Shown: positions 1-64,000 of the stretch, piece after piece
Position numbering within the stretch: the stretch's first letter is position 1
Layout of the letters: the number at the start of each line of letters is the position of its first letter
Assembly (NCBI GenBank): GCA_029262515.1
Contig: JAJCZH010000020.1
Span: forward strand, 1-64,000
Direction: 5' to 3'
Length of the DNA: 64,000 nt
From: Deltaproteobacteria bacterium
Lineage (GTDB): Bacteria; Desulfobacterota; GWC2-55-46; JADFVP01
Program-made: the position numbers and the translations under genes
Notes under the pieces: generated by a model
The model's database searches: none
The model's input: the letters and a program-made list of their open reading frames with translations, nothing else
Told to the model about the DNA's origin: nothing

Positions 1-75
1 AGAAATATTGTCGCACCGCCTCATGCGCTCCAGGCACATCTGTTTGAACGCCTTCGAATGTCTTTTATTAGCCAC
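1..75 (-). CDS. partial transposase-like protein (IS3 OrfA-like N-terminus), truncated by window edge
   Basis: Minus-strand GTG start after AGGAGG; reads M(V)ANKRHSKAFKQMCLERMRRCDNIS..., resembling IS3-type OrfA N-termini; only 25 codons visible. Confidence 0.45.
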   Translation of the reverse strand, partial: MANKRHSKAFKQMCLERMRRCDNIS

Positions 76-264
76 TTGAAACACCTCCTATGTGTGACAA
101 GTGTGACATATTTTACTGTCTCAAAACAGGGGTGCAGTCCAGGAATGGGGTTGTATTGAGGGTTATTCGAGCGAGTTCTCAGTGACTTTCAGAGCTTCCG
201 AGAATGTCAGCAGTGAAATCTGAGGGCTCTGGGGAACTCTTATGTCAATACAACCTTAATAGCG

Positions 265-306
265 CTGTCATATTCTATCAACAAAAGGCTTGTAGTATGT
301 AGTCAA
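265..306 (+). promoter_or_regulatory. putative promoter / Pho-box-like element, copy 1
   Basis: CTGTCATATTCTATCAACAAAAGGCTTGTAGTATGTAGTCAA; near-identical copy at 597-638; upstream of 381-467 ORF and porin. Confidence 0.45.
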
Positions 307-380
307 TTGACCAGCCGAGAGAGTTTTTAAGAGTAACCTGCTCCCGCAATGTTAATTAACATGGAAAGGAGGTGATAGAT

Positions 381-467
381 ATGAAGAGAATCAACACATT
401 CAAGGCAGACCTGATAGTATATGCCGCTCTTGCTATCGGTATTGTAGGCACTATCGTAATAACATAA
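381..467 (+). CDS. 28-aa putative small membrane protein
   Basis: MKRINTFKADLIVYAALAIGIVGTIVIT; strong SD AAAGGAGGTGAT before ATG; hydrophobic helix; hairpin follows. Confidence 0.5.
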   Translation: MKRINTFKADLIVYAALAIGIVGTIVIT

Positions 468-493
468 ATCAGAGTAATAGGAGTAGATATCTA

Positions 494-525
494 GAAACCC
501 CGGCACCTTAAAGGTACAGGGGTTT
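494..525 (+). terminator. putative rho-independent terminator
   Basis: AAACCCC...ACCTTAAAGGT...GGGGTTTATTT stem-loop after the 28-aa ORF. Confidence 0.5.
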
Positions 526-596
526 ATTTACATGCGTTGCTCTATGAGAGGTTGAAGCCTCCGAGAAACCTTTCCCTCAACACAACTATGACGCTT

Positions 597-638
597 CTGT
601 CATATTCCCTCAACAAATCGATTGTACCATGCAGTCAA
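597..638 (+). promoter_or_regulatory. putative promoter / Pho-box-like element, copy 2
   Basis: CTGTCATATTCCCTCAACAAATCGATTGTACCATGCAGTCAA, about 70 bp upstream of porin start. Confidence 0.45.
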
Positions 639-706
639 ATAAACAACTGTAACAGAATAAACGGGCAGAGAGTCTGGCCGTAAAACATCAAGGAGGAAGA
701 AAAAAG

Positions 707-1849
707 ATGAAGCGTAGAATTGGTAAATTGATTGCCGGGGGACTTTTGGCTACATGTATGCTATTTGCCGTAACACCTTCGGCGGACGCGGCAGGCATTA
801 CCTACAAAGACGGTGACAAGTACGTCAAGTTCGGAGGTCGGATCCAGATGCAGTATCATAAGAGCGACCCCGATGGTAGTACCTCAACGGATTCAGTCTT
901 CTTCAGACGTCTGAGGCCCTACATAGAAGGCTCTGTGCACCCTGACTGGAAAGGAAAGATCCAGTTCGACCTCGGCAGCGCCTCTGGTGACAACGAAGTA
1001 GCTATAAAAGACGCCTATTTTCAGTATACCGGCTTCAATAACGTAAAGGTCACAGTGGGTAACGCTAACTTTCCGTTCTCCCGTGAGTTTCTAACCAGTT
1101 CGAAGTACCAGCAGTTGGTCGAAAGGACGCTTGTCGGAGACCACAACTATGGAACCCCGGACCGGCAGCTAGGCGTGCACCTTACTGGCAATTTGGCTGG
1201 AGGTAATGTTACCTGGGGGGCTTCGGTCGCATCGGCCGCAATCGACCCAAGTTCATCGAAGCTCGATTTCGACACTCCTATTAACAAAGCAACAGATTTT
1301 AATGAGGGTGTGATGTACGGCGGAAGGGTCGATTACCACCCCTTCGGCACGGTTAAAATGAGCCAGGGTGATTTTAAGAGAACCGACCTCAAGGCAACGA
1401 TAAGTGTTGGAGCGTTCGGTTGGAACAACGATGGAGACAACAACGGATCCGCCAACAGCATAGATCAGGTAACAGGCGTTGAGGTCTCAGGAGCGGCAAG
1501 GTATATGGGAGCCTCGGTAGATGCCGAGTACAACCAGTTCTCAGCCGATGCCGTAGACACCACGCTTACGAGTGGACTGTACACGAATGGCTCAACCAAA
1601 CTTACCAACTACGCGGTCGAGGGCGGGTATATGGCCATTCCCTCCAAGTTGGAGTTGGTGGGCGGATACCAGGGACAGGACGCTGACGGTTACGCCAAAG
1701 TCTGGACCAGAACATCTGTCGGGGCCAACTGGTTCTTCGCAGGTCACGACATAAAGGTACAGGGCACCTACAGGATGGGTGAAAATGTAGACGGAACTAT
1801 CGGTAATGACAAGGATGAGTTCTTCTTGCAGGGCCAGTACGTATTTTAA
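707..1849 (+). CDS. OprO/OprP-family (phosphate-selective) outer membrane porin
   Basis: Signal peptide, VKFGGRIQMQYH and FFRRLRPYIEGSVHPDWKGKIQFDLG motifs, C-terminal F (GQYVF); SD GGAGGA. Confidence 0.85.
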   Translation: MKRRIGKLIAGGLLATCMLFAVTPSADAAGITYKDGDKYVKFGGRIQMQYHKSDPDGSTSTDSVFFRRLRPYIEGSVHPDWKGKIQFDLGSASGDNEVAIKDAYFQYTGFNNVKVTVGNANFPFSREFLTSSKYQQLVERTLVGDHNYGTPDRQLGVHLTGNLAGGNVTWGASVASAAIDPSSSKLDFDTPINKATDFNEGVMYGGRVDYHPFGTVKMSQGDFKRTDLKATISVGAFGWNNDGDNNGSANSIDQVTGVEVSGAARYMGASVDAEYNQFSADAVDTTLTSGLYTNGSTKLTNYAVEGGYMAIPSKLELVGGYQGQDADGYAKVWTRTSVGANWFFAGHDIKVQGTYRMGENVDGTIGNDKDEFFLQGQYVF

Positions 1850-1937
1850 TGGCATAAAAGATTTACGTGGAGCCGTGTTGAGCCTCTGGTTCCACGTAGA
1901 TATACCGTCACCCTCACGGGCAAGACGGCTTCCTCCA

Positions 1938-1972
1938 GAGGGGGCGGCTTCTCCCCAAAGGGCCGCCCCCTC
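1938..1972. other. strong intergenic hairpin between porin and pstS
   Basis: GAGGGGGCGGC ... GCCGCCCCCTC, 11-bp perfect stem, no T-tract. Confidence 0.6.
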
Positions 1973-2015
1973 AAGTGTTTTACATCGGAGCATATAAACT
2001 TAATACAACATAAAT

Positions 2016-3083
2016 ATGGAGAAAACGAAAATGAAAATTACTAAGATACTTTATACGATAGCCTTCTTGGCGGCTACTATGCTAGGTGCCTCATCGGTCA
2101 GTTATGCTGAGGCGATAATTAACGGGGCCGGGGCGAGCTTTCCCGCCCCCCTCTATACCAAGTGGACCTATGAGTATCACAAATCCACAGGGAAAAAGAT
2201 TAACTACCAGTCGATCGGAAGCGGCGGCGGCATAAGGGCGATAAAAGGTAAGACCGTTGACTTCGGTGCAAGTGATGCTCCCTTAAAAGCCGATGATCTT
2301 GAAAAATCAGGCCTTATTCAGTTCCCGATGGCCATTGGTGGAGTCGTACCTGTCGTGAATATCAAGAGTATCAAGCCCGGCGAATTGAAGCTGACTCCAG
2401 ACGTTCTCTCTGATATCTTTCTCGGCACAATAACCAGGTGGGACGATAAGAGGATAAAAAAGATAAACAAGGGGCTCAAACTTCCTTCCGATAAGATAAC
2501 GGTTGTGCGCCGTTCGGACGGAAGCGGCACGACATGGATATTCACCAACTACTTGGCTAAAGTGAGTAAAGAGTGGAAAGAGAAGGTAGGGTTTGGAAAG
2601 GCCGTAAGCTGGCCGACAGGTGTGGGAGGAAAGGGCAATGAAGGTGTAGCCAGTTATGTAAAGAGGCTCAATAACTCCATAGGCTACGTCGAGTACGCTT
2701 ATGCCTTACAGAACAAGCTTTCTAACGCCAGACTTAAAAATAAAGATGGGAAGTTTGCGTCTCCGTCGATAAAAAGCTTTATGGCAGCGGCTGCCGGAGC
2801 TGATTGGAAAAACACGCCGGGTTATTCTGTGGTGCTCACCGACCAGCCCGGTAAAAAGGCATGGCCCATAGCAGGAGCAACTTTCATACTGGTACACAAA
2901 GAGGCTGATAATTGCACGACCGCAAGCGGCGTGCTGGAGTTCTTTGACTGGGCCTATAAGAACGGCGCGAAAATGGCCACCTCTCTCGATTACGTGCCTA
3001 TCCCCAAGGATGTCTACTCCATGATGGAGTCGACCTGGGCTGAGGAGATCAATTGCAACGGAAGCCCTGTATGGAGTAAGTAG
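2016..3083 (+). CDS. pstS: phosphate ABC transporter substrate-binding protein PstS
   Basis: INGAGASFPAPLYTKW, GSGGGIRAIKGKTVDFGASDAPL, VRRSDGSGTTWIFTNYL motifs. Confidence 0.95.
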   Translation: MEKTKMKITKILYTIAFLAATMLGASSVSYAEAIINGAGASFPAPLYTKWTYEYHKSTGKKINYQSIGSGGGIRAIKGKTVDFGASDAPLKADDLEKSGLIQFPMAIGGVVPVVNIKSIKPGELKLTPDVLSDIFLGTITRWDDKRIKKINKGLKLPSDKITVVRRSDGSGTTWIFTNYLAKVSKEWKEKVGFGKAVSWPTGVGGKGNEGVASYVKRLNNSIGYVEYAYALQNKLSNARLKNKDGKFASPSIKSFMAAAAGADWKNTPGYSVVLTDQPGKKAWPIAGATFILVHKEADNCTTASGVLEFFDWAYKNGAKMATSLDYVPIPKDVYSMMESTWAEEINCNGSPVWSK

Positions 3084-3111
3084 CATAAGCTGAAAAGTTT
3101 TTTAACAAGAC

Positions 3112-3148
3112 AAAGCCGCCCTCCGCCGTTACGCGGAGGGCGGCTTTT
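3112..3148 (+). terminator. rho-independent terminator after pstS
   Basis: AAAGCCGCCCTCCGCCGTTACGCGGAGGGCGGCTTTT. Confidence 0.85.
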
Positions 3149-3255
3149 ACCGTTTAGTCTTTGAAGTATTCAGATCACACGCACTTAACCGTAATATGTG
3201 TGTAACACCCCCTTCACTTGTATGGTTTATGATGTAAGAAAAGGAGGAATAAAAC

Positions 3256-3483
3256 ATGTCCTATAGTATATGTCCTAACATTGAGTTCAACAATAAAGAT
3301 GCAACATGTACGCTTTGCAGGGGTCATATCAAGTATCTCAAGCAAGCAGACGTCGGCCTCTGCCTAAGCGAGAGCTTCGTCTATTGCCGTTATTACCAGA
3401 ATCACGGTGAGTCCTGTAGCGGAAGTAACGAGTTGGACCGGGAGGCAAACGAATTTGTCCACGAGTGTTGTTATGAAGATTAA
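3256..3483 (+). CDS. small Cys-rich protein
   Basis: 75 aa, 9 Cys, SD AAAGGAGG; MSYSICPNIEFNNKDATCTLCRGH... Confidence 0.6.
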   Translation: MSYSICPNIEFNNKDATCTLCRGHIKYLKQADVGLCLSESFVYCRYYQNHGESCSGSNELDREANEFVHECCYED

Positions 3484-3671
3484 GTGCTTTACGGAAAGCA
3501 TTACCCCGGCAGGGTTTTTCTTTGAGGAACGCTGCCTGCTCTGCCATAGACGCTTGACGGTATATATGCAAGATGGCGGTAGAGACAGATTTACGTGTTC
3601 GGGTTATTTGAGGTGCAGGATATATTAGGGGGTTGTTGATACGTTTTGCAGGGAATGGAGAAAGCGTTTTT

Positions 3672-4376
3672 CTACCGGCCAGTCAGGGCCTCTTCACAAA
3701 ACCTGTAGCCGACCCCCCGGACCGTTTCTATACAATCTTTGCAGGCTGTACCGAGCTTCTGTCTGACTCTCCTTACGTGAGAGTCCACTGTTCTTGTTGT
3801 AACATGCTCTTCCTGGGTGGAGATTTTCCTCATGAGGGTTTCCCTGCCAAGGGTCCGTCCTTTAGCCTTTATCAATTCCAGCAGGAGTCTGAACTCGGTT
3901 GCGGTAAGGTCCACCATACTGCCGTTCACCTCAACTCGGATCCTATCTAGGTCTATCTCTAAAGGGCCTTTACATATATTCTCTTTTTTATGACCAGTCA
4001 CATTCTTTTTCTTTCCGATGATTACCGTAACCCTGAGCATCAGTTCTTTCGGGCTGAAAGGCTTTATTAGATAGTCGTCGGCTCCAAGTTCAAAGCCAAG
4101 CACACGGTCTATTTCCTCACCTTTTGCGGTAAGCATAATTACGGGGATTTTTTCGGTCGCTGGGTCTCTTTTTAAGGCCTTAAGTACATCGGTTCCCGAC
4201 ATGTTAGGCAGCATTATATCGAGGATGATAAGCTGAGGTTTTTCAGCTTTTGCGGCTATAACCGCCTCCGGTCCGTCCATTACGGAGACGACCTCGTAAC
4301 CCTCATGTTCCAGGTTATATTCAAGAAGTCTCAGTATGTCCTTTTCATCGTCTACTACTAGTATCTTCTGCTTCAT
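3672..4376 (-). CDS. phoB: PhoB-like winged-helix response regulator
   Basis: Receiver domain KILVVDDEKDILRLLEYNLEHEGYEV + OmpR/PhoB C-terminal domain; phosphate gene context. Confidence 0.85.
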   Translation of the reverse strand: MKQKILVVDDEKDILRLLEYNLEHEGYEVVSVMDGPEAVIAAKAEKPQLIILDIMLPNMSGTDVLKALKRDPATEKIPVIMLTAKGEEIDRVLGFELGADDYLIKPFSPKELMLRVTVIIGKKKNVTGHKKENICKGPLEIDLDRIRVEVNGSMVDLTATEFRLLLELIKAKGRTLGRETLMRKISTQEEHVTTRTVDSHVRRVRQKLGTACKDCIETVRGVGYRFCEEALTGR

Positions 4377-4422
4377 CGCATTCTTTTGCTTCCTTTCGAT
4401 TCAGCAATATAAAGAGACCTTC

Positions 4423-4632
4423 CTACCATGAACGTGTAGCTCCAGCCCGCGCCACACTTTTTCTGCATCCATTCATAAGTGTGTGTGCAAGGAGTAGCGG
4501 GCACCGGTAGTGTTCCTCTGTTGTGCAGTATTGGGTGAAGTTAAGACTGTTCGGGGACATTCTGATAGAAGATGTCATGCAAAGGGGCTTTTCGCCTTCT
4601 TCTCTCAAGTACGGACAACTTTTTTCGTTCAT
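4423..4632 (-). CDS. small Cys-containing protein
   Basis: 69 aa, CPYL..GEKPLC..YCTTEEHYRCPLL pattern; directly upstream of phoB, same strand. Confidence 0.45.
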   Translation of the reverse strand: MNEKSCPYLREEGEKPLCMTSSIRMSPNSLNFTQYCTTEEHYRCPLLLAHTLMNGCRKSVARAGATRSW

Positions 4633-4834
4633 TTTTTTTCTCCTGTTTTCTTTGTTTTTCTCTTTGATTTCATGATACCAGGGTACTCCTGTAATGTTGT
4701 GGGAATATTACAACGATGTTATATCCATGTTACATGGAAAAGAGCCTATACTAAGGTTGCTTCGCCACGCAGCTCGGCACGACGGTACAAAAATCTATTT
4801 GTATCTTGTTGACAGAATGAGAGGTAAAGACAAA

Positions 4835-4851
4835 TGTCGTATGATTGTCAT
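4835..4851 (+). promoter_or_regulatory. Pho-box-like direct repeat
   Basis: TGTCGT-ATGAT-TGTCAT (11-nt period), about 120 bp upstream of aquaporin. Confidence 0.4.
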
Positions 4852-4970
4852 ATACCCGTAACGCTGCCATAACTTTCCTAATTTATATTTCTATAAGGTA
4901 GGGTTGCTAATTTGTACAAATTTCTCACGATTAACGTCTTAAGGTTTTTATACATGGAGACTTCGAGTAG

Positions 4971-5621
4971 ATGGCTAAATACATTGCAGAGCTCATAGGG
5001 ACTTTCGCGCTAGTTTTCGCTGGTACCTCCGCAATCGTCGTCAACGATATTACGAAAGGTGGCATAAGCCATGTAGGTGTTGCGCTTACCTTCGGCTTCG
5101 TGGTCATGGCCATGATATACGCGGTAGGCGACGTCTCTGGCGCTCACATCAACCCCGCCGTCACCGTCGGCTTCTGGCTTGCGGGTAAGCTCCCTTTCAG
5201 GGACCTCTTCCCTTATCTAATCAGCCAGATAACTGGTGCCATGATTGCAAGTATATTTATTTGGTTCCTCTTCCCTGAGCACCCGGACATAGGTGCTACT
5301 CTGCCGGCTGGTACAGCCACCCAATCCTTTGTCCTTGAGGCTATACTGACCTTCCTTCTTATGTTCGTAATACTCAACATTTCGAACGGGTCAAAGGAAA
5401 AAGGCATGATGGCCGGTATCGCAGTTGGGGGTACCGTGGCACTCGAAGCACTCTTCGCAGGGCCTATTTCAGGGGCATCGATGAACCCTGCTAGGTCTCT
5501 TGGTCCTGCGCTCGTATCGGGTTATATTGTAGGTCTCTGGATATACCTTACAGCCCCGTTCGCCGGTGTGTTCCTGGTCACCCTCGGCTACAAATGCATT
5601 CAAACAAAAGGGTGCTGCTAG
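4971..5621 (+). CDS. MIP-family aquaporin
   Basis: Two NPA boxes (HINPAVT, SMNPARS), six TM pattern; C-terminal KGCC. Confidence 0.9.
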   Translation: MAKYIAELIGTFALVFAGTSAIVVNDITKGGISHVGVALTFGFVVMAMIYAVGDVSGAHINPAVTVGFWLAGKLPFRDLFPYLISQITGAMIASIFIWFLFPEHPDIGATLPAGTATQSFVLEAILTFLLMFVILNISNGSKEKGMMAGIAVGGTVALEALFAGPISGASMNPARSLGPALVSGYIVGLWIYLTAPFAGVFLVTLGYKCIQTKGCC

Positions 5622-5631
5622 ATTTAAGAGA

Positions 5632-6045
5632 ATGGAGAGTGGCATGATCAAAGATAAAATTTATAACATACTTTTTGTCTGTATAGAAAACTCTTGCAGG
5701 AGCCAGATGGCAGAGGCCTTTGCACGCATGTACGGCAATGGTAGAGTTAGGGCATGGAGCGCCGGTTCACGACCCTCCGGTGTTGTGAACCAGAGGGCGG
5801 TAAGCGTCATGCTTGAGAAGGGGTATGATCTCGGCACCCACACATCCAAGCAGCTTGATGACCTGCCGAAGGACCAATTCGATGTTGTTGTTACAATGGG
5901 ATGCGGAGACGCATGCCCATTTGTCAGGACCGATAGGCGTGAGGACTGGGAGATACCCGACCCCAGGGATATGCCCATGTACGCCTTTCGGCAGATAAGG
6001 GACATTATAGAGATGAAGGTACGCCACCTTATCTCCGAGATATGA
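5632..6045 (+). CDS. arsC: ArsC-like low-molecular-weight phosphatase / arsenate reductase
   Basis: NILFVCIENSCRSQMAEAFAR P-loop and MGCGDACPF Cys pair; ORF open from 5566, start chosen at internal ATG (5644 also possible). Confidence 0.8.
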   Translation: MESGMIKDKIYNILFVCIENSCRSQMAEAFARMYGNGRVRAWSAGSRPSGVVNQRAVSVMLEKGYDLGTHTSKQLDDLPKDQFDVVVTMGCGDACPFVRTDRREDWEIPDPRDMPMYAFRQIRDIIEMKVRHLISEI

Positions 6046-6080
6046 CCTGCACTGATACCTGTGCAGGTTATTATTATTTT
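6045..6080 (+). terminator. terminator after arsC-like gene
   Basis: ACCTGCAC TGATACCT GTGCAGGT TATTATTATTTT. Confidence 0.7.
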
Positions 6081-6198
6081 AGCCATAATATCAAGCCTCA
6101 AAACCGGGGTGTGTTGTATTTATTTTCGGTAGAACTGTTGCATACAGAAACGTGGTGATAAAGTGTGAAATACAAAAAGTGCTTTTACACAATAGTTT

Positions 6199-6740
6199 CT
6201 AACGTTACATACAACACCTTCAAAACCACCACTTCCCTAACGTAATATTACGTATCATTGCAGACGAACAGGTAAATACCGTAACGTTACGTTCTTACAG
6301 CAGACTCACAAGCCCGGATATATACTTTGAAAACTCCCGACCTTTTTGATATCTTCCCGTTATGCGAACATATGCAAAAGACAACTGGAAGAAAAAAATA
6401 GACCCCGCCTTTGACAAGGTGATCAGAAACTACGTAACGTTTATTAGCGCACCGGAAAAATCTCCGAAGGAAGGTACGCTAAACCTGCCTGAAGGTTTTA
6501 TTGAGCCTCTAACTAACACCCCTGACTGGCAAGACTCTAACGTTACGTAACGGAAAATACCTACAAAGCTACCATACCCTATAAAGTAACGTACGTTACG
6601 AGTTCAAATCTTCCTAACGTTACGTTACGTAGCGTTTCAGGAGTATAGGCAAATCCCGTACGTTAGGGGCGTTATAGAATTTTCTATTGATATATTTTGT
6701 AACACTCACTCATTTTTGCTATCTTACCTTTATGCCTACG
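6199..6740. repeat. cluster of ACGTAACGT-type short palindromes
   Basis: ACGTAATATTACGT (6240-6253), CGTAACGTTACG (6280-6291), TACGTAACGT (6431-6440), CGTTACGTAACG (6541-6552), GTAACGTACGTTAC (6586-6599), TAACGTTACGTTACGT (6615-6630), TACGTACGTA (~6737). Confidence 0.75.
6362..6550 (+). CDS. hypothetical 62-aa protein
   Basis: MRTYAKDNWKKKIDPAFDKVIRNYV...; N-terminus repeated at 6732; no clear SD. Confidence 0.35.
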   Translation: MRTYAKDNWKKKIDPAFDKVIRNYVTFISAPEKSPKEGTLNLPEGFIEPLTNTPDWQDSNVT

Positions 6741-6800
6741 TACGTAACATACACTTGGAAAGAGAAGATCGACCCTGCCCTAGAGAAGCCTATTAATAAT
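6732..6800 (+). pseudogene. truncated second copy of the 62-aa ORF N-terminus
   Basis: MPTYVTYTWKEKIDPALEKPIN; ORF then runs into antisense of the minus-strand gene. Confidence 0.4.
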
Positions 6801-6826
6801 AGTCCAGCAAGTTTCGTCAATTTGTC

Positions 6827-7711
6827 TCATGACCATTTGTTTAGAAAGTTTTCTAATATGCGTGTAATAGAACCAGATTCTTCTTCTCTTACGATATTGT
6901 TATTTTCAACAAGAAAACATTCCAACTCCCTGTCTATGAAAAGGTCATCTATCTGTCCAGTCTCTTTAGCGAATTTTACAAATAAGACCCCATGTATAGT
7001 TTTTCTAAAGTGTTCAAATTTTTTGTAGTACTTTTTATCCGGTCCTGAGGCATTTCCGGGTAATTCTTGACACAATCCAAATATCTTTAAACGAAAAGCA
7101 GGGGGTACGCTACTACCACCGTACATAACCAAAATGCAATCGGCCTTATCTACCATCGTAAGATGAAGCTCTGAAACATTGACTACAAAAAAATTATATC
7201 CCCCCAGTTTCTTCAGTAAATTTTATAGGCTTGCCCGTTTTATCTTGGCATTTACTCAATATGAGATTTTGCAATCTCACTTCTTCACCAATTGAATCTT
7301 GAGCATCCAGTGTAATCTCACAGGAACCACTTTTTTTAAGCATTGCATCAAACCATTTTGTTATCCAATTTCTTTGCCTAATTAAGCGAAGCTCAAAAAT
7401 ATTTTCGTTTCATCATATAAGTAGCAAAAATCAATTGAAGAATCACTATTTGAGATACGCTTGGTTTCATAGATTAGTTCTTGGCCGTTTGATACAAAGT
7501 CAAATGCAAATAAGGCTTCGAAAACATAACTGTTGAATTCACTCCTTTCTCTTGATGAGAATAGTGATTTTAAGAGACGGCCGTACTTGTTGGTGTCAAA
7601 GAGAACCTCCAGCTTATGCTTAAAACTAGAAACTTTATTGTCAAAAGCAGCTGGACTTCCAAATTGGCTAAGAACTTTATTGAGCCTAGTATTGATATCT
7701 TCTTTTTTCAT
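6827..7711 (-). pseudogene. hypothetical protein (~290 aa) with two frameshifts
   Basis: MKKEDINTRLNKVLSQ...ETKIF | ELRLIRQRNWITKWFDAMLKKSGSCEITLDAQDSIGEEV... | GYNFFVVNVSELHLTMVDKADCILVMYGG... contiguous across three frames; breaks near 7390 and 7200 (GGGGGG). Confidence 0.6.
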
Positions 7712-7772
7712 TGGTTTCTTGTCTTAAATAATAAGCAGCACATAGAGGTTTTTTATTGTTGGCTTGATGGCA

Positions 7773-7794
7773 ATATTGAACGCTAGTTCAATAT
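7773..7794. promoter_or_regulatory. inverted repeat, possible operator
   Basis: ATATTGAAC GCTA GTTCAATAT, about 60 bp upstream of the 7711 start. Confidence 0.3.
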
Positions 7795-8242
7795 ATATTA
7801 TTTTGCATCATAAAGGAGCTGGTTATGCTGCCCAAGTACTGAGCACAAGATATATTTAATAATTCTTTAAAGTATAAGTCCATACATAACTTCAAAATAC
7901 CTTATCGGACAAAAAACACCCCATTCTGTGTCTGCGACAACGCCTGTTACGTTATCTATAATCATTTCAGTTGCATTAAATCGGTTGGTGCACCTATTCC
8001 ACCTCTCAACATTGTTGCTAGCTTACGCACCAATGTCGAGTAAGAGCGAGTAAAGCGCATAACCTAGTTTATTCACTGGAAAGGTTTTTTTAGACTAATG
8101 GAAACTAATAAACATCAAACACCGCTCTTGGTAAAAATTGGCGTGGTTATAGATAAGGCTATTGATGATGTTAATGGCAGAAGGTATACTACTGCCAAAC
8201 GGGAAACCAGCCCGAGTCAAGGTCTCAAGAAAGGAGGTCTTA

Positions 8243-9323
8243 ATGGGACTCTATAAAAGAGACCGGGTCTGGTGGATGAGGTTTAACTTTAACGGCAGGC
8301 AGATACGCCGTTCATGTGAGACCACATCCAAGAAACTTGCAGAAAAAATCTTCTGCAAAGTAATGAGTAACGTAACAGAAGGAAAGTTCTTTGAGGTAGA
8401 CCCAAGGGAGACAACATTTAACGAGCTTTGCAAAGACCTTGAGACGGATTACAGGATAAACAAGAGAAGAACCGCCGACAGGTTGGGCAGGACTCTAAGG
8501 CACCTTAAGGGTACGTTTGAAGGAATGAAGGCTGAAGATATCAGTACAAGCTTTATCCAGAACTATATCATCAAACGGCAAGACGCAGGTGCTGCCAACG
8601 CTACCATAAACAGGGAAATGGCGGCACTCAAAAGAATGTTCACCCTTGGGTTTAGAACAACACCTCGGAAAGTTACAAGCGTTCCCTATATCCACCATCT
8701 TCAAGAGAATAACGTAAGGCAGGGATACTTTGAGCATAACGAGTTTATTGCTCTTAGAAACGCTTTACCCCCCACGCCTTAAGCCTATGGTAACTATGGC
8801 CTACTATACGGGTATGAGGAAGATGGAGATTTTAGGTCTCAAGTGGTCTCAGATAAACCTGAAAGAACAGAGGATTACTCTTAGCGCACAAGATACCAAG
8901 AACAAAGAGTCGAGGGTAATCTTCATGGAAGGGGAGCTTTTAGAGGCTATACGCTCCCAGAAGGCCTTAAGAGACCGTAAGCACCCTCAATGTCGTTACG
9001 TGTTCTTCGGAGCCACAGGTAAGCCTTTCAGTGGCTTTAGAAGGGCTTGGAACAAGGCCTGCAAAGCAGTTGGGCTTACAGGCAAGATACCGCACGACTT
9101 TAGACGTACGGCTGTGCGTAACATGGTGCGAGCAGGGGTTCCTGAAAGGGTGGCGATGATGGTATCGGGTCACAAGACGAGAAGCGTCTTTGACAGGTAC
9201 AACATAGTCAATGAAGACGACCTCAAGCTTGCCGCTAAAAAAGTGCAGGAAAGATTTAGCACAATTTTAGCACAATCGGAAACACCGAGGTCTGAGACCG
9301 ATCAAAGTACGGTTGGGGTTTGA
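8243..9323 (+). pseudogene. tyrosine recombinase / phage-type integrase, single frameshift
   Basis: MGLYKRDRVWWMRFNFNGRQIRRS...; frame change at CCCCCC near 8768; then [16 protein letters not shown]..., [38 protein letters not shown] (R-H-R-H-Y catalytic region); SD AAGGAGG. Confidence 0.85.
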
Positions 9324-9357
9324 GTCAGATTAGCTAATGTTCATGCGGGTTTAGTAG

Positions 9358-9444
9358 TGGTGCCCGAGGGGGGAATCGAACCCCCACGACCTTGCGGTCT
9401 CGGGATTTTAAGTCCCGTGCGTCTGCCTGTTCCGCCACTCGGGC
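9358..9444 (-). tRNA. tRNA-Leu (anticodon TAA)
   Basis: GCCCGAGTGGCGGAACAGGCAGACGCACGGGACTTAAAATCCCGAGACCGCAAGGTCGTGGGGGTTCGATTCCCCCCCTCGGGCACCA folds as a class II tRNA. Confidence 0.95.
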
Positions 9445-9803
9445 CACGTAAAACTGTACTCGGTTTATCAGATAAACAGAGGCGTGTCAACACCCCAGTC
9501 CTGCAGACCCGGATATTTTCTTTTATTATGCTCCTAACCACAAGACAAACATTCGTACAGTGGAAAGATTATTAATATCCAATAACAATGCTTCTTGACA
9601 ATTAAAATAGAGCGATATATAAGTTTAATATAATTATAGTAAATTTATGTAAAGTTATCTTGCATCCTGCCGAAGTTACCATATACACATCTTCTACCTG
9701 CTCATAAATCCATCTCGAATAACGAGAGTCGGTAGTTGTGTTAATACTAATTCTAGTACTATAATTAAAAACTGCACTAACAACCCATATGTAAGGAGGT
9801 AGT

Positions 9804-11030
9804 ATGAGAAGAGCTATTGTGGCTGTCGCAGCGATACTGTTAATGGCAGCAACCCTATACGTACCGCGAGAGGCCTCGGCAATACCGGCATTTGCGCGGC
9901 AAACTGGCATGGCTTGCAACACCTGTCACTTCCAGCACTTCCCGCTCCTCAACCAGTTCGGACGCGACTTCAAGGCAAAGGGCTTTACAATGGTAGGTGG
10001 GCAGAGCCTTGTAGAAGGCGAGATGCTCTCCTTGCCTTCCGTGCTCAACGCATCGATGGTAACCAAATTCAGATACCATAAGAGAAACGGCGACGCCAAC
10101 GACTCCGGAGCCAACAAAGGCGCATTCGAAATGCCGGACGAAGCAGCACTGCTCTTGGGTGGACGCGTCGGCGAGCATATCGGTTTCATTCTAGAGGTTC
10201 AGTTTGCAGAAGACGATACACCGGCATTCGCATCCTACAAGATGCCGATAGGTTTCGACGCCGGTCAGGCGCACCTCGAGGTCGTACCCTTCGCAACTGA
10301 CGCCTTCGGCCCCCAGTTCTCTTTCGAGCTTCTCAATACCGGCGCGCAGAGAAGCATTCGCGTTCTTGAGAACAGAACAGCAATCTCTGCCGTACAGCAG
10401 CTAGGCCTACAGGGTGCTGCACAGGGTGTCGGTCTTGCGGCTTACCACAACACCGGTTACGTCACCTACGCGGCATGGCAGCCAGAAACCGGTAAAGCGA
10501 CCTCGGCCTCCGGCGACTTCTTCCACTACTTCCGTATAGCCGCGACTCCTCAGGTATCCGGCTGGGACCTCGCTGGCGGACTGCAGTGGTGGGGCGGAAC
10601 CGGCAAACTTGATGACGGTACTACCTACAACAAGAAGGATGCTTACGCACTCGATTTCCAGGCACAGGGTAATGCAGGCAACTTCCCGCTCGGCGTATAC
10701 GTTACCTACGGTAATGCGAAAAAGTCCAAGGCCAGCGAAACCGCCAACACCTTCAATACCGGCACCAATAGCGATAAAACAGCCTGGAGTATTCTTGGAG
10801 AGCTCGGCGTTATACCGAACAAGGCTACCGTTGCTCTCGGCTTTCTCAAGAGCGACGACGGCACCACGGCCAACAACGAGGAGACTGTCACCACCATCGG
10901 CGCCACCTACCTCCTTGCGCAGAACGTGGAGCTACAGGCAAACCACTCATGGAAAGGCGGCAACAAGCACGACATAACACAGGCAAACGGAGACCAGGAG
11001 ACGATCCTTATGCTCTTCGCCGCATTCTAG
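9804..11030 (+). CDS. monoheme cytochrome c / outer-membrane beta-barrel protein (Cyc2-like)
   Basis: Signal peptide, IPAFARQTGMACNTCHFQHFPLLNQFGRDFKAKGF heme domain, beta-rich remainder, C-terminal LFAAF; SD AAGGAGG. Confidence 0.65.
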   Translation: MRRAIVAVAAILLMAATLYVPREASAIPAFARQTGMACNTCHFQHFPLLNQFGRDFKAKGFTMVGGQSLVEGEMLSLPSVLNASMVTKFRYHKRNGDANDSGANKGAFEMPDEAALLLGGRVGEHIGFILEVQFAEDDTPAFASYKMPIGFDAGQAHLEVVPFATDAFGPQFSFELLNTGAQRSIRVLENRTAISAVQQLGLQGAAQGVGLAAYHNTGYVTYAAWQPETGKATSASGDFFHYFRIAATPQVSGWDLAGGLQWWGGTGKLDDGTTYNKKDAYALDFQAQGNAGNFPLGVYVTYGNAKKSKASETANTFNTGTNSDKTAWSILGELGVIPNKATVALGFLKSDDGTTANNEETVTTIGATYLLAQNVELQANHSWKGGNKHDITQANGDQETILMLFAAF

Positions 11031-11047
11031 ACAAACGATGACAGCTT

Positions 11048-11084
11048 GAAGGGAGGGCCCGTAACCGGGTCCTCCCTTTTTTTA
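11048..11084 (+). terminator. terminator after cytochrome-porin gene
   Basis: AGGGAGGGCCCGTAACCGGGTCCTCCCTTTTTTT. Confidence 0.8.
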
Positions 11085-11235
11085 AGTCCTAAGTTCGATC
11101 TCTCTATATCAGGCGCCCATCTTTAACCGGAATTACCCCACTTCGCCCCGCTTTACAAAAGCGAGAAAACCTGATAAAAATAATCTCACTCAATACTTCT
11201 AATCCCTTTTTAAAAGATCTCTAACCGGAGCTCAC

Positions 11236-12153
11236 ATGCCATCAAAAAACCTAACACTTGCGACTGTAACTCTACTGCTTGCTGTTGTGGTCATAGGCTG
11301 TTCAGGGCCTCTGGAACTCACCTACAGACCGAGCACCGTGGCAGAGCAGCTGCAAACCGGCACGCCTACCGCCTCAATACTGGTTGAAGATATTGTAGAC
11401 AAACGGGGTAACGAGCCCTTAACGAAAATCGGCAAAATCTCCACCACCGTGGCCGACATAAACAGAACAGAACTGATTCTTGCAAAGGCACCGGCTGCCA
11501 CTGTACGCGAGGCCTTTATAGACGAGCTGCGCGCTTCGGGTTATACCGTACTGTCGGGTCCCAAGAGTGACCTGTCTCAAGTAGAGTACGTCCTTTCCGG
11601 GGAACTGCGTACCTTCTCGCTCGACATAGCCTCAAGGGACGAAGTCGATATAGAGTTATACGTGGAGTTGAAAGAGATCAAAACCGGAACAGTAAGCTGG
11701 TCGGGTCTGCTTCATGAAACAGGCGACAGGTACGCAGGCGCGATGGGCAATACGCGAAAGAGTATCAACCGGTACCTTTCCAACACCATCGCCTCGGTAG
11801 TGCGCTCTGCTATCACCGCAGCAGCCCCGGCTCTGCACGGAAATCTTGCGACTTCACTTCCGGGCTCCCCGGAACCGAGCACTATTGCTGTTACCGCTCC
11901 TGACTCGGGGCCAAAAAAGGGCCCTGTCAAAGGAGATTCCACATTAAGCGTAGAGTCAGTGCCGCCAGGAGCCAAGGTATACATAGACGAAGTCTACTGG
12001 GGTATTACCCCGCTAACTATAAATTTCTACCCCGGCATATACGAACTGAGGCTGACGAAAAGGAACTACCGGAGTGAAACGGACAAAATAGGACTCAAAC
12101 GGGGCCGCACAACGGTCTACAGGTCGGAATTAACAAAAACAGGGGCCGATTAA
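11236..12153 (+). CDS. lipoprotein with C-terminal PEGA domain
   Basis: Lipobox VVIGC; STLSVESVPPGAKVYIDEVYWGITPLTINFYPGIYELRLTKRNYRSET PEGA signature. Confidence 0.75.
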   Translation: MPSKNLTLATVTLLLAVVVIGCSGPLELTYRPSTVAEQLQTGTPTASILVEDIVDKRGNEPLTKIGKISTTVADINRTELILAKAPAATVREAFIDELRASGYTVLSGPKSDLSQVEYVLSGELRTFSLDIASRDEVDIELYVELKEIKTGTVSWSGLLHETGDRYAGAMGNTRKSINRYLSNTIASVVRSAITAAAPALHGNLATSLPGSPEPSTIAVTAPDSGPKKGPVKGDSTLSVESVPPGAKVYIDEVYWGITPLTINFYPGIYELRLTKRNYRSETDKIGLKRGRTTVYRSELTKTGAD

Positions 12154-12416
12154 GGCTTTAGGAAATTATCAGAATACAGCGGAATATAACCCTGCAATAC
12201 TGTCTCTAATGGTGCCTCTTTAATACCTCCGGCATCGAAAAGTATCTCAATATAGACTGGACCGGCAGAGCAAAATCTAATAAACTGCCCTATGAAGAAT
12301 TATCCTTGACACGCCCCCGGTGTTTTAGTAATATTAAACGTCCCAACCAAATGAAGACAATAAAAATCATATATAAATAGCTGTAGAGTCAGTAATTAAC
12401 GGAGGTAATTTCGGAC

Positions 12417-12782
12417 ATGAAGAAGATTGTGGGTCTTTCCCTATCCATTGCGGCGATAAGCGCCATAACTGCAGCACCGGCTTTAGCAGAGACAGCATCG
12501 GGCCAATCAACTGTTAGCGGCACTACAATATGGGTCTTTGTCGCCATCGCCATAGCCTCAGCTTTCGGTATGGCAATAGCCGCAGCCGGAACCGGCCTTG
12601 CACAGGGTAACGCTGTCAGAGGCGCTGTTGAAGGCATCGCACGCAACCCTGCTGCATCGGGCAAGATCCTTTCAACACTTCTGATCGGTCTGGCCATGAT
12701 CGAGTCGCTCGCTATCTACGCGCTCGTCATTGCACTTATTCTGCTCTTTGCCAACCCGTTCCTCAAGTACATAGTAGGCTAA
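12417..12782 (+). CDS. atpE: F-type ATP synthase subunit c
   Basis: [57 protein letters not shown]-terminal signal-like extension. Confidence 0.9.
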
Positions 12783-12888
12783 AGGGACTCTGCCTGTAAC
12801 ACGGCAAACAGAACAGAGTAATTCGAGATCGATAATCCGAGTAAGTCATCAATCGGACCTCACAGAGCAGTAGAGTTAAAATATTAAT

Positions 12889-12925
12889 AAAAAGGCCGCA
12901 GCATATACTTGCTGCGGCCTTTTTA
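12889..12925 (+). terminator. terminator after atpE
   Basis: AAAAAGGCCGCAGCA TATACT TGCTGCGGCCTTTTT. Confidence 0.85.
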
Positions 12926-13113
12926 TATCTGTAACAACTACATCAGGTCTCTTTTACAAACTGCCGCATAAAGTAGTACCGCTACCGTTCCTTTTCACTA
13001 CGCTTCCTAGACACCATTCAAACCCGTGCCACTTTCAACAAAGATCGAAGTAGATAGCAGAGAGTTCAAGCACCCGGCGGAACCGATACTTAGAATCCCC
13101 GTCCTCCGTCCAA

Positions 13114-13149
13114 TAAAAAAAGGCCGCACCTCCATGTGAGATGCGGCCT
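13114..13149 (-). terminator. terminator of ACIII operon
   Basis: Minus strand: GGCCGCA ... TGCGGCC followed by TTTTTTT. Confidence 0.75.
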
Positions 13150-13172
13150 GGCATAAAAAAACTCTGCCTGCT

Positions 13173-14348
13173 CTAGTTGATCAATATGTCATGTTCATCT
13201 GTATCTTCAAGAAGCTTTGCCCCGGTAGCGAGGTCAAATGTAGTGACCGTAACACCAGGAAAGAGCCGTCTGTAACAGGCCACAGAGAGGTACATTGCGG
13301 CGAAACCGGCCACCAGAAGCGACAGACCCATCCATGTGGCGAAGACCGGCTTTGTACCGTCCGCAAAGACCGGTACGACCATAAGGTACCGGTTGAACCA
13401 GATACCGGCCAGTATGATTACACCAACGGCGTAAAGCGTTACATAGTTCAGTTTTATCTTTCTGAAGAGCAGAGCTATAAAAGGAACAATGAAAACAAAG
13501 AGCAACATCGCCATAAAGGTCGGCTGGAATGCGCCTATCGTCTGCTTAATGAGAGGCGCAGTCCTGTTCGGCAGGTCAGCGTACCACGTAACAACGTGCT
13601 GCGACCAGAACATGTATATCCAGGTTAGCGTAAAACCCATAAAGAATTTACCGAGCGGGTCGAGTAGGCTGGTCTCTATGTGTCTGCCCGGACGCCTCGT
13701 AATAAACTTAAAGGACATAATGTAGAGCAGCGGAGCACAGGCGAAGATGTTGCCAACCCAGAAGTAACCCGCAAAGATAGTGGACTCCCAATGCCTAATA
13801 ATCATCATTCCGAAGTCCCAGGCCATGTTTGTATTGGCCCAGACATAGAAGAACATAACAAAAGCGGCAAGTGCGTTGAGGCCGCCTGAGTAGGTACCCA
13901 GTCTTCCGCCCTTCTCTTCTGAACGCGCGGCGCTAAAGTACCAGAAACTTATCAGGTAGAAGAGGCCGGTGGTTATTATATGTCGCCACAGGAAGAAGTC
14001 TTTGTTGAGCCACGGGCTGATCGGGCCGTGAGCAGTCGCGTCAGGAGCTGCCCAATAGAAGAGATGCTCGAGCCCGCCGCAATAGATGGCAATAAACATG
14101 ACAATACTAACGGGAATAAAAGAGAAGGTTAGTATCTCTCCCAGACGCCCGAAGTACAGGCCCCACTTCGACTTGGCTATGCGCATCATGGCCGAAAAGA
14201 CTATACCTGTCTGAGTTATTCCTACGAAGTAGATATAGGCCGTAGCGAACATACCCCAGGTGGCGGATGGATCGGTAGTGGTCATCGCCGTATAGACGAA
14301 GGCCACAATGCCGTTTACGAGCAGTATCAGAAGTACCCAGTAGAACAT
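13173..14348 (-). CDS. actF: Alternative complex III subunit ActF (membrane protein)
   Basis: Polytopic 391-aa protein at the ActF position of the operon. Confidence 0.75.
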   Translation of the reverse strand: MFYWVLLILLVNGIVAFVYTAMTTTDPSATWGMFATAYIYFVGITQTGIVFSAMMRIAKSKWGLYFGRLGEILTFSFIPVSIVMFIAIYCGGLEHLFYWAAPDATAHGPISPWLNKDFFLWRHIITTGLFYLISFWYFSAARSEEKGGRLGTYSGGLNALAAFVMFFYVWANTNMAWDFGMMIIRHWESTIFAGYFWVGNIFACAPLLYIMSFKFITRRPGRHIETSLLDPLGKFFMGFTLTWIYMFWSQHVVTWYADLPNRTAPLIKQTIGAFQPTFMAMLLFVFIVPFIALLFRKIKLNYVTLYAVGVIILAGIWFNRYLMVVPVFADGTKPVFATWMGLSLLVAGFAAMYLSVACYRRLFPGVTVTTFDLATGAKLLEDTDEHDILIN

Positions 14349-14519
14349 TTCCCTCTTCTTTATTCCTTACAGTTGTTATAAAAGTCTAGTATCTGCCAGT
14401 TTGCCTACTAACCATCCGACTTGTCTATCGCTCAATAATTGCCGACTTTCCAACTAACTAACCACCAGACTTGTAGATCTTGGCCATACAGCTTAGGGCA
14501 CGACAGACCAAGGTACTCT

Positions 14520-15044
14520 TTACTCCGAGTCCGGCTCTGCCATCCGGTCTTCCTTGAGCGCGTTCTTAATATAATTAACTATATGCCACCTGTCCGGCTT
14601 ATTCATCGAGTCCCCGTAACTCGGCATAATGGCGAGTCCGCCGTTCGTTATCGTATAATAGATATCCCCATCGAGCTTGTCCTGAACATACTCGGTCGTC
14701 AGGTCGGTCGGCGGAACATACTTCTGCCCGACAAGCCCCTCGCCTTTGCCGCTGGCGCCGTGGCATGTGGAGCAATAGATGCCGTACATAACCTTACCAC
14801 GCGCAATCGACTCCGGTGTTGCCTTGTACGGGTTTTCAACCTCTGCTGCGGTCCACCTGTCCTGGGTATAATACGGCTTACCGTTAATGGTGACGATACC
14901 CTCTGGAGTCGCAGGGGGCAGGTCGCGCTGCGGTTTCGGGCTTATCTGCCGGAACATATCCCACGACCACGGCATGGCATAACCTACGCCCGGCAGCAAA
15001 ACGGCCAGAAGAGCTATTATTGTTATGCGCCTAAGATTTTTCAA
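14520..15044 (-). CDS. actE: Alternative complex III subunit ActE (monoheme cytochrome c)
   Basis: YGIYCSTCHGASGKGEG heme motif; operon position. Confidence 0.85.
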   Translation of the reverse strand: MKNLRRITIIALLAVLLPGVGYAMPWSWDMFRQISPKPQRDLPPATPEGIVTINGKPYYTQDRWTAAEVENPYKATPESIARGKVMYGIYCSTCHGASGKGEGLVGQKYVPPTDLTTEYVQDKLDGDIYYTITNGGLAIMPSYGDSMNKPDRWHIVNYIKNALKEDRMAEPDSE

Positions 15045-15537
15045 CTCTGTTTACCTCGTCAGCACCAAAACTTTTAAGAAGCTGCTCGACCTCTTCTATC
15101 TTATCTTCGCGAATATCCTCCACAAGCAGGCCGAACGAATCGATCGCTACCTTGGGGTCATATATCTGCTTTCCGAAGTTAGGCTTGCGCGCAACAATGA
15201 AAAAACCTATCAACGTCCAGATAACACCGAACAGGATAATAGACTCGTATGTGAGAAGCAGCGTTGGTGTTATCGGCCATATAGGCAGACCGCCTCTCGG
15301 CAACACATATAACGCAGCCGTTCCGAGCGTTAGAATAATACCGAAAAAGAGCCCGATAAACGCGCCAAAGAGCGCAAAGTACCTGATATAGTTCTTGCGA
15401 ACCACAATTGGATCGAGCGCGTCCCCAAGAGGAATCGGCGAAAAGACGGTTACAGTGTAACCAGTGTCTTTTAACCCTACTGCGGCCTCTACCATTGAGT
15501 CAACATGTGGGAACAGCCCTAATACCGGTTGATTCAT
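15031..15537 (-). CDS. actD: Alternative complex III subunit ActD (DUF3341-type)
   Basis: 168 aa, two TM helices; overlaps actE start; operon position. Confidence 0.85.
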   Translation of the reverse strand: MNQPVLGLFPHVDSMVEAAVGLKDTGYTVTVFSPIPLGDALDPIVVRKNYIRYFALFGAFIGLFFGIILTLGTAALYVLPRGGLPIWPITPTLLLTYESIILFGVIWTLIGFFIVARKPNFGKQIYDPKVAIDSFGLLVEDIREDKIEEVEQLLKSFGADEVNRVEKS

Positions 15538-15538
15538 A

Positions 15539-16870
15539 TCAATGCCTCTTGAAGCCTTTCCTCATTGGAAAACCTATATCCTCTTTTACCTCGTAAATCG
15601 ATATACTCGGCCAGACCTTTACAAAGATCAGGAATAACATCGCAAAGAAGAAGAAAGAACCCACCGTAACAGATATCTCTAACAGACTCGGTATATAGTC
15701 GTGCCACATGTTTGGCAGAAACTTTCTTGGCAGAGATGTCGCAACTATAAGGTAACGCTCTATCCACATGCCTACGTTAATACCGATTGAGACAACTACG
15801 CAAACAAAGATCGATGTGCGCAGACGCCTGAAGATAAAGAGCAGCGGCAGTATCGAGTTGGTCAGAATCATTAACCAAAACATGTACGAGTGTGGTGCTA
15901 AAAACATCCTGTAACGCAACGTCTCGTTCTCTGCCGAAGTATTGGCGAACCAGCCGCTAAAGACCTCGACAACGTTGATGTAACTCCAAAGAAGCGACAT
16001 AACGAGCAGCAGCATACAGAGCTTGTCAAAATGCATCAAGGTGATGTATTTCTCTACTTTCATCGCCTTTCTAAAGCATACCATCAACGTCACAATTGCA
16101 GCCGTACCGGAAAATATCGCACCTACGACAAAGTACGGCGCAAAGATCGTTTTGTTGAGACCAGGCACCATGGAGAGCGCAAAGTCCCATGAAACGATGG
16201 AGTGAACTGAGACTGCAAGCGGAATGATGAAGACCGCAAAGAAGGTGTACGACTTTGAGAGCCAGTGCCACTCGGCATCCGTGCCGCGCCAGCCTAAAGA
16301 GAGATACGTATAGACCGGTTTGCGCCATCCGGTTACCCTGTCCCTGACGGCTGCAAGGTCGGGAATGGAGCCGAAGTAGAGGAAGATCACGCTTGAGGTC
16401 ATATAGGTACTGATGGCAAAGACGTCGAACATGATAGGAGAGGTAAAGTTGACCCAGAGCTGCCGAGTCGTAAAGTACGGCATAGTCCAGTAGAAGTTCC
16501 ACGGACGACCCATATGCACGAAGATAAAGATAGCCGCCGTTAAGACACTGAAGAAAGTAATGGCCTCGGCGCTTCGATAGATAGACCTTCGCCAGGGTGT
16601 CGCGGTAATGAAGAGTATGGCGGAGAGCAGCGTGCCGGAGTGGCTTATCCCGATCCAAAAGACGAAGTTAGCGAGGTAGATCCCCCAGAAGGTCGGGGTG
16701 TTTAGTCCTGTCACACCCTGCCCGACATATATCTGATAACCCCAGGGAACGCCCCAGAGCGCTACGGCCAAACCCGCGCAGAGAATAAGCGCGACCCAGT
16801 ACTTCCAGCCCGTCTTGGTCATAGTGCGAACTACGTCTTCGTTGACCTCTTTGTAAGAAATATTATCCAT
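15539..16870 (-). CDS. actC: Alternative complex III subunit ActC (NrfD/PsrC-like)
   Basis: WVALILCAGLAVALWGVPWGYQIYVGQGVTGLNTPTFWGIYLANFVFWIGISHSGTLLSAIL. Confidence 0.9.
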   Translation of the reverse strand: MDNISYKEVNEDVVRTMTKTGWKYWVALILCAGLAVALWGVPWGYQIYVGQGVTGLNTPTFWGIYLANFVFWIGISHSGTLLSAILFITATPWRRSIYRSAEAITFFSVLTAAIFIFVHMGRPWNFYWTMPYFTTRQLWVNFTSPIMFDVFAISTYMTSSVIFLYFGSIPDLAAVRDRVTGWRKPVYTYLSLGWRGTDAEWHWLSKSYTFFAVFIIPLAVSVHSIVSWDFALSMVPGLNKTIFAPYFVVGAIFSGTAAIVTLMVCFRKAMKVEKYITLMHFDKLCMLLLVMSLLWSYINVVEVFSGWFANTSAENETLRYRMFLAPHSYMFWLMILTNSILPLLFIFRRLRTSIFVCVVVSIGINVGMWIERYLIVATSLPRKFLPNMWHDYIPSLLEISVTVGSFFFFAMLFLIFVKVWPSISIYEVKEDIGFPMRKGFKRH

Positions 16871-17663
16871 GCGATGATCCGTGTCCGTTGCCTGAGCCTT
16901 TTTTGTCGTCCATCACCCTCTTAAGGTAGATGACGGACGGATCGGTGTCCAATTCTTCTAAAAGCCTGTAGCGTCTCGGGCTCTTTGCAAGCTTGGAGAC
17001 CTTCGAATTCGGGTCGTTCATATCCCCGAAGGTAATTGCATCGGTCGGGCACGACTGCATGCAGGCGGTCTGCATATCCCCGTCCGTTACCTTTCGCCCC
17101 TCGTCCTTGGCCGTATCTTTTGCGACCCGTATGCGCTGAATGCAGAAGGTGCACTTCTCCATAACACCCATCTCGCGCACCGTTACGTCGGGGTTGAGCT
17201 GCTGTTCTAGCGGGGCGTCCCACTTGTAGGTGAACCAGTTGAAGCGGCGCACGTCGTAGGTGCAGTACGTAGCGCAGGTGAAGGTGCCGACGCAACGGTT
17301 ATAGACCTGTACGTTTAGACCGTCCTGATTATGGTACGTGGCGTAAACCGGGCAACCGATCTCGCACGGCGCGGTATCGCAATGCTGGCACATAATAGGG
17401 ATGAACTTCACCTTGACGTCCGGGTACTCGCCTTCGACGTACCGCTCGATGCGAATCCAGGAGAAGCGGCGAGACACATCACAGTCGCGCTTGCCGACTA
17501 CAGGCAGGTTGTTCTCGGCATAACAGGCCACGACACAGGCCTCGCAGCCGCTGCAACGGTCGAGGTCCACCACCATGGTCCACTTGTAGTCGAACTTGGT
17601 CCTGTAACCCGGAACCCTGTAGCTCTTTAATTTGTCCTTGATCCTCGTTAAGATGCCGGACAC
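16863..17663 (-). CDS. actB2: Alternative complex III iron-sulfur subunit ActB2
   Basis: CSGCEACVVACYAENN, CQHCDTAPCEIGCP, CVGTFTCATYC, CTFCIQR...CMQSCP clusters. Confidence 0.85.
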   Translation of the reverse strand: MSGILTRIKDKLKSYRVPGYRTKFDYKWTMVVDLDRCSGCEACVVACYAENNLPVVGKRDCDVSRRFSWIRIERYVEGEYPDVKVKFIPIMCQHCDTAPCEIGCPVYATYHNQDGLNVQVYNRCVGTFTCATYCTYDVRRFNWFTYKWDAPLEQQLNPDVTVREMGVMEKCTFCIQRIRVAKDTAKDEGRKVTDGDMQTACMQSCPTDAITFGDMNDPNSKVSKLAKSPRRYRLLEELDTDPSVIYLKRVMDDKKGSGNGHGSSHG

Positions 17664-17798
17664 TTGTTGCCTCCCGTAAATCTATTATAAAAAACGTACC
17701 TGATCTTCTCTTGTTAACCGTACCATGCTTCTTATATACGCTAATAACCTTTATACGCTAACAACCTTCAATCTCAATTCCCGGCCCTTCATACGCCG

Positions 17799-20066
17799 TC
17801 AGTGGTGAGAAGAGGGCGGCACCTTGCCTGTCGCGCCGGGGGCTATCGTCTGCACAATGTTGCGCCCCAGTTCGTCGGTAGAGACGTCCATCTTCACCAG
17901 ATCTCCCGGGCGTCCGGTCTTGAGTATACGAACCCGCGTGGAGTTTAAGGCATATACGCCCGTGCGCTTGTCCACGGTTGAAGGCAGTATCTCAATCGGG
18001 TTGGCCCCGCGCTTTTCCGCGTACCTTCCGTAAAGCGTGTGCCCCTGCCCTATAGGCATTGCAACTGTATCCGGCCTTATTCCCTGGTAGAGAAAGACCG
18101 GGCTTTGAATCTTGCCGTGGGGCGACTCTATCTCCACCATATCGCCCATCTTCACTCCGAGCCGCGCCGCAGTCTTCGGGTTTATCTCCACCCAGCTGCC
18201 CCATACCACCGATGTGACCGGGTCAGGCAGTTCCTGAAGCCACGGTATGTTGGCCCCGCGCCCGTCGAGATGACCTGCCTGGGCATACGAAATAAGATGG
18301 AGCGGATACTGGGTGGCCGCGCCGTCGAACTTTGCCGGCTCTTTCGAGACGTGGCGTGCCACTCTCTTAGGAGTAACGGAAAGCTTCTGTTCTTTATACG
18401 CCCCTTCCGGCCACCAGCCGCCTGTAGCAAGGGTATCGCGCCAGAATCTCTCAAAGGTAAGGGCCGAAGCGGACATGCCCTTATTTTGACTGTAGAGCTT
18501 GCTCCACGACTCTTTAATATGATCTGCAAAGGTTCCGCCCGGCATCTTCTCTGCAACGGCTCCGCCTACCCCCCTGCCGAGTTCCATTATGGTATCACCG
18601 AGCGAACGGGTCTTGTAAACCGGACTGATGACCGGCTGCATAAGCGTTGCCACCTGATAACCCGGAGCCGGATCGGCAAAGTGATCGCCCCAGTCCTCAT
18701 AGGACATATTGGCCGGAAGTATAATATCGGAAAGTACCGTGGTCTCGTCCATGAAGGAGGAGAAACTGACTATATACGGCACGTTCTTCAGAGCCTCTGC
18801 GGCCTTAACCGTACCCGGGGTGGTAAAGGCAGGGTTGTTATTGTAGTGGAGCAGCATCCCTACCTCTTTGGCCTCTGCGGCGCGGATCAATGCGTCGATA
18901 CCAGGGCCTACCTTCTTTGCCCTCGTGCCTGCGAAGAGGTCTCTGTCATTGGCACGAACCCCGCCCTTTATACCGAGGTTTCCGGCAACGTGGTTGAGTA
19001 TGTTTACCGCAACAAGGCCGGAGACCCCGTTTGAGTAAGCAGAGATGCTTTCGCCACCGATTGCCAGGCTCGGCCTTGTATTCATAAATTCCGTAGCTAT
19101 GTGGCGTATCTTCTTCTTGTCAAGATCAGTGGCTTCGGCAGCGTAAGTTAGACCAAAAGGTGCAAGCAACGCCTTCCATGCACTCGCATCCGCGCCTGTA
19201 TAGTGGCCCGAATCGACAATCAATTTTGCTATTGCCAGAGCTAAAATAGCCTCTGAGCCCGGTTTTGCAGGAACCCACTCGTCGGCATTGGCAGCCGTTA
19301 ACGATATACGAGGCTCCACCTGTACAAACTTGCCGCGTTCTCTGTACTCGCCCTGGCGCATCTCGCCATAACCGCGGCTCAGATTAACCGGAGAGAGCCA
19401 TGTGGAGGCGAAGTCGGCCCCGAACGAAAGAAGGTACTGGGTATTCTCTATATCGTAATGCGGAATCGCATCTAGCCTCATGGCTGCGGAGTTGGCGTAC
19501 CTGAGATTTCTGTAATCAAAGAGGTCGTGATTAATGGTGTTGGTCGAGCCGTATCCGGCCATGAAGTCGTCGGTAAGCCTGCCGAGGTGGCCGCTGAGAG
19601 CAGAAGTGAGCAGGTAGAGTTTGTCGTTCTCTCCCTTGTCCGAAAGCTCTTTGAGCTTTGCGGTAACTTCGCTCAATGCCTCTTCCCATGAAATCGGCTC
19701 GAACGAGTTCGTTCCGCGCGCCCCTTTGCGCCTGAGCGGGCCGGGAATTCTGTCCGGATTGTAGAGCGACTGGAGGCCGGCCTGCCCTCTAACACAGAGC
19801 TTGCCGCCGCTTATCGGGTGGAGCGGGTTGCCCTCTACCTTCTTGGCCCTGCCGTCCATTATCTTCACCAAAATACCGCAACCGGCAGCGCACTGCGTGC
19901 AGGCGGAGGCGTACCAGTTCGCTATACCCGGAATAACGTCTTCGGGCGGAATAAGGTACGGTATGAGCTTGGAGCCCGGCGGTTTTATAGCCTGCCCGAA
20001 GAGGATACCGAGCCCGGTTCCGACGCCGCCAGCGCCAATAAATTTCAGAAAGTCTCTACGTTTCAT
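17799..20066 (-). CDS. actB1: Alternative complex III molybdopterin-oxidoreductase-like subunit ActB1
   Basis: Tat-like RRDFLKF leader, CTQCAAGC...C motif, molybdopterin oxidoreductase-like fold signatures. Confidence 0.85.
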   Translation of the reverse strand: MKRRDFLKFIGAGGVGTGLGILFGQAIKPPGSKLIPYLIPPEDVIPGIANWYASACTQCAAGCGILVKIMDGRAKKVEGNPLHPISGGKLCVRGQAGLQSLYNPDRIPGPLRRKGARGTNSFEPISWEEALSEVTAKLKELSDKGENDKLYLLTSALSGHLGRLTDDFMAGYGSTNTINHDLFDYRNLRYANSAAMRLDAIPHYDIENTQYLLSFGADFASTWLSPVNLSRGYGEMRQGEYRERGKFVQVEPRISLTAANADEWVPAKPGSEAILALAIAKLIVDSGHYTGADASAWKALLAPFGLTYAAEATDLDKKKIRHIATEFMNTRPSLAIGGESISAYSNGVSGLVAVNILNHVAGNLGIKGGVRANDRDLFAGTRAKKVGPGIDALIRAAEAKEVGMLLHYNNNPAFTTPGTVKAAEALKNVPYIVSFSSFMDETTVLSDIILPANMSYEDWGDHFADPAPGYQVATLMQPVISPVYKTRSLGDTIMELGRGVGGAVAEKMPGGTFADHIKESWSKLYSQNKGMSASALTFERFWRDTLATGGWWPEGAYKEQKLSVTPKRVARHVSKEPAKFDGAATQYPLHLISYAQAGHLDGRGANIPWLQELPDPVTSVVWGSWVEINPKTAARLGVKMGDMVEIESPHGKIQSPVFLYQGIRPDTVAMPIGQGHTLYGRYAEKRGANPIEILPSTVDKRTGVYALNSTRVRILKTGRPGDLVKMDVSTDELGRNIVQTIAPGATGKVPPSSHH

Positions 20067-20281
20067 ATCTTCATATCGTCTGTTTAACGGTTTTCGGCTA
20101 ACTGAACCCCGAAATAACTACTTAACATTGCCCGTTAACATTACCATGCCCTGTTAACGGTACCAGGACCAAATCAACAGTAACAGGTCCTCGACAGTAA
20201 CAGGCCCTCTGTCATATTACAGGTACGTATTAAAAATTCAAGTTACAACTTCTCCTCACGTATTCGAGAGGAGATAAAAAC

Positions 20282-20794
20282 CTAAGTATGGCAGGTCCAG
20301 CATTCACGACCGTTCTTAACATCGTACTTGCCGTGGCACTTGAGGCACCATCCCATTTTGAGCGGAGCGATACGCTTTACCACGTCCATGGTCTCAACAG
20401 GGCCGTGGCACTCCTGACACTTCCTGCCGGCCTTTACATGCCTCTTATGAGGAAAGACGACATGGTCGGGCAGGTTATGCACCTTTATCCACGGAATCGG
20501 CTCCTTACGGTCCCAGTACCCTGCAACCTTCTGTATCTCAGGGGAGTCGGTCTTTATTATCTTATGGCAGCCCATGCAACGCTGTACGTTAGGCACGCCA
20601 GAAACCCGTGCGCGCTCGGCGTAACTATGGCAGTACATGCACGGGATTTCATTGTCGCCCGCATGTATTCTATGGCTGAAGTTTATCGGTTGTTCGGGGG
20701 CTCTGCCGAGGTACTGATCGGCAATCAGATAGCCGACACCGAGGGTGACGACAAAGATGACAGCTGTAATAATATATATGATCAGGTTCTTCAT
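20282..20794 (-). CDS. actA: Alternative complex III subunit ActA (pentaheme cytochrome c)
   Basis: Five CxxCH: CMYCH, CMGCH, CQECH, CLKCH, CWTCH; N-terminal membrane anchor. Confidence 0.9.
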   Translation of the reverse strand: MKNLIIYIITAVIFVVTLGVGYLIADQYLGRAPEQPINFSHRIHAGDNEIPCMYCHSYAERARVSGVPNVQRCMGCHKIIKTDSPEIQKVAGYWDRKEPIPWIKVHNLPDHVVFPHKRHVKAGRKCQECHGPVETMDVVKRIAPLKMGWCLKCHGKYDVKNGRECWTCHT

Positions 20795-21499
20795 ACAACC
20801 TTTCGATTCCTGACAGTCTTCAGTAGCGTCTCTTTAATACTTCTAAGACACTTGATTTAAACGCCTTAAAAGAAAAGAGTCGTGGTTTGACGTATGGCGT
20901 TCAGCAATCCTGACAAAAAATAATCTGAACTGATAACTTCCCAGAACAGGCCCCACACCCGTTACCTACAGAAGAAGATACGACAATAACCACAGCAGAT
21001 ATTCTCTGCACTAAAAACTACAAAATAAGTTTCTTTAAATCAGAAAGTATTGCACAGAATAGAATCGAGGTTACGTACTATCAAATTTGTAACCTCAATC
21101 GCTCTGAATATTATCCCAATAGACCTATGTTGTCAAGTGGAGAAATGTCATTTTAATCTAATTTTAATGTTGGCGACTAACCTTCCAGTTTAAGTATAAA
21201 GGTTGACTGCGCCGTAATCATATGACCGTCTAAAAAAGAGATACTGTTATCCGCTTTACTGCTTTCTACGCGCTTATGCAAAGTGCGTTCTTCAAGTAAA
21301 GCGCATTTAAAGCGCATTTTGTGGTAAATTTCTAACAAGGATCGTCTTAAAAAAAGCGGCTTTCGCCTCGGAAACAGCAACCAGGCGCCACTTTTCAGCT
21401 TTAGCTAACAAACACGTATAGACCTCTTCCGCTTGCCAGAATACCAAGTACTAGAGTCTGCGCCCGGCATAAGCAGCAGATTCTAAAGGAAGCGCCTTT

Positions 21500-23992
<2,493 letters not shown>

Positions 23993-24125
23993 ACCGTCAA
24001 CGATGGCCTGCGTAAAAGAAGAGGAACGAGGCGGGTTGTTGCAGCGATATTCACCAAGACCGATACCCGCTAAGCAAAAAAAAATAACTGGGCCTTACTA
24101 AACCACTACAACAGGCAGAGGCCAG

Positions 24126-25202
24126 TTACTCGGCAATCAGCTTTATAATTACCCTCCTGTTGGCCCCGCGCCCCTCCTCGGTACTGTTATTCTCAACAGG
24201 GCGGTACTCACCTAAACCGATGGCCGAGAGGCGTCTTGGCTCCACCCCGCCCTCTTCCACAAGATAGCGCACCACGGAGCTCGCCCGAGCCGAAGAGAGC
24301 TCCCAGTTGGAAGGATATAGGCTGGAGCGTATCGGAACGTTATCGGTATGCCCCTCCACCACGATCTTGTAACGCGGGTTGAGCTTAAGCACGGTTGCGA
24401 GTTCACCCAGCACAAACTTCGTATAATCGAGCAAATCGGTACCACCCTCGCTGAAGGTAACCCTGTTACGGAGCGTGATCTCTACGCCCTGCTTCTTTAC
24501 CGCAACCAGCAGGCTCTCCCCAACGTCGAGGTCCTCGAAGGTTCTCAGGATCTCGTCGCGCAAGAAATTTACCTGGCTCGATATGACGGGACCCTTATCG
24601 GCGTCGGTTACGTCCTGCGTACGGCTGTTATATAATTCGCCGACCGGGTCTCCGCTTCTGAGCAGATCGGAGATAGAGGAGTATCTCTTGTTGCTGTCCT
24701 GCATATTGGCAGCCGCAAAAGAGAAGAACATTATAAATATCGCGAGCAGCAGGGTCATGGCGTCGCCGTAGGAGACTAACCAGTTGGCGTTCGAGTCTAT
24801 ATCACCGTCGCGGTTTTTCGAACGAATAAGCTGCCCCTTCTCAAAACCGTTGCTCCTGTCGCGCCAGTCGATGCCCTTTGGCGTCTCTTTATCCAGCTCC
24901 TTGTAGTAGAGTATCAGCCGGTCTCTCTCGGCCTCAATAGCATCGTAGCGCGAGAGCTGAAATTCGAGGTTATGCTCCAGCTCGGCACACAGCTTATCGA
25001 CCTCGGCATACTCCTTCTTCAACCCGGCGTACGCCTCTTCGATAAAGATCCTCTGCCTCTCAAGTTCCGCATGCCTGCTCTCGGCCTCTGCCCTGAAGGC
25101 CTCGAACTCATTCTTAAGCGTATGAATATCGCTCAACGCGCGCTTCGACAGCTGGTTGCTTTCACCGAAAAGAGCTACTTTTATTTTTTCGAATATCTTC
25201 AT
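24126..25202 (-). CDS. MotB-like OmpA-domain motor protein with long N-terminal coiled coil
   Basis: NWLVSYGDAMTLLLAIFIMFFSF TM; IVVEGHTDNVPIRSSLYPSNWELSSARA OmpA-like. Confidence 0.85.
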   Translation of the reverse strand: MKIFEKIKVALFGESNQLSKRALSDIHTLKNEFEAFRAEAESRHAELERQRIFIEEAYAGLKKEYAEVDKLCAELEHNLEFQLSRYDAIEAERDRLILYYKELDKETPKGIDWRDRSNGFEKGQLIRSKNRDGDIDSNANWLVSYGDAMTLLLAIFIMFFSFAAANMQDSNKRYSSISDLLRSGDPVGELYNSRTQDVTDADKGPVISSQVNFLRDEILRTFEDLDVGESLLVAVKKQGVEITLRNRVTFSEGGTDLLDYTKFVLGELATVLKLNPRYKIVVEGHTDNVPIRSSLYPSNWELSSARASSVVRYLVEEGGVEPRRLSAIGLGEYRPVENNSTEEGRGANRRVIIKLIAE

Positions 25203-25279
25203 GTCTTCTTAGCTGGTTAACCGGTTAACCGTGTCCGTCGCCGGGGTTGAGCCCTAGAGCACATAAGGGCGGACAGACT

Positions 25280-26035
25280 TCAGGCGAGACGCTGGTTCGG
25301 CGGCAGTATGGCATTGAGGTGCCTCTTTAGCTTGACCGGGTTCTCCTTGCGCGAGATTCCTATAATGCCGTCAGTAATAACCCTCATAAGCATAATCTCG
25401 TTATCGGTCCTGCGCTTTAGCTTCGCGGACAGAGGCAGAAAGATCATATTGGCCAGCAACAGGCCGTAAAAAGTACTGACGAGCGCCTGGGCCAGCGGGG
25501 CGCCTATCGACCCCGGGTTGCCGAAAAAGAGCATCATCTGGATAAGGCCGATCAGGGTACCGACCATTCCGAAGGCCGGGGCGTACCGCGCCATTGAACG
25601 CAGTATCATCTCGCCCGACTCGTGCCGGAGCGAGAGAAAGATCCGTTCCTTCTCAAGTATCGTATAGATATCCTTCTCGTCGTAACCGTCCACAACAAGC
25701 TCGACTCCGAGCCTGAGGGTACGATTGTATAGGCTCTGCTCCTCTGTCTCGAGCTTCTTTAACCCTCCTACGCGGTAGATGCGGGCAAGGTCGAGCACCT
25801 CGTTGACAAAGGCGCTCGGCGGAAAGATATCCTTCTTGAATACATTGATGGCAACGTGCGCTATGTGGCGAACGTCTTTAAAGGGGTAGGCTATAAAGGT
25901 CGCGGCAATGGTACCGCCTATGGTGATGAAGGCGGCATCGAGGTTTAAAAAGAGCAGGCCGCTGCCGCCCCGGATGATAGCTGAAGATATGAGCGTTATA
26001 CCCAAGAGTATACCGCTGAAGGTCATAATATTCAC
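25280..26035 (-). CDS. motA: MotA-like proton channel protein
   Basis: MARYAPAFGMVGTLIGLIQM..., ALVSTFYGLLLANMIFLPLSAKLKRRT. Confidence 0.9.
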   Translation of the reverse strand: MNIMTFSGILLGITLISSAIIRGGSGLLFLNLDAAFITIGGTIAATFIAYPFKDVRHIAHVAINVFKKDIFPPSAFVNEVLDLARIYRVGGLKKLETEEQSLYNRTLRLGVELVVDGYDEKDIYTILEKERIFLSLRHESGEMILRSMARYAPAFGMVGTLIGLIQMMLFFGNPGSIGAPLAQALVSTFYGLLLANMIFLPLSAKLKRRTDNEIMLMRVITDGIIGISRKENPVKLKRHLNAILPPNQRLA

Positions 26036-26168
26036 GTATGAGTTCCCCCTTCTTGGGTATCAGACATGCTCGGAAGATGGCTTGCCTGTCTCTTCAAAAA
26101 GCTCCTTTTACCGCTTATCAGACATATAACCCGAGCCGAGGAAATCTTTAATAAAAAAGATGGCCGTC

Positions 26169-26687
26169 TTAACCCTGGAGTTCTTTAAGTACCTGCGGCA
26201 GGTTTGCAACTGCTCCACCGAACTTAGTTACCACTTTAAATAAGGCCGAATCATGAGTTACTAACGTATAACTTTTCTTGATTGCTGTGTCGGCAATTAA
26301 GGCGTCCTGAATATTATTCGGTTTCTTCTCAACCTTATCCAACTCATCCTTGATAGCCTCATAAAGACCACTTTTGGCCGCATACTTTGCCTGACTCCAC
26401 TTAGAAACACCCCAAACAGCAGACTCTGTTGCAACAACAGAGCTTTCTGATAACTTTGCCTTATCCAATCTTGAAACATCTAACACAAAGCTTTCTGATG
26501 GAACCTCTACATCTGTCAGAAACTCAAAAACGTCCAGCAGTTCATCTCTTCTTTCAGGGTCTGTAGTGTTATTTAGTTCGTCAGGCTGTATATGAGTAAC
26601 AACGACCTTCGCCTTTCCCTTAAAAAGACCAAGCTCATCACCTGAAATATGATTAAAAATATTCGTATCAAACATGTAGTGCTTCAT
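26169..26687 (-). CDS. PIN-domain protein (VapC-like)
   Basis: MFDTNIFNHISG..., QDALIADTAIKKSYTLVTHDSALFKVV PIN motifs. Confidence 0.75.
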   Translation of the reverse strand: MKHYMFDTNIFNHISGDELGLFKGKAKVVVTHIQPDELNNTTDPERRDELLDVFEFLTDVEVPSESFVLDVSRLDKAKLSESSVVATESAVWGVSKWSQAKYAAKSGLYEAIKDELDKVEKKPNNIQDALIADTAIKKSYTLVTHDSALFKVVTKFGGAVANLPQVLKELQG

Positions 26688-26699
26688 ACAAACCCACCC

Positions 26700-27620
26700 C
26701 TAAAACTCCCTCGGCACCTCCAGCATCCGTTCGAGCGAGCGGACCGCCTTAAGCCTGATCTCTTCGGGCACGGTTACCACGTTGGTCATCTCGCGCAGGC
26801 TAACGACCACGTCTTCGAGCGTAGTGAGTTTCATGTTCGGGCAGATAAGCGACTTTGACGGCAGGATGAACTTCTTGTCCGGGTTATCCTTTTCGAGCCT
26901 GTAGAGTATGCCCATCTCGGTGCCGACGATTATCGTATCAGCCTCTGTCTCGCCCGCGTATTTGTACATGCCGGAGGTTGAGCAGACGTAATCCGCCATC
27001 TCCACCACATCGGGCGCGCACTCGGGGTGGCAGACAAAGACCGCTCCCGGATTCTCTCTCTTGGCAGTGAGGACCTCCTCGGTGGTGAGCATATCATGCG
27101 TCACGCAAAAACCGTCCCACCACTCCATCTTCTTATCCGTATGTTTCGAGACGTACTGCGACAGGTTCCTGTCCGGGACCATATAGACACTGTCGGCCTC
27201 AACAGAGTCTACAACGCGAGCGGCATTGGCCGACGTGCAGCAGATATCGCTCTGCGCCTTTACCGCGGCGGACGTATTTACGTACGCCACCACCGGAACG
27301 CCAGGCCTCTTCTCTTTCTCAAGGGCAAGCTCTTCGGCCGTAATCATATCAGCCATTGGGCACCCGGCATCAACTCGGGGCAGTATAATCGTCTTTTCCG
27401 GTGCGAGTATAGAAGCGCTCTCGGCCATAAAATGAACCCCGCAAAAAACTATTACGCTTGCGTCCGACTCGGCCGCGGCCTGCGAAAGGGCAAGCGAATC
27501 ACCCGTTAAATCAGCGGCCTCCTGCACCTCGTCTCTCTGGTAATTATGCGCAATCATTAAGGCGTCGCGCTCTTTCAAGAGGACCTTTAACTCGGCCCTC
27601 AACTCTTCTGTGCTTGCCAT
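26700..27620 (-). CDS. nadA: quinolinate synthase
   Basis: [48 protein letters not shown]; Cys ligands. Confidence 0.95.
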
Positions 27621-27843
27621 TATCAGCCTCTTTGCAGTACTCTGTTAGAAGTTTATATAGAGGGCAGAAATACGAAGCAGCGCCCGTCTTAACCATACTA
27701 TATGATAGTACGGTTTTCTCACAAAAGGCAATTATTTATTGAGGTAGGACTACGGGTATTTATGTACGGTATCTCTTACAGGCAGTTGCTCGGCATTGAA
27801 GGGATTTACGGTCAAGAAAAAAGCGAAGGAGCTGATATTTAAA

Positions 27844-28413
27844 ATGGCGCTAACCAACCAGGAAAAAAAATATCTACTCCGGGCGGCGAGAGAGGCTATA
27901 GAACAGAAAGTAGAGACAAGAGAAGAAGACGGACCAGAAACCGACTCTTTGAGCGAGGCGCTAAGAGAAAAACGAGGCGCCTTCGTAACGCTTAAAAGCA
28001 ACGGACAGCTGCGTGGCTGCATAGGCACCTTCTCGGAAGAGAAGCCGCTCTCTAAAACGGTTACGGAAATGGCAGTCTCAGCCGCAACACACGACCCGCG
28101 CTTTATGCCCGTAACGCCCGAAGAGCTGAAGAGACTTAAAATCGAAATATCGGCCCTTACGCCGCTTACTCCCATAAAGGGCGTAACTGAAATCGAAGTC
28201 GGGCGCCACGGCATCTATATACTAAAAGAGGGCTCCGCCGGAGTGCTCTTGCCGCAGGTTGCGACCGAAAACAACCTGAGCAGAGAGGAATTCCTGGAGA
28301 TGCTCTGCCAGAAGGCCGGGCTCGGGCCCGGGCAGTGGAGAGAGGGTGCGACCATACTGACCTTTGAGGCGGAAATCTTTTCAGAAACAGAACTCTTCTC
28401 CGAAGAAGAGTAA
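27844..28413 (+). CDS. AMMECR1-domain protein (AmmeMemoRadiSam system protein A)
   Basis: GAFVTLKSNGQLRGCIGTF motif; start chosen at internal ATG. Confidence 0.9.
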   Translation: MALTNQEKKYLLRAAREAIEQKVETREEDGPETDSLSEALREKRGAFVTLKSNGQLRGCIGTFSEEKPLSKTVTEMAVSAATHDPRFMPVTPEELKRLKIEISALTPLTPIKGVTEIEVGRHGIYILKEGSAGVLLPQVATENNLSREEFLEMLCQKAGLGPGQWREGATILTFEAEIFSETELFSEEE

Positions 28414-28495
28414 CCGCTACGCGCGGGGCGACTATTACGCATAGGACGATTTTTTTGGGATATAATATGACACTCGGAACTATTAGACTGGATTA

Positions 28496-28846
28496 CTAAC
28501 CAAGCCCCTCCCAGTAATCATTCACTTTTTGAAGTTCTTGATTCCAACACATACGATGATCAGAAGTATCTCGTCCTAACTCCTCTGCAAGCTTAAAAAA
28601 ACCAGACCCTGACAACATGTCTCCATGCTTATGCACCACTATTACAGAAAGCATTCCATGGCCAAGGGCATTTTCTTCTATTGAGACATCATCAAGCAGA
28701 CGAAATAAACGTGAGTCGTTAGTCTCAACTGATATGGATGTAATCAGCCGCACCAAACCCCCATATGTAATAGTAGTCTCGCGAATCTTGGCACTGGCAA
28801 TCAAGATTCCTCTAGCTTCATCTTTTGCCGTTCCCCACTCAGTCAT
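28496..28846 (-). CDS. hypothetical protein
   Basis: 116-aa ORF, no recognised family. Confidence 0.5.
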   Translation of the reverse strand: MTEWGTAKDEARGILIASAKIRETTITYGGLVRLITSISVETNDSRLFRLLDDVSIEENALGHGMLSVIVVHKHGDMLSGSGFFKLAEELGRDTSDHRMCWNQELQKVNDYWEGLG

Positions 28847-28923
28847 TCTGCCACCTCATTCATATTTATGGGTGCGAACTAACTTAAGAAATATGCCCCA
28901 CGCAGAGTGGACACGCGGAGCAG

Positions 28924-30099
28924 CTACTTTACAGCCTCGGTTATGCGTTTAATAGCCTCAACAACATTATCCATAGAGGTCGCGTAAGAGAGCCTGAGGG
29001 CCGTATCGTCGCCAAAGGCGCTGCCCGGCACAACTGCCACACCTGCACTGTCGAGCAGATAGGCCGCCAGAGAGACCGAGTCGGTCACGCCGTGTCTGCC
29101 GTACAGTCCGCTCACGTCGGGGAATGCGTAGAAGGCGCCGTGAGGTTTCGGGCACTTTACTCCGTCTATGGCGTTCAGGCCTTCTACCATGGCGTTGCGC
29201 CGGCGCACGAACTCTTTGCACATTCTCGCTATCGAGTCCTGCGGGCCGTTTAGCGCCTCTACCGCCGCCCACTGGCTTATAGAGGTCGGGTTGGAGGTCG
29301 ACTGGCTCTGGATCTTTGCCATTGCGCCGACGAGCTCACTCGGGCCTGCAGCATAACCTATTCTCCAGCCTGTCATCGAGTACGCCTTCGATACGCCGTT
29401 TAAAACTATACTCGACCTCTTCACCTCGTCCGAGAGAGAGGCTATGCAGGTAAACTCGAAGTCATCATAAACGAGCTTTTCATATATGTCGTCGGTAATC
29501 ATCAGAAGGCCGTTGGTGAGAGCGACCTCTGCAAGCGCGCTAAGTTCGGCCCGCGTATACGCAGCCCCAGTCGGGTTTGATGGACTGTTTATTATAACCG
29601 CTTTCGTATTCGGCGTTATCGCTATCGAGAAGGCCTCAGGCGTCATCTTGAAACCGGTGACCTCCGTGGTAGAGACGACGACAGGCACCCCGCCCGAGAG
29701 CGTTACTATGGCCGGATACGAAACCCAGTACGGCCCAGGTATCACGACCTCGTCTCCGGGGTCGAGCAGGGCCTGAAAGAGGTTGTAGATAGAGTGCTTG
29801 CCGCCGCACGATACTACCACCTCCGCGGGGTCGAACCGTAGGCCGTTATCTCTTCTGAACTTCTCTATAATGGCCTCTTTAAGCTCTACTATTCCTCCGA
29901 CCGCCGTGTACTTGGTCTGCCCCGTACGTATCGCTTCTATTGCCGCCTCTTTAATATTATCCGGGGTGTCAAAGTCGGGCTCGCCAGCGCCTAACCCTAT
30001 TATGTCGCGCCCCTCGGCCTTAAGGGCCTTTGCCTTTGCGGTGATCGCAAGCGTTACCGACTCTTCTAACGTAGAGAGCCGTGAAGAGATCTTTACCAT
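28924..30099 (-). CDS. aspartate aminotransferase (class I/II)
   Basis: NSPSNPTGAAYTRAEL, SIVLNGVSKAYSMTGWRIGY PLP-lysine region. Confidence 0.95.
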   Translation of the reverse strand: MVKISSRLSTLEESVTLAITAKAKALKAEGRDIIGLGAGEPDFDTPDNIKEAAIEAIRTGQTKYTAVGGIVELKEAIIEKFRRDNGLRFDPAEVVVSCGGKHSIYNLFQALLDPGDEVVIPGPYWVSYPAIVTLSGGVPVVVSTTEVTGFKMTPEAFSIAITPNTKAVIINSPSNPTGAAYTRAELSALAEVALTNGLLMITDDIYEKLVYDDFEFTCIASLSDEVKRSSIVLNGVSKAYSMTGWRIGYAAGPSELVGAMAKIQSQSTSNPTSISQWAAVEALNGPQDSIARMCKEFVRRRNAMVEGLNAIDGVKCPKPHGAFYAFPDVSGLYGRHGVTDSVSLAAYLLDSAGVAVVPGSAFGDDTALRLSYATSMDNVVEAIKRITEAVK

Positions 30100-30196
30100 T
30101 CTATTCTATCTCCTGAAGAAAAATTTTTATACAGACCTAACCGGTATCGGCGAGAAGCCTCTGGCTTACAGGGCCGGAGTTCAAGACTAACAAGGG

Positions 30197-30688
30197 CTAC
30201 TTCTTATACCGGACCTCCAGCCTCCGGGCTACCTTCGGGGTCACGAAGTGAGATACGTCACCTCCGAAGCGCGATATCTCTTTGATAAAACGGGAACTGA
30301 TGGGCGCGAAGTTATCCTGAGTCATCATAAAGACCGTCTCTACGGTCGGCTCTATTCTGCGGTTTGTAAGGGCCATCTGAAATTCGTACTCAAAGTCTGA
30401 TATTACCCTCAACCCCCTGAGCACGGTCTTTGCGCCGACGCTCTTTACGTAGTCTACTAGAAGCGTATCAAAGGACTCGACCCTCACGCCTCTTACCCCC
30501 TTGAGCTCTGCGCGCATCATGGCGAGCCTTTCGGAAACGCTAAAGAGCGTCTCCTTCGAGGTGCTCTCGGCCACGCCGACTATCAACTCGTCGAAGAGCA
30601 GGCGCCCCCTCTTTATTATATCGAGGTGCCCCCTTGTAACAGGGTCGAAGGTGCCGGGGTAGACCCCTATATGCTTTCTCTTTGCCAT
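30197..30688 (-). CDS. coaD: pantetheine-phosphate adenylyltransferase
   Basis: GVYPGTFDPVTRGHLDIIKR. Confidence 0.95.
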   Translation of the reverse strand: MAKRKHIGVYPGTFDPVTRGHLDIIKRGRLLFDELIVGVAESTSKETLFSVSERLAMMRAELKGVRGVRVESFDTLLVDYVKSVGAKTVLRGLRVISDFEYEFQMALTNRRIEPTVETVFMMTQDNFAPISSRFIKEISRFGGDVSHFVTPKVARRLEVRYKK

Positions 30689-30749
30689 AGACCATCGGTC
30701 CTTTCGTTACGGACTTTATAGAGTCTGCCGGGCGGTTCAGCCAACACCG

Positions 30750-31418
30750 TCACGTTTCGCTGTCCGGGGCGACGTTCTCAACAGTAGAAAAGAGGTAGAG
30801 CAGCGTATCTCCATACGTTCTGACCTCATCGGCACATAAGCTGCCTATTACCGTTCCGGGTTTCACCTCCGCACCCACGGACTCCGGTTCATCGGATAAG
30901 GGAGCTGAAGACCCGCCTTCGAACTCAGTCCGCCCGATAACAAGCGGCGCCCTCTTCGACGTCTCTGCCACCAGCAGGCCGCCGGGTGCCAGCAGACCGC
31001 TTAAAGCGACCTCAGAGATAACCTCTTCCAACAGCGCACAAGAGTACGGCGGATCCAGGAAGATCAGATCGAAACCCTCGGGGCGCCGCGAAAGCCCCTT
31101 TACCGTAAGCACCGCGTCCCTTGTCAGAATATGGGCAGAGTCCTCAAGACCACAGGCCTTGATATTCTTTCCGATCACTTTTATTGCAGCCGGGTCAGAG
31201 TCTACGAACCAGGCCTCTGCGGCCCCTCTGCTGAGCGCCTCTATACCTACGGCCCCGGTGCCCGCAAAAAGGTCGAGCACGCGCGCGCCGAGCAGGTCTA
31301 CCCTTGTGCCGAGTATATTGAAGAGCGCTTCGCGAACCCTATCGGTCGTCGGCCTGATGTCTGTGCCCTTGAATTGCCCGAGCCGCTTGCCTCTAAGTTT
31401 TCCGCCGACTACCCTCAT
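30750..31418 (-). CDS. rsmD: 16S rRNA (guanine966-N2)-methyltransferase
   Basis: MRVVGGKLRGKRL, RPTTDRVREALFNIL, VLDLFAGTGAVGIEALSRGA, DLIFLDPPYS. Confidence 0.95.
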   Translation of the reverse strand: MRVVGGKLRGKRLGQFKGTDIRPTTDRVREALFNILGTRVDLLGARVLDLFAGTGAVGIEALSRGAAEAWFVDSDPAAIKVIGKNIKACGLEDSAHILTRDAVLTVKGLSRRPEGFDLIFLDPPYSCALLEEVISEVALSGLLAPGGLLVAETSKRAPLVIGRTEFEGGSSAPLSDEPESVGAEVKPGTVIGSLCADEVRTYGDTLLYLFSTVENVAPDSET

Positions 31419-31434
31419 GCCGGAAACTGGCGGC

Positions 31435-31857
31435 TCAAATTCCGAGTACCTTTACCGAGATCAATCTGGCGCGGGGACCGTCAAATTCGGAAAAATAGAC
31501 GACCTGCCACTGCCCGAGAGCGAGCCGACCCTTGGTAACCGGCACCGTAACGGAATTACCGAGTATTAAAGACTTGATGTGGGCATCGGCATTCCGTCCG
31601 TACTCGCCTTTGTTATGCCTGAAGGTGGGGTTGTTGGGTACCAGCTCTGCGAGAAAGTCCTGCAGATCATTTTCAAGGTCGTGGTCGGCGTTATTGAGAT
31701 GTACAGCCCCGGTCGTATGGCCGGTAGAGACGACCGCCATGCCTTCGCTCACTTCACTCTCAACAACTACCTCCTCTACCTGTGCGGAAATATTCACCTC
31801 TTCGGTAGCCCCGGTACTCTTTATCCTTACAGCGCCATTAAATACCTTCAACCTCAT
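31435..31857 (-). CDS. YjbQ-family protein (UPF0047)
   Basis: GMAVVSTGHTTGAVHLNNADHDLENDL, HNKGEYGRNADAHIKSLILGNSVTVPV, LALGQWQVVYFSEFDGPR. Confidence 0.9.
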   Translation of the reverse strand: MRLKVFNGAVRIKSTGATEEVNISAQVEEVVVESEVSEGMAVVSTGHTTGAVHLNNADHDLENDLQDFLAELVPNNPTFRHNKGEYGRNADAHIKSLILGNSVTVPVTKGRLALGQWQVVYFSEFDGPRARLISVKVLGI

Positions 31858-32025
31858 CCCCCTCTACAGTATCAATTCTAGTAATTGCATGTTATCGATA
31901 TAATCAATTCGACATAAATAGTATGGCCTGAAGCGGCCGGGTAAAGTACGATCAATAATTATACAATAACCGAACGCTTTGAATCCACCACAAATAAGCG
32001 ATTGTCTCAACCAGGCTTACTTATC

Positions 32026-32739
32026 TTATAACAGAGCGGGCAGAACCTCGCCGGCACGGCCCGTAAGGTGTGCGTCCGCCACACCATGCATAGGCGTCTC
32101 TTCTATATTGATCTCGACGACGTAAGCCCCGGCGTCACGCGCAACAGCGCCGAGAGAGGCCGCGGGCTGCACAACCGACGATGTGCCAACAACCAGCATT
32201 ACAGAGGCCCCCTTTGCAGCCCCGAAGGCTTTGCCTATAACATCTGCGTCTAACGACTCCCCGAACCAGACAACACCGGGCCGCAAGAGCCCGCCGCAAG
32301 CGCACCTCGGAGGCAGTTCACCAAAGACCTCCCTATCGACAGACTCGACGCCGCAGGCCGTGCAGCGAACCTTCCAGATTGAACCATGCATTTCTACTAC
32401 GTTTATGCTTCCGGCCATAGAGTGAAGCCCGTCTACATTTTGAGTAATCAGGCTGAACTCTTTGGCCCTCTTCTCCAACTCGACAATTGCGTGGTGTCCC
32501 GGGTTCGGACTTACCCCTCTGATCAAGTCGCGCCTCCATGCGTACCATTCCCATACAAGCAGAGGGTCTTTTTCGAACGCCTCCGGGGTAGCAAGCTCGG
32601 TGGCGTTATGTTTTCTCCACAACCCGTCAGTCCCCCTGAATGTCGGCACCCCTGACTCGGCAGAGACACCGGCGCCAGTCAAGACCACCAAAGAGTCGGC
32701 ACCGGCTATAGACTCGCGCACACTGTCGATAGTAGCCAT
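32026..32739 (-). CDS. cobB: SIR2-family NAD-dependent deacylase
   Basis: LTGAGVSAESGVPTFRGTDGLW, ITQNVDGLHSMAGS, CTACG...CACGG, VVGTSSVVQPAASL. Confidence 0.95.
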   Translation of the reverse strand: MATIDSVRESIAGADSLVVLTGAGVSAESGVPTFRGTDGLWRKHNATELATPEAFEKDPLLVWEWYAWRRDLIRGVSPNPGHHAIVELEKRAKEFSLITQNVDGLHSMAGSINVVEMHGSIWKVRCTACGVESVDREVFGELPPRCACGGLLRPGVVWFGESLDADVIGKAFGAAKGASVMLVVGTSSVVQPAASLGAVARDAGAYVVEINIEETPMHGVADAHLTGRAGEVLPALL

Positions 32740-32928
32740 AAAGAGTAGCCATGAAAGTAGACATTAAAACCCTGACAATAAGTACTGCTTCGTAAAAACA
32801 GAACAGAAAAAGCCGTACAGAGGCAAGGCAATTATAGAAAGATTGTCGAAACAGGTATTAAAGCAGGGTCGGAGTTGAAGAGAAGAACGAGGTTGAGGAT
32901 TTAAAACCGTGAGAAGAAACCCGGACAA

Positions 32929-33186
32929 CTACCGTACGAATTTACCCTCAGGTGAGATCATCCCTTTTCTTATCGCCTCTTCCAGAATACCGCGCGCGTT
33001 CTCGGCATCCACAGCCTCTACCGCCACTCTCTTTTCCGAAAGTTTCTTCATGCTTTCCTTGGAACAGAGCCCGAAGTTCCTGATAGAGCAACTAATGTCA
33101 TACTCCCCTAACAGAAGCTCTATTATATCGACATCGAGTTCGTTCTCAATAGAGTATATGTCTTTGAAATTTATTCGCGTAGCCAT
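32929..33186 (-). CDS. hypothetical protein, DUF2007-like
   Basis: 85 aa; small alpha/beta pattern. Confidence 0.45.
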   Translation of the reverse strand: MATRINFKDIYSIENELDVDIIELLLGEYDISCSIRNFGLCSKESMKKLSEKRVAVEAVDAENARGILEEAIRKGMISPEGKFVR

Positions 33187-33369
33187 GATTTCGAGTATAA
33201 ATGATTCATAGATTCTTTGTCAACAATTAACAGAACCGGTTTCACCCCTGCACAAGTCCAGGGTATTTGCACTTGACTTTTATTGGCCCGCGTTGAGATA
33301 ATCTCTACAAGGAACGAGTGGTACCAACCACAGGACTTAAAGGTTACCGGAAGTAAAGGGGCAGAAGGT

Positions 33370-33777
33370 ATGAAAAGAGCTATACTGGCCGTCGTGCCGA
33401 TTATGTTGTTATGGGTGGTATTGGTTGGCATGGGTTCTGGCCCGGGTGCCGAGGTACCGAAACCGGAGATCGACTTCAAGGCCATTGTCCTAGACGATCA
33501 GGATATCTCCACAAAGATCCATCAGGCAAGCTGGGAAGGCAACATCTTCTTCACCGGCCTCCGGGGCAAGGGCATTGTAACCATCTCATTCGAGAAGGTA
33601 CGCAAGGTCGAGAGCGTCGGTATCTCTGCCGGCACAAAAAAAGATTTTCAGGTAACTCTAAGGAACGGTGATGTCGTGGCCGTCAGTTTCGATGTTGACT
33701 CAAGGTTTCAAGGAGTCACCGACTTTGGCACCTACAGGGTAATCGCGCGCAACATCAAAGAGATTACCTTCGAGTAG
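33370..33777 (+). CDS. hypothetical exported protein
   Basis: Internal ATG start gives signal peptide MKRAILAVVPIMLLWVVLVGMGSG. Confidence 0.6.
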   Translation: MKRAILAVVPIMLLWVVLVGMGSGPGAEVPKPEIDFKAIVLDDQDISTKIHQASWEGNIFFTGLRGKGIVTISFEKVRKVESVGISAGTKKDFQVTLRNGDVVAVSFDVDSRFQGVTDFGTYRVIARNIKEITFE

Positions 33778-33879
33778 TCCGTTTCACAGGGCCTTGCAAG
33801 CGGCTCTTTCAAGAACAGGAAAGTACGGTTGGAGCGCTACAAAAGCGCTTCTTTTTTTTGAGGCGGATAAGCGCGGCAA

Positions 33880-34302
33880 TCAGTCTAAAGCGGCCAGTAT
33901 GTTCTTGAAATGAATGGCAACAGAGGTATCACCGGTGATCTCAAGCCTGCGCGAGAAGAAGACTGTATCGGGGTCAACACGACCGAGAAAGAGGTCAACC
34001 AGCACGCCGACATTGCCCTTCATGGTCACGTCGGGCCTTGTGGCGCTATGGAGCTCGACCTTTATAGCGCGCTCTTCGATACGGAGGTAGAAACCTTTAT
34101 CAAGATCAATCGCCTCAAACCAGAACAGTTTATTGTCGAGCGCACCGAGCTTCTCGGCAAAGGACGGGTTATCGTCAACCACCTTTTTCAAGAGCACGGC
34201 AGCCCCCATCGCCTCTAAAAGCAGCGGGGCAGCCTTCAATCCGAGCCTGAGGCCAGCAAGGCCCGCCCGCTCAAACCTGTTAGGCGTATCTTCTGCGTCC
34301 AT
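33880..34302 (-). CDS. ubiT: SCP2-domain protein, UbiT-like
   Basis: DPDTVFFSRRLEITGDTSVAIHFKNILAALD closely parallels E. coli UbiT (recalled) DPDTLFFQRRLVIEGDTELGLYVKNLMDAIE. Confidence 0.7.
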   Translation of the reverse strand: MDAEDTPNRFERAGLAGLRLGLKAAPLLLEAMGAAVLLKKVVDDNPSFAEKLGALDNKLFWFEAIDLDKGFYLRIEERAIKVELHSATRPDVTMKGNVGVLVDLFLGRVDPDTVFFSRRLEITGDTSVAIHFKNILAALD

Positions 34303-34372
34303 AAGAACCGATTACCTCTAAAACTATTACTGCCTGTTATGCAACTTTTAATATACGCCCTGCGCGGAGCAG

Positions 34373-35119
34373 CTAGACTTTGTAGCCGATGTGGACGGCG
34401 GCTATACCGTTCAATATATTGTAGTACCTCACCCTGAAAAAACCGATAGACTCCATGATCGCCTTTAGCTCCTTCTGCTTCGGGAACTTGCGTATCGACT
34501 CGTGCAGATAGACGTAAGCATTGCGGTCACCCGTAACCATCTCGCCTACGTTCGGCAGCACGTTGATTGAATAAGCGTTGTAGATGGAGCGAAAGAGGGA
34601 GTTCTCAGGGTGCGAGAACTCAAGACAGATAACGCGGCCTCCCGGCCTTACCACCCGTTTCATCTCGGTGAGCGCTTTTTCCAGGTGCGTCACGTTTCTT
34701 ATACCGAAACCGACGGTCGCAACGTCAAAGGTATTCTCCTCGAAAGAGATATCCTCGGCATTGCCCTGTATGAACTGTATATCATTGACGTGGCCTCTAT
34801 CTACGCACTTCTCCCGACCGTACTTGAGCATCTCGCCGTTTATGTCATAAACGACCACGCGACCGGACTTGCCTACCCTGTCGGCCATCAAGAGCGCGAT
34901 ATCTCCGGTGCCTCCGGCGACATCCAGGGCACTCTGCCCCTCCTTGAGCCCTGTATCGGCGGCCACCATGCGCTTCCATATCCTGTGCGCCCCAACGCTC
35001 ATCAGGTCGTTCATAAGGTCGTACTTCGAGGCAACGGAGTCGAAGACATCGGCCACCCGGCCCCGCTTCTCCTCTTCGGGAATAACCTCTGTACCGAAGT
35101 TTGTCATTTTTTTAGTCAT
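34373..35119 (-). CDS. ubiE: ubiquinone/menaquinone biosynthesis methyltransferase
   Basis: VFDSVASKYDLMNDLMSVGAHRIWKR, ALDVAGGTGDIAL. Confidence 0.95.
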   Translation of the reverse strand: MTKKMTNFGTEVIPEEEKRGRVADVFDSVASKYDLMNDLMSVGAHRIWKRMVAADTGLKEGQSALDVAGGTGDIALLMADRVGKSGRVVVYDINGEMLKYGREKCVDRGHVNDIQFIQGNAEDISFEENTFDVATVGFGIRNVTHLEKALTEMKRVVRPGGRVICLEFSHPENSLFRSIYNAYSINVLPNVGEMVTGDRNAYVYLHESIRKFPKQKELKAIMESIGFFRVRYYNILNGIAAVHIGYKV

Positions 35120-35140
35120 GTTTACACCGCTCTACCCTTC

Positions 35141-36799
35141 TCATGCATGTGTTCCTAAACTTTTAATACCGAGCAATATGGCTCCGGCAAAGAGAACGAT
35201 ACTCAAGACCGGAACCCCCAGAATGGCAAACGAGTCAGGGGCCGAAAGGGCCGCAGAGAGCGTGCCGGCTATCACCAGAGAGCCCGTAAGCACCGCGCGT
35301 GAGGTTCGCTTTCCGGTCGAGTGTATCTCCTCAATTACCGGCTCTATGCCGTGGGGCACAAAGCCGAAGGTGAGATCTCCACCAGCGCCTTTTTCGAAAA
35401 AGTCGTTCATGTTGTACGGAATAGAGAGCGCTGCCCCTGCTATCTCCTCGGCCCGCTCGCTCGCCTTGCCCGCAACGGACTTTGGAGAGAGCTTCTCCTT
35501 GAGCATCCACTTGTAGACCATCGGTTTTGTCACTTCCCACATGTCTATGTCAGGATAGAGCTGGCGGCCCACACCTTCTATTATCACCATCGACTTTTGC
35601 AAGAGCAGCAGGTTCGGCTGAAGCCTCATATCGAAGCGGCGCGCAGTCTGGAGCAGCTTCATGAGTAGGGTGGAAATATCGATATGCTCGAGCTTGGCCC
35701 CGAGTATCGGCTCTATTATTACCCTTAACGCCTCTTCGAATTCGCCTATATCCACGCCTGGACCGATAAGGCCCATATCCCTGTGGACTATCGCCATGCG
35801 GTAATAATCCTCACGAACGATATAGTAGAGCATGGAGGCGAGGTACTTTCTAAGCTTCCTGTCTAGCCTGCCGACGATACCGAAGTCGAGATAGATGATA
35901 ACCCCGTCGTCACGGATAAAGATATTTCCCGGATGGAGGTCTGCATGAAAAATGCCATGCTCAAAGACCTGACTGAAGAAGATCTCAAGACCGTCAATCG
36001 CGGCCTTTTTAATATCAATGCCCTTGGCGCGAAGCGTCTCCACCTCATCTATCGGCGTACCGTATACGCGCTCCATCGTCAGCACCTCTTCCGTGCTCCA
36101 GTCCCAGTAGACCTTCGGTATCTGTATATTGGGGTTCGACTTGAAGATAGAGTAGAAGCGGCCTATTGCCGCGCCCTCTATGGTAAGGTCCTGCTCGTTG
36201 GTGATTACGCGCGTGAACTCATCGACCACTTCCAGCGGCCTGTACCGCCGCGCCCTCGGCACATACCTCTGTAACAGTTCGGCAACTATGTGCATAACCG
36301 ACATATCGGCCTCTATCACCCGGGCGATCCCGGGACGCCGGACCTTTACGGCCACATCGGTACCGTCATTAAGGGTCGCAAAGTGGACCTGCGCTATTGA
36401 GGCCGATGCAAACGGCTCTTCGTCGAATGTGGAAAATTTCTCTTCGAGAGAGCCCTTGAGCTCCTTTTCAACTACGCCCCTAACCTCTTCGAATGAGAAT
36501 GGGCGCACCATATCCTGGAGTTTCTTGAACTCTTCGACCCATTCGGTCGGCAGGATATCGGCACGTGTCGAGGCGATCTGCCCGAACTTTATGAAGGTCG
36601 GCCCAAGCTCTTCGAGCACGAGCCGCACCCTTACAGGCGTGCTGAGGCCCGCCTTCTTCTTTGATACAAAGATCCGCTCTATCGTAGAGAGCAGAGGAAA
36701 GAGGCGCATCTCGGCCACAAGCCCGCCAAAACCGTACCTTACTAACGTAACGACTATCTTGTTGAGCCTGCGTATGTTTGTGAGTTTCTTTATATACAT
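35141..36799 (-). CDS. ubiB: UbiB/ABC1-family atypical kinase
   Basis: LEELGPTFIKFGQIASTRADILP, GIFHADLHPGNIFIRDDGVIIYLDFGIVGRLD. Confidence 0.95.
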   Translation of the reverse strand: MYIKKLTNIRRLNKIVVTLVRYGFGGLVAEMRLFPLLSTIERIFVSKKKAGLSTPVRVRLVLEELGPTFIKFGQIASTRADILPTEWVEEFKKLQDMVRPFSFEEVRGVVEKELKGSLEEKFSTFDEEPFASASIAQVHFATLNDGTDVAVKVRRPGIARVIEADMSVMHIVAELLQRYVPRARRYRPLEVVDEFTRVITNEQDLTIEGAAIGRFYSIFKSNPNIQIPKVYWDWSTEEVLTMERVYGTPIDEVETLRAKGIDIKKAAIDGLEIFFSQVFEHGIFHADLHPGNIFIRDDGVIIYLDFGIVGRLDRKLRKYLASMLYYIVREDYYRMAIVHRDMGLIGPGVDIGEFEEALRVIIEPILGAKLEHIDISTLLMKLLQTARRFDMRLQPNLLLLQKSMVIIEGVGRQLYPDIDMWEVTKPMVYKWMLKEKLSPKSVAGKASERAEEIAGAALSIPYNMNDFFEKGAGGDLTFGFVPHGIEPVIEEIHSTGKRTSRAVLTGSLVIAGTLSAALSAPDSFAILGVPVLSIVLFAGAILLGIKSLGTHA

Positions 36800-36857
36800 G
36801 GGTGCCGTTTAAAATTGCTATTTTTGAAAGTGCCAGTCTGAAACCATCTAAGGGGCG

Positions 36858-37286
36858 CTACTCTTTACCGACCTTATCCTCAAGCTCGGTTACCCTGCGC
36901 TCAAGCTCATCGACCTTTTCTCTCGCCAGGCGCGCCATCTCCTTTACAACATCCATCTCAATCTCCGTTGCAACGTGGAGCTTATCCGCCACCCTGCCGG
37001 AGTTCGAGGCTATCTCGGACTCGATCTTCTCCTTTGCAGACGTCACGACCGAGAGCAGCTCTTTTAATATGGTCGCTCCGTCTTCCACCACCCTGTTCTC
37101 AAGTTCCTGACGCGGGCTCAGGGGCTCGGCGCTCTCTTTGGCCTCGTCAGCCGCTTCGCTATCGCCGCTCTCCGTGACGCTTTTGGACGCACCCTCTTTG
37201 GTATCCGAAGCCTCATCGAGCGTCTCCTTGATCTTCTTCTCAATACCGAGCCCCAGTTGTATCGCTTTATCTATAAGGTCAGCCAT
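36858..37286 (-). CDS. phasin-like / UbiK-like coiled-coil protein
   Basis: C-terminal MARLAREKVDELERRVTELEDKVGKE resembles BMFP/UbiK-type helix; placed between ubiV and ubiB. Confidence 0.45.
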   Translation of the reverse strand: MADLIDKAIQLGLGIEKKIKETLDEASDTKEGASKSVTESGDSEAADEAKESAEPLSPRQELENRVVEDGATILKELLSVVTSAKEKIESEIASNSGRVADKLHVATEIEMDVVKEMARLAREKVDELERRVTELEDKVGKE

Positions 37287-37400
37287 GACTCTCTCCTTCT
37301 GCTACTCTCTGTTATACAAATATCCAAAACAAATATGAAAGACCAAAAACCGTCTAATCCCTGCCACGCCCCAACTTAACTCATGTGAACTGAGGCAAAC

Positions 37401-38315
37401 TCAAGTCGCAGGAAGGGCCGCGGAGACGTACTCTCTGCCAGCGCGCCCGAGCCACCAGCCGTTACAGAGCCCGCCCGAGCCTTCTATTTTGTGCGACAGG
37501 CTTATCAGCCCGTCTAACGCCTCTTCCGCGCTTATACCGCCCTCCAAGCGGGCACGGAAGATCCGTACCACCTCACCCGTGCCGGTTGATTGCGGGGAAA
37601 TTCTCAAGGCTTGAACACCCTTGCTCTTCAGGTCGTCCGTAAACTCTATTAGCGAATAGGTCGTTGCGCTAAGTATGGTCGTGCCGTTTATCGTAAAAAG
37701 CGGCTCGCCCTCCACACTCTTGATCTCCATGCCGTCTGGGTCGCGGCTGCAATCGTGCTTGCAGTCGCTCTTGCCGAGGCCGTGCGCCTTCGATGTATAA
37801 CATCTCCACGAAAAGGCGAGCGGCACACGGCCGTGTGCGAAGACCTCGCCCTTTATACCCGTATGCTCTATATTATACCCTATCGACTCTCCCGAAAGCT
37901 CTACCGGGAAGGTAACGTATTCTATGCCTATGCCCTGCAGGAACTGAACGCTCGGCACGTTGTAGGTCGTTATGTGAGGGCCTGCCCTGAGTTCCCGGCT
38001 TTCTGTGTCGACCATATTGAGAACCGACATGTCGTTGGCCTCTATCGGGTAGGGTAGTTCCACAAGCTGCCGCGTCCGCTCAAGCTCGATTTCATTCGAG
38101 ACAACTACGAGGCTCGACAGTACTACCTTCTTGCCAGCAGCTTTAAGCTTCTGTGCAATTGAGGTTATATCGCCAGCGCCGAGGTTGCGTTTATCGCAGA
38201 CCAGTTCGCCGAGATAGACCGTATCTACGTCCATGTCGGCGACTTCGTCATAGAACCGTAAAAGGTCCTCTCTCTTCCACTCGAAGAGAACAGGACCGAG
38301 TGTCAACTCCATCAC
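37401..38315 (-). CDS. ubiV: UbiV-like peptidase U32-family protein
   Basis: LGPVLFEWKREDLLRFYDEVADMDVDTVYLGELVCDKRN; four-Cys pattern C...C(YTSKAHGLGKSD)C(KHD)C. Confidence 0.8.
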   Translation of the reverse strand: MMELTLGPVLFEWKREDLLRFYDEVADMDVDTVYLGELVCDKRNLGAGDITSIAQKLKAAGKKVVLSSLVVVSNEIELERTRQLVELPYPIEANDMSVLNMVDTESRELRAGPHITTYNVPSVQFLQGIGIEYVTFPVELSGESIGYNIEHTGIKGEVFAHGRVPLAFSWRCYTSKAHGLGKSDCKHDCSRDPDGMEIKSVEGEPLFTINGTTILSATTYSLIEFTDDLKSKGVQALRISPQSTGTGEVVRIFRARLEGGISAEEALDGLISLSHKIEGSGGLCNGWWLGRAGREYVSAALPAT

Positions 38316-38366
38316 TTCTCCTTCTATAACAACCTTAAATAGCAGCCTGCTATACCCGGCATGCTT

Positions 38367-39170
38367 TCAATACTCTATATGAACAAGACAGAGCCCCCCC
38401 GGCGGCGCGGTCTCCGGCGCAACGCTCCTGTCTTGCGCTTCGATTATCCTCTCGACTTCATCCGGCTCTATCGACCCGGCCCCGACTGCCACTAAAGTTC
38501 CAGCAACAATCCTCACCATATGCCTCAAGAACGCTGTACCGCGCACCTCGAACTCTATCAGGCCCGGAGTCTCATCGCTTCTATCATAAACTTCAAGCGC
38601 CGTTATCTCGCGCACCGAGTGCGGGGCATCGGAACCCGCAGCCCTGAAAGAGGTGAAATCCTTTCTGCCTATAAAGTGAACTGCGGCGGCCCTCATGCGT
38701 GTTATGTCGAGCGGCCACCTCACAAACCAGCTGCTGCGCCTTAAAAGGGGCGAGCGAATCTCACGGTTAAGCACCCGGTAGAGATAGACCTTGCCCTTTG
38801 AGTCGCGGCGCGGATCGAAGGATGCGGGCACCTCAACCGCTTCGGTAACAACGATATCTTCGGGCAATAAAGAGTTGAGCCCGGCTTTAAAGCCCTCGAC
38901 AGGTATTTGGGAGACCGTAGTGAATGCAGCGCACTGGCAGAGCGCATGCACGCCCGAGTCGGTGCGCGAAGCCCCGGCAAGGCCAACCCCTACTCCGGTC
39001 ATGGTTTCAAGAGCCCCGGCCACAGTGCCTTGCACGCTAGGGCCGTTCTTCTGCACCTGCCATCCGACATACTCTGTTCCGTCGTACTCAAGGGTCAGCT
39101 TAATTCTTCTGCTGCCCTGGCTGCTGCCGTTACTACTGCCATTGTTACTATTTGGGCTGCTCGCCGGCAC
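38367..39170 (-). CDS. truA: tRNA pseudouridine synthase A
   Basis: LEYDGTEYVGWQVQKNGPSVQGTV, GASRTDSGVHAL. Confidence 0.95.
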   Translation of the reverse strand: MPASSPNSNNGSSNGSSQGSRRIKLTLEYDGTEYVGWQVQKNGPSVQGTVAGALETMTGVGVGLAGASRTDSGVHALCQCAAFTTVSQIPVEGFKAGLNSLLPEDIVVTEAVEVPASFDPRRDSKGKVYLYRVLNREIRSPLLRRSSWFVRWPLDITRMRAAAVHFIGRKDFTSFRAAGSDAPHSVREITALEVYDRSDETPGLIEFEVRGTAFLRHMVRIVAGTLVAVGAGSIEPDEVERIIEAQDRSVAPETAPPGGLCLVHIEY

Positions 39171-40193
39171 CTAGAGATAGTCCCTGACGAGAATCTCGGC
39201 TATCTGCACGGCGTTGAGCGCAGCGCCTTTTCTCAGATTATCGGCTACGACCCACAGGTTCAGACCGTTCTCCACCGTATCGTCTCTTCTGATCCTTCCG
39301 ACCATAACCGAGTCCCGTTCGGCACAATCTATCGTCATCGGATACTGCGCCTCTGCCGGATTGTCTACTACCTCTACACCCGGAGCCGCGCTTAACAGCT
39401 CACGAACCTCTTCAGGGGTAACCGGGTCTTCGGTCTCTACGTTTATAGATTCTGAATGGCCTACATAGACCGGCACCCGAACCGCTGTCGGGCTTATGAG
39501 CATACTATTATTACCGAAGATCTTACGGGTCTCGTTGACCATCTTCGCTTCTTCCTTGGTATAACCGTCCTCCAAGAAGAGGTCTATCTGCGGTAGGCAA
39601 TTGAACGCTATGACATGCGGAAGGACATTCTTCTCCGGCACGGTCATATTGAAGAGCGCGCGTACCTGCTCTGTCAATTCGTCCATCGCCTTTTTGCCCG
39701 CCCCTGAGACCGACTGATATGTAGATACTACAATACGCTTTATACCGAAGTGGTCATATATGGGCTTGAGCGCGACTACCATCTGAATGGTCGAGCAGTT
39801 CGGGTTGGCTATTATCCCGCTCTTTTCATAACCGGCTATGGCCTCCGGGTTGACCTCGGGAACGACCAGCGGCACGTCCGGGTCCATTCTAAAGTGCGAG
39901 GTATTGTCCACCACCACGCAGCCCGCCGCAGCAGCCTTCGGAGCATATATCTTCGATACGCTCGCACCGGGCGAAAAGAGCCCTATATCGACACCTTCGA
40001 AGCTCTCTTCATCGAGCAGACCGACCGTAATCTCCTCGCCTTTAAACTCAAGCTTACTGCCGGCAGTGCGCTCTGAGGCTAACAACCTCAGCTCTCCGAC
40101 AGGAAAGTTCCGCTCTTCGAGTATCTTTAAAAACTCGGCACCGACCATGCCGGTCGCCCCGACGATAGCGACATTATACTCTCTCTTACTCAT
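39171..40193 (-). CDS. asd: aspartate-semialdehyde dehydrogenase
   Basis: VAIVGATGMVGAEFLKIL, IIANPNCSTIQMVVALKPI. Confidence 0.97.
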   Translation of the reverse strand: MSKREYNVAIVGATGMVGAEFLKILEERNFPVGELRLLASERTAGSKLEFKGEEITVGLLDEESFEGVDIGLFSPGASVSKIYAPKAAAAGCVVVDNTSHFRMDPDVPLVVPEVNPEAIAGYEKSGIIANPNCSTIQMVVALKPIYDHFGIKRIVVSTYQSVSGAGKKAMDELTEQVRALFNMTVPEKNVLPHVIAFNCLPQIDLFLEDGYTKEEAKMVNETRKIFGNNSMLISPTAVRVPVYVGHSESINVETEDPVTPEEVRELLSAAPGVEVVDNPAEAQYPMTIDCAERDSVMVGRIRRDDTVENGLNLWVVADNLRKGAALNAVQIAEILVRDYL

Positions 40194-40408
40194 TTCAATA
40201 CACCTTCCTCTTTACCCGTCCGTCAAAATCGCATTAACCGTAATACGGATTAAAAAAACAGACCTTTAAACACCATTTCGCTACGACAAATTTATATAAT
40301 ATGCCAAAAACAAGCTTTAAGTCAATCTATGGCTCTTTTTTCAAAAACCGCAAGAAGCACACGCTCTTAGACCAGAGTGCATGATCGCAGGTAATGGCCT
40401 TGCCCGGC

Positions 40409-41554
40409 CTAAACTGGTTCACCGCCGGTGTTCTTCAACACCGGCTCACCAAGGCCGCACTGCTTCTTCGCTTCTGCTGCCGTACCCCCGTCTTCGAGGC
40501 GCGTCAGAGAGTATGAGTACCGGGAGGCCTTGCCGCTCAGTTCGTCGTACTTTGTGCTCGCGTTGCCCAGATGGCGTCCGAGTATCGAGATGTCGGAGAG
40601 TATTGCGTCGAAGTCGTTACCGAGGCGGTCGAGGTGGGCGAGTATCTCTCCGGCGCGCTCACCGACCTCTGCGCCTCTTAACCCCATAAGCACACTCTGG
40701 AGGTAGAGATAGAGCGTATTGGGCGAAACCGGAACCACTCTGCGGGCGAAGGCGTACTCTGAGAGCGTGACGCCGCTTGTATTCTTGTCGCTCTTCTCAC
40801 CACCAACATCCCTGACTATACTCTCGTAGTAGATGTTCTCGGCAGGTATATACATCAGCGCGAAGTTTACCGTGCCTTCGGCAGGTTGAATATACATATC
40901 AGCCACCGCATTGATATGCTTTTTGCAGGCCGATATAAAAGCACGGCGGTAAGCTTGAGCCTCTTCATCCGACGAAGCCGAGACGAGACGCCTGAAACTC
41001 TCTAGCGGAAACTTGGAGTCAATCGGCACGGCACCGCCCTCGAGCTTAACAAGCGCATCTACGCGCGTTCCGTTGGAGAAGTTGTGCTGCAACGTGAAGT
41101 GGGCCACCGGGAGAGACTGTGCCAGCAGGTCGCCCAGAAGAAACTCTCCGAGGCCACCTCTCAGCTTCGGGCTCTTGAGTATCTCCTCAACTCCGCGAAT
41201 ACTGTTACCGAGCTCCATCAGCCTCTCGGTTGTTGAGCCGAGTTCGCCTAGCCCCCGCTGCACCCCTGAAACCATGCGCGCGGCGTTCTCCATCCGATCG
41301 CTTATCTGGCCTGTCGAGTTCTGCATCTGTGTAGAGATTAAGGAGAGTTGGTCGTGGACCAGCGTAGTGACTCCAGAGATGGAACTGCTCACTGAATTGA
41401 TGCCGAGAGCAAAAGAGGCCTCAAGTTCACGCTTCAAGGCCTCATGCTTTTCGTCTACCTTGCGAGCCTTGACCGCACCGCGAATAGAAAGAAGAATCAA
41501 CCCGAGCAACAGAAGGGAGATTATCGCAAGCAGTATGATGACCACTATCTGCAT
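40409..41554 (-). CDS. rmuC: DNA recombination protein RmuC
   Basis: SPKLRGGLGEFLLGDLLAQSLP, VPIDSKFPLESFRRL, IPAENIYYESIV. Confidence 0.95.
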   Translation of the reverse strand: MQIVVIILLAIISLLLLGLILLSIRGAVKARKVDEKHEALKRELEASFALGINSVSSSISGVTTLVHDQLSLISTQMQNSTGQISDRMENAARMVSGVQRGLGELGSTTERLMELGNSIRGVEEILKSPKLRGGLGEFLLGDLLAQSLPVAHFTLQHNFSNGTRVDALVKLEGGAVPIDSKFPLESFRRLVSASSDEEAQAYRRAFISACKKHINAVADMYIQPAEGTVNFALMYIPAENIYYESIVRDVGGEKSDKNTSGVTLSEYAFARRVVPVSPNTLYLYLQSVLMGLRGAEVGERAGEILAHLDRLGNDFDAILSDISILGRHLGNASTKYDELSGKASRYSYSLTRLEDGGTAAEAKKQCGLGEPVLKNTGGEPV

Positions 41555-41687
41555 ATCGGCTCGGCCAGTAGAGGAGGAAGGTATTGAATCGATTTTTCCC
41601 GGTTATACCAATATAGAACAGCAGCAGGATTGCCTCATCTTTTTTATACGAGACTACCCTGCTGCTGCTTTGCTGTTGTTACGTTAC

Positions 41688-44600
41688 TCAGGCCCGCGCG
41701 CCGTCGGTCGGTGCGGACTTACCCTTGACATCCTTGCGTACGGACGGCGGCCTGCTAACTCCACGCCCCATGTAATCTTTGGCCTGATGGATAAAGGCCT
41801 CCATGCGGGTTGACGAGTTAGAGTCCTCATTACCTTCGTAAACCATATTGAGATACGGGATATTGTTGTTATCCTCACGGAGCTTCTTAAGCACGGCATT
41901 GACTACAGTACCCGGCATACAGGTAAAGGGCATTGCGTTAACTATGCCGGAAGCGCCGTTCTCTATAAAGTCTATCGACTTGCCTATGCTGAGCACTGCC
42001 TCGCCCTCGAAGGATTCGTCTATATAGTTCTCCGCCTTCTTCATTATATCTTCGACTCTCGGCTCGTGACCGCTTCTCATACCGACGTTGATGATATTCT
42101 CCATCTTCTTCTCGTCTTTGTGCTGGAAGAAGTTCTCAACCGTCGTTCTGAAAAAGTCGCCGTAGAGTTTGCGCTTCCAGTTCTTGCGCCTCGAAGTTAC
42201 GTTGGTGTAGAAAATCCACTCCGATACCGTCGGCATGCGAACCTCTGCCCCTAGCGCCTCAAGCTTCCTGACAAGATCTTCGTTGCTGAAGCGGTTGTTT
42301 CTTACATAGATCTCACCGACCACACCGACGATCGGCCTCGTGCCCACACCTTCAACCTCTATAGAGCTAAAGGCCCTCGCCGCGGCCTTGAGCTCAGCCT
42401 CAGGGAACTTCTTCTTCCTTATCGAATCGTTTACGCTGCGAATCGAGTCCCAGTAGACTTTGTCGCTCTCGCCCTCGATCTTCTCATACGGACGCGTCTC
42501 ACGGAGCCTCTTTTCAAGCAGGTCGGCAGCCAGAATACCCCACCACGCAAGGCGCGCGAAGTTTCCGTCAACCATGCCGAGCTCTTTGTAGAAGGTACCG
42601 TCCTGGTCCGGGGCGTAGATAGGCACAGAATCGAAACCTAGCTCGTCGAGCACGGTGCGCTGGTACCTGTTGTACTGCCCGAAACGGCACGGGCCGTTAC
42701 CAGAAGGCATAAAGAAGGCCGAGTTGTCGGGATCGAACTTCTCGTCCTTAAGCGTCTTTACCATGTCTCCGGTAGTAAGTATGCACGGGTAGCACTCGCG
42801 CCCCGAGGTATGGCGCCTGCCGAGCTTCAACGACTCCTCATTCGGCATCTCCATTACCTTGGCATCTATACCGAAGGCCTGAAAGGCTGCGGCTATGCCG
42901 TGGGAACCGTCTGCCATATCAGGCAGGTAGAGCTTCTTGCGTATTCCGGTCCTGTCGAGAACACCCTTCTTCTCCTGCTCCTTCATCTTCTTGCCCTTGA
43001 TGTTCTTGATCGAGTCTAGGTACGCCTCGCACCTCGTAATAGCACCCGCATCAGCAGAGTGCTCGTCGAGCTCAAGCTGCAAGAAGGGCTTGCCGCCCGA
43101 GACCTCTTTATAGAAGTGTGAAATCATCGAGTCGGGTCCGCAACCGAAGTTGGTTATATAGACAGAGAAGAGGCGCGGGTCGTCCTTTATGTACTTGGCG
43201 GTAGCGAGAATCCGCTGGCCGCTCTTCCAGTACATATCCTCTCTCAGAACCTCGTCTATCTCGTCATCTATAGGCAGCATATCAAACGGTATTGCAATGG
43301 TGCCCATTTCGCGAAGCTTCTGCGGAAGCTCGAGGTTGATTCCAGAGTCCATGGTATTGTACGACCGGCCCGTTATAACTAGCGCGGTGTCTTCGGGCGC
43401 CAGAGAGTCGACTACCTCTTTACCCCTCTTCAGCAGCGAGGCATTGAAATCGTCCCACGCCTTCAAAGCGACCTTCAGGGCGTTATCTACCTTCGACTTC
43501 TTCACCCCTAACATAGCGGCAAAGGTTACGAACTCTTTTTTGAGGTTCGCGAAAGTCTGGTTGAAGTGGAAGACCGGACTCCAGACCTCTATACCGTGAG
43601 CCTCATAGTCGAAAGCGGCGTTGGTATAGTACGGCAGCGCCTGCACATACGGGCAGAGCACCGTAAAGTGCGAGTGGTTCTGAGACTTGGCCGGTCTGTA
43701 GTTGATAATCGACGGGATAAATATCTTGTCGGTTCCCATCTCAATCAATTCCTGAATATGGCCGTGCGTGACCTTAATCGGGAAGCAGGTCTCGGTGACT
43801 ATCTTCTCGATACCGTCTTTTACTATATCCTTGTTGGTCGGCGACGACATCCTCATACGGTATCCCACCTGGTCGAAGAAAGCCTTCCAGAACGGGAACA
43901 TCTCGTACATGAAGAGCACGCGCGGTACGCCTATGACCGGTGCGTCCTTGCCAGCAACCTTTCCCCTGTAAGTCGAGTAGAGCAGCTTCTCTCTCTCTTT
44001 ATAGAGGTCTGGAAGCGTGTTCTCTTTCTTCTTATTAGCATCCGTCTCGTACTTGTCGCACCTGCCTCCGTAGTGAAGCGGCTCCTCGCCCTCTACCTGC
44101 ACCTTCCTGATCTCACAGATGTTGGAGCAGTCGGTGCACTCGAAGCTATCGAGCGTGTACTTTCTCTTTCCGACGTCAAAGCCCTTGAAGCGAGTCGTAG
44201 CCCCTGCCGTCATCTCCTTCTTGGCGAGCATTGCAGCGCCGATCGCGCCAGTCACATCATGGTTCTCAGGCACGTGAATCTTCTTGCCGGTTACCTGCTC
44301 GAATGCAGCGACAACGCCGAGATTGGCAGCCGTGCCGCCCTGGAAGAAGATCTTGTTTCCGATCTTCCTGTCGCCAACAACCCTATTAAGGTAGTTCTGA
44401 ACAATTGAGTAGGAGAGCCCTGCGACGAGTCCGTCCCTTGCGACACCCTTTTGCTGGTGGTGAACCATGTCCGACTCTATGAAGACAGTACACCTCTCGC
44501 CCATAGATGGCGGGGCCTCGCAGTCGAGAGCGAGCTCGCTGAACTCGCCTTTTATGCTTATGCCGAGTCTCTCGGCCTGCTCCTCAAGGAAACTGCCGGT

Positions 44601-45962
44601 GCCCGCAGCGCAGACCTTGTTCATCTCAAAGTCAACTACCACCGCGTCCTGGAGAGCAATATACTTGGAGTCCTGCCCGCCGATCTCGAAGATGGTATCG
44701 ACCTCGGGGTCTATCTCGGCTGCCGCCGTCGCCTGCGCGGTTATTTCGTTGCGCACCACGTCGGCCCCTACAAAGTCACCGGAGAGGTAACGGCCTGAAC
44801 CTGTGGCGCCCACTCCTACCACGTTCACGAACTCGGCACACTCTTCGCCGACCTCGTCGAGCCCCTTGCGTATCGCCTCAATAGGACGGCCTGCGGTCGG
44901 CAGGTACCGTTTGCTTATAAGTTTATAGTCGGAATCCACGAGTATTACGTTGGTGGAGGTTGAACCGATATCGAGCCCGAGGTACGCGTCTACCTTTACG
45001 CCGGGCGTAAACTGGTAACCGGTGCTCGACTGTCCGAGAGAGGGGTGCTCGTCCGGACCTATGAGCTTGTCAAGAGAACGGGAATTGCTCTTGTCAGAAC
45101 TGATAAATTCCTGCAGCTCTTCTACGCCGCGAAACTCGCCGAGCCCCTTGCCCTTTTCTAGCGAGCTGAAGACCGCGCCGAGTGCCCCCATAGTGGCAAA
45201 ATGCTCGGATACGACAAAGTCTTTATCGTCGAGCTCAAGCACGTCCTTGAAGGCCTTCCTGACACCAGGGTTTGCCGCTACTCCGCCCTGGAACGCCACG
45301 GGAGCTATAAAGTCCTTACCCCGGCCTATCGTCGCCTTGAAGTTTCTGGCAACCGCGTAGCAGAGCCCAGCAACGATATCGTAATCCGGGGTTGCGACCT
45401 GCTGAAGGTGGATCATGTCACTCTTGGCAAAGACCGAACAACGACCGGCAACACGAGGCGGGTTCTTGCACTTGAGCGAAAGCTCGCCGAAACCCTCTAT
45501 GGTGAGGTCCATGCGTATGGCCTGCTGGTCGAGAAAACTTCCCGTACCTGCCGCGCAGACCGAGTTCATCTGGAAGTCTTCTATCCTTACCTTGCCGGAA
45601 TCCCCGTCAGGAGAGGTGAAGATCAGTTTTGCGTCCTGCCCGCCCATCTCTATAACGGTACGGACTTCGGGGTGATAGACCTCTATCGCCTTGGCCTGCG
45701 AGATTACCTCGTTCGTAAAGTGCGCGCCGATATACGGGGCTATCAACTTGCCGCCGGAACCTGTTGCGGAAACAAGCGCAATCGAATCCATGCCGTAACG
45801 CTCAATAGCATCTTTAAAGAACTTTACGGCAACTTCGAGCGGCTCGCCATGCGTTCTTATGTACTCCTCTTCTAAGATATTGCTCTCTTCGTCAAGCACT
45901 ACTACGTTAGCGCTAACCGAACCGATATCAATTCCGATGTATACTTTTTTTGTGCCTGCCAA
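41688..45962 (-). CDS. acyl-CoA dehydratase activase (tandem BadF/HgdC ATPase domains + DUF2229/dehydratase-like region), 1424 aa
   Basis: YIGIDIGSVSANVVVLDEES and AYLGLDIGSTSTNVILVDSD repeats; two MGGQDAKLI/GGQDSKYI and VCAAGTGSFL motifs. Confidence 0.95.
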   Translation of the reverse strand: MAGTKKVYIGIDIGSVSANVVVLDEESNILEEEYIRTHGEPLEVAVKFFKDAIERYGMDSIALVSATGSGGKLIAPYIGAHFTNEVISQAKAIEVYHPEVRTVIEMGGQDAKLIFTSPDGDSGKVRIEDFQMNSVCAAGTGSFLDQQAIRMDLTIEGFGELSLKCKNPPRVAGRCSVFAKSDMIHLQQVATPDYDIVAGLCYAVARNFKATIGRGKDFIAPVAFQGGVAANPGVRKAFKDVLELDDKDFVVSEHFATMGALGAVFSSLEKGKGLGEFRGVEELQEFISSDKSNSRSLDKLIGPDEHPSLGQSSTGYQFTPGVKVDAYLGLDIGSTSTNVILVDSDYKLISKRYLPTAGRPIEAIRKGLDEVGEECAEFVNVVGVGATGSGRYLSGDFVGADVVRNEITAQATAAAEIDPEVDTIFEIGGQDSKYIALQDAVVVDFEMNKVCAAGTGSFLEEQAERLGISIKGEFSELALDCEAPPSMGERCTVFIESDMVHHQQKGVARDGLVAGLSYSIVQNYLNRVVGDRKIGNKIFFQGGTAANLGVVAAFEQVTGKKIHVPENHDVTGAIGAAMLAKKEMTAGATTRFKGFDVGKRKYTLDSFECTDCSNICEIRKVQVEGEEPLHYGGRCDKYETDANKKKENTLPDLYKEREKLLYSTYRGKVAGKDAPVIGVPRVLFMYEMFPFWKAFFDQVGYRMRMSSPTNKDIVKDGIEKIVTETCFPIKVTHGHIQELIEMGTDKIFIPSIINYRPAKSQNHSHFTVLCPYVQALPYYTNAAFDYEAHGIEVWSPVFHFNQTFANLKKEFVTFAAMLGVKKSKVDNALKVALKAWDDFNASLLKRGKEVVDSLAPEDTALVITGRSYNTMDSGINLELPQKLREMGTIAIPFDMLPIDDEIDEVLREDMYWKSGQRILATAKYIKDDPRLFSVYITNFGCGPDSMISHFYKEVSGGKPFLQLELDEHSADAGAITRCEAYLDSIKNIKGKKMKEQEKKGVLDRTGIRKKLYLPDMADGSHGIAAAFQAFGIDAKVMEMPNEESLKLGRRHTSGRECYPCILTTGDMVKTLKDEKFDPDNSAFFMPSGNGPCRFGQYNRYQRTVLDELGFDSVPIYAPDQDGTFYKELGMVDGNFARLAWWGILAADLLEKRLRETRPYEKIEGESDKVYWDSIRSVNDSIRKKKFPEAELKAAARAFSSIEVEGVGTRPIVGVVGEIYVRNNRFSNEDLVRKLEALGAEVRMPTVSEWIFYTNVTSRRKNWKRKLYGDFFRTTVENFFQHKDEKKMENIINVGMRSGHEPRVEDIMKKAENYIDESFEGEAVLSIGKSIDFIENGASGIVNAMPFTCMPGTVVNAVLKKLREDNNNIPYLNMVYEGNEDSNSSTRMEAFIHQAKDYMGRGVSRPPSVRKDVKGKSAPTDGARA

Positions 45963-46397
45963 CTTGCACCTCCAAAGGTTTCTCTTTATGTAACAACTGT
46001 AAGCTGCTTGCTGCTATTTTTATAAATATAGCCGACAATAAAATAGTAAAGCCGGCTTTGATCAGTGATTTAAAAGAGCATCAATGAAGTACCGGGATAA
46101 GGAACCGCCATTAAAGGCCGGTAGCTATCAGGACCTTCCGGGGTTCGGGTACTGTCAATTTTACTTGGGGGTAGAATAGGTACGATTCCGGGTTACTAAC
46201 TCCCCCTGAGAAAGCTTTTAAGATTTTATATTATCAGCGATTTCCGGTAAAAAGTCAACCAATGCGTAACAGAAGAAATAAATTAAGTATGCAAATAACT
46301 TACTATTTATAGGGATATAGGGCTATTGGCGAACAAAAGCAGGAAGATAGAAGAGAGCGGCAACGGCTCAGGCAGAGAATAAAAAGATCGATAAAGC

Positions 46398-46432
46398 GGA
46401 ACGGCTCCGCGCTAAAAGCGCGGAGCCGTTCC
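46398..46432. other. strong hairpin downstream of cytochrome c gene
   Basis: GGAACGGCTCCGCGCT AAA AGCGCGGAGCCGTTCC. Confidence 0.7.
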
Positions 46433-46472
46433 GGTAAAACAGAAAGCATTCAACTGTACCGTTCAGAACCTC

Positions 46473-46799
46473 TTAGTGGGAGAGGGTCTTGAGGTAGTCA
46501 ACAAGGGCGTTGATGTCGCCGTCAGAGAGGCTCTGAGGGGGCATGCCGAGCGCGAAGTTCTTGTACATCTTCGCAGAACCGTTACGGCCCTTCTTGATTA
46601 CTGTAGCGATGTCAGCGGCTGAGCTGTCTTTGATCCATGCGTTGCCCTGAAAAGCTGGCGCCATTGCGGTACCCTTACCGTCCGGACCGTGGCAAGCAAG
46701 ACATTTCGATTTAAAAAGACCTGCACCGTTTGATGCCATTGCAGAGCCTGCGAAAGCGAGACTGAGTGCAACTACACCGATTCCAATAAATTTACGCAT
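46473..46799 (-). CDS. monoheme class I cytochrome c
   Basis: Signal peptide, KCLACHGPDGKGTAMAPAF, C-terminal MPPQSLSDGDINALVDYLKTL. Confidence 0.9.
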   Translation of the reverse strand: MRKFIGIGVVALSLAFAGSAMASNGAGLFKSKCLACHGPDGKGTAMAPAFQGNAWIKDSSAADIATVIKKGRNGSAKMYKNFALGMPPQSLSDGDINALVDYLKTLSH

Positions 46800-47004
46800 C
46801 TACTTCCTCCTTAATTAAGTGAAATTCAGCGCACAAATTACAACCTATAGGGGGTCCTTGTCAAGTATTTTCTTCACTCGTGCGCCATCTATATAACAAG
46901 GCCGTACCTGGATATAAGAACTAATAGTAAAGTGTGTCTAAATATCATACCGTCTCATGCCAAAAAAAGCCAGAACGGAAAACGTTCCAACACAGGTTCC
47001 GGAT

Positions 47005-48492
47005 TTACGCCTTTGTGCTGCGCCCGAGTAACGTAGCGAGCGCATTGACCACAAAGAGCACCCCGCCGGTAACGGAAATTAACCCGCCGGCGGCCATAAT
47101 CACCATACCGATCAGGCGGCCTGCCTGCGCGAGATCCTGCTCCGTGCCGTAGGTCTTGCGCGCAGAGCCGTGCGAACCGGCGACATAGAGCCCAACCGCA
47201 AAGAGCAGCACGCCTGCAAAATAGACGTACGGCTGAAGCCTTGCGAGCCGAATGCTGTAAAGCCGCCGCCCGATACGCGGGGCCACGACATAAAAGAGAC
47301 CCATAAACGAGATGGTGACGGCACCTATTACAGAGTGGTAATGGGCCGGAATTATCGTATTGATGCCGCGTATCCTCGCGCCGATTATACCGCCGACAAT
47401 AAAGAGCGCCATTGAGAGCAGCGCCGCCGACCATGCCGGGCCTTTGCCCCGCCAGACGCGCCCCTTTACCATAGAGCCGCCTATAACGAGAACGAAGAGC
47501 ACCACGGAGACGACGTGGCCGAACTGCATCATCAACGTAAAACTCTCTTTATACCCGGCAGAAGAGGTATCGAAAAAGTAGTAAATGAATGGAGAGGGAA
47601 TAATAGAGAGCAGAAATAAAGAGTAGAGAACCTTTAAGACAAAAGAGGGTTCCGTGCTTAAGTCATCCTCTTTACAACACTCTTCAGAAGAAGGCAGCTC
47701 ATACGCGGTCGCGCCCCGTATGGCCGTAACAGAGAGCAGAAGCCAGGCCGTAACCATCGCTATGGTATTGGTAAACTGGAGTACGTGCCCGCCGCCCCAA
47801 AAGAGCCTCTCATAATCGATAACAACCTTGCCGGTAGAGTACTGCATATAACCGGAGAGCGCAAAGCAGAGAACAGCGACTAAAATTCCGATGCCGCCTA
47901 CCACCATGCCGAAGCTTTCTACCGGCAGCCCCTTTTTAACTTCAGCCTCTTTAACTTCCGGTCTCCGAAATAAGAGTCCCGCAAAGGAGTTGAGCACGGT
48001 TATAATCAAACCGAGAGCAAAGAGCAACATACCGGCAAAGAAGACTCCGCTCTGCAAAACCGGTACGTAGTTAGCGAGCACGGCCGGGCCGAGCGCAAAG
48101 GCGGCCGAGATGACGACCAGCAAAACACCAACGGAAGAGATACCGAGGGCTACAAAGCCGGAGGTCTTACAAAAGAGCGCGCGCCCGGTGCAAAAGGTCG
48201 AAGTATAGACGAGCAGAAAACCCTCGAAGGCGAGAAACCAGATAACAAAAGCTAAAACAACGTGGCCGACGAGTCCGACGTAGATATAGTCTCGCCCGAG
48301 CGGCAGCAACTCCCCTATGTACGGGGTTCTTGCAAGCGCTATAAGCAGGGCGAAGAGCCCGGCAAAACCGAGCGACAGGACGGAGAGCAGCAGCCAGCCG
48401 TATATCAACCTTGCCGCAGAGCCCGAAGATATCTCTTTTTTAATGGTATCCATAGCAGTCAAACATGTAGCAGATAGGACTTCAAAAAACAA
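47005..48492 (-). CDS. divergent heme-copper oxidase subunit I-like membrane protein
   Basis: WGGGHVLQF and IPAHYHSVIGAVTISFMGLFYVVAPR motifs; alternative start at 48453 (MDTIKKEISSG). Confidence 0.75.
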   Translation of the reverse strand: MFFEVLSATCLTAMDTIKKEISSGSAARLIYGWLLLSVLSLGFAGLFALLIALARTPYIGELLPLGRDYIYVGLVGHVVLAFVIWFLAFEGFLLVYTSTFCTGRALFCKTSGFVALGISSVGVLLVVISAAFALGPAVLANYVPVLQSGVFFAGMLLFALGLIITVLNSFAGLLFRRPEVKEAEVKKGLPVESFGMVVGGIGILVAVLCFALSGYMQYSTGKVVIDYERLFWGGGHVLQFTNTIAMVTAWLLLSVTAIRGATAYELPSSEECCKEDDLSTEPSFVLKVLYSLFLLSIIPSPFIYYFFDTSSAGYKESFTLMMQFGHVVSVVLFVLVIGGSMVKGRVWRGKGPAWSAALLSMALFIVGGIIGARIRGINTIIPAHYHSVIGAVTISFMGLFYVVAPRIGRRLYSIRLARLQPYVYFAGVLLFAVGLYVAGSHGSARKTYGTEQDLAQAGRLIGMVIMAAGGLISVTGGVLFVVNALATLLGRSTKA

Positions 48493-48646
48493 GGCTTAAC
48501 ACCCTAAAAGCCCATCCATCCTCCAGCCGCTGACACGCCGCAGGCCGTAATGCACCCCAACTTGATTGAAATCATTGATTCACATCTTGCATCTATTATA
48601 TTTTAATATATAATAGAAAGAAAACATCTTTCAAAGGAGTGTACAC

Positions 48647-48877
48647 ATGTTCAAAGACAGAGTTGAAGAGGCATTACAGGGTATTAGGCCAGCACTACAG
48701 GCAGATGGTGGAGACGTCTCTTTAGTAGATGTAGACGAAGAGAAGGGTGTCGTGAGGGTACAGATGCAGGGGGCTTGTTCAGGCTGCCCAAGTGCGCAGG
48801 TCACACTCGCAATGGGTATCGAGCGCGCCATAAAAGAGGCCGTACCTGAAGTAAAAGAGGTTCTTTCCATTAACTAG
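48647..48877 (+). CDS. NifU C-terminal-domain protein
   Basis: IRPALQADGGDVSLVDVDE..VQMQGACSGCPSAQVTL. Confidence 0.95.
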   Translation: MFKDRVEEALQGIRPALQADGGDVSLVDVDEEKGVVRVQMQGACSGCPSAQVTLAMGIERAIKEAVPEVKEVLSIN

Positions 48878-48885
48878 TTGCTGTT

Positions 48886-48919
48886 GCCCCCGCCGGCAGC
48901 ATGGCGGGGGCGGCTTTTT
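48886..48919 (+). terminator. terminator after NifU-like gene
   Basis: CCCCCGCC GGCAGCAT GGCGGGGG CGGCTTTTT. Confidence 0.8.
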
Positions 48920-49107
48920 GGATTTCCGGTTCGACCAGCTTCTGGCCTTACTCCTGACAAGTAATTCAGGAGTCTGTTCCATTCTGCAAAACATTGTACC
49001 TGAGAGAGTATCGGTTTTCGCTCTGCCAAAGAGGGTACCGATTCCGTTGCCTGCTGGAAACGACCAAAAATACCGGTACGGTTATATGCCACTGTGGTTT
49101 TAAAATG

Positions 49108-49146
49108 AAGCCGAACCCTTTCTCGTTACACCTGGGTTCGGCTTTA
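49108..49146. terminator. putative terminator hairpin
   Basis: AAGCCGAACCC ... GGGTTCGGCTTT. Confidence 0.6.
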
Positions 49147-49196
49147 ATGCTTCGGCTGCAACCGTAAACAGCATAATCTCTATGAGGAATAAGAGC

Positions 49197-49376
49197 ATGT
49201 CTTTTTATATACTGGACGAGTGCGTAGCATGCGGCGTCTGCCTGCCGGAATGCCCTGAAGGGGCGATCTCGGAAGGCGAGCCGTTCACCATAGACCCGCA
49301 GCTCTGTACCGAGTGCGGAGCCTGCGCCGAGGTCTGCCCTGTGGACGTATGCCAACCAGACCCCGACTCGGAGTAA
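49197..49376 (+). CDS. 2[4Fe-4S] ferredoxin
   Basis: CVACGVCLPECPEGAI and CTECGACAEVCPVDVC. Confidence 0.95.
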   Translation: MSFYILDECVACGVCLPECPEGAISEGEPFTIDPQLCTECGACAEVCPVDVCQPDPDSE

Positions 49377-49428
49377 GAGAACCCGAAACAGACAGAGCAC
49401 AGAGGGTTTAATCAGAAAAGGATAAAAC

Positions 49429-49851
49429 ATGAGCCGTATTACCGTAAATTTCATAAAGTGCGCTATAATCTACTTCATATTCGCCATGCTGCTGGGGCTT
49501 CACATGAGCGCAGGCGGTCCAAAGTACCCGTACCTCCAGATCCACACCCACTTCAACCTTCTCGGTTGGATGTCGATGATGATCTACGGTGTCGGTTACC
49601 ATATACTGCCCCGCTTTTCGGGCAAACCGCTCTGGAAAGAGAGCCTCGCCACAGCCCATATCTGGCTCGCCAATATCGGCCTGCTCGGCATGGCATTGGG
49701 CTGGTTGATCCAGTCAACCCCGGTGCACCTGTTCTTCAGCGCGGTAGAGGGGCTCTCTATGATCTTCTTTGCGGTAAATATGTTCAAGACCATACGCGCT
49801 GTCGATCCGCCGAAACCGGCGGCGGCAAAACCGGCAGCAGCCAAGAAGTGA
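49429..49851 (+). CDS. small heme-copper-oxidase/NnrS-like membrane protein
   Basis: LQIHTHFNLLGWMSMMIYGVGYHILPRFSG, four predicted TM segments. Confidence 0.65.
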   Translation: MSRITVNFIKCAIIYFIFAMLLGLHMSAGGPKYPYLQIHTHFNLLGWMSMMIYGVGYHILPRFSGKPLWKESLATAHIWLANIGLLGMALGWLIQSTPVHLFFSAVEGLSMIFFAVNMFKTIRAVDPPKPAAAKPAAAKK

Positions 49852-49875
49852 AGATATAATTAAGTTGAGTCAGAC

Positions 49876-50085
49876 ATGAGCAAGATAGAGATAACGGACG
49901 ACATGGTAATAGCCACTGTCATGAACAAGTACCCGGCAACGGTAAAGGTCTTTCGTAAATACCTCGGCAAGGGGTGCCGCGACTGTCCGGGTTCGAATAA
50001 CGAAGATATCGCATTCGGTTCGATGATGCATAACGTGGAACTCGAAACTCTGATCGATGCGTTAAACAAAGCCGTAAACAGATAA
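49876..50085 (+). CDS. DUF1858-like domain protein
   Basis: TDDMVIATVMNKYPATVKVFRKYLGKGCRDCPGS. Confidence 0.75.
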   Translation: MSKIEITDDMVIATVMNKYPATVKVFRKYLGKGCRDCPGSNNEDIAFGSMMHNVELETLIDALNKAVNR

Positions 50086-50089
50086 ACGG

Positions 50090-50290
50090 GTGGATAATAT
50101 GACAGAGCAGAAGATAACGAAAGAAACAATAGTAAACGACTGTATCCGCGACTTTCCGAAGACCATAGGGGTCTTCACGGAGTTCAACATAGACTCTTGC
50201 TGCGGCGGGGCCGTTAGCATTGAGGACGCCGCCGTACGCGACGGAGCGAACGTAGATGCGATGCTCGCCGAGCTCAACGCCCGGGCCTGA
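50090..50290 (+). CDS. DUF542/ScdA_N-like domain protein
   Basis: IVNDCIRDFPKTIGVFTEFNIDSCCGGAVSIEDA. Confidence 0.8.
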   Translation: MDNMTEQKITKETIVNDCIRDFPKTIGVFTEFNIDSCCGGAVSIEDAAVRDGANVDAMLAELNARA

Positions 50291-50358
50291 ACCCCGTTTT
50301 TTTTTGCTACAATAACAAACTGCAAACCAACCCAGATGACAGAGGGAGGATATATAAA

Positions 50359-51429
50359 TTGGCACAGATAACCGAAACCCAGGTCCTCGACGCCCTTTCA
50401 AAGGTCATGGACCCGGAGTTGAACAAGGATCTCGTCTCGCTTAACATGATCCGCGACATACTTATAGAAGAGAACAACGTCCGTTTCAGCCTTATTCTCA
50501 CCACAAGCGCCTGTCCGCTCAAGAAAGAGATAGAGGAGAGCGCCCGCACCGCGGTAGAGACTATCGAAGGGATCGGCACGGTTTTGGTCGATGTCGGCGC
50601 AGAGGTACCTAAAGCGAAAGGCCTGCCCGACAAGCAGCCGATACCTGGCATTAAGAATATCATTGCGGTTGCAAGCGGCAAGGGAGGGGTAGGCAAATCT
50701 ACCATAGCGGTAAACCTCGCCCTTTCGCTCTCTAAAAGCGGCGCCAGCGTCGGCATACTCGACGCCGACGTCTTCGGCCCGAGCGTACCGATGATGATGG
50801 GCGTACACGAACAGCCCCAGTCTACCGATGACGAGAAGATCATCCCGATCGAAGCCCACGGCATCAAGATCATGTCGGTCGGTTTCATGCTCGACGAAGA
50901 GACTCCGCTGGTCTGGCGCGGCCCGCTCGTCATGCAGCTGGTAAAACAGTTTCTAATCGGGGTCGAATGGGGTGAACTCGACTACCTAGTCATAGACCTG
51001 CCTCCGGGCACAGGAGACGTTCAGCTTACGCTCGTTCAGACGGTACCCGTAACAGGGGCAGTAATAGTAACTACCCCGCAGGATATTGCGCTTCTCGATG
51101 CGCGCCGGGCTATTAAGATGTTCGGCGAGGTAAAGGTTCCGGTTCTCGGAATAGTCGAGAACATGAGCTTCTTCGTCTGCCCGCACTGCAATGAAAAGAC
51201 CGAGATATTCAGCCACGGCGGAGGAAAGAAGACGAGTGAAAGGTACGGCGTGCCGCTTCTCGGCCACATACCGCTCGACCCGACCATACGAGAAGGCGGA
51301 GACGCGGGGAAACCGGTTGTGCTCTCAGAGCCCGACTCCCCGCAGACGCTGGCCATACAGAAGGTCACGGGCCACGTTGCCGCGCAGATAAGCATCTTCG
51401 ACCTCAAGGACACGCCTCAAGAGGTTTAA
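50359..51429 (+). CDS. apbC: Mrp/NBP35 iron-sulfur carrier ATPase
   Basis: IIAVASGKGGVGKSTIAVNLA, LDADVFGPSVPMMMG; TTG start with SD GAGGGAGGA. Confidence 0.95.
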   Translation: MAQITETQVLDALSKVMDPELNKDLVSLNMIRDILIEENNVRFSLILTTSACPLKKEIEESARTAVETIEGIGTVLVDVGAEVPKAKGLPDKQPIPGIKNIIAVASGKGGVGKSTIAVNLALSLSKSGASVGILDADVFGPSVPMMMGVHEQPQSTDDEKIIPIEAHGIKIMSVGFMLDEETPLVWRGPLVMQLVKQFLIGVEWGELDYLVIDLPPGTGDVQLTLVQTVPVTGAVIVTTPQDIALLDARRAIKMFGEVKVPVLGIVENMSFFVCPHCNEKTEIFSHGGGKKTSERYGVPLLGHIPLDPTIREGGDAGKPVVLSEPDSPQTLAIQKVTGHVAAQISIFDLKDTPQEV

Positions 51430-51456
51430 GACCGGATGCAATAGAGATATAGAAAC

Positions 51457-51504
51457 AAGTAAGAGCCCCCCTTCGGCTTTAAAGCCGAAGGGGGGCTCTT
51501 ACTT
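51457..51504. terminator. 48-bp perfect palindrome, convergent terminator
   Basis: AAGTAAGAGCCCCCCTTCGGCTTT/AAAGCCGAAGGGGGGCTCTTACTT between convergent genes. Confidence 0.75.
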
Positions 51505-51579
51505 CAGAAACAATCCATGAGATTAATAAGACTGAAGAGTTCGCAGAACAGAACTTGATGGATTTTCAGGCCCATAGGT

Positions 51580-52767
51580 TCAGGCGTGCAGGTCGATACT
51601 CCGGGTTCTCTCGCTACCGGTATAGGCGCCGGTTCTCTTTACGCCGGCCTCAAGGCCGGCTTCTCTACCCTGCCAGCTCTCCTTAACAGCAACTTCGGTA
51701 CCGGTGTACTTGAGGTAGATAGCCATTACGCCTACCTCTTCGAGTCCAACGAGTCTCTCTTCGCCATTCGGCCCTTCGGCAAAAACACGCAGCAAATTAT
51801 AGACCGGGCCGCTCTCGTCCACCCAGTAACCTGTCTCATTCCTGTAACCGTCCGCATTGCCGTAAGCGGACTGCCCTGTAACATATCCGACCCTGGGGCG
51901 TGCGTGCGTATTTTTAGACCAGCCCGGCCCGCTCTCCTTGAGTATCTCTTCCGCATGCCCCCCGCCGCCGACAATAAGCTCTCCGCTACCGTTTGGCAGC
52001 TTTAAAACCTCGGCATCAGGACCGGGAGCGAGGTCAAAGAGTCGCCTGTCGCCAGTTATCTCGGTCCCTTCCTTCACAAAGCTGCTGAGAACCGAACCCT
52101 GAGACTCGACCTCTGCCGCCCCGCCGGAAGACCGGCTCTCGGAATAGAGAGAACGTGACATGCGGAGTTTTATATCGAAGCCGCGCTCAACTCCGTCGGC
52201 GGTTCTTACCCTGCCGGTGGCCTTAAAGATGAGATGACTCTGCTCGATGGTAATTTCTCTGACGAGGTACTCGATTCTTGGGCCGAGCCCCTCTTCCTCT
52301 TGCAGGGAACCGAGCCCGGCGTCCTTAACGTCAACGTCCTCTGCTTCCGTTCTATCTAGGTCCACCACCTTGAGCCTGCGCCCTGTCAGCGATTCTAAAA
52401 GAAATTTGGATATATAGAGATTTGCTGCCTGATCGACAGCGGGCGCCCTCTCTTCAGTCTCTTCGCCTCCGAACCTGCCGGACAGACCGGCTAAAAGCGC
52501 AAGCGACTCTGCGGTCAATTCCACGCGCTCGCCGACAGGGCCGGATTTAACCGGCTGCGCGGCGCCCGTAACAGCCCTGAATGCGCCAGGCGACCCGTCC
52601 TTGGTATCCGGAACGGTTTCGGCGGAATGATGCGGACGTTGAGCCGCCTTCTTAACCGCGTCCTCGGCAGCAAGGAGACGAAAAGAGTCGGTACTCTCTT
52701 CATTTTTTAGGGTACCGAACCCGGTAAGTAGCGAACTTAAAGCACCCTCTACTCCCAAAATTCCCAA
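51580..52767 (-). CDS. hypothetical protein related to VCBS/calcium-loop surface proteins
   Basis: LFDLAPGPDAEVLKLPNGSGELIV...DESGPVYNLLRVFAEGPNGEERLVGLEEVGVMAIYL. Confidence 0.6.
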   Translation of the reverse strand: MGILGVEGALSSLLTGFGTLKNEESTDSFRLLAAEDAVKKAAQRPHHSAETVPDTKDGSPGAFRAVTGAAQPVKSGPVGERVELTAESLALLAGLSGRFGGEETEERAPAVDQAANLYISKFLLESLTGRRLKVVDLDRTEAEDVDVKDAGLGSLQEEEGLGPRIEYLVREITIEQSHLIFKATGRVRTADGVERGFDIKLRMSRSLYSESRSSGGAAEVESQGSVLSSFVKEGTEITGDRRLFDLAPGPDAEVLKLPNGSGELIVGGGGHAEEILKESGPGWSKNTHARPRVGYVTGQSAYGNADGYRNETGYWVDESGPVYNLLRVFAEGPNGEERLVGLEEVGVMAIYLKYTGTEVAVKESWQGREAGLEAGVKRTGAYTGSERTRSIDLHA

Positions 52768-53069
52768 TAAACGGTACCTCCTGCTACCTACTAGATAGGA
52801 TATCTCAAGTGGCGCCTTTAATATGCGGGCAAGAAGACAGTATGCTCAAAGTATAGCACATAGAGACGAAATACGGAAATATGTGATCTGGTACAAGTGG
52901 TTATCAGACTACATAAAAAACGTCGCTCACGAGTGATTCAGCTGCTGCCCTCCGCGACACGACAGACATCTCGATTACAGGGGCGTCTTAGATAGAAAGT
53001 GACCCGTACGACTTTAAATGTGTAAAAGACGCGGGGCTTATAAGAAAGGGTCGTACAAGAAAAACGCTC

Positions 53070-53477
53070 CTACTCACCCTGCTCGTCATGCTCAGAAGGT
53101 GCGGTCTCTATCTCCATCTTGGTCCCGTCTTCATCTATATTCACGAACGTGATATTGGTATCGAAAACAAGCTCTTCGGTACCAAACTCTATCGAGTCGC
53201 TATAGACCTTGACGTTATAACCGACCGATGTACGCCCGAGCTTAGAGCGGTTGATATCGAACTTTAAAACGGAACCGAGCCGGATGCTACGCCTGAAAAC
53301 AACGTTATCGAGCCCGATAGTCACGAAACGGTTGCCCCTGAAGTCGAGGTTGGCAGTTATGTAGGCGTACTCGTCCACCCAGTGGAGCAGGTAACCGCCA
53401 AAGAGGTAACCGTAGTGATTCAGGTGTTCCGGCAGTACGAGTTTGTGGTTTATCATTGTAGTATACCGTAAGCTCAA
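53070..53477 (-). CDS. acyl-CoA thioesterase (hotdog fold)
   Basis: HLNHYGYLFGGYLLHWVDEYAYITA. Confidence 0.85.
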   Translation of the reverse strand: MSLRYTTMINHKLVLPEHLNHYGYLFGGYLLHWVDEYAYITANLDFRGNRFVTIGLDNVVFRRSIRLGSVLKFDINRSKLGRTSVGYNVKVYSDSIEFGTEELVFDTNITFVNIDEDGTKMEIETAPSEHDEQGE

Positions 53478-53536
53478 AAAGTAAAGGGGAGCGGGCTTGG
53501 CGCCTTTCCCCCACTATAGATAAAAGAGTGCAATCC

Positions 53537-54034
53537 TTAGACCTGTACGTACTTTGAGGCCGGTACCCCGCAGATAGGACAGTGCTCCGGCGCGGAACCG
53601 GTCTCTATATGGCCGCAGACCAGACAGAGATAGAACTCAGTATCCGTAAGGTCTTCGCCCCTGCTCGCCGCCTCAAGGGCACGGGCGTAAAGCTCGGCAT
53701 GGACCTGCTCGGCTTTTAGGGCGAAGTCGAACATGCGAGAGGCCTTGTGGCTTGTAGCCTCCGCCTCAGTGAGCATCGGCGGGTACATTTTGGTAAACTC
53801 GAAGGTCTCGCCCTCTATCGCACCCTTCAGGTTATCTACGGTCGAACCGACTCCGTCGAGCGCATCGAGGTGCCCTTCGGCATGGATCCGCTCTGCCTCG
53901 GCAGTCGTACGAAAGAGGCGCGCGATGTTAGGCAACCCCTCCCGCTCGGCCTTCTTGGCAAATGCGCGGTACTTCTGATTTGCCTGGCTTTCGCCTGCAA
54001 AGGCCTCTTTAAGATCATCCTCGGTCTTCGACAT
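53537..54034 (-). CDS. rubrerythrin
   Basis: AFAGESQANQKYRAFAKKAE..., C-terminal rubredoxin-like CLVCGHIETGSAPEHCPICGVP; internal ATG start. Confidence 0.95.
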   Translation of the reverse strand: MSKTEDDLKEAFAGESQANQKYRAFAKKAEREGLPNIARLFRTTAEAERIHAEGHLDALDGVGSTVDNLKGAIEGETFEFTKMYPPMLTEAEATSHKASRMFDFALKAEQVHAELYARALEAASRGEDLTDTEFYLCLVCGHIETGSAPEHCPICGVPASKYVQV

Positions 54035-54166
54035 GTTACTCTCCCGTGCTTTTAAGACAATAGAACTGAGTAGTCTGGTATATTGCAACTCTATCTCAAA
54101 TTTTTATTGGTGTCAAAGGGTAGGCTACTCTTCAGAATAAGTGGGTGGGAAGAAGAAAAAAATATG

Positions 54167-54245
54167 TCTTTGCGAGGAGCGCAGCGACGAAGCAATCTTG
54201 TCTTTTATCACAGACCGGATTGCCGCGCTTGCGCTCGCAATGACA
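54167..54245. repeat. REP-like imperfect palindrome
   Basis: TTGCGAGGAGCGCAGCGACGAAGCAATC ... GATTGCCGCGCTTGCGCTCGCAATGA. Confidence 0.7.
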
Positions 54246-54320
54246 GCCGGCGGGATGGCTGTGCCACCTGTCGCCCTGAACTTGTTTCAAGGTCTCTCTT
54301 GAACCGTAGTTTTGTTTCCG

Positions 54321-54350
54321 TAGATTGGGTAGAGGAACGAAACCCAACGT
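54321..54350. repeat. short palindromic repeat
   Basis: TAGATTGGGTAGAGGAACGAAACCCAACGT. Confidence 0.45.
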
Positions 54351-54431
54351 TCTTTTATATAAAATGAGTCCCACAAAGCAACTCCTCCCTCACCGAGTTG
54401 CTTATTCAATTGTCATTTGTCAGCCAACAGA

Positions 54432-54462
54432 TGTTAGGTTACGCTATGCCAACCCAACCTGC
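54432..54462. repeat. short palindromic repeat
   Basis: TGTTAGGTTACGCTATGCCAACCCAACCTGC. Confidence 0.45.
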
Positions 54463-54550
54463 AAGGCTAGTAAATTGTCGAGGTGCATGGTACGGAAGTG
54501 TTCTTGACGTTGTCGTGAGCTTGGCGCAGAACCGGCACAACAAGGCGGCC

Positions 54551-55531
54551 CTACTTCTGTAACGAACCCGTAAGCTTTTTGGCGCTCATCTTATGGCGGA
54601 CAAGATAGTCGGCGATACCGTCTACGACCTTCTCTGCCGCCTGCGGGTCCACGAAGCTCGCTGTGCCTACCTGCACGGCGCTCGCCCCGGCTATCATAAA
54701 CTCTATGGCGTCGGACGCGTTCATTATGCCGCCGATTCCGATTACCGGCAGACTGACCGCATTGTAAACCTCGTTTACCATGCGCACGGCTATCGGGCGA
54801 ATCGCCGGGCCGGAGAGGCCGCCTATACCTCTGGCGATTACCGGCATGCGTTTTTCTATATCTATAACCATACCGGGAATAGTGTTTATTAGCGAGATCA
54901 CGTCGCTGCCGGCCTCTTCAACGGCACGGGCCATTTCAGCAATATCGCTCACGTTCGGCGAGAGCTTTGTAATTACCGGCAGCGCCGTAGCCTTTCTTAC
55001 GGCGCGAACCACCCTGGCCGCCTCTTTCGGATTCACGCCGAAGCTCATGCCGCCCTTCTTTACATTGGGGCACGAGATGTTGATCTCTACAGCGTGCACG
55101 CCGCGCGCGCCGTCCAACTTTTTAGCTACCAGCACATAATCGGCAACAGACTCGCCGAAGATATTAGCGATCACGCGGGTCTTGACTTTACGGAGTTTCG
55201 GCAGCTTCTCTTCAATAAAGGCGTCCACTCCGACGTTCTGAAGGCCTATGGCGTTCAGCATGCCGCACGGCGTCTCGACGATTCTCGGGCCCGGATTGCC
55301 GGGGCGCGGCTTGGGAGACAGGCCTTTTACGACCACGCCGCCGAGGCGCGAAAGATCGAGGTACGGCGCGAACTCAAGACCGTAGCCGAAGGTGCCCGAA
55401 GCCGTCATAACCGGGTTGGAGAGTTTTAATCCAGCAACATTTACGGCCATGGACGGCAGCTTAGTTACACCCTTGCCCGCCTTATTATTGCCGGTCTTAT
55501 TATTGTCGTTCTTTTTCAAAGCCTGCTCCAC
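54551..55531 (-). CDS. pyrD: dihydroorotate dehydrogenase catalytic subunit
   Basis: [50 protein letters not shown]. Confidence 0.95.
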
Positions 55532-56349
55532 TCCACTTCGCTGCTCTTAAAGACCGGCCCGTCCGAACAGACCATAACATATTCGGGCGGTCGGCCCGGT
55601 CTGGCCGCATGCTCCGTACCCTTTACCGCGCAGCCGAGACAGACGCCGATTCCGCAGGCCATGCTCCGCTCCAGCGAAACAAAAGAGTCAACTCCCAAGC
55701 TCTCTGACACCTCTGCCACTGCCTTCAACATGCCGAGCGGTCCGCAACCGTAAACAACCGAGGGGCCGCCCTTTGCGATTTCTTCCTTCAACAAGTCGGT
55801 CACAAGTCCTTTAGCACCTACGCTGCCGTCTTCGGTACTTATGGCTACCTTGCACTTGAGAGGCCGAAAGTCTTTAACAAGCGCCAAGACCTCCTTCGAT
55901 CTCGCCCCGACCAGAAGCGCAGAGTCGGCTCCGAGCAGGTCGGCAAGAAGGTAAAAAGGCACCGTACCGACGCCTCCTGCGACCATAATAACTTTCTGCT
56001 CCTTATTCCGGCTCTGCTCGGGAACAGGAAAACCGTTGCCTATCGGGCCGAGCAACCCAGCGACGTCACCGGCCACGCGCCTTGAAAGCCGTATCGTGCC
56101 GCGCCCGACCACGGAGTAGAGCAGCTCGATTCCGGAACCCCTGTACCCACCGGCGCTCTTGACCCATTTGGGGTTCAAGACTTTATAGATGCCGAAAGGA
56201 CGGCGAAGCAGCGGGTCCAACGAGTCCGAAACCCTCAGCATAACGAACTGTCCGGGCAGAACGAGTACGCCCTTCCACTCAAGGCCGATTCGGAAGTACC
56301 CGGGGGCCACCTCTTCATTATAGAGTATTTTTGAAGTAATCGAATCCAT
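55516..56349 (-). CDS. pyrK: dihydroorotate dehydrogenase electron transfer subunit
   Basis: [40 protein letters not shown]; overlaps pyrD. Confidence 0.95.
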
Positions 56350-56444
56350 CTTATCCTAAAATCCTAGACCGTATCTATCTGCAATTCACCTGCTGCAACT
56401 CGCCTGCAATTCGCTTTCTACAAACCCGTTACAGGCCGGGAGGC

Positions 56445-56927
56445 TCAGATATTCTCGTTAAAGACGAGACGCATAACAAGCGCATCTTCATCACCGTAGT
56501 ACTTTTTTCTCTCGTACGACTCCTTAAAATTCAGTTTTTTATATAACTCTATTGCAGCGGTGTTCGACTTTCTGACCTCCAAAAAAACGTCGTCCACCAG
56601 ACTCGCTTTCATCATATCTAGAACCTTACGCATAAGGTGGATCCCGAGGCCCTGACGCCTGAGTGTCTCGGTTATAGTAAGATTTAATATGTGGGCCTCA
56701 CCGTAAACGACCCAGAAGACTACATAACCAGCAAGTCGGTTACGTCTATTACAGAGGCCCCGCAGCGTATAGGTATACGCAATCGGGTTTTGTATTTCAT
56801 TCTCGAAGTGCTCTCTATTCCACGGCCTGGCGTACGACTGCCTTTCAATCTCTAAAACGGCATCAATGTCGTCATCAGTCATCGGAAGGATATTACGACC
56901 GGAGATAATGTCTTTATCGGCATGCAA
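56445..56927 (-). CDS. rimI: ribosomal-protein-alanine N-acetyltransferase
   Basis: GNAT motif RRQGLGIHLMRKVL, FLEVRKSNTAAIELYKKLNF. Confidence 0.9.
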   Translation of the reverse strand: MHADKDIISGRNILPMTDDDIDAVLEIERQSYARPWNREHFENEIQNPIAYTYTLRGLCNRRNRLAGYVVFWVVYGEAHILNLTITETLRRQGLGIHLMRKVLDMMKASLVDDVFLEVRKSNTAAIELYKKLNFKESYERKKYYGDEDALVMRLVFNENI

Positions 56928-56984
56928 GATAGGTATAGTGTGTTAAAGCGACCGCACTTGCGGCAAAAGAGTAACAGCCGCGGG

Positions 56985-57674
56985 TTAGAAAGGGGGTTCT
57001 GCGCCAGTTGAAACGGTATCGAGGCGGGTATAAGCCACCTCCGAACCATCCGTATCATGCTTCTTGTTGGTGGCAAAAACAATATGCCAGAAGTCGAGTT
57101 TTTTGAGCATATACTTTTTGTAGACATCGAGCCCGGAGCGTTTAATAAACTCGTTCAGGCAAAGGTCGTTGCTCCACCCGATCCTTTCGCAGATCGGGTT
57201 AATGATCTTCTCTCCGGCTTCAACCAGCTTGTTGCGGCTCTTGAAGTGATTAACTATCACGATCTGCCCGTTGTTCTTGCAGACCCTCTTCACCTCATCC
57301 ATTACGAGATACGGGTCGGGCACAACGGAGACCACGTGGGAGATAAAAACCTTGTCAAAGGCATCGTCTTCAAAACCTATCTTCATCGCATCCATGCTCA
57401 GCACATTTATGTTATTGTAGGAGTTGTCACGAATCTTCTCCTTCGCCTTCTTGAGCATCGCCGTAGAGAGGTCTATGCCGACCACCGAGCAGAACTTCGG
57501 GTATTCAGAGAGCGCAAGCCCTGTGCCGACGCCGACATCTAAAATCCTGTCGCCCGGTTTAATATCCATATAATTGATTGCGTGTTTTATTCTGGGATAG
57601 AAGAAGCGCTTGAATAGAGCATCGTATACATCCGAGTAAGCACCGTATACCTTCTTGATGGCATGAAGTTCCAC
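56985..57674 (-). CDS. class I SAM-dependent methyltransferase
   Basis: ILDVGVGTGLALSEYP, SAM-binding motif I. Confidence 0.85.
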   Translation of the reverse strand: MELHAIKKVYGAYSDVYDALFKRFFYPRIKHAINYMDIKPGDRILDVGVGTGLALSEYPKFCSVVGIDLSTAMLKKAKEKIRDNSYNNINVLSMDAMKIGFEDDAFDKVFISHVVSVVPDPYLVMDEVKRVCKNNGQIVIVNHFKSRNKLVEAGEKIINPICERIGWSNDLCLNEFIKRSGLDVYKKYMLKKLDFWHIVFATNKKHDTDGSEVAYTRLDTVSTGAEPPF

Positions 57675-57899
57675 CTGTCAACCTCGTCTTTTCTGTTTTT
57701 TTAGACCCCGCACAGGCCCCTTCGACAGATAAAATATCGATATAAGTATATATCAATGCGCGGTTCTGTACAATCCTTTTTCTGCACTTTTTTTAAAAGA
57801 GAAGAAATACGGCAAACATGCTACCGAGATAAAACCGGCCTGCTCTGTCCCGGATTTCCATATTTCACATACTACCCGACATGATATGCGATTTGCAAG

Positions 57900-59666
57900 T
57901 CAAAGAGTTACCTTGTCCCGCTTGCCCTCGGAGTTACACGAGGCAGGCAGGCGAAGGTCCTTTATCTTCAACTCTGCGGTCTTGACTCCCCGCCACTCGT
58001 TCACTCCGGTTGAAAACACAACGGAAAAACCTTCACCTGAAAGCGGATGCAGCTCAGCCATATTAAAACCTATCGCCTTGCGCTCAGCCCCGTTCTGGGC
58101 CAGCAGCACCCGCAGGTGCCTGTTCTTTACTATCTCGGTTCTCTCAATAAAAGCGTCCTTTACGCAAAGAAGCGGCTCTTTGTTGGCCATGCCGAAAGGT
58201 GCGAGCCGTCCGAGCTCTGTTGCAAAATCGAGGTCAATATCTCCGAGTTCAACGGCTGCGTCGAGATCAAGCTCGCCGACAAGCTCTTCGTCCGTTACGG
58301 TAGAGTTGAGGTGAGCTATGAAGGCTGTTTTGAACTCCTTGATCCTAGCGCGCTCAATAGTCAGGCCGGCTGCCGCACGGTGGCCGCCAAATCGCACAAG
58401 GAACCCGGAACAGGTTTGAAGAGCGCCGACCACATCTACCGACTTGACGCTCCTGACGGACCCTTTGCCGATCTCGCCGTCAACGGCGATCATAACCACC
58501 GGGCGCGAGTACCGCTCAACAAGGCGCGAGGCAACGATACCTATTACGCCAGGGTGCCACTTGTCGCTGTAGAGAAGGATCGCACGGTCGGACTTGTCGA
58601 CTCTCTCTTCCACCATCTCAACGGCCTCGGCAAGAATACGGGCCTCAAGATCGCGCCGGGCGCTATTTTCGCTCTCAAGCCTCTCGGCCAGATGGACCGC
58701 CTCGTCCGCGTTATCCGTAATGAGCAGCCTGTAGGCCGAGGTCGCGCTAGCCACCCGGCCTGCGGCATTGATTCTCGGGCCGATCTTGAAACCAATATCG
58801 CGGGCGCCGACCGTTTCGGCACGCACGCCTGAACTCTCCATAAGCGCCTTCAATCCTACCCTGTTGCCCGTTGCCAGCACTTTGATGCCGAGGTATACGA
58901 GAATACGGTTCTCATCCACAAGCGGCACCATGTCCGCAACCGTACCGACGGCCACAAGATCGAGGTACTGCTTCAGGTTCGGCTCTTTACGTACGGCAAA
59001 AAAACCGTTCTCCCTCAGGCGCGCGCGAAGCGCAACAACGAGATTAAAAGCAACGCCAATGCCGCTGAGTCCCTTAAAGGGAAAGGCGCAGCCCTGCTGC
59101 TTCGGGTTTATAGTTGCATAAGCCGGGGGAGGGCCGTCGGGCAGTTCATGATGATCGGTAATGATCATGTCCATGCCGAGCAAAGAGGCGAGCTCCACCT
59201 CTTCATGGTTGGTAGAACCGCAGTCGGCGGTTATGGTCACGTTAGCGCCCATCTCCGTGAGCCTTCTTACTGCCTCTGAGTTGAGGCCGTAACCTTCCGA
59301 GACCCTGTCAGGTATGTGGCACAGGGGCTCCACGCCGAGCTCTTTAAAAAAGAGAGTCATAAGGGATACCGACGTCGTGCCGTCTACGTCGTAATCTCCG
59401 TAGAGCGCTATTCTCTCGCCTTCGGTAACCGCTCTCGCGAGCCGCTCTACAGCTCTGTCCATGCCGAGCAGAAGGTTAGGGTCGTGCAAGTCGTTTATGT
59501 CCGGCGAGAGAAAGGAAGAGGCCGAGTCGATATCGACAAGACCTCTGTTTACCAGAAGTTGCGCGGTTATAGCCTGTATGCCGAGCCCAACCGAGAGCTT
59601 ATTAACAAGCTCCGCATTATCGGACCCGGAGACGGATGGAATATTCCAGCGTTTTTTTAAACTCAT
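57900..59666 (-). CDS. recJ: single-stranded-DNA-specific exonuclease RecJ
   Basis: IALYGDYDVDGTTSVSLM, TADCGSTNHEEV, DHHELP. Confidence 0.95.
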   Translation of the reverse strand: MSLKKRWNIPSVSGSDNAELVNKLSVGLGIQAITAQLLVNRGLVDIDSASSFLSPDINDLHDPNLLLGMDRAVERLARAVTEGERIALYGDYDVDGTTSVSLMTLFFKELGVEPLCHIPDRVSEGYGLNSEAVRRLTEMGANVTITADCGSTNHEEVELASLLGMDMIITDHHELPDGPPPAYATINPKQQGCAFPFKGLSGIGVAFNLVVALRARLRENGFFAVRKEPNLKQYLDLVAVGTVADMVPLVDENRILVYLGIKVLATGNRVGLKALMESSGVRAETVGARDIGFKIGPRINAAGRVASATSAYRLLITDNADEAVHLAERLESENSARRDLEARILAEAVEMVEERVDKSDRAILLYSDKWHPGVIGIVASRLVERYSRPVVMIAVDGEIGKGSVRSVKSVDVVGALQTCSGFLVRFGGHRAAAGLTIERARIKEFKTAFIAHLNSTVTDEELVGELDLDAAVELGDIDLDFATELGRLAPFGMANKEPLLCVKDAFIERTEIVKNRHLRVLLAQNGAERKAIGFNMAELHPLSGEGFSVVFSTGVNEWRGVKTAELKIKDLRLPASCNSEGKRDKVTL

Positions 59667-59879
59667 ATCATCTCTTATGCTATCCTACCCGTGTGTTCGT
59701 GTCGTTACGGGCCGGAACAGGCTCCACACAGCCTAAACCCATCTTACTGCCAAGACCAACTGAGGTCAAGCCGGTTTCAACCGGCGCCAATGCCTGAAAA
59801 ACGAAAACAGGAAGAAAATGTAACTTCGTTATGTAGAAGAAAAAAAGAAGACCGGAAAACAGAACCGGGAAAAAAAGGA

Positions 59880-61100
59880 TCAGAACAGCTCTTTTAAGAA
59901 GACCGAGACCTTCTCCGTATCGAGCTTTTCGTCTAAAAGAGGAAGTATGGTCGAACTCTTTGCGCGTCCGGTCGCCTCTTTTTTCAACACGGAGACAAAA
60001 GAGTAAACAACGTCGCTGTCGAACTGGGTAGAGGTGTGAGCCTTCAGCTCGCTCATAGCGTCTACGAAACTCAAGCGGCGACGGTACGGCCTGTCGGTCG
60101 TCATTGCGTCAAAGGCGTCCACGAGCGTCACTATACGCGCGCCCTGCGGTATATCATCTCCGGCAAGCCTGTCCGGGTAACCTGTTCCGTCGATCTTTTC
60201 GTGGTGGTTGCGCGTCATAAAAGGTATGCCCTTCCACGGGAACTTTATCTTGGAGAGTATCTCATAACCGACAATTGGGTGGGAGTTGATCTCAACGGAC
60301 TCGTGACCGTTAAGGCCGCTCGGTTTGTTGATTATCGTTTTATCTACGGCAATCTTGCCTATGTCGTGCAGGAGCCCCGCGATGCGGATACCCTCAATCC
60401 TCTCGTCACTCCAGCCCATTTCCTTGGCTACAACAGCGCTATAGGTAGCCACCCTGTGAGAGTGCCCCTTGGTGTAAGCGTCCTTGGCGTCTATGGCTGC
60501 GGCAAAGGCATGGATGGTGTCGTAGTAGATGCGACGCAGGTTCTCGTACAGTTCCTTGTTCTCATTATACTTCTGCATCAGCCTCTTAAGGAGAGAATGG
60601 CTCTGCAGGCTAAAGGCTATGTTCTGCGCCATTACGGAAAGAAGCTGCAGGTCGTAATTGGAGTACTTCTCGCCGCCGACATTTCCGCTTATTACGATCA
60701 TGCCGAGAAGCTCGTCGCGAACGACCAGAAAACCGACGACCTTGAGCCCGAGCCTTATCAAGCGCTCTGAGGCCTGCCCGAGCAAAGAGACCGCGCTCTC
60801 GCCGCTATGCAGATCAATGGGCCGACTGTGCTCGGCAAGCCCTTTCATCGCCGTAGCCGAGAGCCTGAGCCCGCCAGCCGGTTCCGTGAGCCCCTTGCTT
60901 GCAATCGGGCTAAAGAGCAGCCGTTCGGAGTCGTACGTGTAGAGCACCCCCTTGGAGGCCGAGAACGAACCCATGACCATAAAGAGGGAACTCTTCACAA
61001 TGCGCTTGAAGTCATTGGCCGAAGTAATCTCGGTACCGAGCTCGGAGAGCGTATTGAGGTTAAATATCAGCTTTTCGAGACTTGGATCTATATCCGGCAT
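59880..61100 (-). CDS. GAF + HD-GYP domain protein
   Basis: HSHRVATYSAVVAKEMG, GLLHDIGKIAVDKTIINKPSGL, HHEKIDGTGYPDRLAGDDIPQGARIVTLVDAFDAMTTDRPYR. Confidence 0.9.
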   Translation of the reverse strand: MPDIDPSLEKLIFNLNTLSELGTEITSANDFKRIVKSSLFMVMGSFSASKGVLYTYDSERLLFSPIASKGLTEPAGGLRLSATAMKGLAEHSRPIDLHSGESAVSLLGQASERLIRLGLKVVGFLVVRDELLGMIVISGNVGGEKYSNYDLQLLSVMAQNIAFSLQSHSLLKRLMQKYNENKELYENLRRIYYDTIHAFAAAIDAKDAYTKGHSHRVATYSAVVAKEMGWSDERIEGIRIAGLLHDIGKIAVDKTIINKPSGLNGHESVEINSHPIVGYEILSKIKFPWKGIPFMTRNHHEKIDGTGYPDRLAGDDIPQGARIVTLVDAFDAMTTDRPYRRRLSFVDAMSELKAHTSTQFDSDVVYSFVSVLKKEATGRAKSSTILPLLDEKLDTEKVSVFLKELF

Positions 61101-61300
61101 ATCCTGACTTCCTTTACGGCTCTATGTTAACAGAGAGCGCGAAACAACAGAGTGCAATTTTGCTGAGGTGTGTAAGACAAATTAAAAGAGCGAAGCTAAG
61201 AAGTACCGTAAAGCTCAGACACATCCTATCGACATAAACAGCGAAGCTGCGAAGTACGGCAGGGACTCCGATGCATGCCCTCAATATAAAGAGCGAACGC

Positions 61301-61669
61301 TCAGCCGCCTATCTGCGTACCCGCTCCTGACATCTCTTTTATGGCATCCGCCTCTGTGGCAAACGACGGTATCAGTTTCGTAAGGCCCACTATCCTGAAG
61401 ACCTCGATATTTATCTTGCTGAGAGAAGAAAAGAGCACAACGCCCTCGGCCTCTTTAATCTTCTCAATGATGCCTATCAGGATAGAGACGCCGATGGAGT
61501 TGACGATATCGGTCTCGGAAAAGTCGATAACGACCTTCCTGATCCCCTTTTCGATAAAGGTTTCGCAGACCTGTTCGAGCTTCTCGCCCTCTATGCCGTT
61601 GATATAGTTCTGCGGGTAGAGCACCACGGTATCTCCCACCTCGCGGCACCCGTTTAATATGTCGATCAT
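61301..61669 (-). CDS. STAS-domain anti-sigma-factor antagonist-like protein
   Basis: KVVIDFSETDIVNSIGVSILIGIIEKIKEAEGVVLFSSLS. Confidence 0.9.
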   Translation of the reverse strand: MIDILNGCREVGDTVVLYPQNYINGIEGEKLEQVCETFIEKGIRKVVIDFSETDIVNSIGVSILIGIIEKIKEAEGVVLFSSLSKINIEVFRIVGLTKLIPSFATEADAIKEMSGAGTQIGG

Positions 61670-62020
61670 ACATTATCCCTAATCAATAAAACGTACGCCA
61701 CATAACACCTTCGGGCCTTACGGGCCACTTTTATGTCGACCATCAACGGTTTCTGTTCAATAAGTATAGATCACCAAATTATCCGGCAACCTAAAGACCG
61801 CGCTCGTATCTACCATAAATAAAGACCGGCACAAAACTGTACCTGCCGGCACTTTCAGGCCGACAGGACGGGCACCGGACAATTTTTTATATTATAACTC
61901 TTTGGTAAAGGATTCGGTAACAAAAAACTCTACTGCCCTCAATTACTACCGACCGGCTGCCGATAAAGTCTTTTCCGGCAACGGGCGCCCCACGGCAAAA
62001 CCGCTTAAAACTCTTCAGCT

Positions 62021-64000
62021 CTACTCTTGCTCGTCCTCTTCTTCCACAGGTTCTTTGGCGAGGTACTTGACCAGCACTATCTTTGTTCCGTCATGGAGCC
62101 GTTCGAAACGGACCTCGTCCATAAGTCCTTTCATCAGCTCTATGCCCCAGCCCCTCTTGCGCGGCAGACCGCTGCTCTGGGTTACGGGCGACAACTTATC
62201 GACCTTGCCGTCGAAACCGACGCCGCCGTTCTGGATATATATTATCAGCCGGTCCGCACGCGCCACAAAGCGCATATGAACCCGGCCAGAGCGGCTTCTC
62301 GAATGTTCAAAAGCGTTTATGCAGCCCTCGACGAGCGCCGCCTTGATCTGCCCGATAGCATCGTGGTCAAAACCCATCTCCACGCCTATCTCTTCAGCCG
62401 CCTTTACCGCAACAAGCTCTGCCTTGCTAGATTTGGGCAGAACCACCTCAAACTCTTTTATCGTTCCCGGCAGTCCGGCTTCGTCGCTGCCGTGCCCGGA
62501 GAGTTCGGTTTTGCTACCAGGAGCGCCCTGCCCGGAAGGTCTTTCGGCAAGCGTCTCTTTCAGGATACCGAGCTGCATATTGTCCGACGAGTAGACCCCC
62601 TCTGAATCGAGACGCCCCAGAGCCTCGGCAGTAAACTCGTCATAACCGACCACCCACCTGACAATCCTTACACCTCTAAAGCGATGCCTCAAGATTGCGC
62701 TGCGCCGCAAGAAGTTATCGACGTCGCCCTGGTTAACCGGACCGACGCCCTCCTTGACGAAGACGAGCCAGACTACCTCATTGCCGGCATCGAAACGGTT
62801 ACACTGAAATCCGCGAGCAACGATTATGGGCGGGCCCGCCTCCCTGCTCTCCCACCCCGAGGTATCGAATACCCCGACAACCTCCGGAATTATTACCCGC
62901 GACTCACCCCCGTTGCCAGAAATATCGGCCTCATCGATATTATATCTAAGGGCAAAGGTAGCGTTATCGAACAGAACCGCCGGGGTCTCTCCCCCCTTAA
63001 AGTCCGAGAGCACACCCCTCACTTCATCGTCAAAACCGCCGGCCGGATTACTGCCTAGCCCGATGTAACCGCCACGCAGCGCCTCGCTCACAAAGACCGT
63101 CTTTACCTCTTCGACAGTAGAGCCTCCGAGAGAGATCGCATGGGTATAACGCACGAAGTCGGCCATTACCTTGTCACCCGTCCATGAAAAGGTACCGAGT
63201 CCGGAACCTATTAAACCCGTACCGCTAAGCCGACTTGCGCTCGCTCCGGCCTCTTCAACCGGGATAGATAATTCCATCGATAACTCTTCGACACCGAACG
63301 CGGCCTGCGCAGTCGCAGACCAGTTAAGAACCTTCAGCGCTGTCCTGTCATCGATAGATAAGCTACTCTTTAAAAGAGCGCCGATGGAGCCGTCTATAAG
63401 CTCTCCGGCGTAGAGGTCGGCATACCCCCTGAGAGTGGACAGGTCGAGACCTCTGCGATGAGCGGCCCAGACCAGGCTACGGATATAGAGCGGGTTACCG
63501 CCAAGTTTTCTCGCAAGCTGAACCAGCACATCGGTATCGTACTCAACGTTGTGGCGCATGCAGAGGCTGGCGAGCATATCGACCGCATCCTCTTCGCCTA
63601 GCCCTTTAAGCTCTACCGCCTCAACCGGCCCCGCGCCCCAGACAACGTCCGCCTTGTTTCCACGGCTTCCAACGCCACTCGACGCTATCACCGGCAGGTC
63701 GAGCTCCGCTATCGCCTCGCTCAACTCTTCATCAAAAGAGGCGTCTATGCTACCGCCTAAAGCAACGTCTATGTCGTCGAATATAAAAAAGAGCGGCAGC
63801 AGCCCCTCTCCGGATGCCTCGGCGCCGACCCTCAGCCCATTTCTCACAACCTCACGCCCGTCTTCGGACCCAACCAGCTCGGCGTGGCGGCGAAGCAGCG
63901 CCGCACAACCGGCCAATGAGTCGTCGTCCGAGAGCATCGCCTCAAGCCTTGAGACAGAAAGACCGGTTCTAACCACTGCGCTCTCGCGCCTGTTGAAAGC
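62021..64000 (-). CDS. AAA/STAND-type ATPase fused to C-terminal RsbW-like HATPase (5' end beyond window)
   Basis: Walker B-like LFFIFDDID near N-terminus; C-terminal ALVEGCINAFEHSRSRSG..IIYIQNGGVGFD..RGWGIELMKGLMDEV; reading frame remains open to window end. Confidence 0.75.
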   Translation of the reverse strand, partial: AFNRRESAVVRTGLSVSRLEAMLSDDDSLAGCAALLRRHAELVGSEDGREVVRNGLRVGAEASGEGLLPLFFIFDDIDVALGGSIDASFDEELSEAIAELDLPVIASSGVGSRGNKADVVWGAGPVEAVELKGLGEEDAVDMLASLCMRHNVEYDTDVLVQLARKLGGNPLYIRSLVWAAHRRGLDLSTLRGYADLYAGELIDGSIGALLKSSLSIDDRTALKVLNWSATAQAAFGVEELSMELSIPVEEAGASASRLSGTGLIGSGLGTFSWTGDKVMADFVRYTHAISLGGSTVEEVKTVFVSEALRGGYIGLGSNPAGGFDDEVRGVLSDFKGGETPAVLFDNATFALRYNIDEADISGNGGESRVIIPEVVGVFDTSGWESREAGPPIIVARGFQCNRFDAGNEVVWLVFVKEGVGPVNQGDVDNFLRRSAILRHRFRGVRIVRWVVGYDEFTAEALGRLDSEGVYSSDNMQLGILKETLAERPSGQGAPGSKTELSGHGSDEAGLPGTIKEFEVVLPKSSKAELVAVKAAEEIGVEMGFDHDAIGQIKAALVEGCINAFEHSRSRSGRVHMRFVARADRLIIYIQNGGVGFDGKVDKLSPVTQSSGLPRKRGWGIELMKGLMDEVRFERLHDGTKIVLVKYLAKEPVEEEDEQE

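Follow-up and report, generated by a model that had tools for sequence, protein, structure and literature searches.

A cluster of ACGT-cored palindromes as the possible remains of two multi-site control regions of a decayed tRNA-integrated element

We found that the palindromes crowded at positions 6199-6740 of the window (the whole 64,000-nucleotide stretch of DNA analyzed, C20) form two neighboring arrays, each at the 5' end of a decayed copy of the same gene, P320 (~320 aa). At about even odds (a probability of roughly 0.5, counted jointly with an operator function), the cluster would be what is left of two multi-site control regions, now fused, that belonged to a small tRNA-integrated element. 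Such arrays would serve as operators, with many sites for one trans-acting DNA-binding factor that would control P320 and the excisionase and integrase genes (xis-int). The element and its arrays are laid out in the window as follows.

6198..6295, no strand: array copy a, 5' of P320 remnant 1, with TAACGTTAC (6200), ACGTAATATTACGT (6240) and CGTAACGTTACGT (6280)
6240-6253: palindrome ACGTAATATTACGT, within array copy a
6280-6291: palindrome CGTAACGTTACG, within array copy a
6327..6355, + strand: promoter-like TTGAAA-N17-TATCTT, directly 5' of remnant 1
6362..6535, + strand: P320 remnant 1, an N-terminal fragment, corresponding to the tiny ORF of the sequence-only reading (6362-6550)
6536..6668, no strand: array copy b, 5' of remnant 2, with CTAACGTTACGTAACG (6537), GTAACGTACGTTAC (6586), CTAACGTTACGTTACGTAG (6614) and GTACGTTAGG (6659)
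6541-6552: palindrome CGTTACGTAACG, within array copy b
6586-6599: palindrome GTAACGTACGTTAC, within array copy b
6200, 6432, 6615-6630, 6660 and 6738: additional TAACGTTA or ACGTWACGT sites
6697..6725, + strand: promoter-like TTGTAA-N17-TATCTT, 5' of remnant 2; GTAAC overlaps its first hexamer
6732..6839, + strand: P320 remnant 2, 59% identical to residues 1-39 of the C30 P320
6827..7711, - strand: three broken ORFs, unassigned, probably decayed cargo
8098..8256, + strand: hybrid ORF, the start of a wHTH gene (METNKHQTPLLVK) fused to the C-terminal tail of an HTH_17 excisionase
8243..9323, + strand: tyrosine integrase, frameshifted near 8770
9358..9444, - strand: tRNA-Leu(taa), the likely integration target

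The palindromes named in the sequence-only reading were present where it had placed them, and the irregular spacing it described was confirmed; with short palindromes and no regular direct repeats with unique spacers, a CRISPR or a simple tandem repeat was dismissed. Two of its statements had to be revised, as its tiny ORF is not a gene but what is left of the 5' end of a decayed P320 gene, and its one array is in fact two, one per P320 5' end. Remnant 1 was 55% identical to the P320 of G011 (E 2.6e-14), was also matched by tblastn to the C30 copy, and holds an in-frame motif site at 6430-6441. In remnant 2, ACGTACGTAAC occupies 6738-6748, starting 3 nt past the start codon. Parts of array a (6236-6283) and array b (6613-6660) showed 75% identity over 48 bp, and array b resembled the leader of the intact P320 gene in C30, which has a long perfect ACGT palindrome. 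Both remnants belong to one decayed tRNA-Leu element, for which a second att repeat was not found. Its integrase (8243-9323) adjoins the tRNA, and the two halves of this gene were 66% and 74% identical to the integrase of G046, where a related element lies in the same tRNA. The end of remnant 1 roughly coincides with the start of array b, and the density of sites would thus be explained by a deletion that joined two control regions. Directly to the left of the element (4971-6045) are genes that we take, from their translations, to be aquaporin-like and ArsC-like. Beyond the G046 element there is a similar-looking porin-like gene, matched to that of the window by eye only.

The clustering was confined to this one place in the 64-kb window. 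ACGT occurred 17 times per ~570 bp in the cluster, versus an average of 1.6 per 560 bp over the window and at most 8 anywhere else, and no copy of TAACGTTA (four in total) or ACGTWACGT (five) was detected outside it. Dinucleotide shuffles of the window gave a mean of 0.35 ACGTWACGT, and none out of 100 reached five. Throughout the 2.5-Mb genome (G000), this motif was counted 33 times versus four for a reversed control pattern. The copies were not scattered evenly, since 21 of the 33 fell in five mobile-element loci carrying integrases (C20, C24, C30, C36 and C38). The remaining 12 were single, and none was near the P320, xis or int genes of the same genome; ten were within called ORFs, one (L038) was outside, and one (L046) was inside an open-ended ORF missed by the ORF caller. 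A host regulon was dismissed as far as seen, as these lone sites were not near P320, xis or int, and no regulon of the motif outside the elements was seen in the genome.

The motif array is not exclusive to the window locus: the motif is clustered in the genome as a whole and arrays occur in relatives, so that neither of the observations named as refuting in the sequence-only reading was made. Arrays preceded xis/int in C24, C30, C36, C38, G046, G011:C1 and two elements of G021, and weakly in two of G020; they preceded P320 in C20, C30 and G046. In C30 and G046 they were thus 5' of both genes, in C24 and C36 the array was between P320 and xis, and in G011:C1 it was at the start of a different integrase, with no xis ORF adjoining. 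In agreement with a tRNA-integrated tyrosine-recombinase element, the integrase was found beside a tRNA in the window, C30 and C38, with xis present as a tail in the first and in full in the other two; no tRNA was found beside the C24 element. A 46-bp att repeat was detected at both ends of C38, the only element for which both att ends were found. The arrays are near-restricted to these integrase elements: paired ACGTWACGT within 30 nt was detected in only G000 and G011 among 63 genomes of the class, and in three of 396 genomes sampled from the phylum (G000, G011 and G264), the paired site of G264 being just ACGTT repeated in tandem. Arrays were absent from most other xis loci of the same order (e.g., in G008, G012, G016, G025, G001 and G003), indicating that excision in general does not require them. 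G011:C56 had P320 and an integrase with no array, and in the stretches searched there and in a Brocadiaceae relative no alternative palindrome array was seen.

Several further observations were made in these loci. The element with the 46-bp att repeats (L031, 502-9014) is ~8.5 kb long and carries genes for a rolling-circle Rep, a SpoVG-like protein, NUDIX (PDC-S07) and MrcB-HNH. Cargo adjacent to P320 included a type III methyltransferase in G046 (L032, 7098-8717) and three genes without a clear family match in C24 (L015, 10092-14446). A broken xis with one internal stop was found in the same genome as the window (L125, G000:C24:78845-79117), and its 5-kb surroundings showed only two ACGT close together. 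A hairpin-like GACA...TGTC sequence, whose arms often enclose CCCC or GTGGG, was present before xis in several array-bearing elements (L015 8556-8620, L014 4870-4900, L032 5810-5840, window 7905-7945, L071, L072 and L092), with three copies in G020:C112; it presumably resembles the ends of some insertion sequences.

Among the roles proposed in the sequence-only reading, the operator type was favored by these positions and that of recombinase binding sites was not. Arm-type sites are unlikely, because the arrays are one whole integrase gene distant from the att end and one array has a different integrase. A TTGWAA-N17-TATCTT sequence was found a few bases 5' of the ATG in three P320 copies, i.e., remnant 1, remnant 2 and the intact C30 gene, and motif sites flanked or overlapped it. 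The C30 sequence reads TTGTAACG...TATCTT, with the same overlap of GTAAC and the first hexamer as before remnant 2. The promoter scan alone was not above its own shuffles, and the support therefore comes from the threefold repetition. P320 itself had no Pfam match above the cut-off, and its predicted structure (mean pLDDT 62) gave no meaningful fold match. It is unlikely to be the factor that reads the arrays, because arrays are present in G020 and G021, where P320 had no match at E <= 1e-8.

An unlikely alternative is that the arrays are iteron-like replication or partition sites, in which case the element would replicate after excision and an initiator or partition protein would bind the array. 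In C38, the element with both att ends found, the array is between a rolling-circle Rep gene and xis, and Rep ends 6 bp before the array. The Brocadiaceae element (L028, 4510-10529) comprises a frameshifted P320, a 363-aa ORF, xis, a 413-aa ORF and the integrase, with no ACGTWACGT; its 413-aa ORF may be helicase-like, and the presence of these two ORFs between P320 and int would be in line with replication, as would the iteron-like difference in copy number between the sister copies C24 and C36. However, a Rep gene was beside the array in C38 only, most array-bearing elements seen having none near it, and the arrays recur 5' of P320 as well as xis. Moreover, P320 had no match in plasmids, its distant relative in C38 had none in plasmids or phages, and with A1 no relative was found in viral contigs.

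The sites were also found within coding sequences. Synonymous shuffles that kept the protein and the codon usage (2000 per gene group) showed that half-sites were in excess in P320 (13 observed vs 2.5 expected), xis (8 vs 2.1) and int (12 vs 4.1), with 0 of 2000 shuffles doing as well in each case, the near-identical C24 and C36 not being independent in these counts. No enrichment was detected in cargo (1 vs 1.6 expected) or in host genes (4 vs 5.2 expected), in gene groups that were chosen by hand and in which C38's genes for the rolling-circle Rep and the SpoVG-like protein counted as cargo. It thus seems that the motif is maintained as DNA sequence throughout the element backbone. The spread itself counts against an operator, which would not usually extend into coding sequences as these sites do.

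In other genera the ACGT core was kept, and the flanks and spacing were altered. G021 had dense ACGT arrays 5' of xis in two elements, with GC, GT or CA flanks and a spacing mostly of 10-12 in one element and 6-13 in the other, and all 19 of its ACGT-triplet matches fell in these two elements; the weaker arrays in two elements of G020 had AT or AA flanks. The mean flank similarity was 0.90 within genomes versus 0.51 between them, and 5 of 9450 label assignments did as well, in a test of ten elements from five genomes whose array regions were chosen by eye and in which the within-genome pairs came from only the three genomes with at least two elements. The integrases of G000:C38 and G021:C44 were 71% identical and both were beside tRNA-Glu(ttc), and the flank cosine was only 0.22, whereas those of C38 and C24 were 39% identical, with a flank cosine of 0.91. 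The array spelling thus seems to go with the host genome and not with the element, as though a host-level factor were reading the array. The dialect is not unique to one genome: G011 and G046, which belong to other families of the order, have arrays similar to those of G000.

It is also unlikely, and to much the same degree as the iteron alternative, that the arrays are autoregulatory sites of the element's own excisionase, an oligomeric wHTH protein similar to BldC or RdfS. The xis product is of the HTH_17/excise type and matches the BldC and MAD1 models more weakly, and most arrays are 5' of xis; RdfS, which acts at its own promoter, and BldC, which binds direct repeats, are the precedents (PMC11963761, PMC5859096). 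Against this, Xis proteins of differing sequence share one dialect in G000, and the orthologous xis of C38 and G021:C44, 59% identical, differ in dialect. In addition, the G011:C1 array has no xis ORF beside it and other xis have no arrays. Xis is unlikely to be the sole reader of the arrays, because the dialect does not follow xis identity.

Less likely still is a methylation-sensitive switch, in which the state of the element would depend on a host DNA methyltransferase whose target has an ACGT core. ACGT is constant in all dialects, the flanks vary, and some elements have a methyltransferase, such as the type III enzyme of G046; in G011:C56 there is an ORF that we take, from its translation, to be cytosine-methyltransferase-like. 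These enzymes are, however, cargo of single elements, and ACGT elsewhere in the window showed no matching flank bias.

Between arrays of different elements the longest exact words in common were 11-19 nt, the exception being the near-identical sister pair C24/C36, with 30 nt; whole-array copying between elements was therefore not supported as the likely cause of the common dialect. The most improbable alternative is that the arrays are hot spots of recombination by which the modules of elements are shuffled, or a functionless product of spread by tandem duplication. The junction between remnant 1 and array b, the hybrid wHTH-xis ORF at 8098 and the tandem units found in C44 (45 bp), C146 (66 bp) and C24 (24 bp) would suit such events, but duplication leaves unexplained both the separate in-frame sites in coding sequence and a common dialect without long common tracts.

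The nearest precedent for many sites with a group-specific consensus is that of the stoperators of Cluster A mycobacteriophages (L5, Bxb1), asymmetric 13-mers that lie mostly between genes, share one orientation and are recognized by the repressor of the phage itself, with a consensus that varies between specificity groups (PMC3029335). Like them, the arrays place many copies of one short site in each element, in the backbone only and not in cargo, and their consensus is group-specific; binding by one factor would be a further likeness. Unlike them, the sites are ACGT-cored, largely palindromic or in both orientations rather than asymmetric and in one orientation, they are dense 5' of P320 and xis, and their dialect follows the host genome. 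RdfS coordinates the expression of rdfS and intS, binding to its own promoter with no clear consensus (PMC11963761), and BldC binds AATT-type direct repeats cooperatively (PMC5859096). These systems share with ours a small wHTH excisionase gene beside the integrase and a control region 5' of it, but the array is defined in sequence and does not track xis type. Multi-site operators are already known in phages.

DNA uptake sequences occur throughout the genome, unlike the ACGT motif, which is confined to mobile-element backbones. The likeness is in a short motif with lineage-specific spelling, such dialects of uptake sequences being known in Neisseriaceae (PMC3630211). In a literature search with six 10-12-mers of the motif, none of the 18 papers containing one of them, as judged by titles and abstract openings, treated it as a bacterial element.

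Collectively, the operator explanation is based on the position of the arrays 5' of xis/int and P320, the overlap with promoter-like sequence, the enrichment in backbone coding sequences, the near-restriction to these elements and the common dialect, and from these we infer protein binding, an effect on transcription and the host-level nature of the factor. Many copies of one trans-acting factor would bind the array, probably cooperatively, and the bound factor would set how far P320 and the excisionase-integrase pair are transcribed, so that the element would be kept quiet or its excision timed. A putative host-level factor would fit the dialect pattern; no candidate repressor tracking the dialect was found. 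It is doubtful, and put forward tentatively, that unrelated elements have each come by ACGT-cored arrays, which a host-level factor reads with a preference specific to its lineage, the array then being a host-matched address for P320 and xis-int. If this were true, a dialect that follows the host across unrelated elements would point to a host factor regulating foreign elements. The array would offer a defined short sequence with which to seek that factor, making host control of excision testable in little-studied bacteria.

Follow-up and report, generated by a model that had tools for sequence, protein, structure and literature searches.

Why do two short open reading frames, each preceded by the same upstream stretch, stand one behind the other within the window, that is, the 64,000 nucleotides of contig JAJCZH010000020.1 (C20) of a Deltaproteobacteria bacterium analyzed here? 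A preliminary description had taken them for duplicated micro-ORF leaders, perhaps a cassette family with a truncated second copy, and had suggested leaderless expression or a DNA-level function. We followed these proposals through the host genome and its relatives.

The repeat pair and its parent gene

Positions 6346-6425 (unit 1) and 6716-6795 (unit 2) were identical at 55 of 80 positions in an ungapped alignment, whereas the best 80-bp pair per Markov-1 simulation of the region (n=200) averaged 38.5 identities and reached 44 at most; the described similarity is therefore genuine. The match covered 13 of the 16 bp before the ATG and 42 of 64 over the first coding bases. Since an upstream block was also repeated (6236-6283 versus 6613-6660, 48 bp, 75%), the repeated unit is about 370 bp long and comprises palindromes, predicted promoter and gene start. 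The palindromes do occur in both copies, as had been claimed; they belong to a dispersed word, CGTWACG. As also reported, no Shine-Dalgarno sequence precedes the ATG of unit 1 or unit 2. Exact copies of TATCTTNCCNTTATGC were found in the host genome at these two units only.

Used as a protein query against the host genome, the 62-aa ORF of unit 1 matched unit 2 and an open frame of 343 aa on contig C30 (E 9.7e-10). The C30 gene encodes 321 aa and starts MPTYVTYRWKEKIDPALIKPIK; we coined the name KIDPA protein for its product. A profile of the family matched unit 1 over positions 2-58 only (i-E 2.4e-16) and unit 2 over positions 2-21, and unit 2 was 79% identical to the C30 gene over 24 aa. The homology of unit 1 ends near 6538, at codon ~59, where the word array of unit 2 starts, so the last residues of its ORF are encoded by words. 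The homology of unit 2 ends near 6796, at codon ~24, and its ORF soon runs antisense to a foreign gene. The second copy is thus truncated as proposed, but so is the first. On solid sequence grounds, the "micro-ORFs" can be assigned as 5′ fragments (~59 and ~24 codons) of a normal gene of about 320 aa, each with a predicted promoter of its own.

The suspicion of a larger family was borne out, and the two units are far from being the only copies. Four full-length homologues were found elsewhere in the host genome (C30; C24, 322 aa; C36, frameshifted; C38, distant), three in related genomes (G027, G011 and G008; G001 has only a fragment) and one in another phylum, on a Brocadiaceae contig (S225); a contig of Latescibacterota gave a short match. 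The reading frame is intact in C24, C30, G027 and G011, which argues that the protein is under selection. Across the phylum, only 3 of 297 sampled genomes have a member, and with so rare a family the comparative sample is small. No homologues turned up in viral contigs, plasmids or phages, and no family in Pfam, NCBIfam, PHROGs or PADLOC describes the protein. A weak likeness of the C30 protein to Gam appeared in Pfam and PHROGs; we rejected the Gam host-nuclease inhibitor (PF06064) as an assignment, the score being 20.3 bits against a cut-off of 25 in one of the two sequences scanned. The protein is probably all-helical, judging from a structure model of poor quality (mean pLDDT 66.9), and searches of the PDB by sequence and by fold gave no match.

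Predicted leaderless promoters

The conserved stretch before each ATG, which the preliminary description had linked to leaderless expression, should be an extended -10 element with a -35 element, placed for transcription to start at the ATG itself. Units 1 and 2 and the C30 gene carry TTGAAA or TTGTAA-N17-TATCTT-N6-ATG, C24 and C36 carry TTGAAT-N17-TACTCT-N6-ATG, and G011 carries TTGAAA-N16-TAATAT-N6-ATG. In all six copies a TG stands one base ahead of the -10 element, giving TGnTAnnnT-N6-ATG in four diverged groups; four of the six are homologues outside the window, so the spacing is kept in diverged relatives and the suggestion of leaderless expression gains support. Within the window, TGnTAnnnT-N6 precedes 3 of 1,655 ATGs, two of which are units 1 and 2, and TAnnnT at that spacing precedes none of the 36 host genes of at least 200 aa, with start codons assigned mechanically. 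A similar element in G008 leaves a gap of 7 nt; the spacing is absent in G027, the Brocadiaceae copy and C38.

With a -10 element 6-7 nt from the start codon and no Shine-Dalgarno sequence, the six copies resemble leaderless genes described in Deinococcus-Thermus (PMC12340547) and in PMC3160421, in which TAnnnT lies a few bases before the start. In Deinococcus, this arrangement reportedly yields messages without a leader (PMC12340547). Unlike those genes, the KIDPA genes combine an extended -10 with a -35 element and belong to mobile elements, whereas the host's own genes in the window do without the motif.

The decayed element and its relatives

The arrangement of features (Table 1) indicates that units 1 and 2 are parts of an integrative element, now decayed, next to tRNA-Leu(UAA).

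Table 1. Features assigned to the decayed element in the window
Feature	Position	Strand	Basis or detail
Unit 1 upstream region, TAACGTTACG-type words/palindromes	6198..6326	+	CGTWACG at 6280, 6285; related words at 6198, 6238; repeated at 6613-6660
Unit 1 predicted leaderless sigma70-type promoter	6327..6361	+	TTGAAA 6327-6332, N17, TATCTT 6350-6355, preceded by TGA (extended -10), N6, ATG
Unit 1 KIDPA start, ~59 codons	6362..6538	+	formal ORF 6362-6550, 62 aa; profile and C30 matches
Unit 2 upstream region, CGTWACG array	6538..6696	+	sites at 6541, 6546, 6594, 6618, 6623
Unit 2 predicted leaderless promoter	6697..6731	+	TTGTAA 6697-6702, N17, TATCTT 6720-6725, preceded by TGC, N6, ATG
Unit 2 KIDPA start, ~24 codons	6732..6796	+	similarity to C30
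Broken foreign gene, ~290 aa	6827..7711	-	pieces 7711-7382, 7343-7194, 7156-6827 in different frames
KIDPA 3′-end remnant, weak	7881..7905	+	7881-7932 69% identical to C30 gene end plus box, E 0.002
Inverted-repeat box CGGACAAAAAACACCCCATTCTGTGTCTG	7906..7934	+	core 7908-7932
HTH_17 (excisionase-like) gene remnant	8098..8256	+	profile i-E 2.7e-10, positions 62-104 only; C-terminal part, DNA-binding domain lost
Tyrosine recombinase gene, one frameshift near 8770 (C run)	8243..9323	+	Pfam Phage_integrase 7.5e-26; SAM-like N domain
tRNA-Leu(UAA), presumed target	9358..9444	-	3′ end faces recombinase

An associated recombinase, which had been suggested as a thing to look for, is thus present in frameshifted form. 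The broken gene occupies the place expected for the body of the unit 2 KIDPA gene; no family match was found for it, and it is possibly cargo of another element. In the relative G027 the gene order is the same, the HTH and recombinase genes are intact, and the tRNA is likewise tRNA-Leu(UAA). The tRNA was the only Rfam match in the stretch. The assemblies are drafts, in which an isolated frameshift (that in the recombinase C run or that in C36) may reflect a sequencing error, but no such error would account for changes as large as the truncation of both KIDPA fragments and the missing HTH domain. Separately, 33 bp at 6108-6140 were 88% identical to C7:5133-5165, just past apparent IS3-type transposase remnants.

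Judging from its gene neighborhoods, KIDPA appears to travel on mobile elements of one family, which integrate beside transfer-RNA genes. HTH_17 and tyrosine recombinase genes lie beside it in C24, C30, C36, C38 and G027, and a tRNA stands at the recombinase end in C20, C30, C36, C38 and G027, though not in C24; a recombinase gene adjacent to a tRNA is what is expected of integrative elements. The C38 element (L034 502-9014, ~8.5 kb) is complete, with 46 bp of the tRNA-Glu 3′ end perfectly repeated at its boundaries, whereas no direct repeat of a tRNA 3′ end (att) was found for the window element, C30, C36, G027 or G011. The cargo varies: a type III methylase in G027, a cytosine methylase and further nuclease-like genes in G011 (one Vsr-like by inspection), a UG19-type reverse transcriptase (DRT UG19) in G008, and genes that are nuclease-like by inspection in C24, C38 and the Brocadiaceae element. 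By inspection, the C38 element also holds an apparent rolling-circle Rep, a Nudix gene, an HNH nuclease and transposases beside its distant KIDPA protein. The Brocadiaceae contig (L041 200-11200) shows an element-like stretch with a frameshifted KIDPA gene, the 25-nt box described below, a nuclease-like gene, a Rep-like gene and a recombinase. We recognized no relaxase or conjugation genes near the KIDPA copies.

With a tyrosine recombinase at a tRNA 3′ end, an excisionase-like gene, variable nuclease or defense cargo, decayed remnants and, for C38, an att repeat, these elements resemble the genomic islands and integrative elements that accrete in tandem at tRNA 3′ ends and decay there (CIMEs; PMC5704250). 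They differ in carrying an additional conserved protein that has not been described, a 25-nt box and dispersed words.

Box, words and a putative mechanism

The 25-nt sequence GACAAAAANNACCCCNNNNNGTGTC follows the KIDPA gene in C24, C30, C36, G027 and the Brocadiaceae element, lies at the corresponding place in the window, and occurs in altered form in G011. Allowing up to one mismatch, we found it at five places in 62 genomes of the class, all of them KIDPA elements; among 75 genomes of the class of the Brocadiaceae relative, searched for exact matches, the Brocadiaceae site was the only one. It is almost exclusive to KIDPA genes. One match in viral contigs lay inside a coding gene on a contig without element genes, and we took it as chance. 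In the stem, GACA/TGTC is kept and only two outer pairs show compensating changes, while RNA folding is mostly no better than that of shuffles (z -2.0 to +0.2), for which reason we speak of an inverted-repeat box, be it DNA or RNA. We found no published description of this box or of the words.

ACGTAACG occurs 6 times in 6285-6630 compared with 93 times in the whole 2.5-Mb genome, and its clusters (at least four within 2 kb) coincide with the KIDPA elements, lying on C20, C24, C30, C36 and C38. With its sister ACGTTACG it is among the most enriched 8-mers of the host KIDPA elements and G027 (e.g., 7 seen, 0.07 expected), and CGTWACG as a whole has 5-11 sites per element versus 0.5-1.1 expected. 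Sites occur in both orientations, within genes as well as in front of KIDPA and in the stretch from KIDPA to HTH_17. Such positions in intergenic control regions and within genes make protein binding sites the most likely interpretation. A triple of ACGTAACG on C23 lies in a core-gene locus with no element genes seen.

Neither candidate protein accounts for the words by itself. HTH_17-related loci lacking a nearby KIDPA gene have no word, except for two G023 loci with two each, so HTH_17 alone is no explanation; nor is KIDPA alone, since G008 and the Brocadiaceae locus have none and G011 only two. Word identity may differ between element lineages. An HTH_17-recombinase locus (L061, G025 C146) is rich in another word, ACGTGCG (10 seen, 0.37 expected), on a contig that ends before any KIDPA gene. 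Short asymmetric words spread over one mobile element far above chance, and rare in the host, recall the stoperators of cluster A mycobacteriophages (PMC9283540). However, the likeness is one of working and not of membership: word, hosts and proteins are unrelated, and many words lie inside genes in both directions. The stoperator mechanism is orientation-dependent (PMC9283540), and word orientation, rather than following transcription, is mixed within single elements, which argues against a strict copy of it.

How, then, did the pair arise, and what was it for? That the units are functional micro-ORF leaders, two short peptides or regulatory leaders under selection, would explain why promoter and start are well kept in both. 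We consider this highly improbable and largely refuted: both units match only the start of the 320-aa gene, one ORF ends in the upstream words of the other, the other runs into the antisense strand of a foreign gene, and no short-only version was found elsewhere. A local tandem duplication of the 5′ end of one element, followed by divergence, would fit the adjacency of the units, their common direction, their distance of ~370 bp and the shared 48-bp upstream block. It is nevertheless distinctly unlikely, for over the same 80 bp unit 2 matched C30, on another contig, at 67 positions and unit 1 at 55, with 86% identity between 6659-6796 and C30:33806-33944 (138 bp), and unit 1 was about equally near to C30 (53/80) and to unit 2. 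Two element lineages best explain these values; the supposed cassette would consist of gene starts left in decayed elements of apparently two sub-lineages. The words and box might instead be the main functional units, for example a replication or transfer origin, with the gene starts as passengers. In favor of this, the box is better conserved in sequence than the proteins, and one element that has it, in Brocadiaceae, also has a replication-initiator-like gene; yet the box was found only together with KIDPA, whose frame is selected as argued above; we regard this possibility as unlikely.

With the observed homology and decay, the tRNA, recombinase and excisionase-like neighbors and the promoter spacing in relatives in view, we consider it highly probable that the units are fossil KIDPA gene starts with leaderless promoters, derived from two integrative elements. 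This confidence concerns the gene starts and promoters and does not extend to the silencing step below. The elements would have entered one after the other at the tRNA-Leu(UAA) 3′ end, and deletions, replacements and frameshifts would then have eroded the tandem array. That elements of this kind accumulate in tandem with decayed ones has been documented (PMC5704250); in the window, where no att repeat was found, we infer such accretion from content. Unit 2 resembles C30 in its KIDPA part, whereas the HTH and recombinase genes resemble G027, so elements have also recombined with one another.

In relatives with living elements, a leaderless message would give rise to the KIDPA protein, its predicted promoter lying among the words, and its gene stands between cargo (often restriction-modification, other nuclease or defense genes) and the excisionase-integrase genes, ahead of the 25-nt box. 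An element-coded protein, KIDPA or HTH_17, could bind the words and thereby silence the integrated element, a tentative proposal to which we give somewhat less than even weight; the box, lying between KIDPA and the excision genes, might be a point of control or processing. Anatomy and co-occurrence point to such a mechanism as the most likely, and the protein, words and box most likely serve regulation and maintenance of the element. We further speculate, with considerable doubt, that the three constitute an undescribed control or maintenance system that crosses phyla, in which the protein reads the words or the box to silence or mobilize the element.

What appeared to be an odd duplicated leader is a marker for a family of putatively tRNA-targeted, nuclease-carrying elements with an uncharacterized conserved gene. 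The family offers three testable handles, namely a promoter placed at the ATG and predicted to be leaderless, a DNA word peculiar to the elements, and the 25-nt box, which is specific enough for finding such elements in genomes. The locus also cautions that a short ORF behind a conserved promoter can be the fossil of an element gene.
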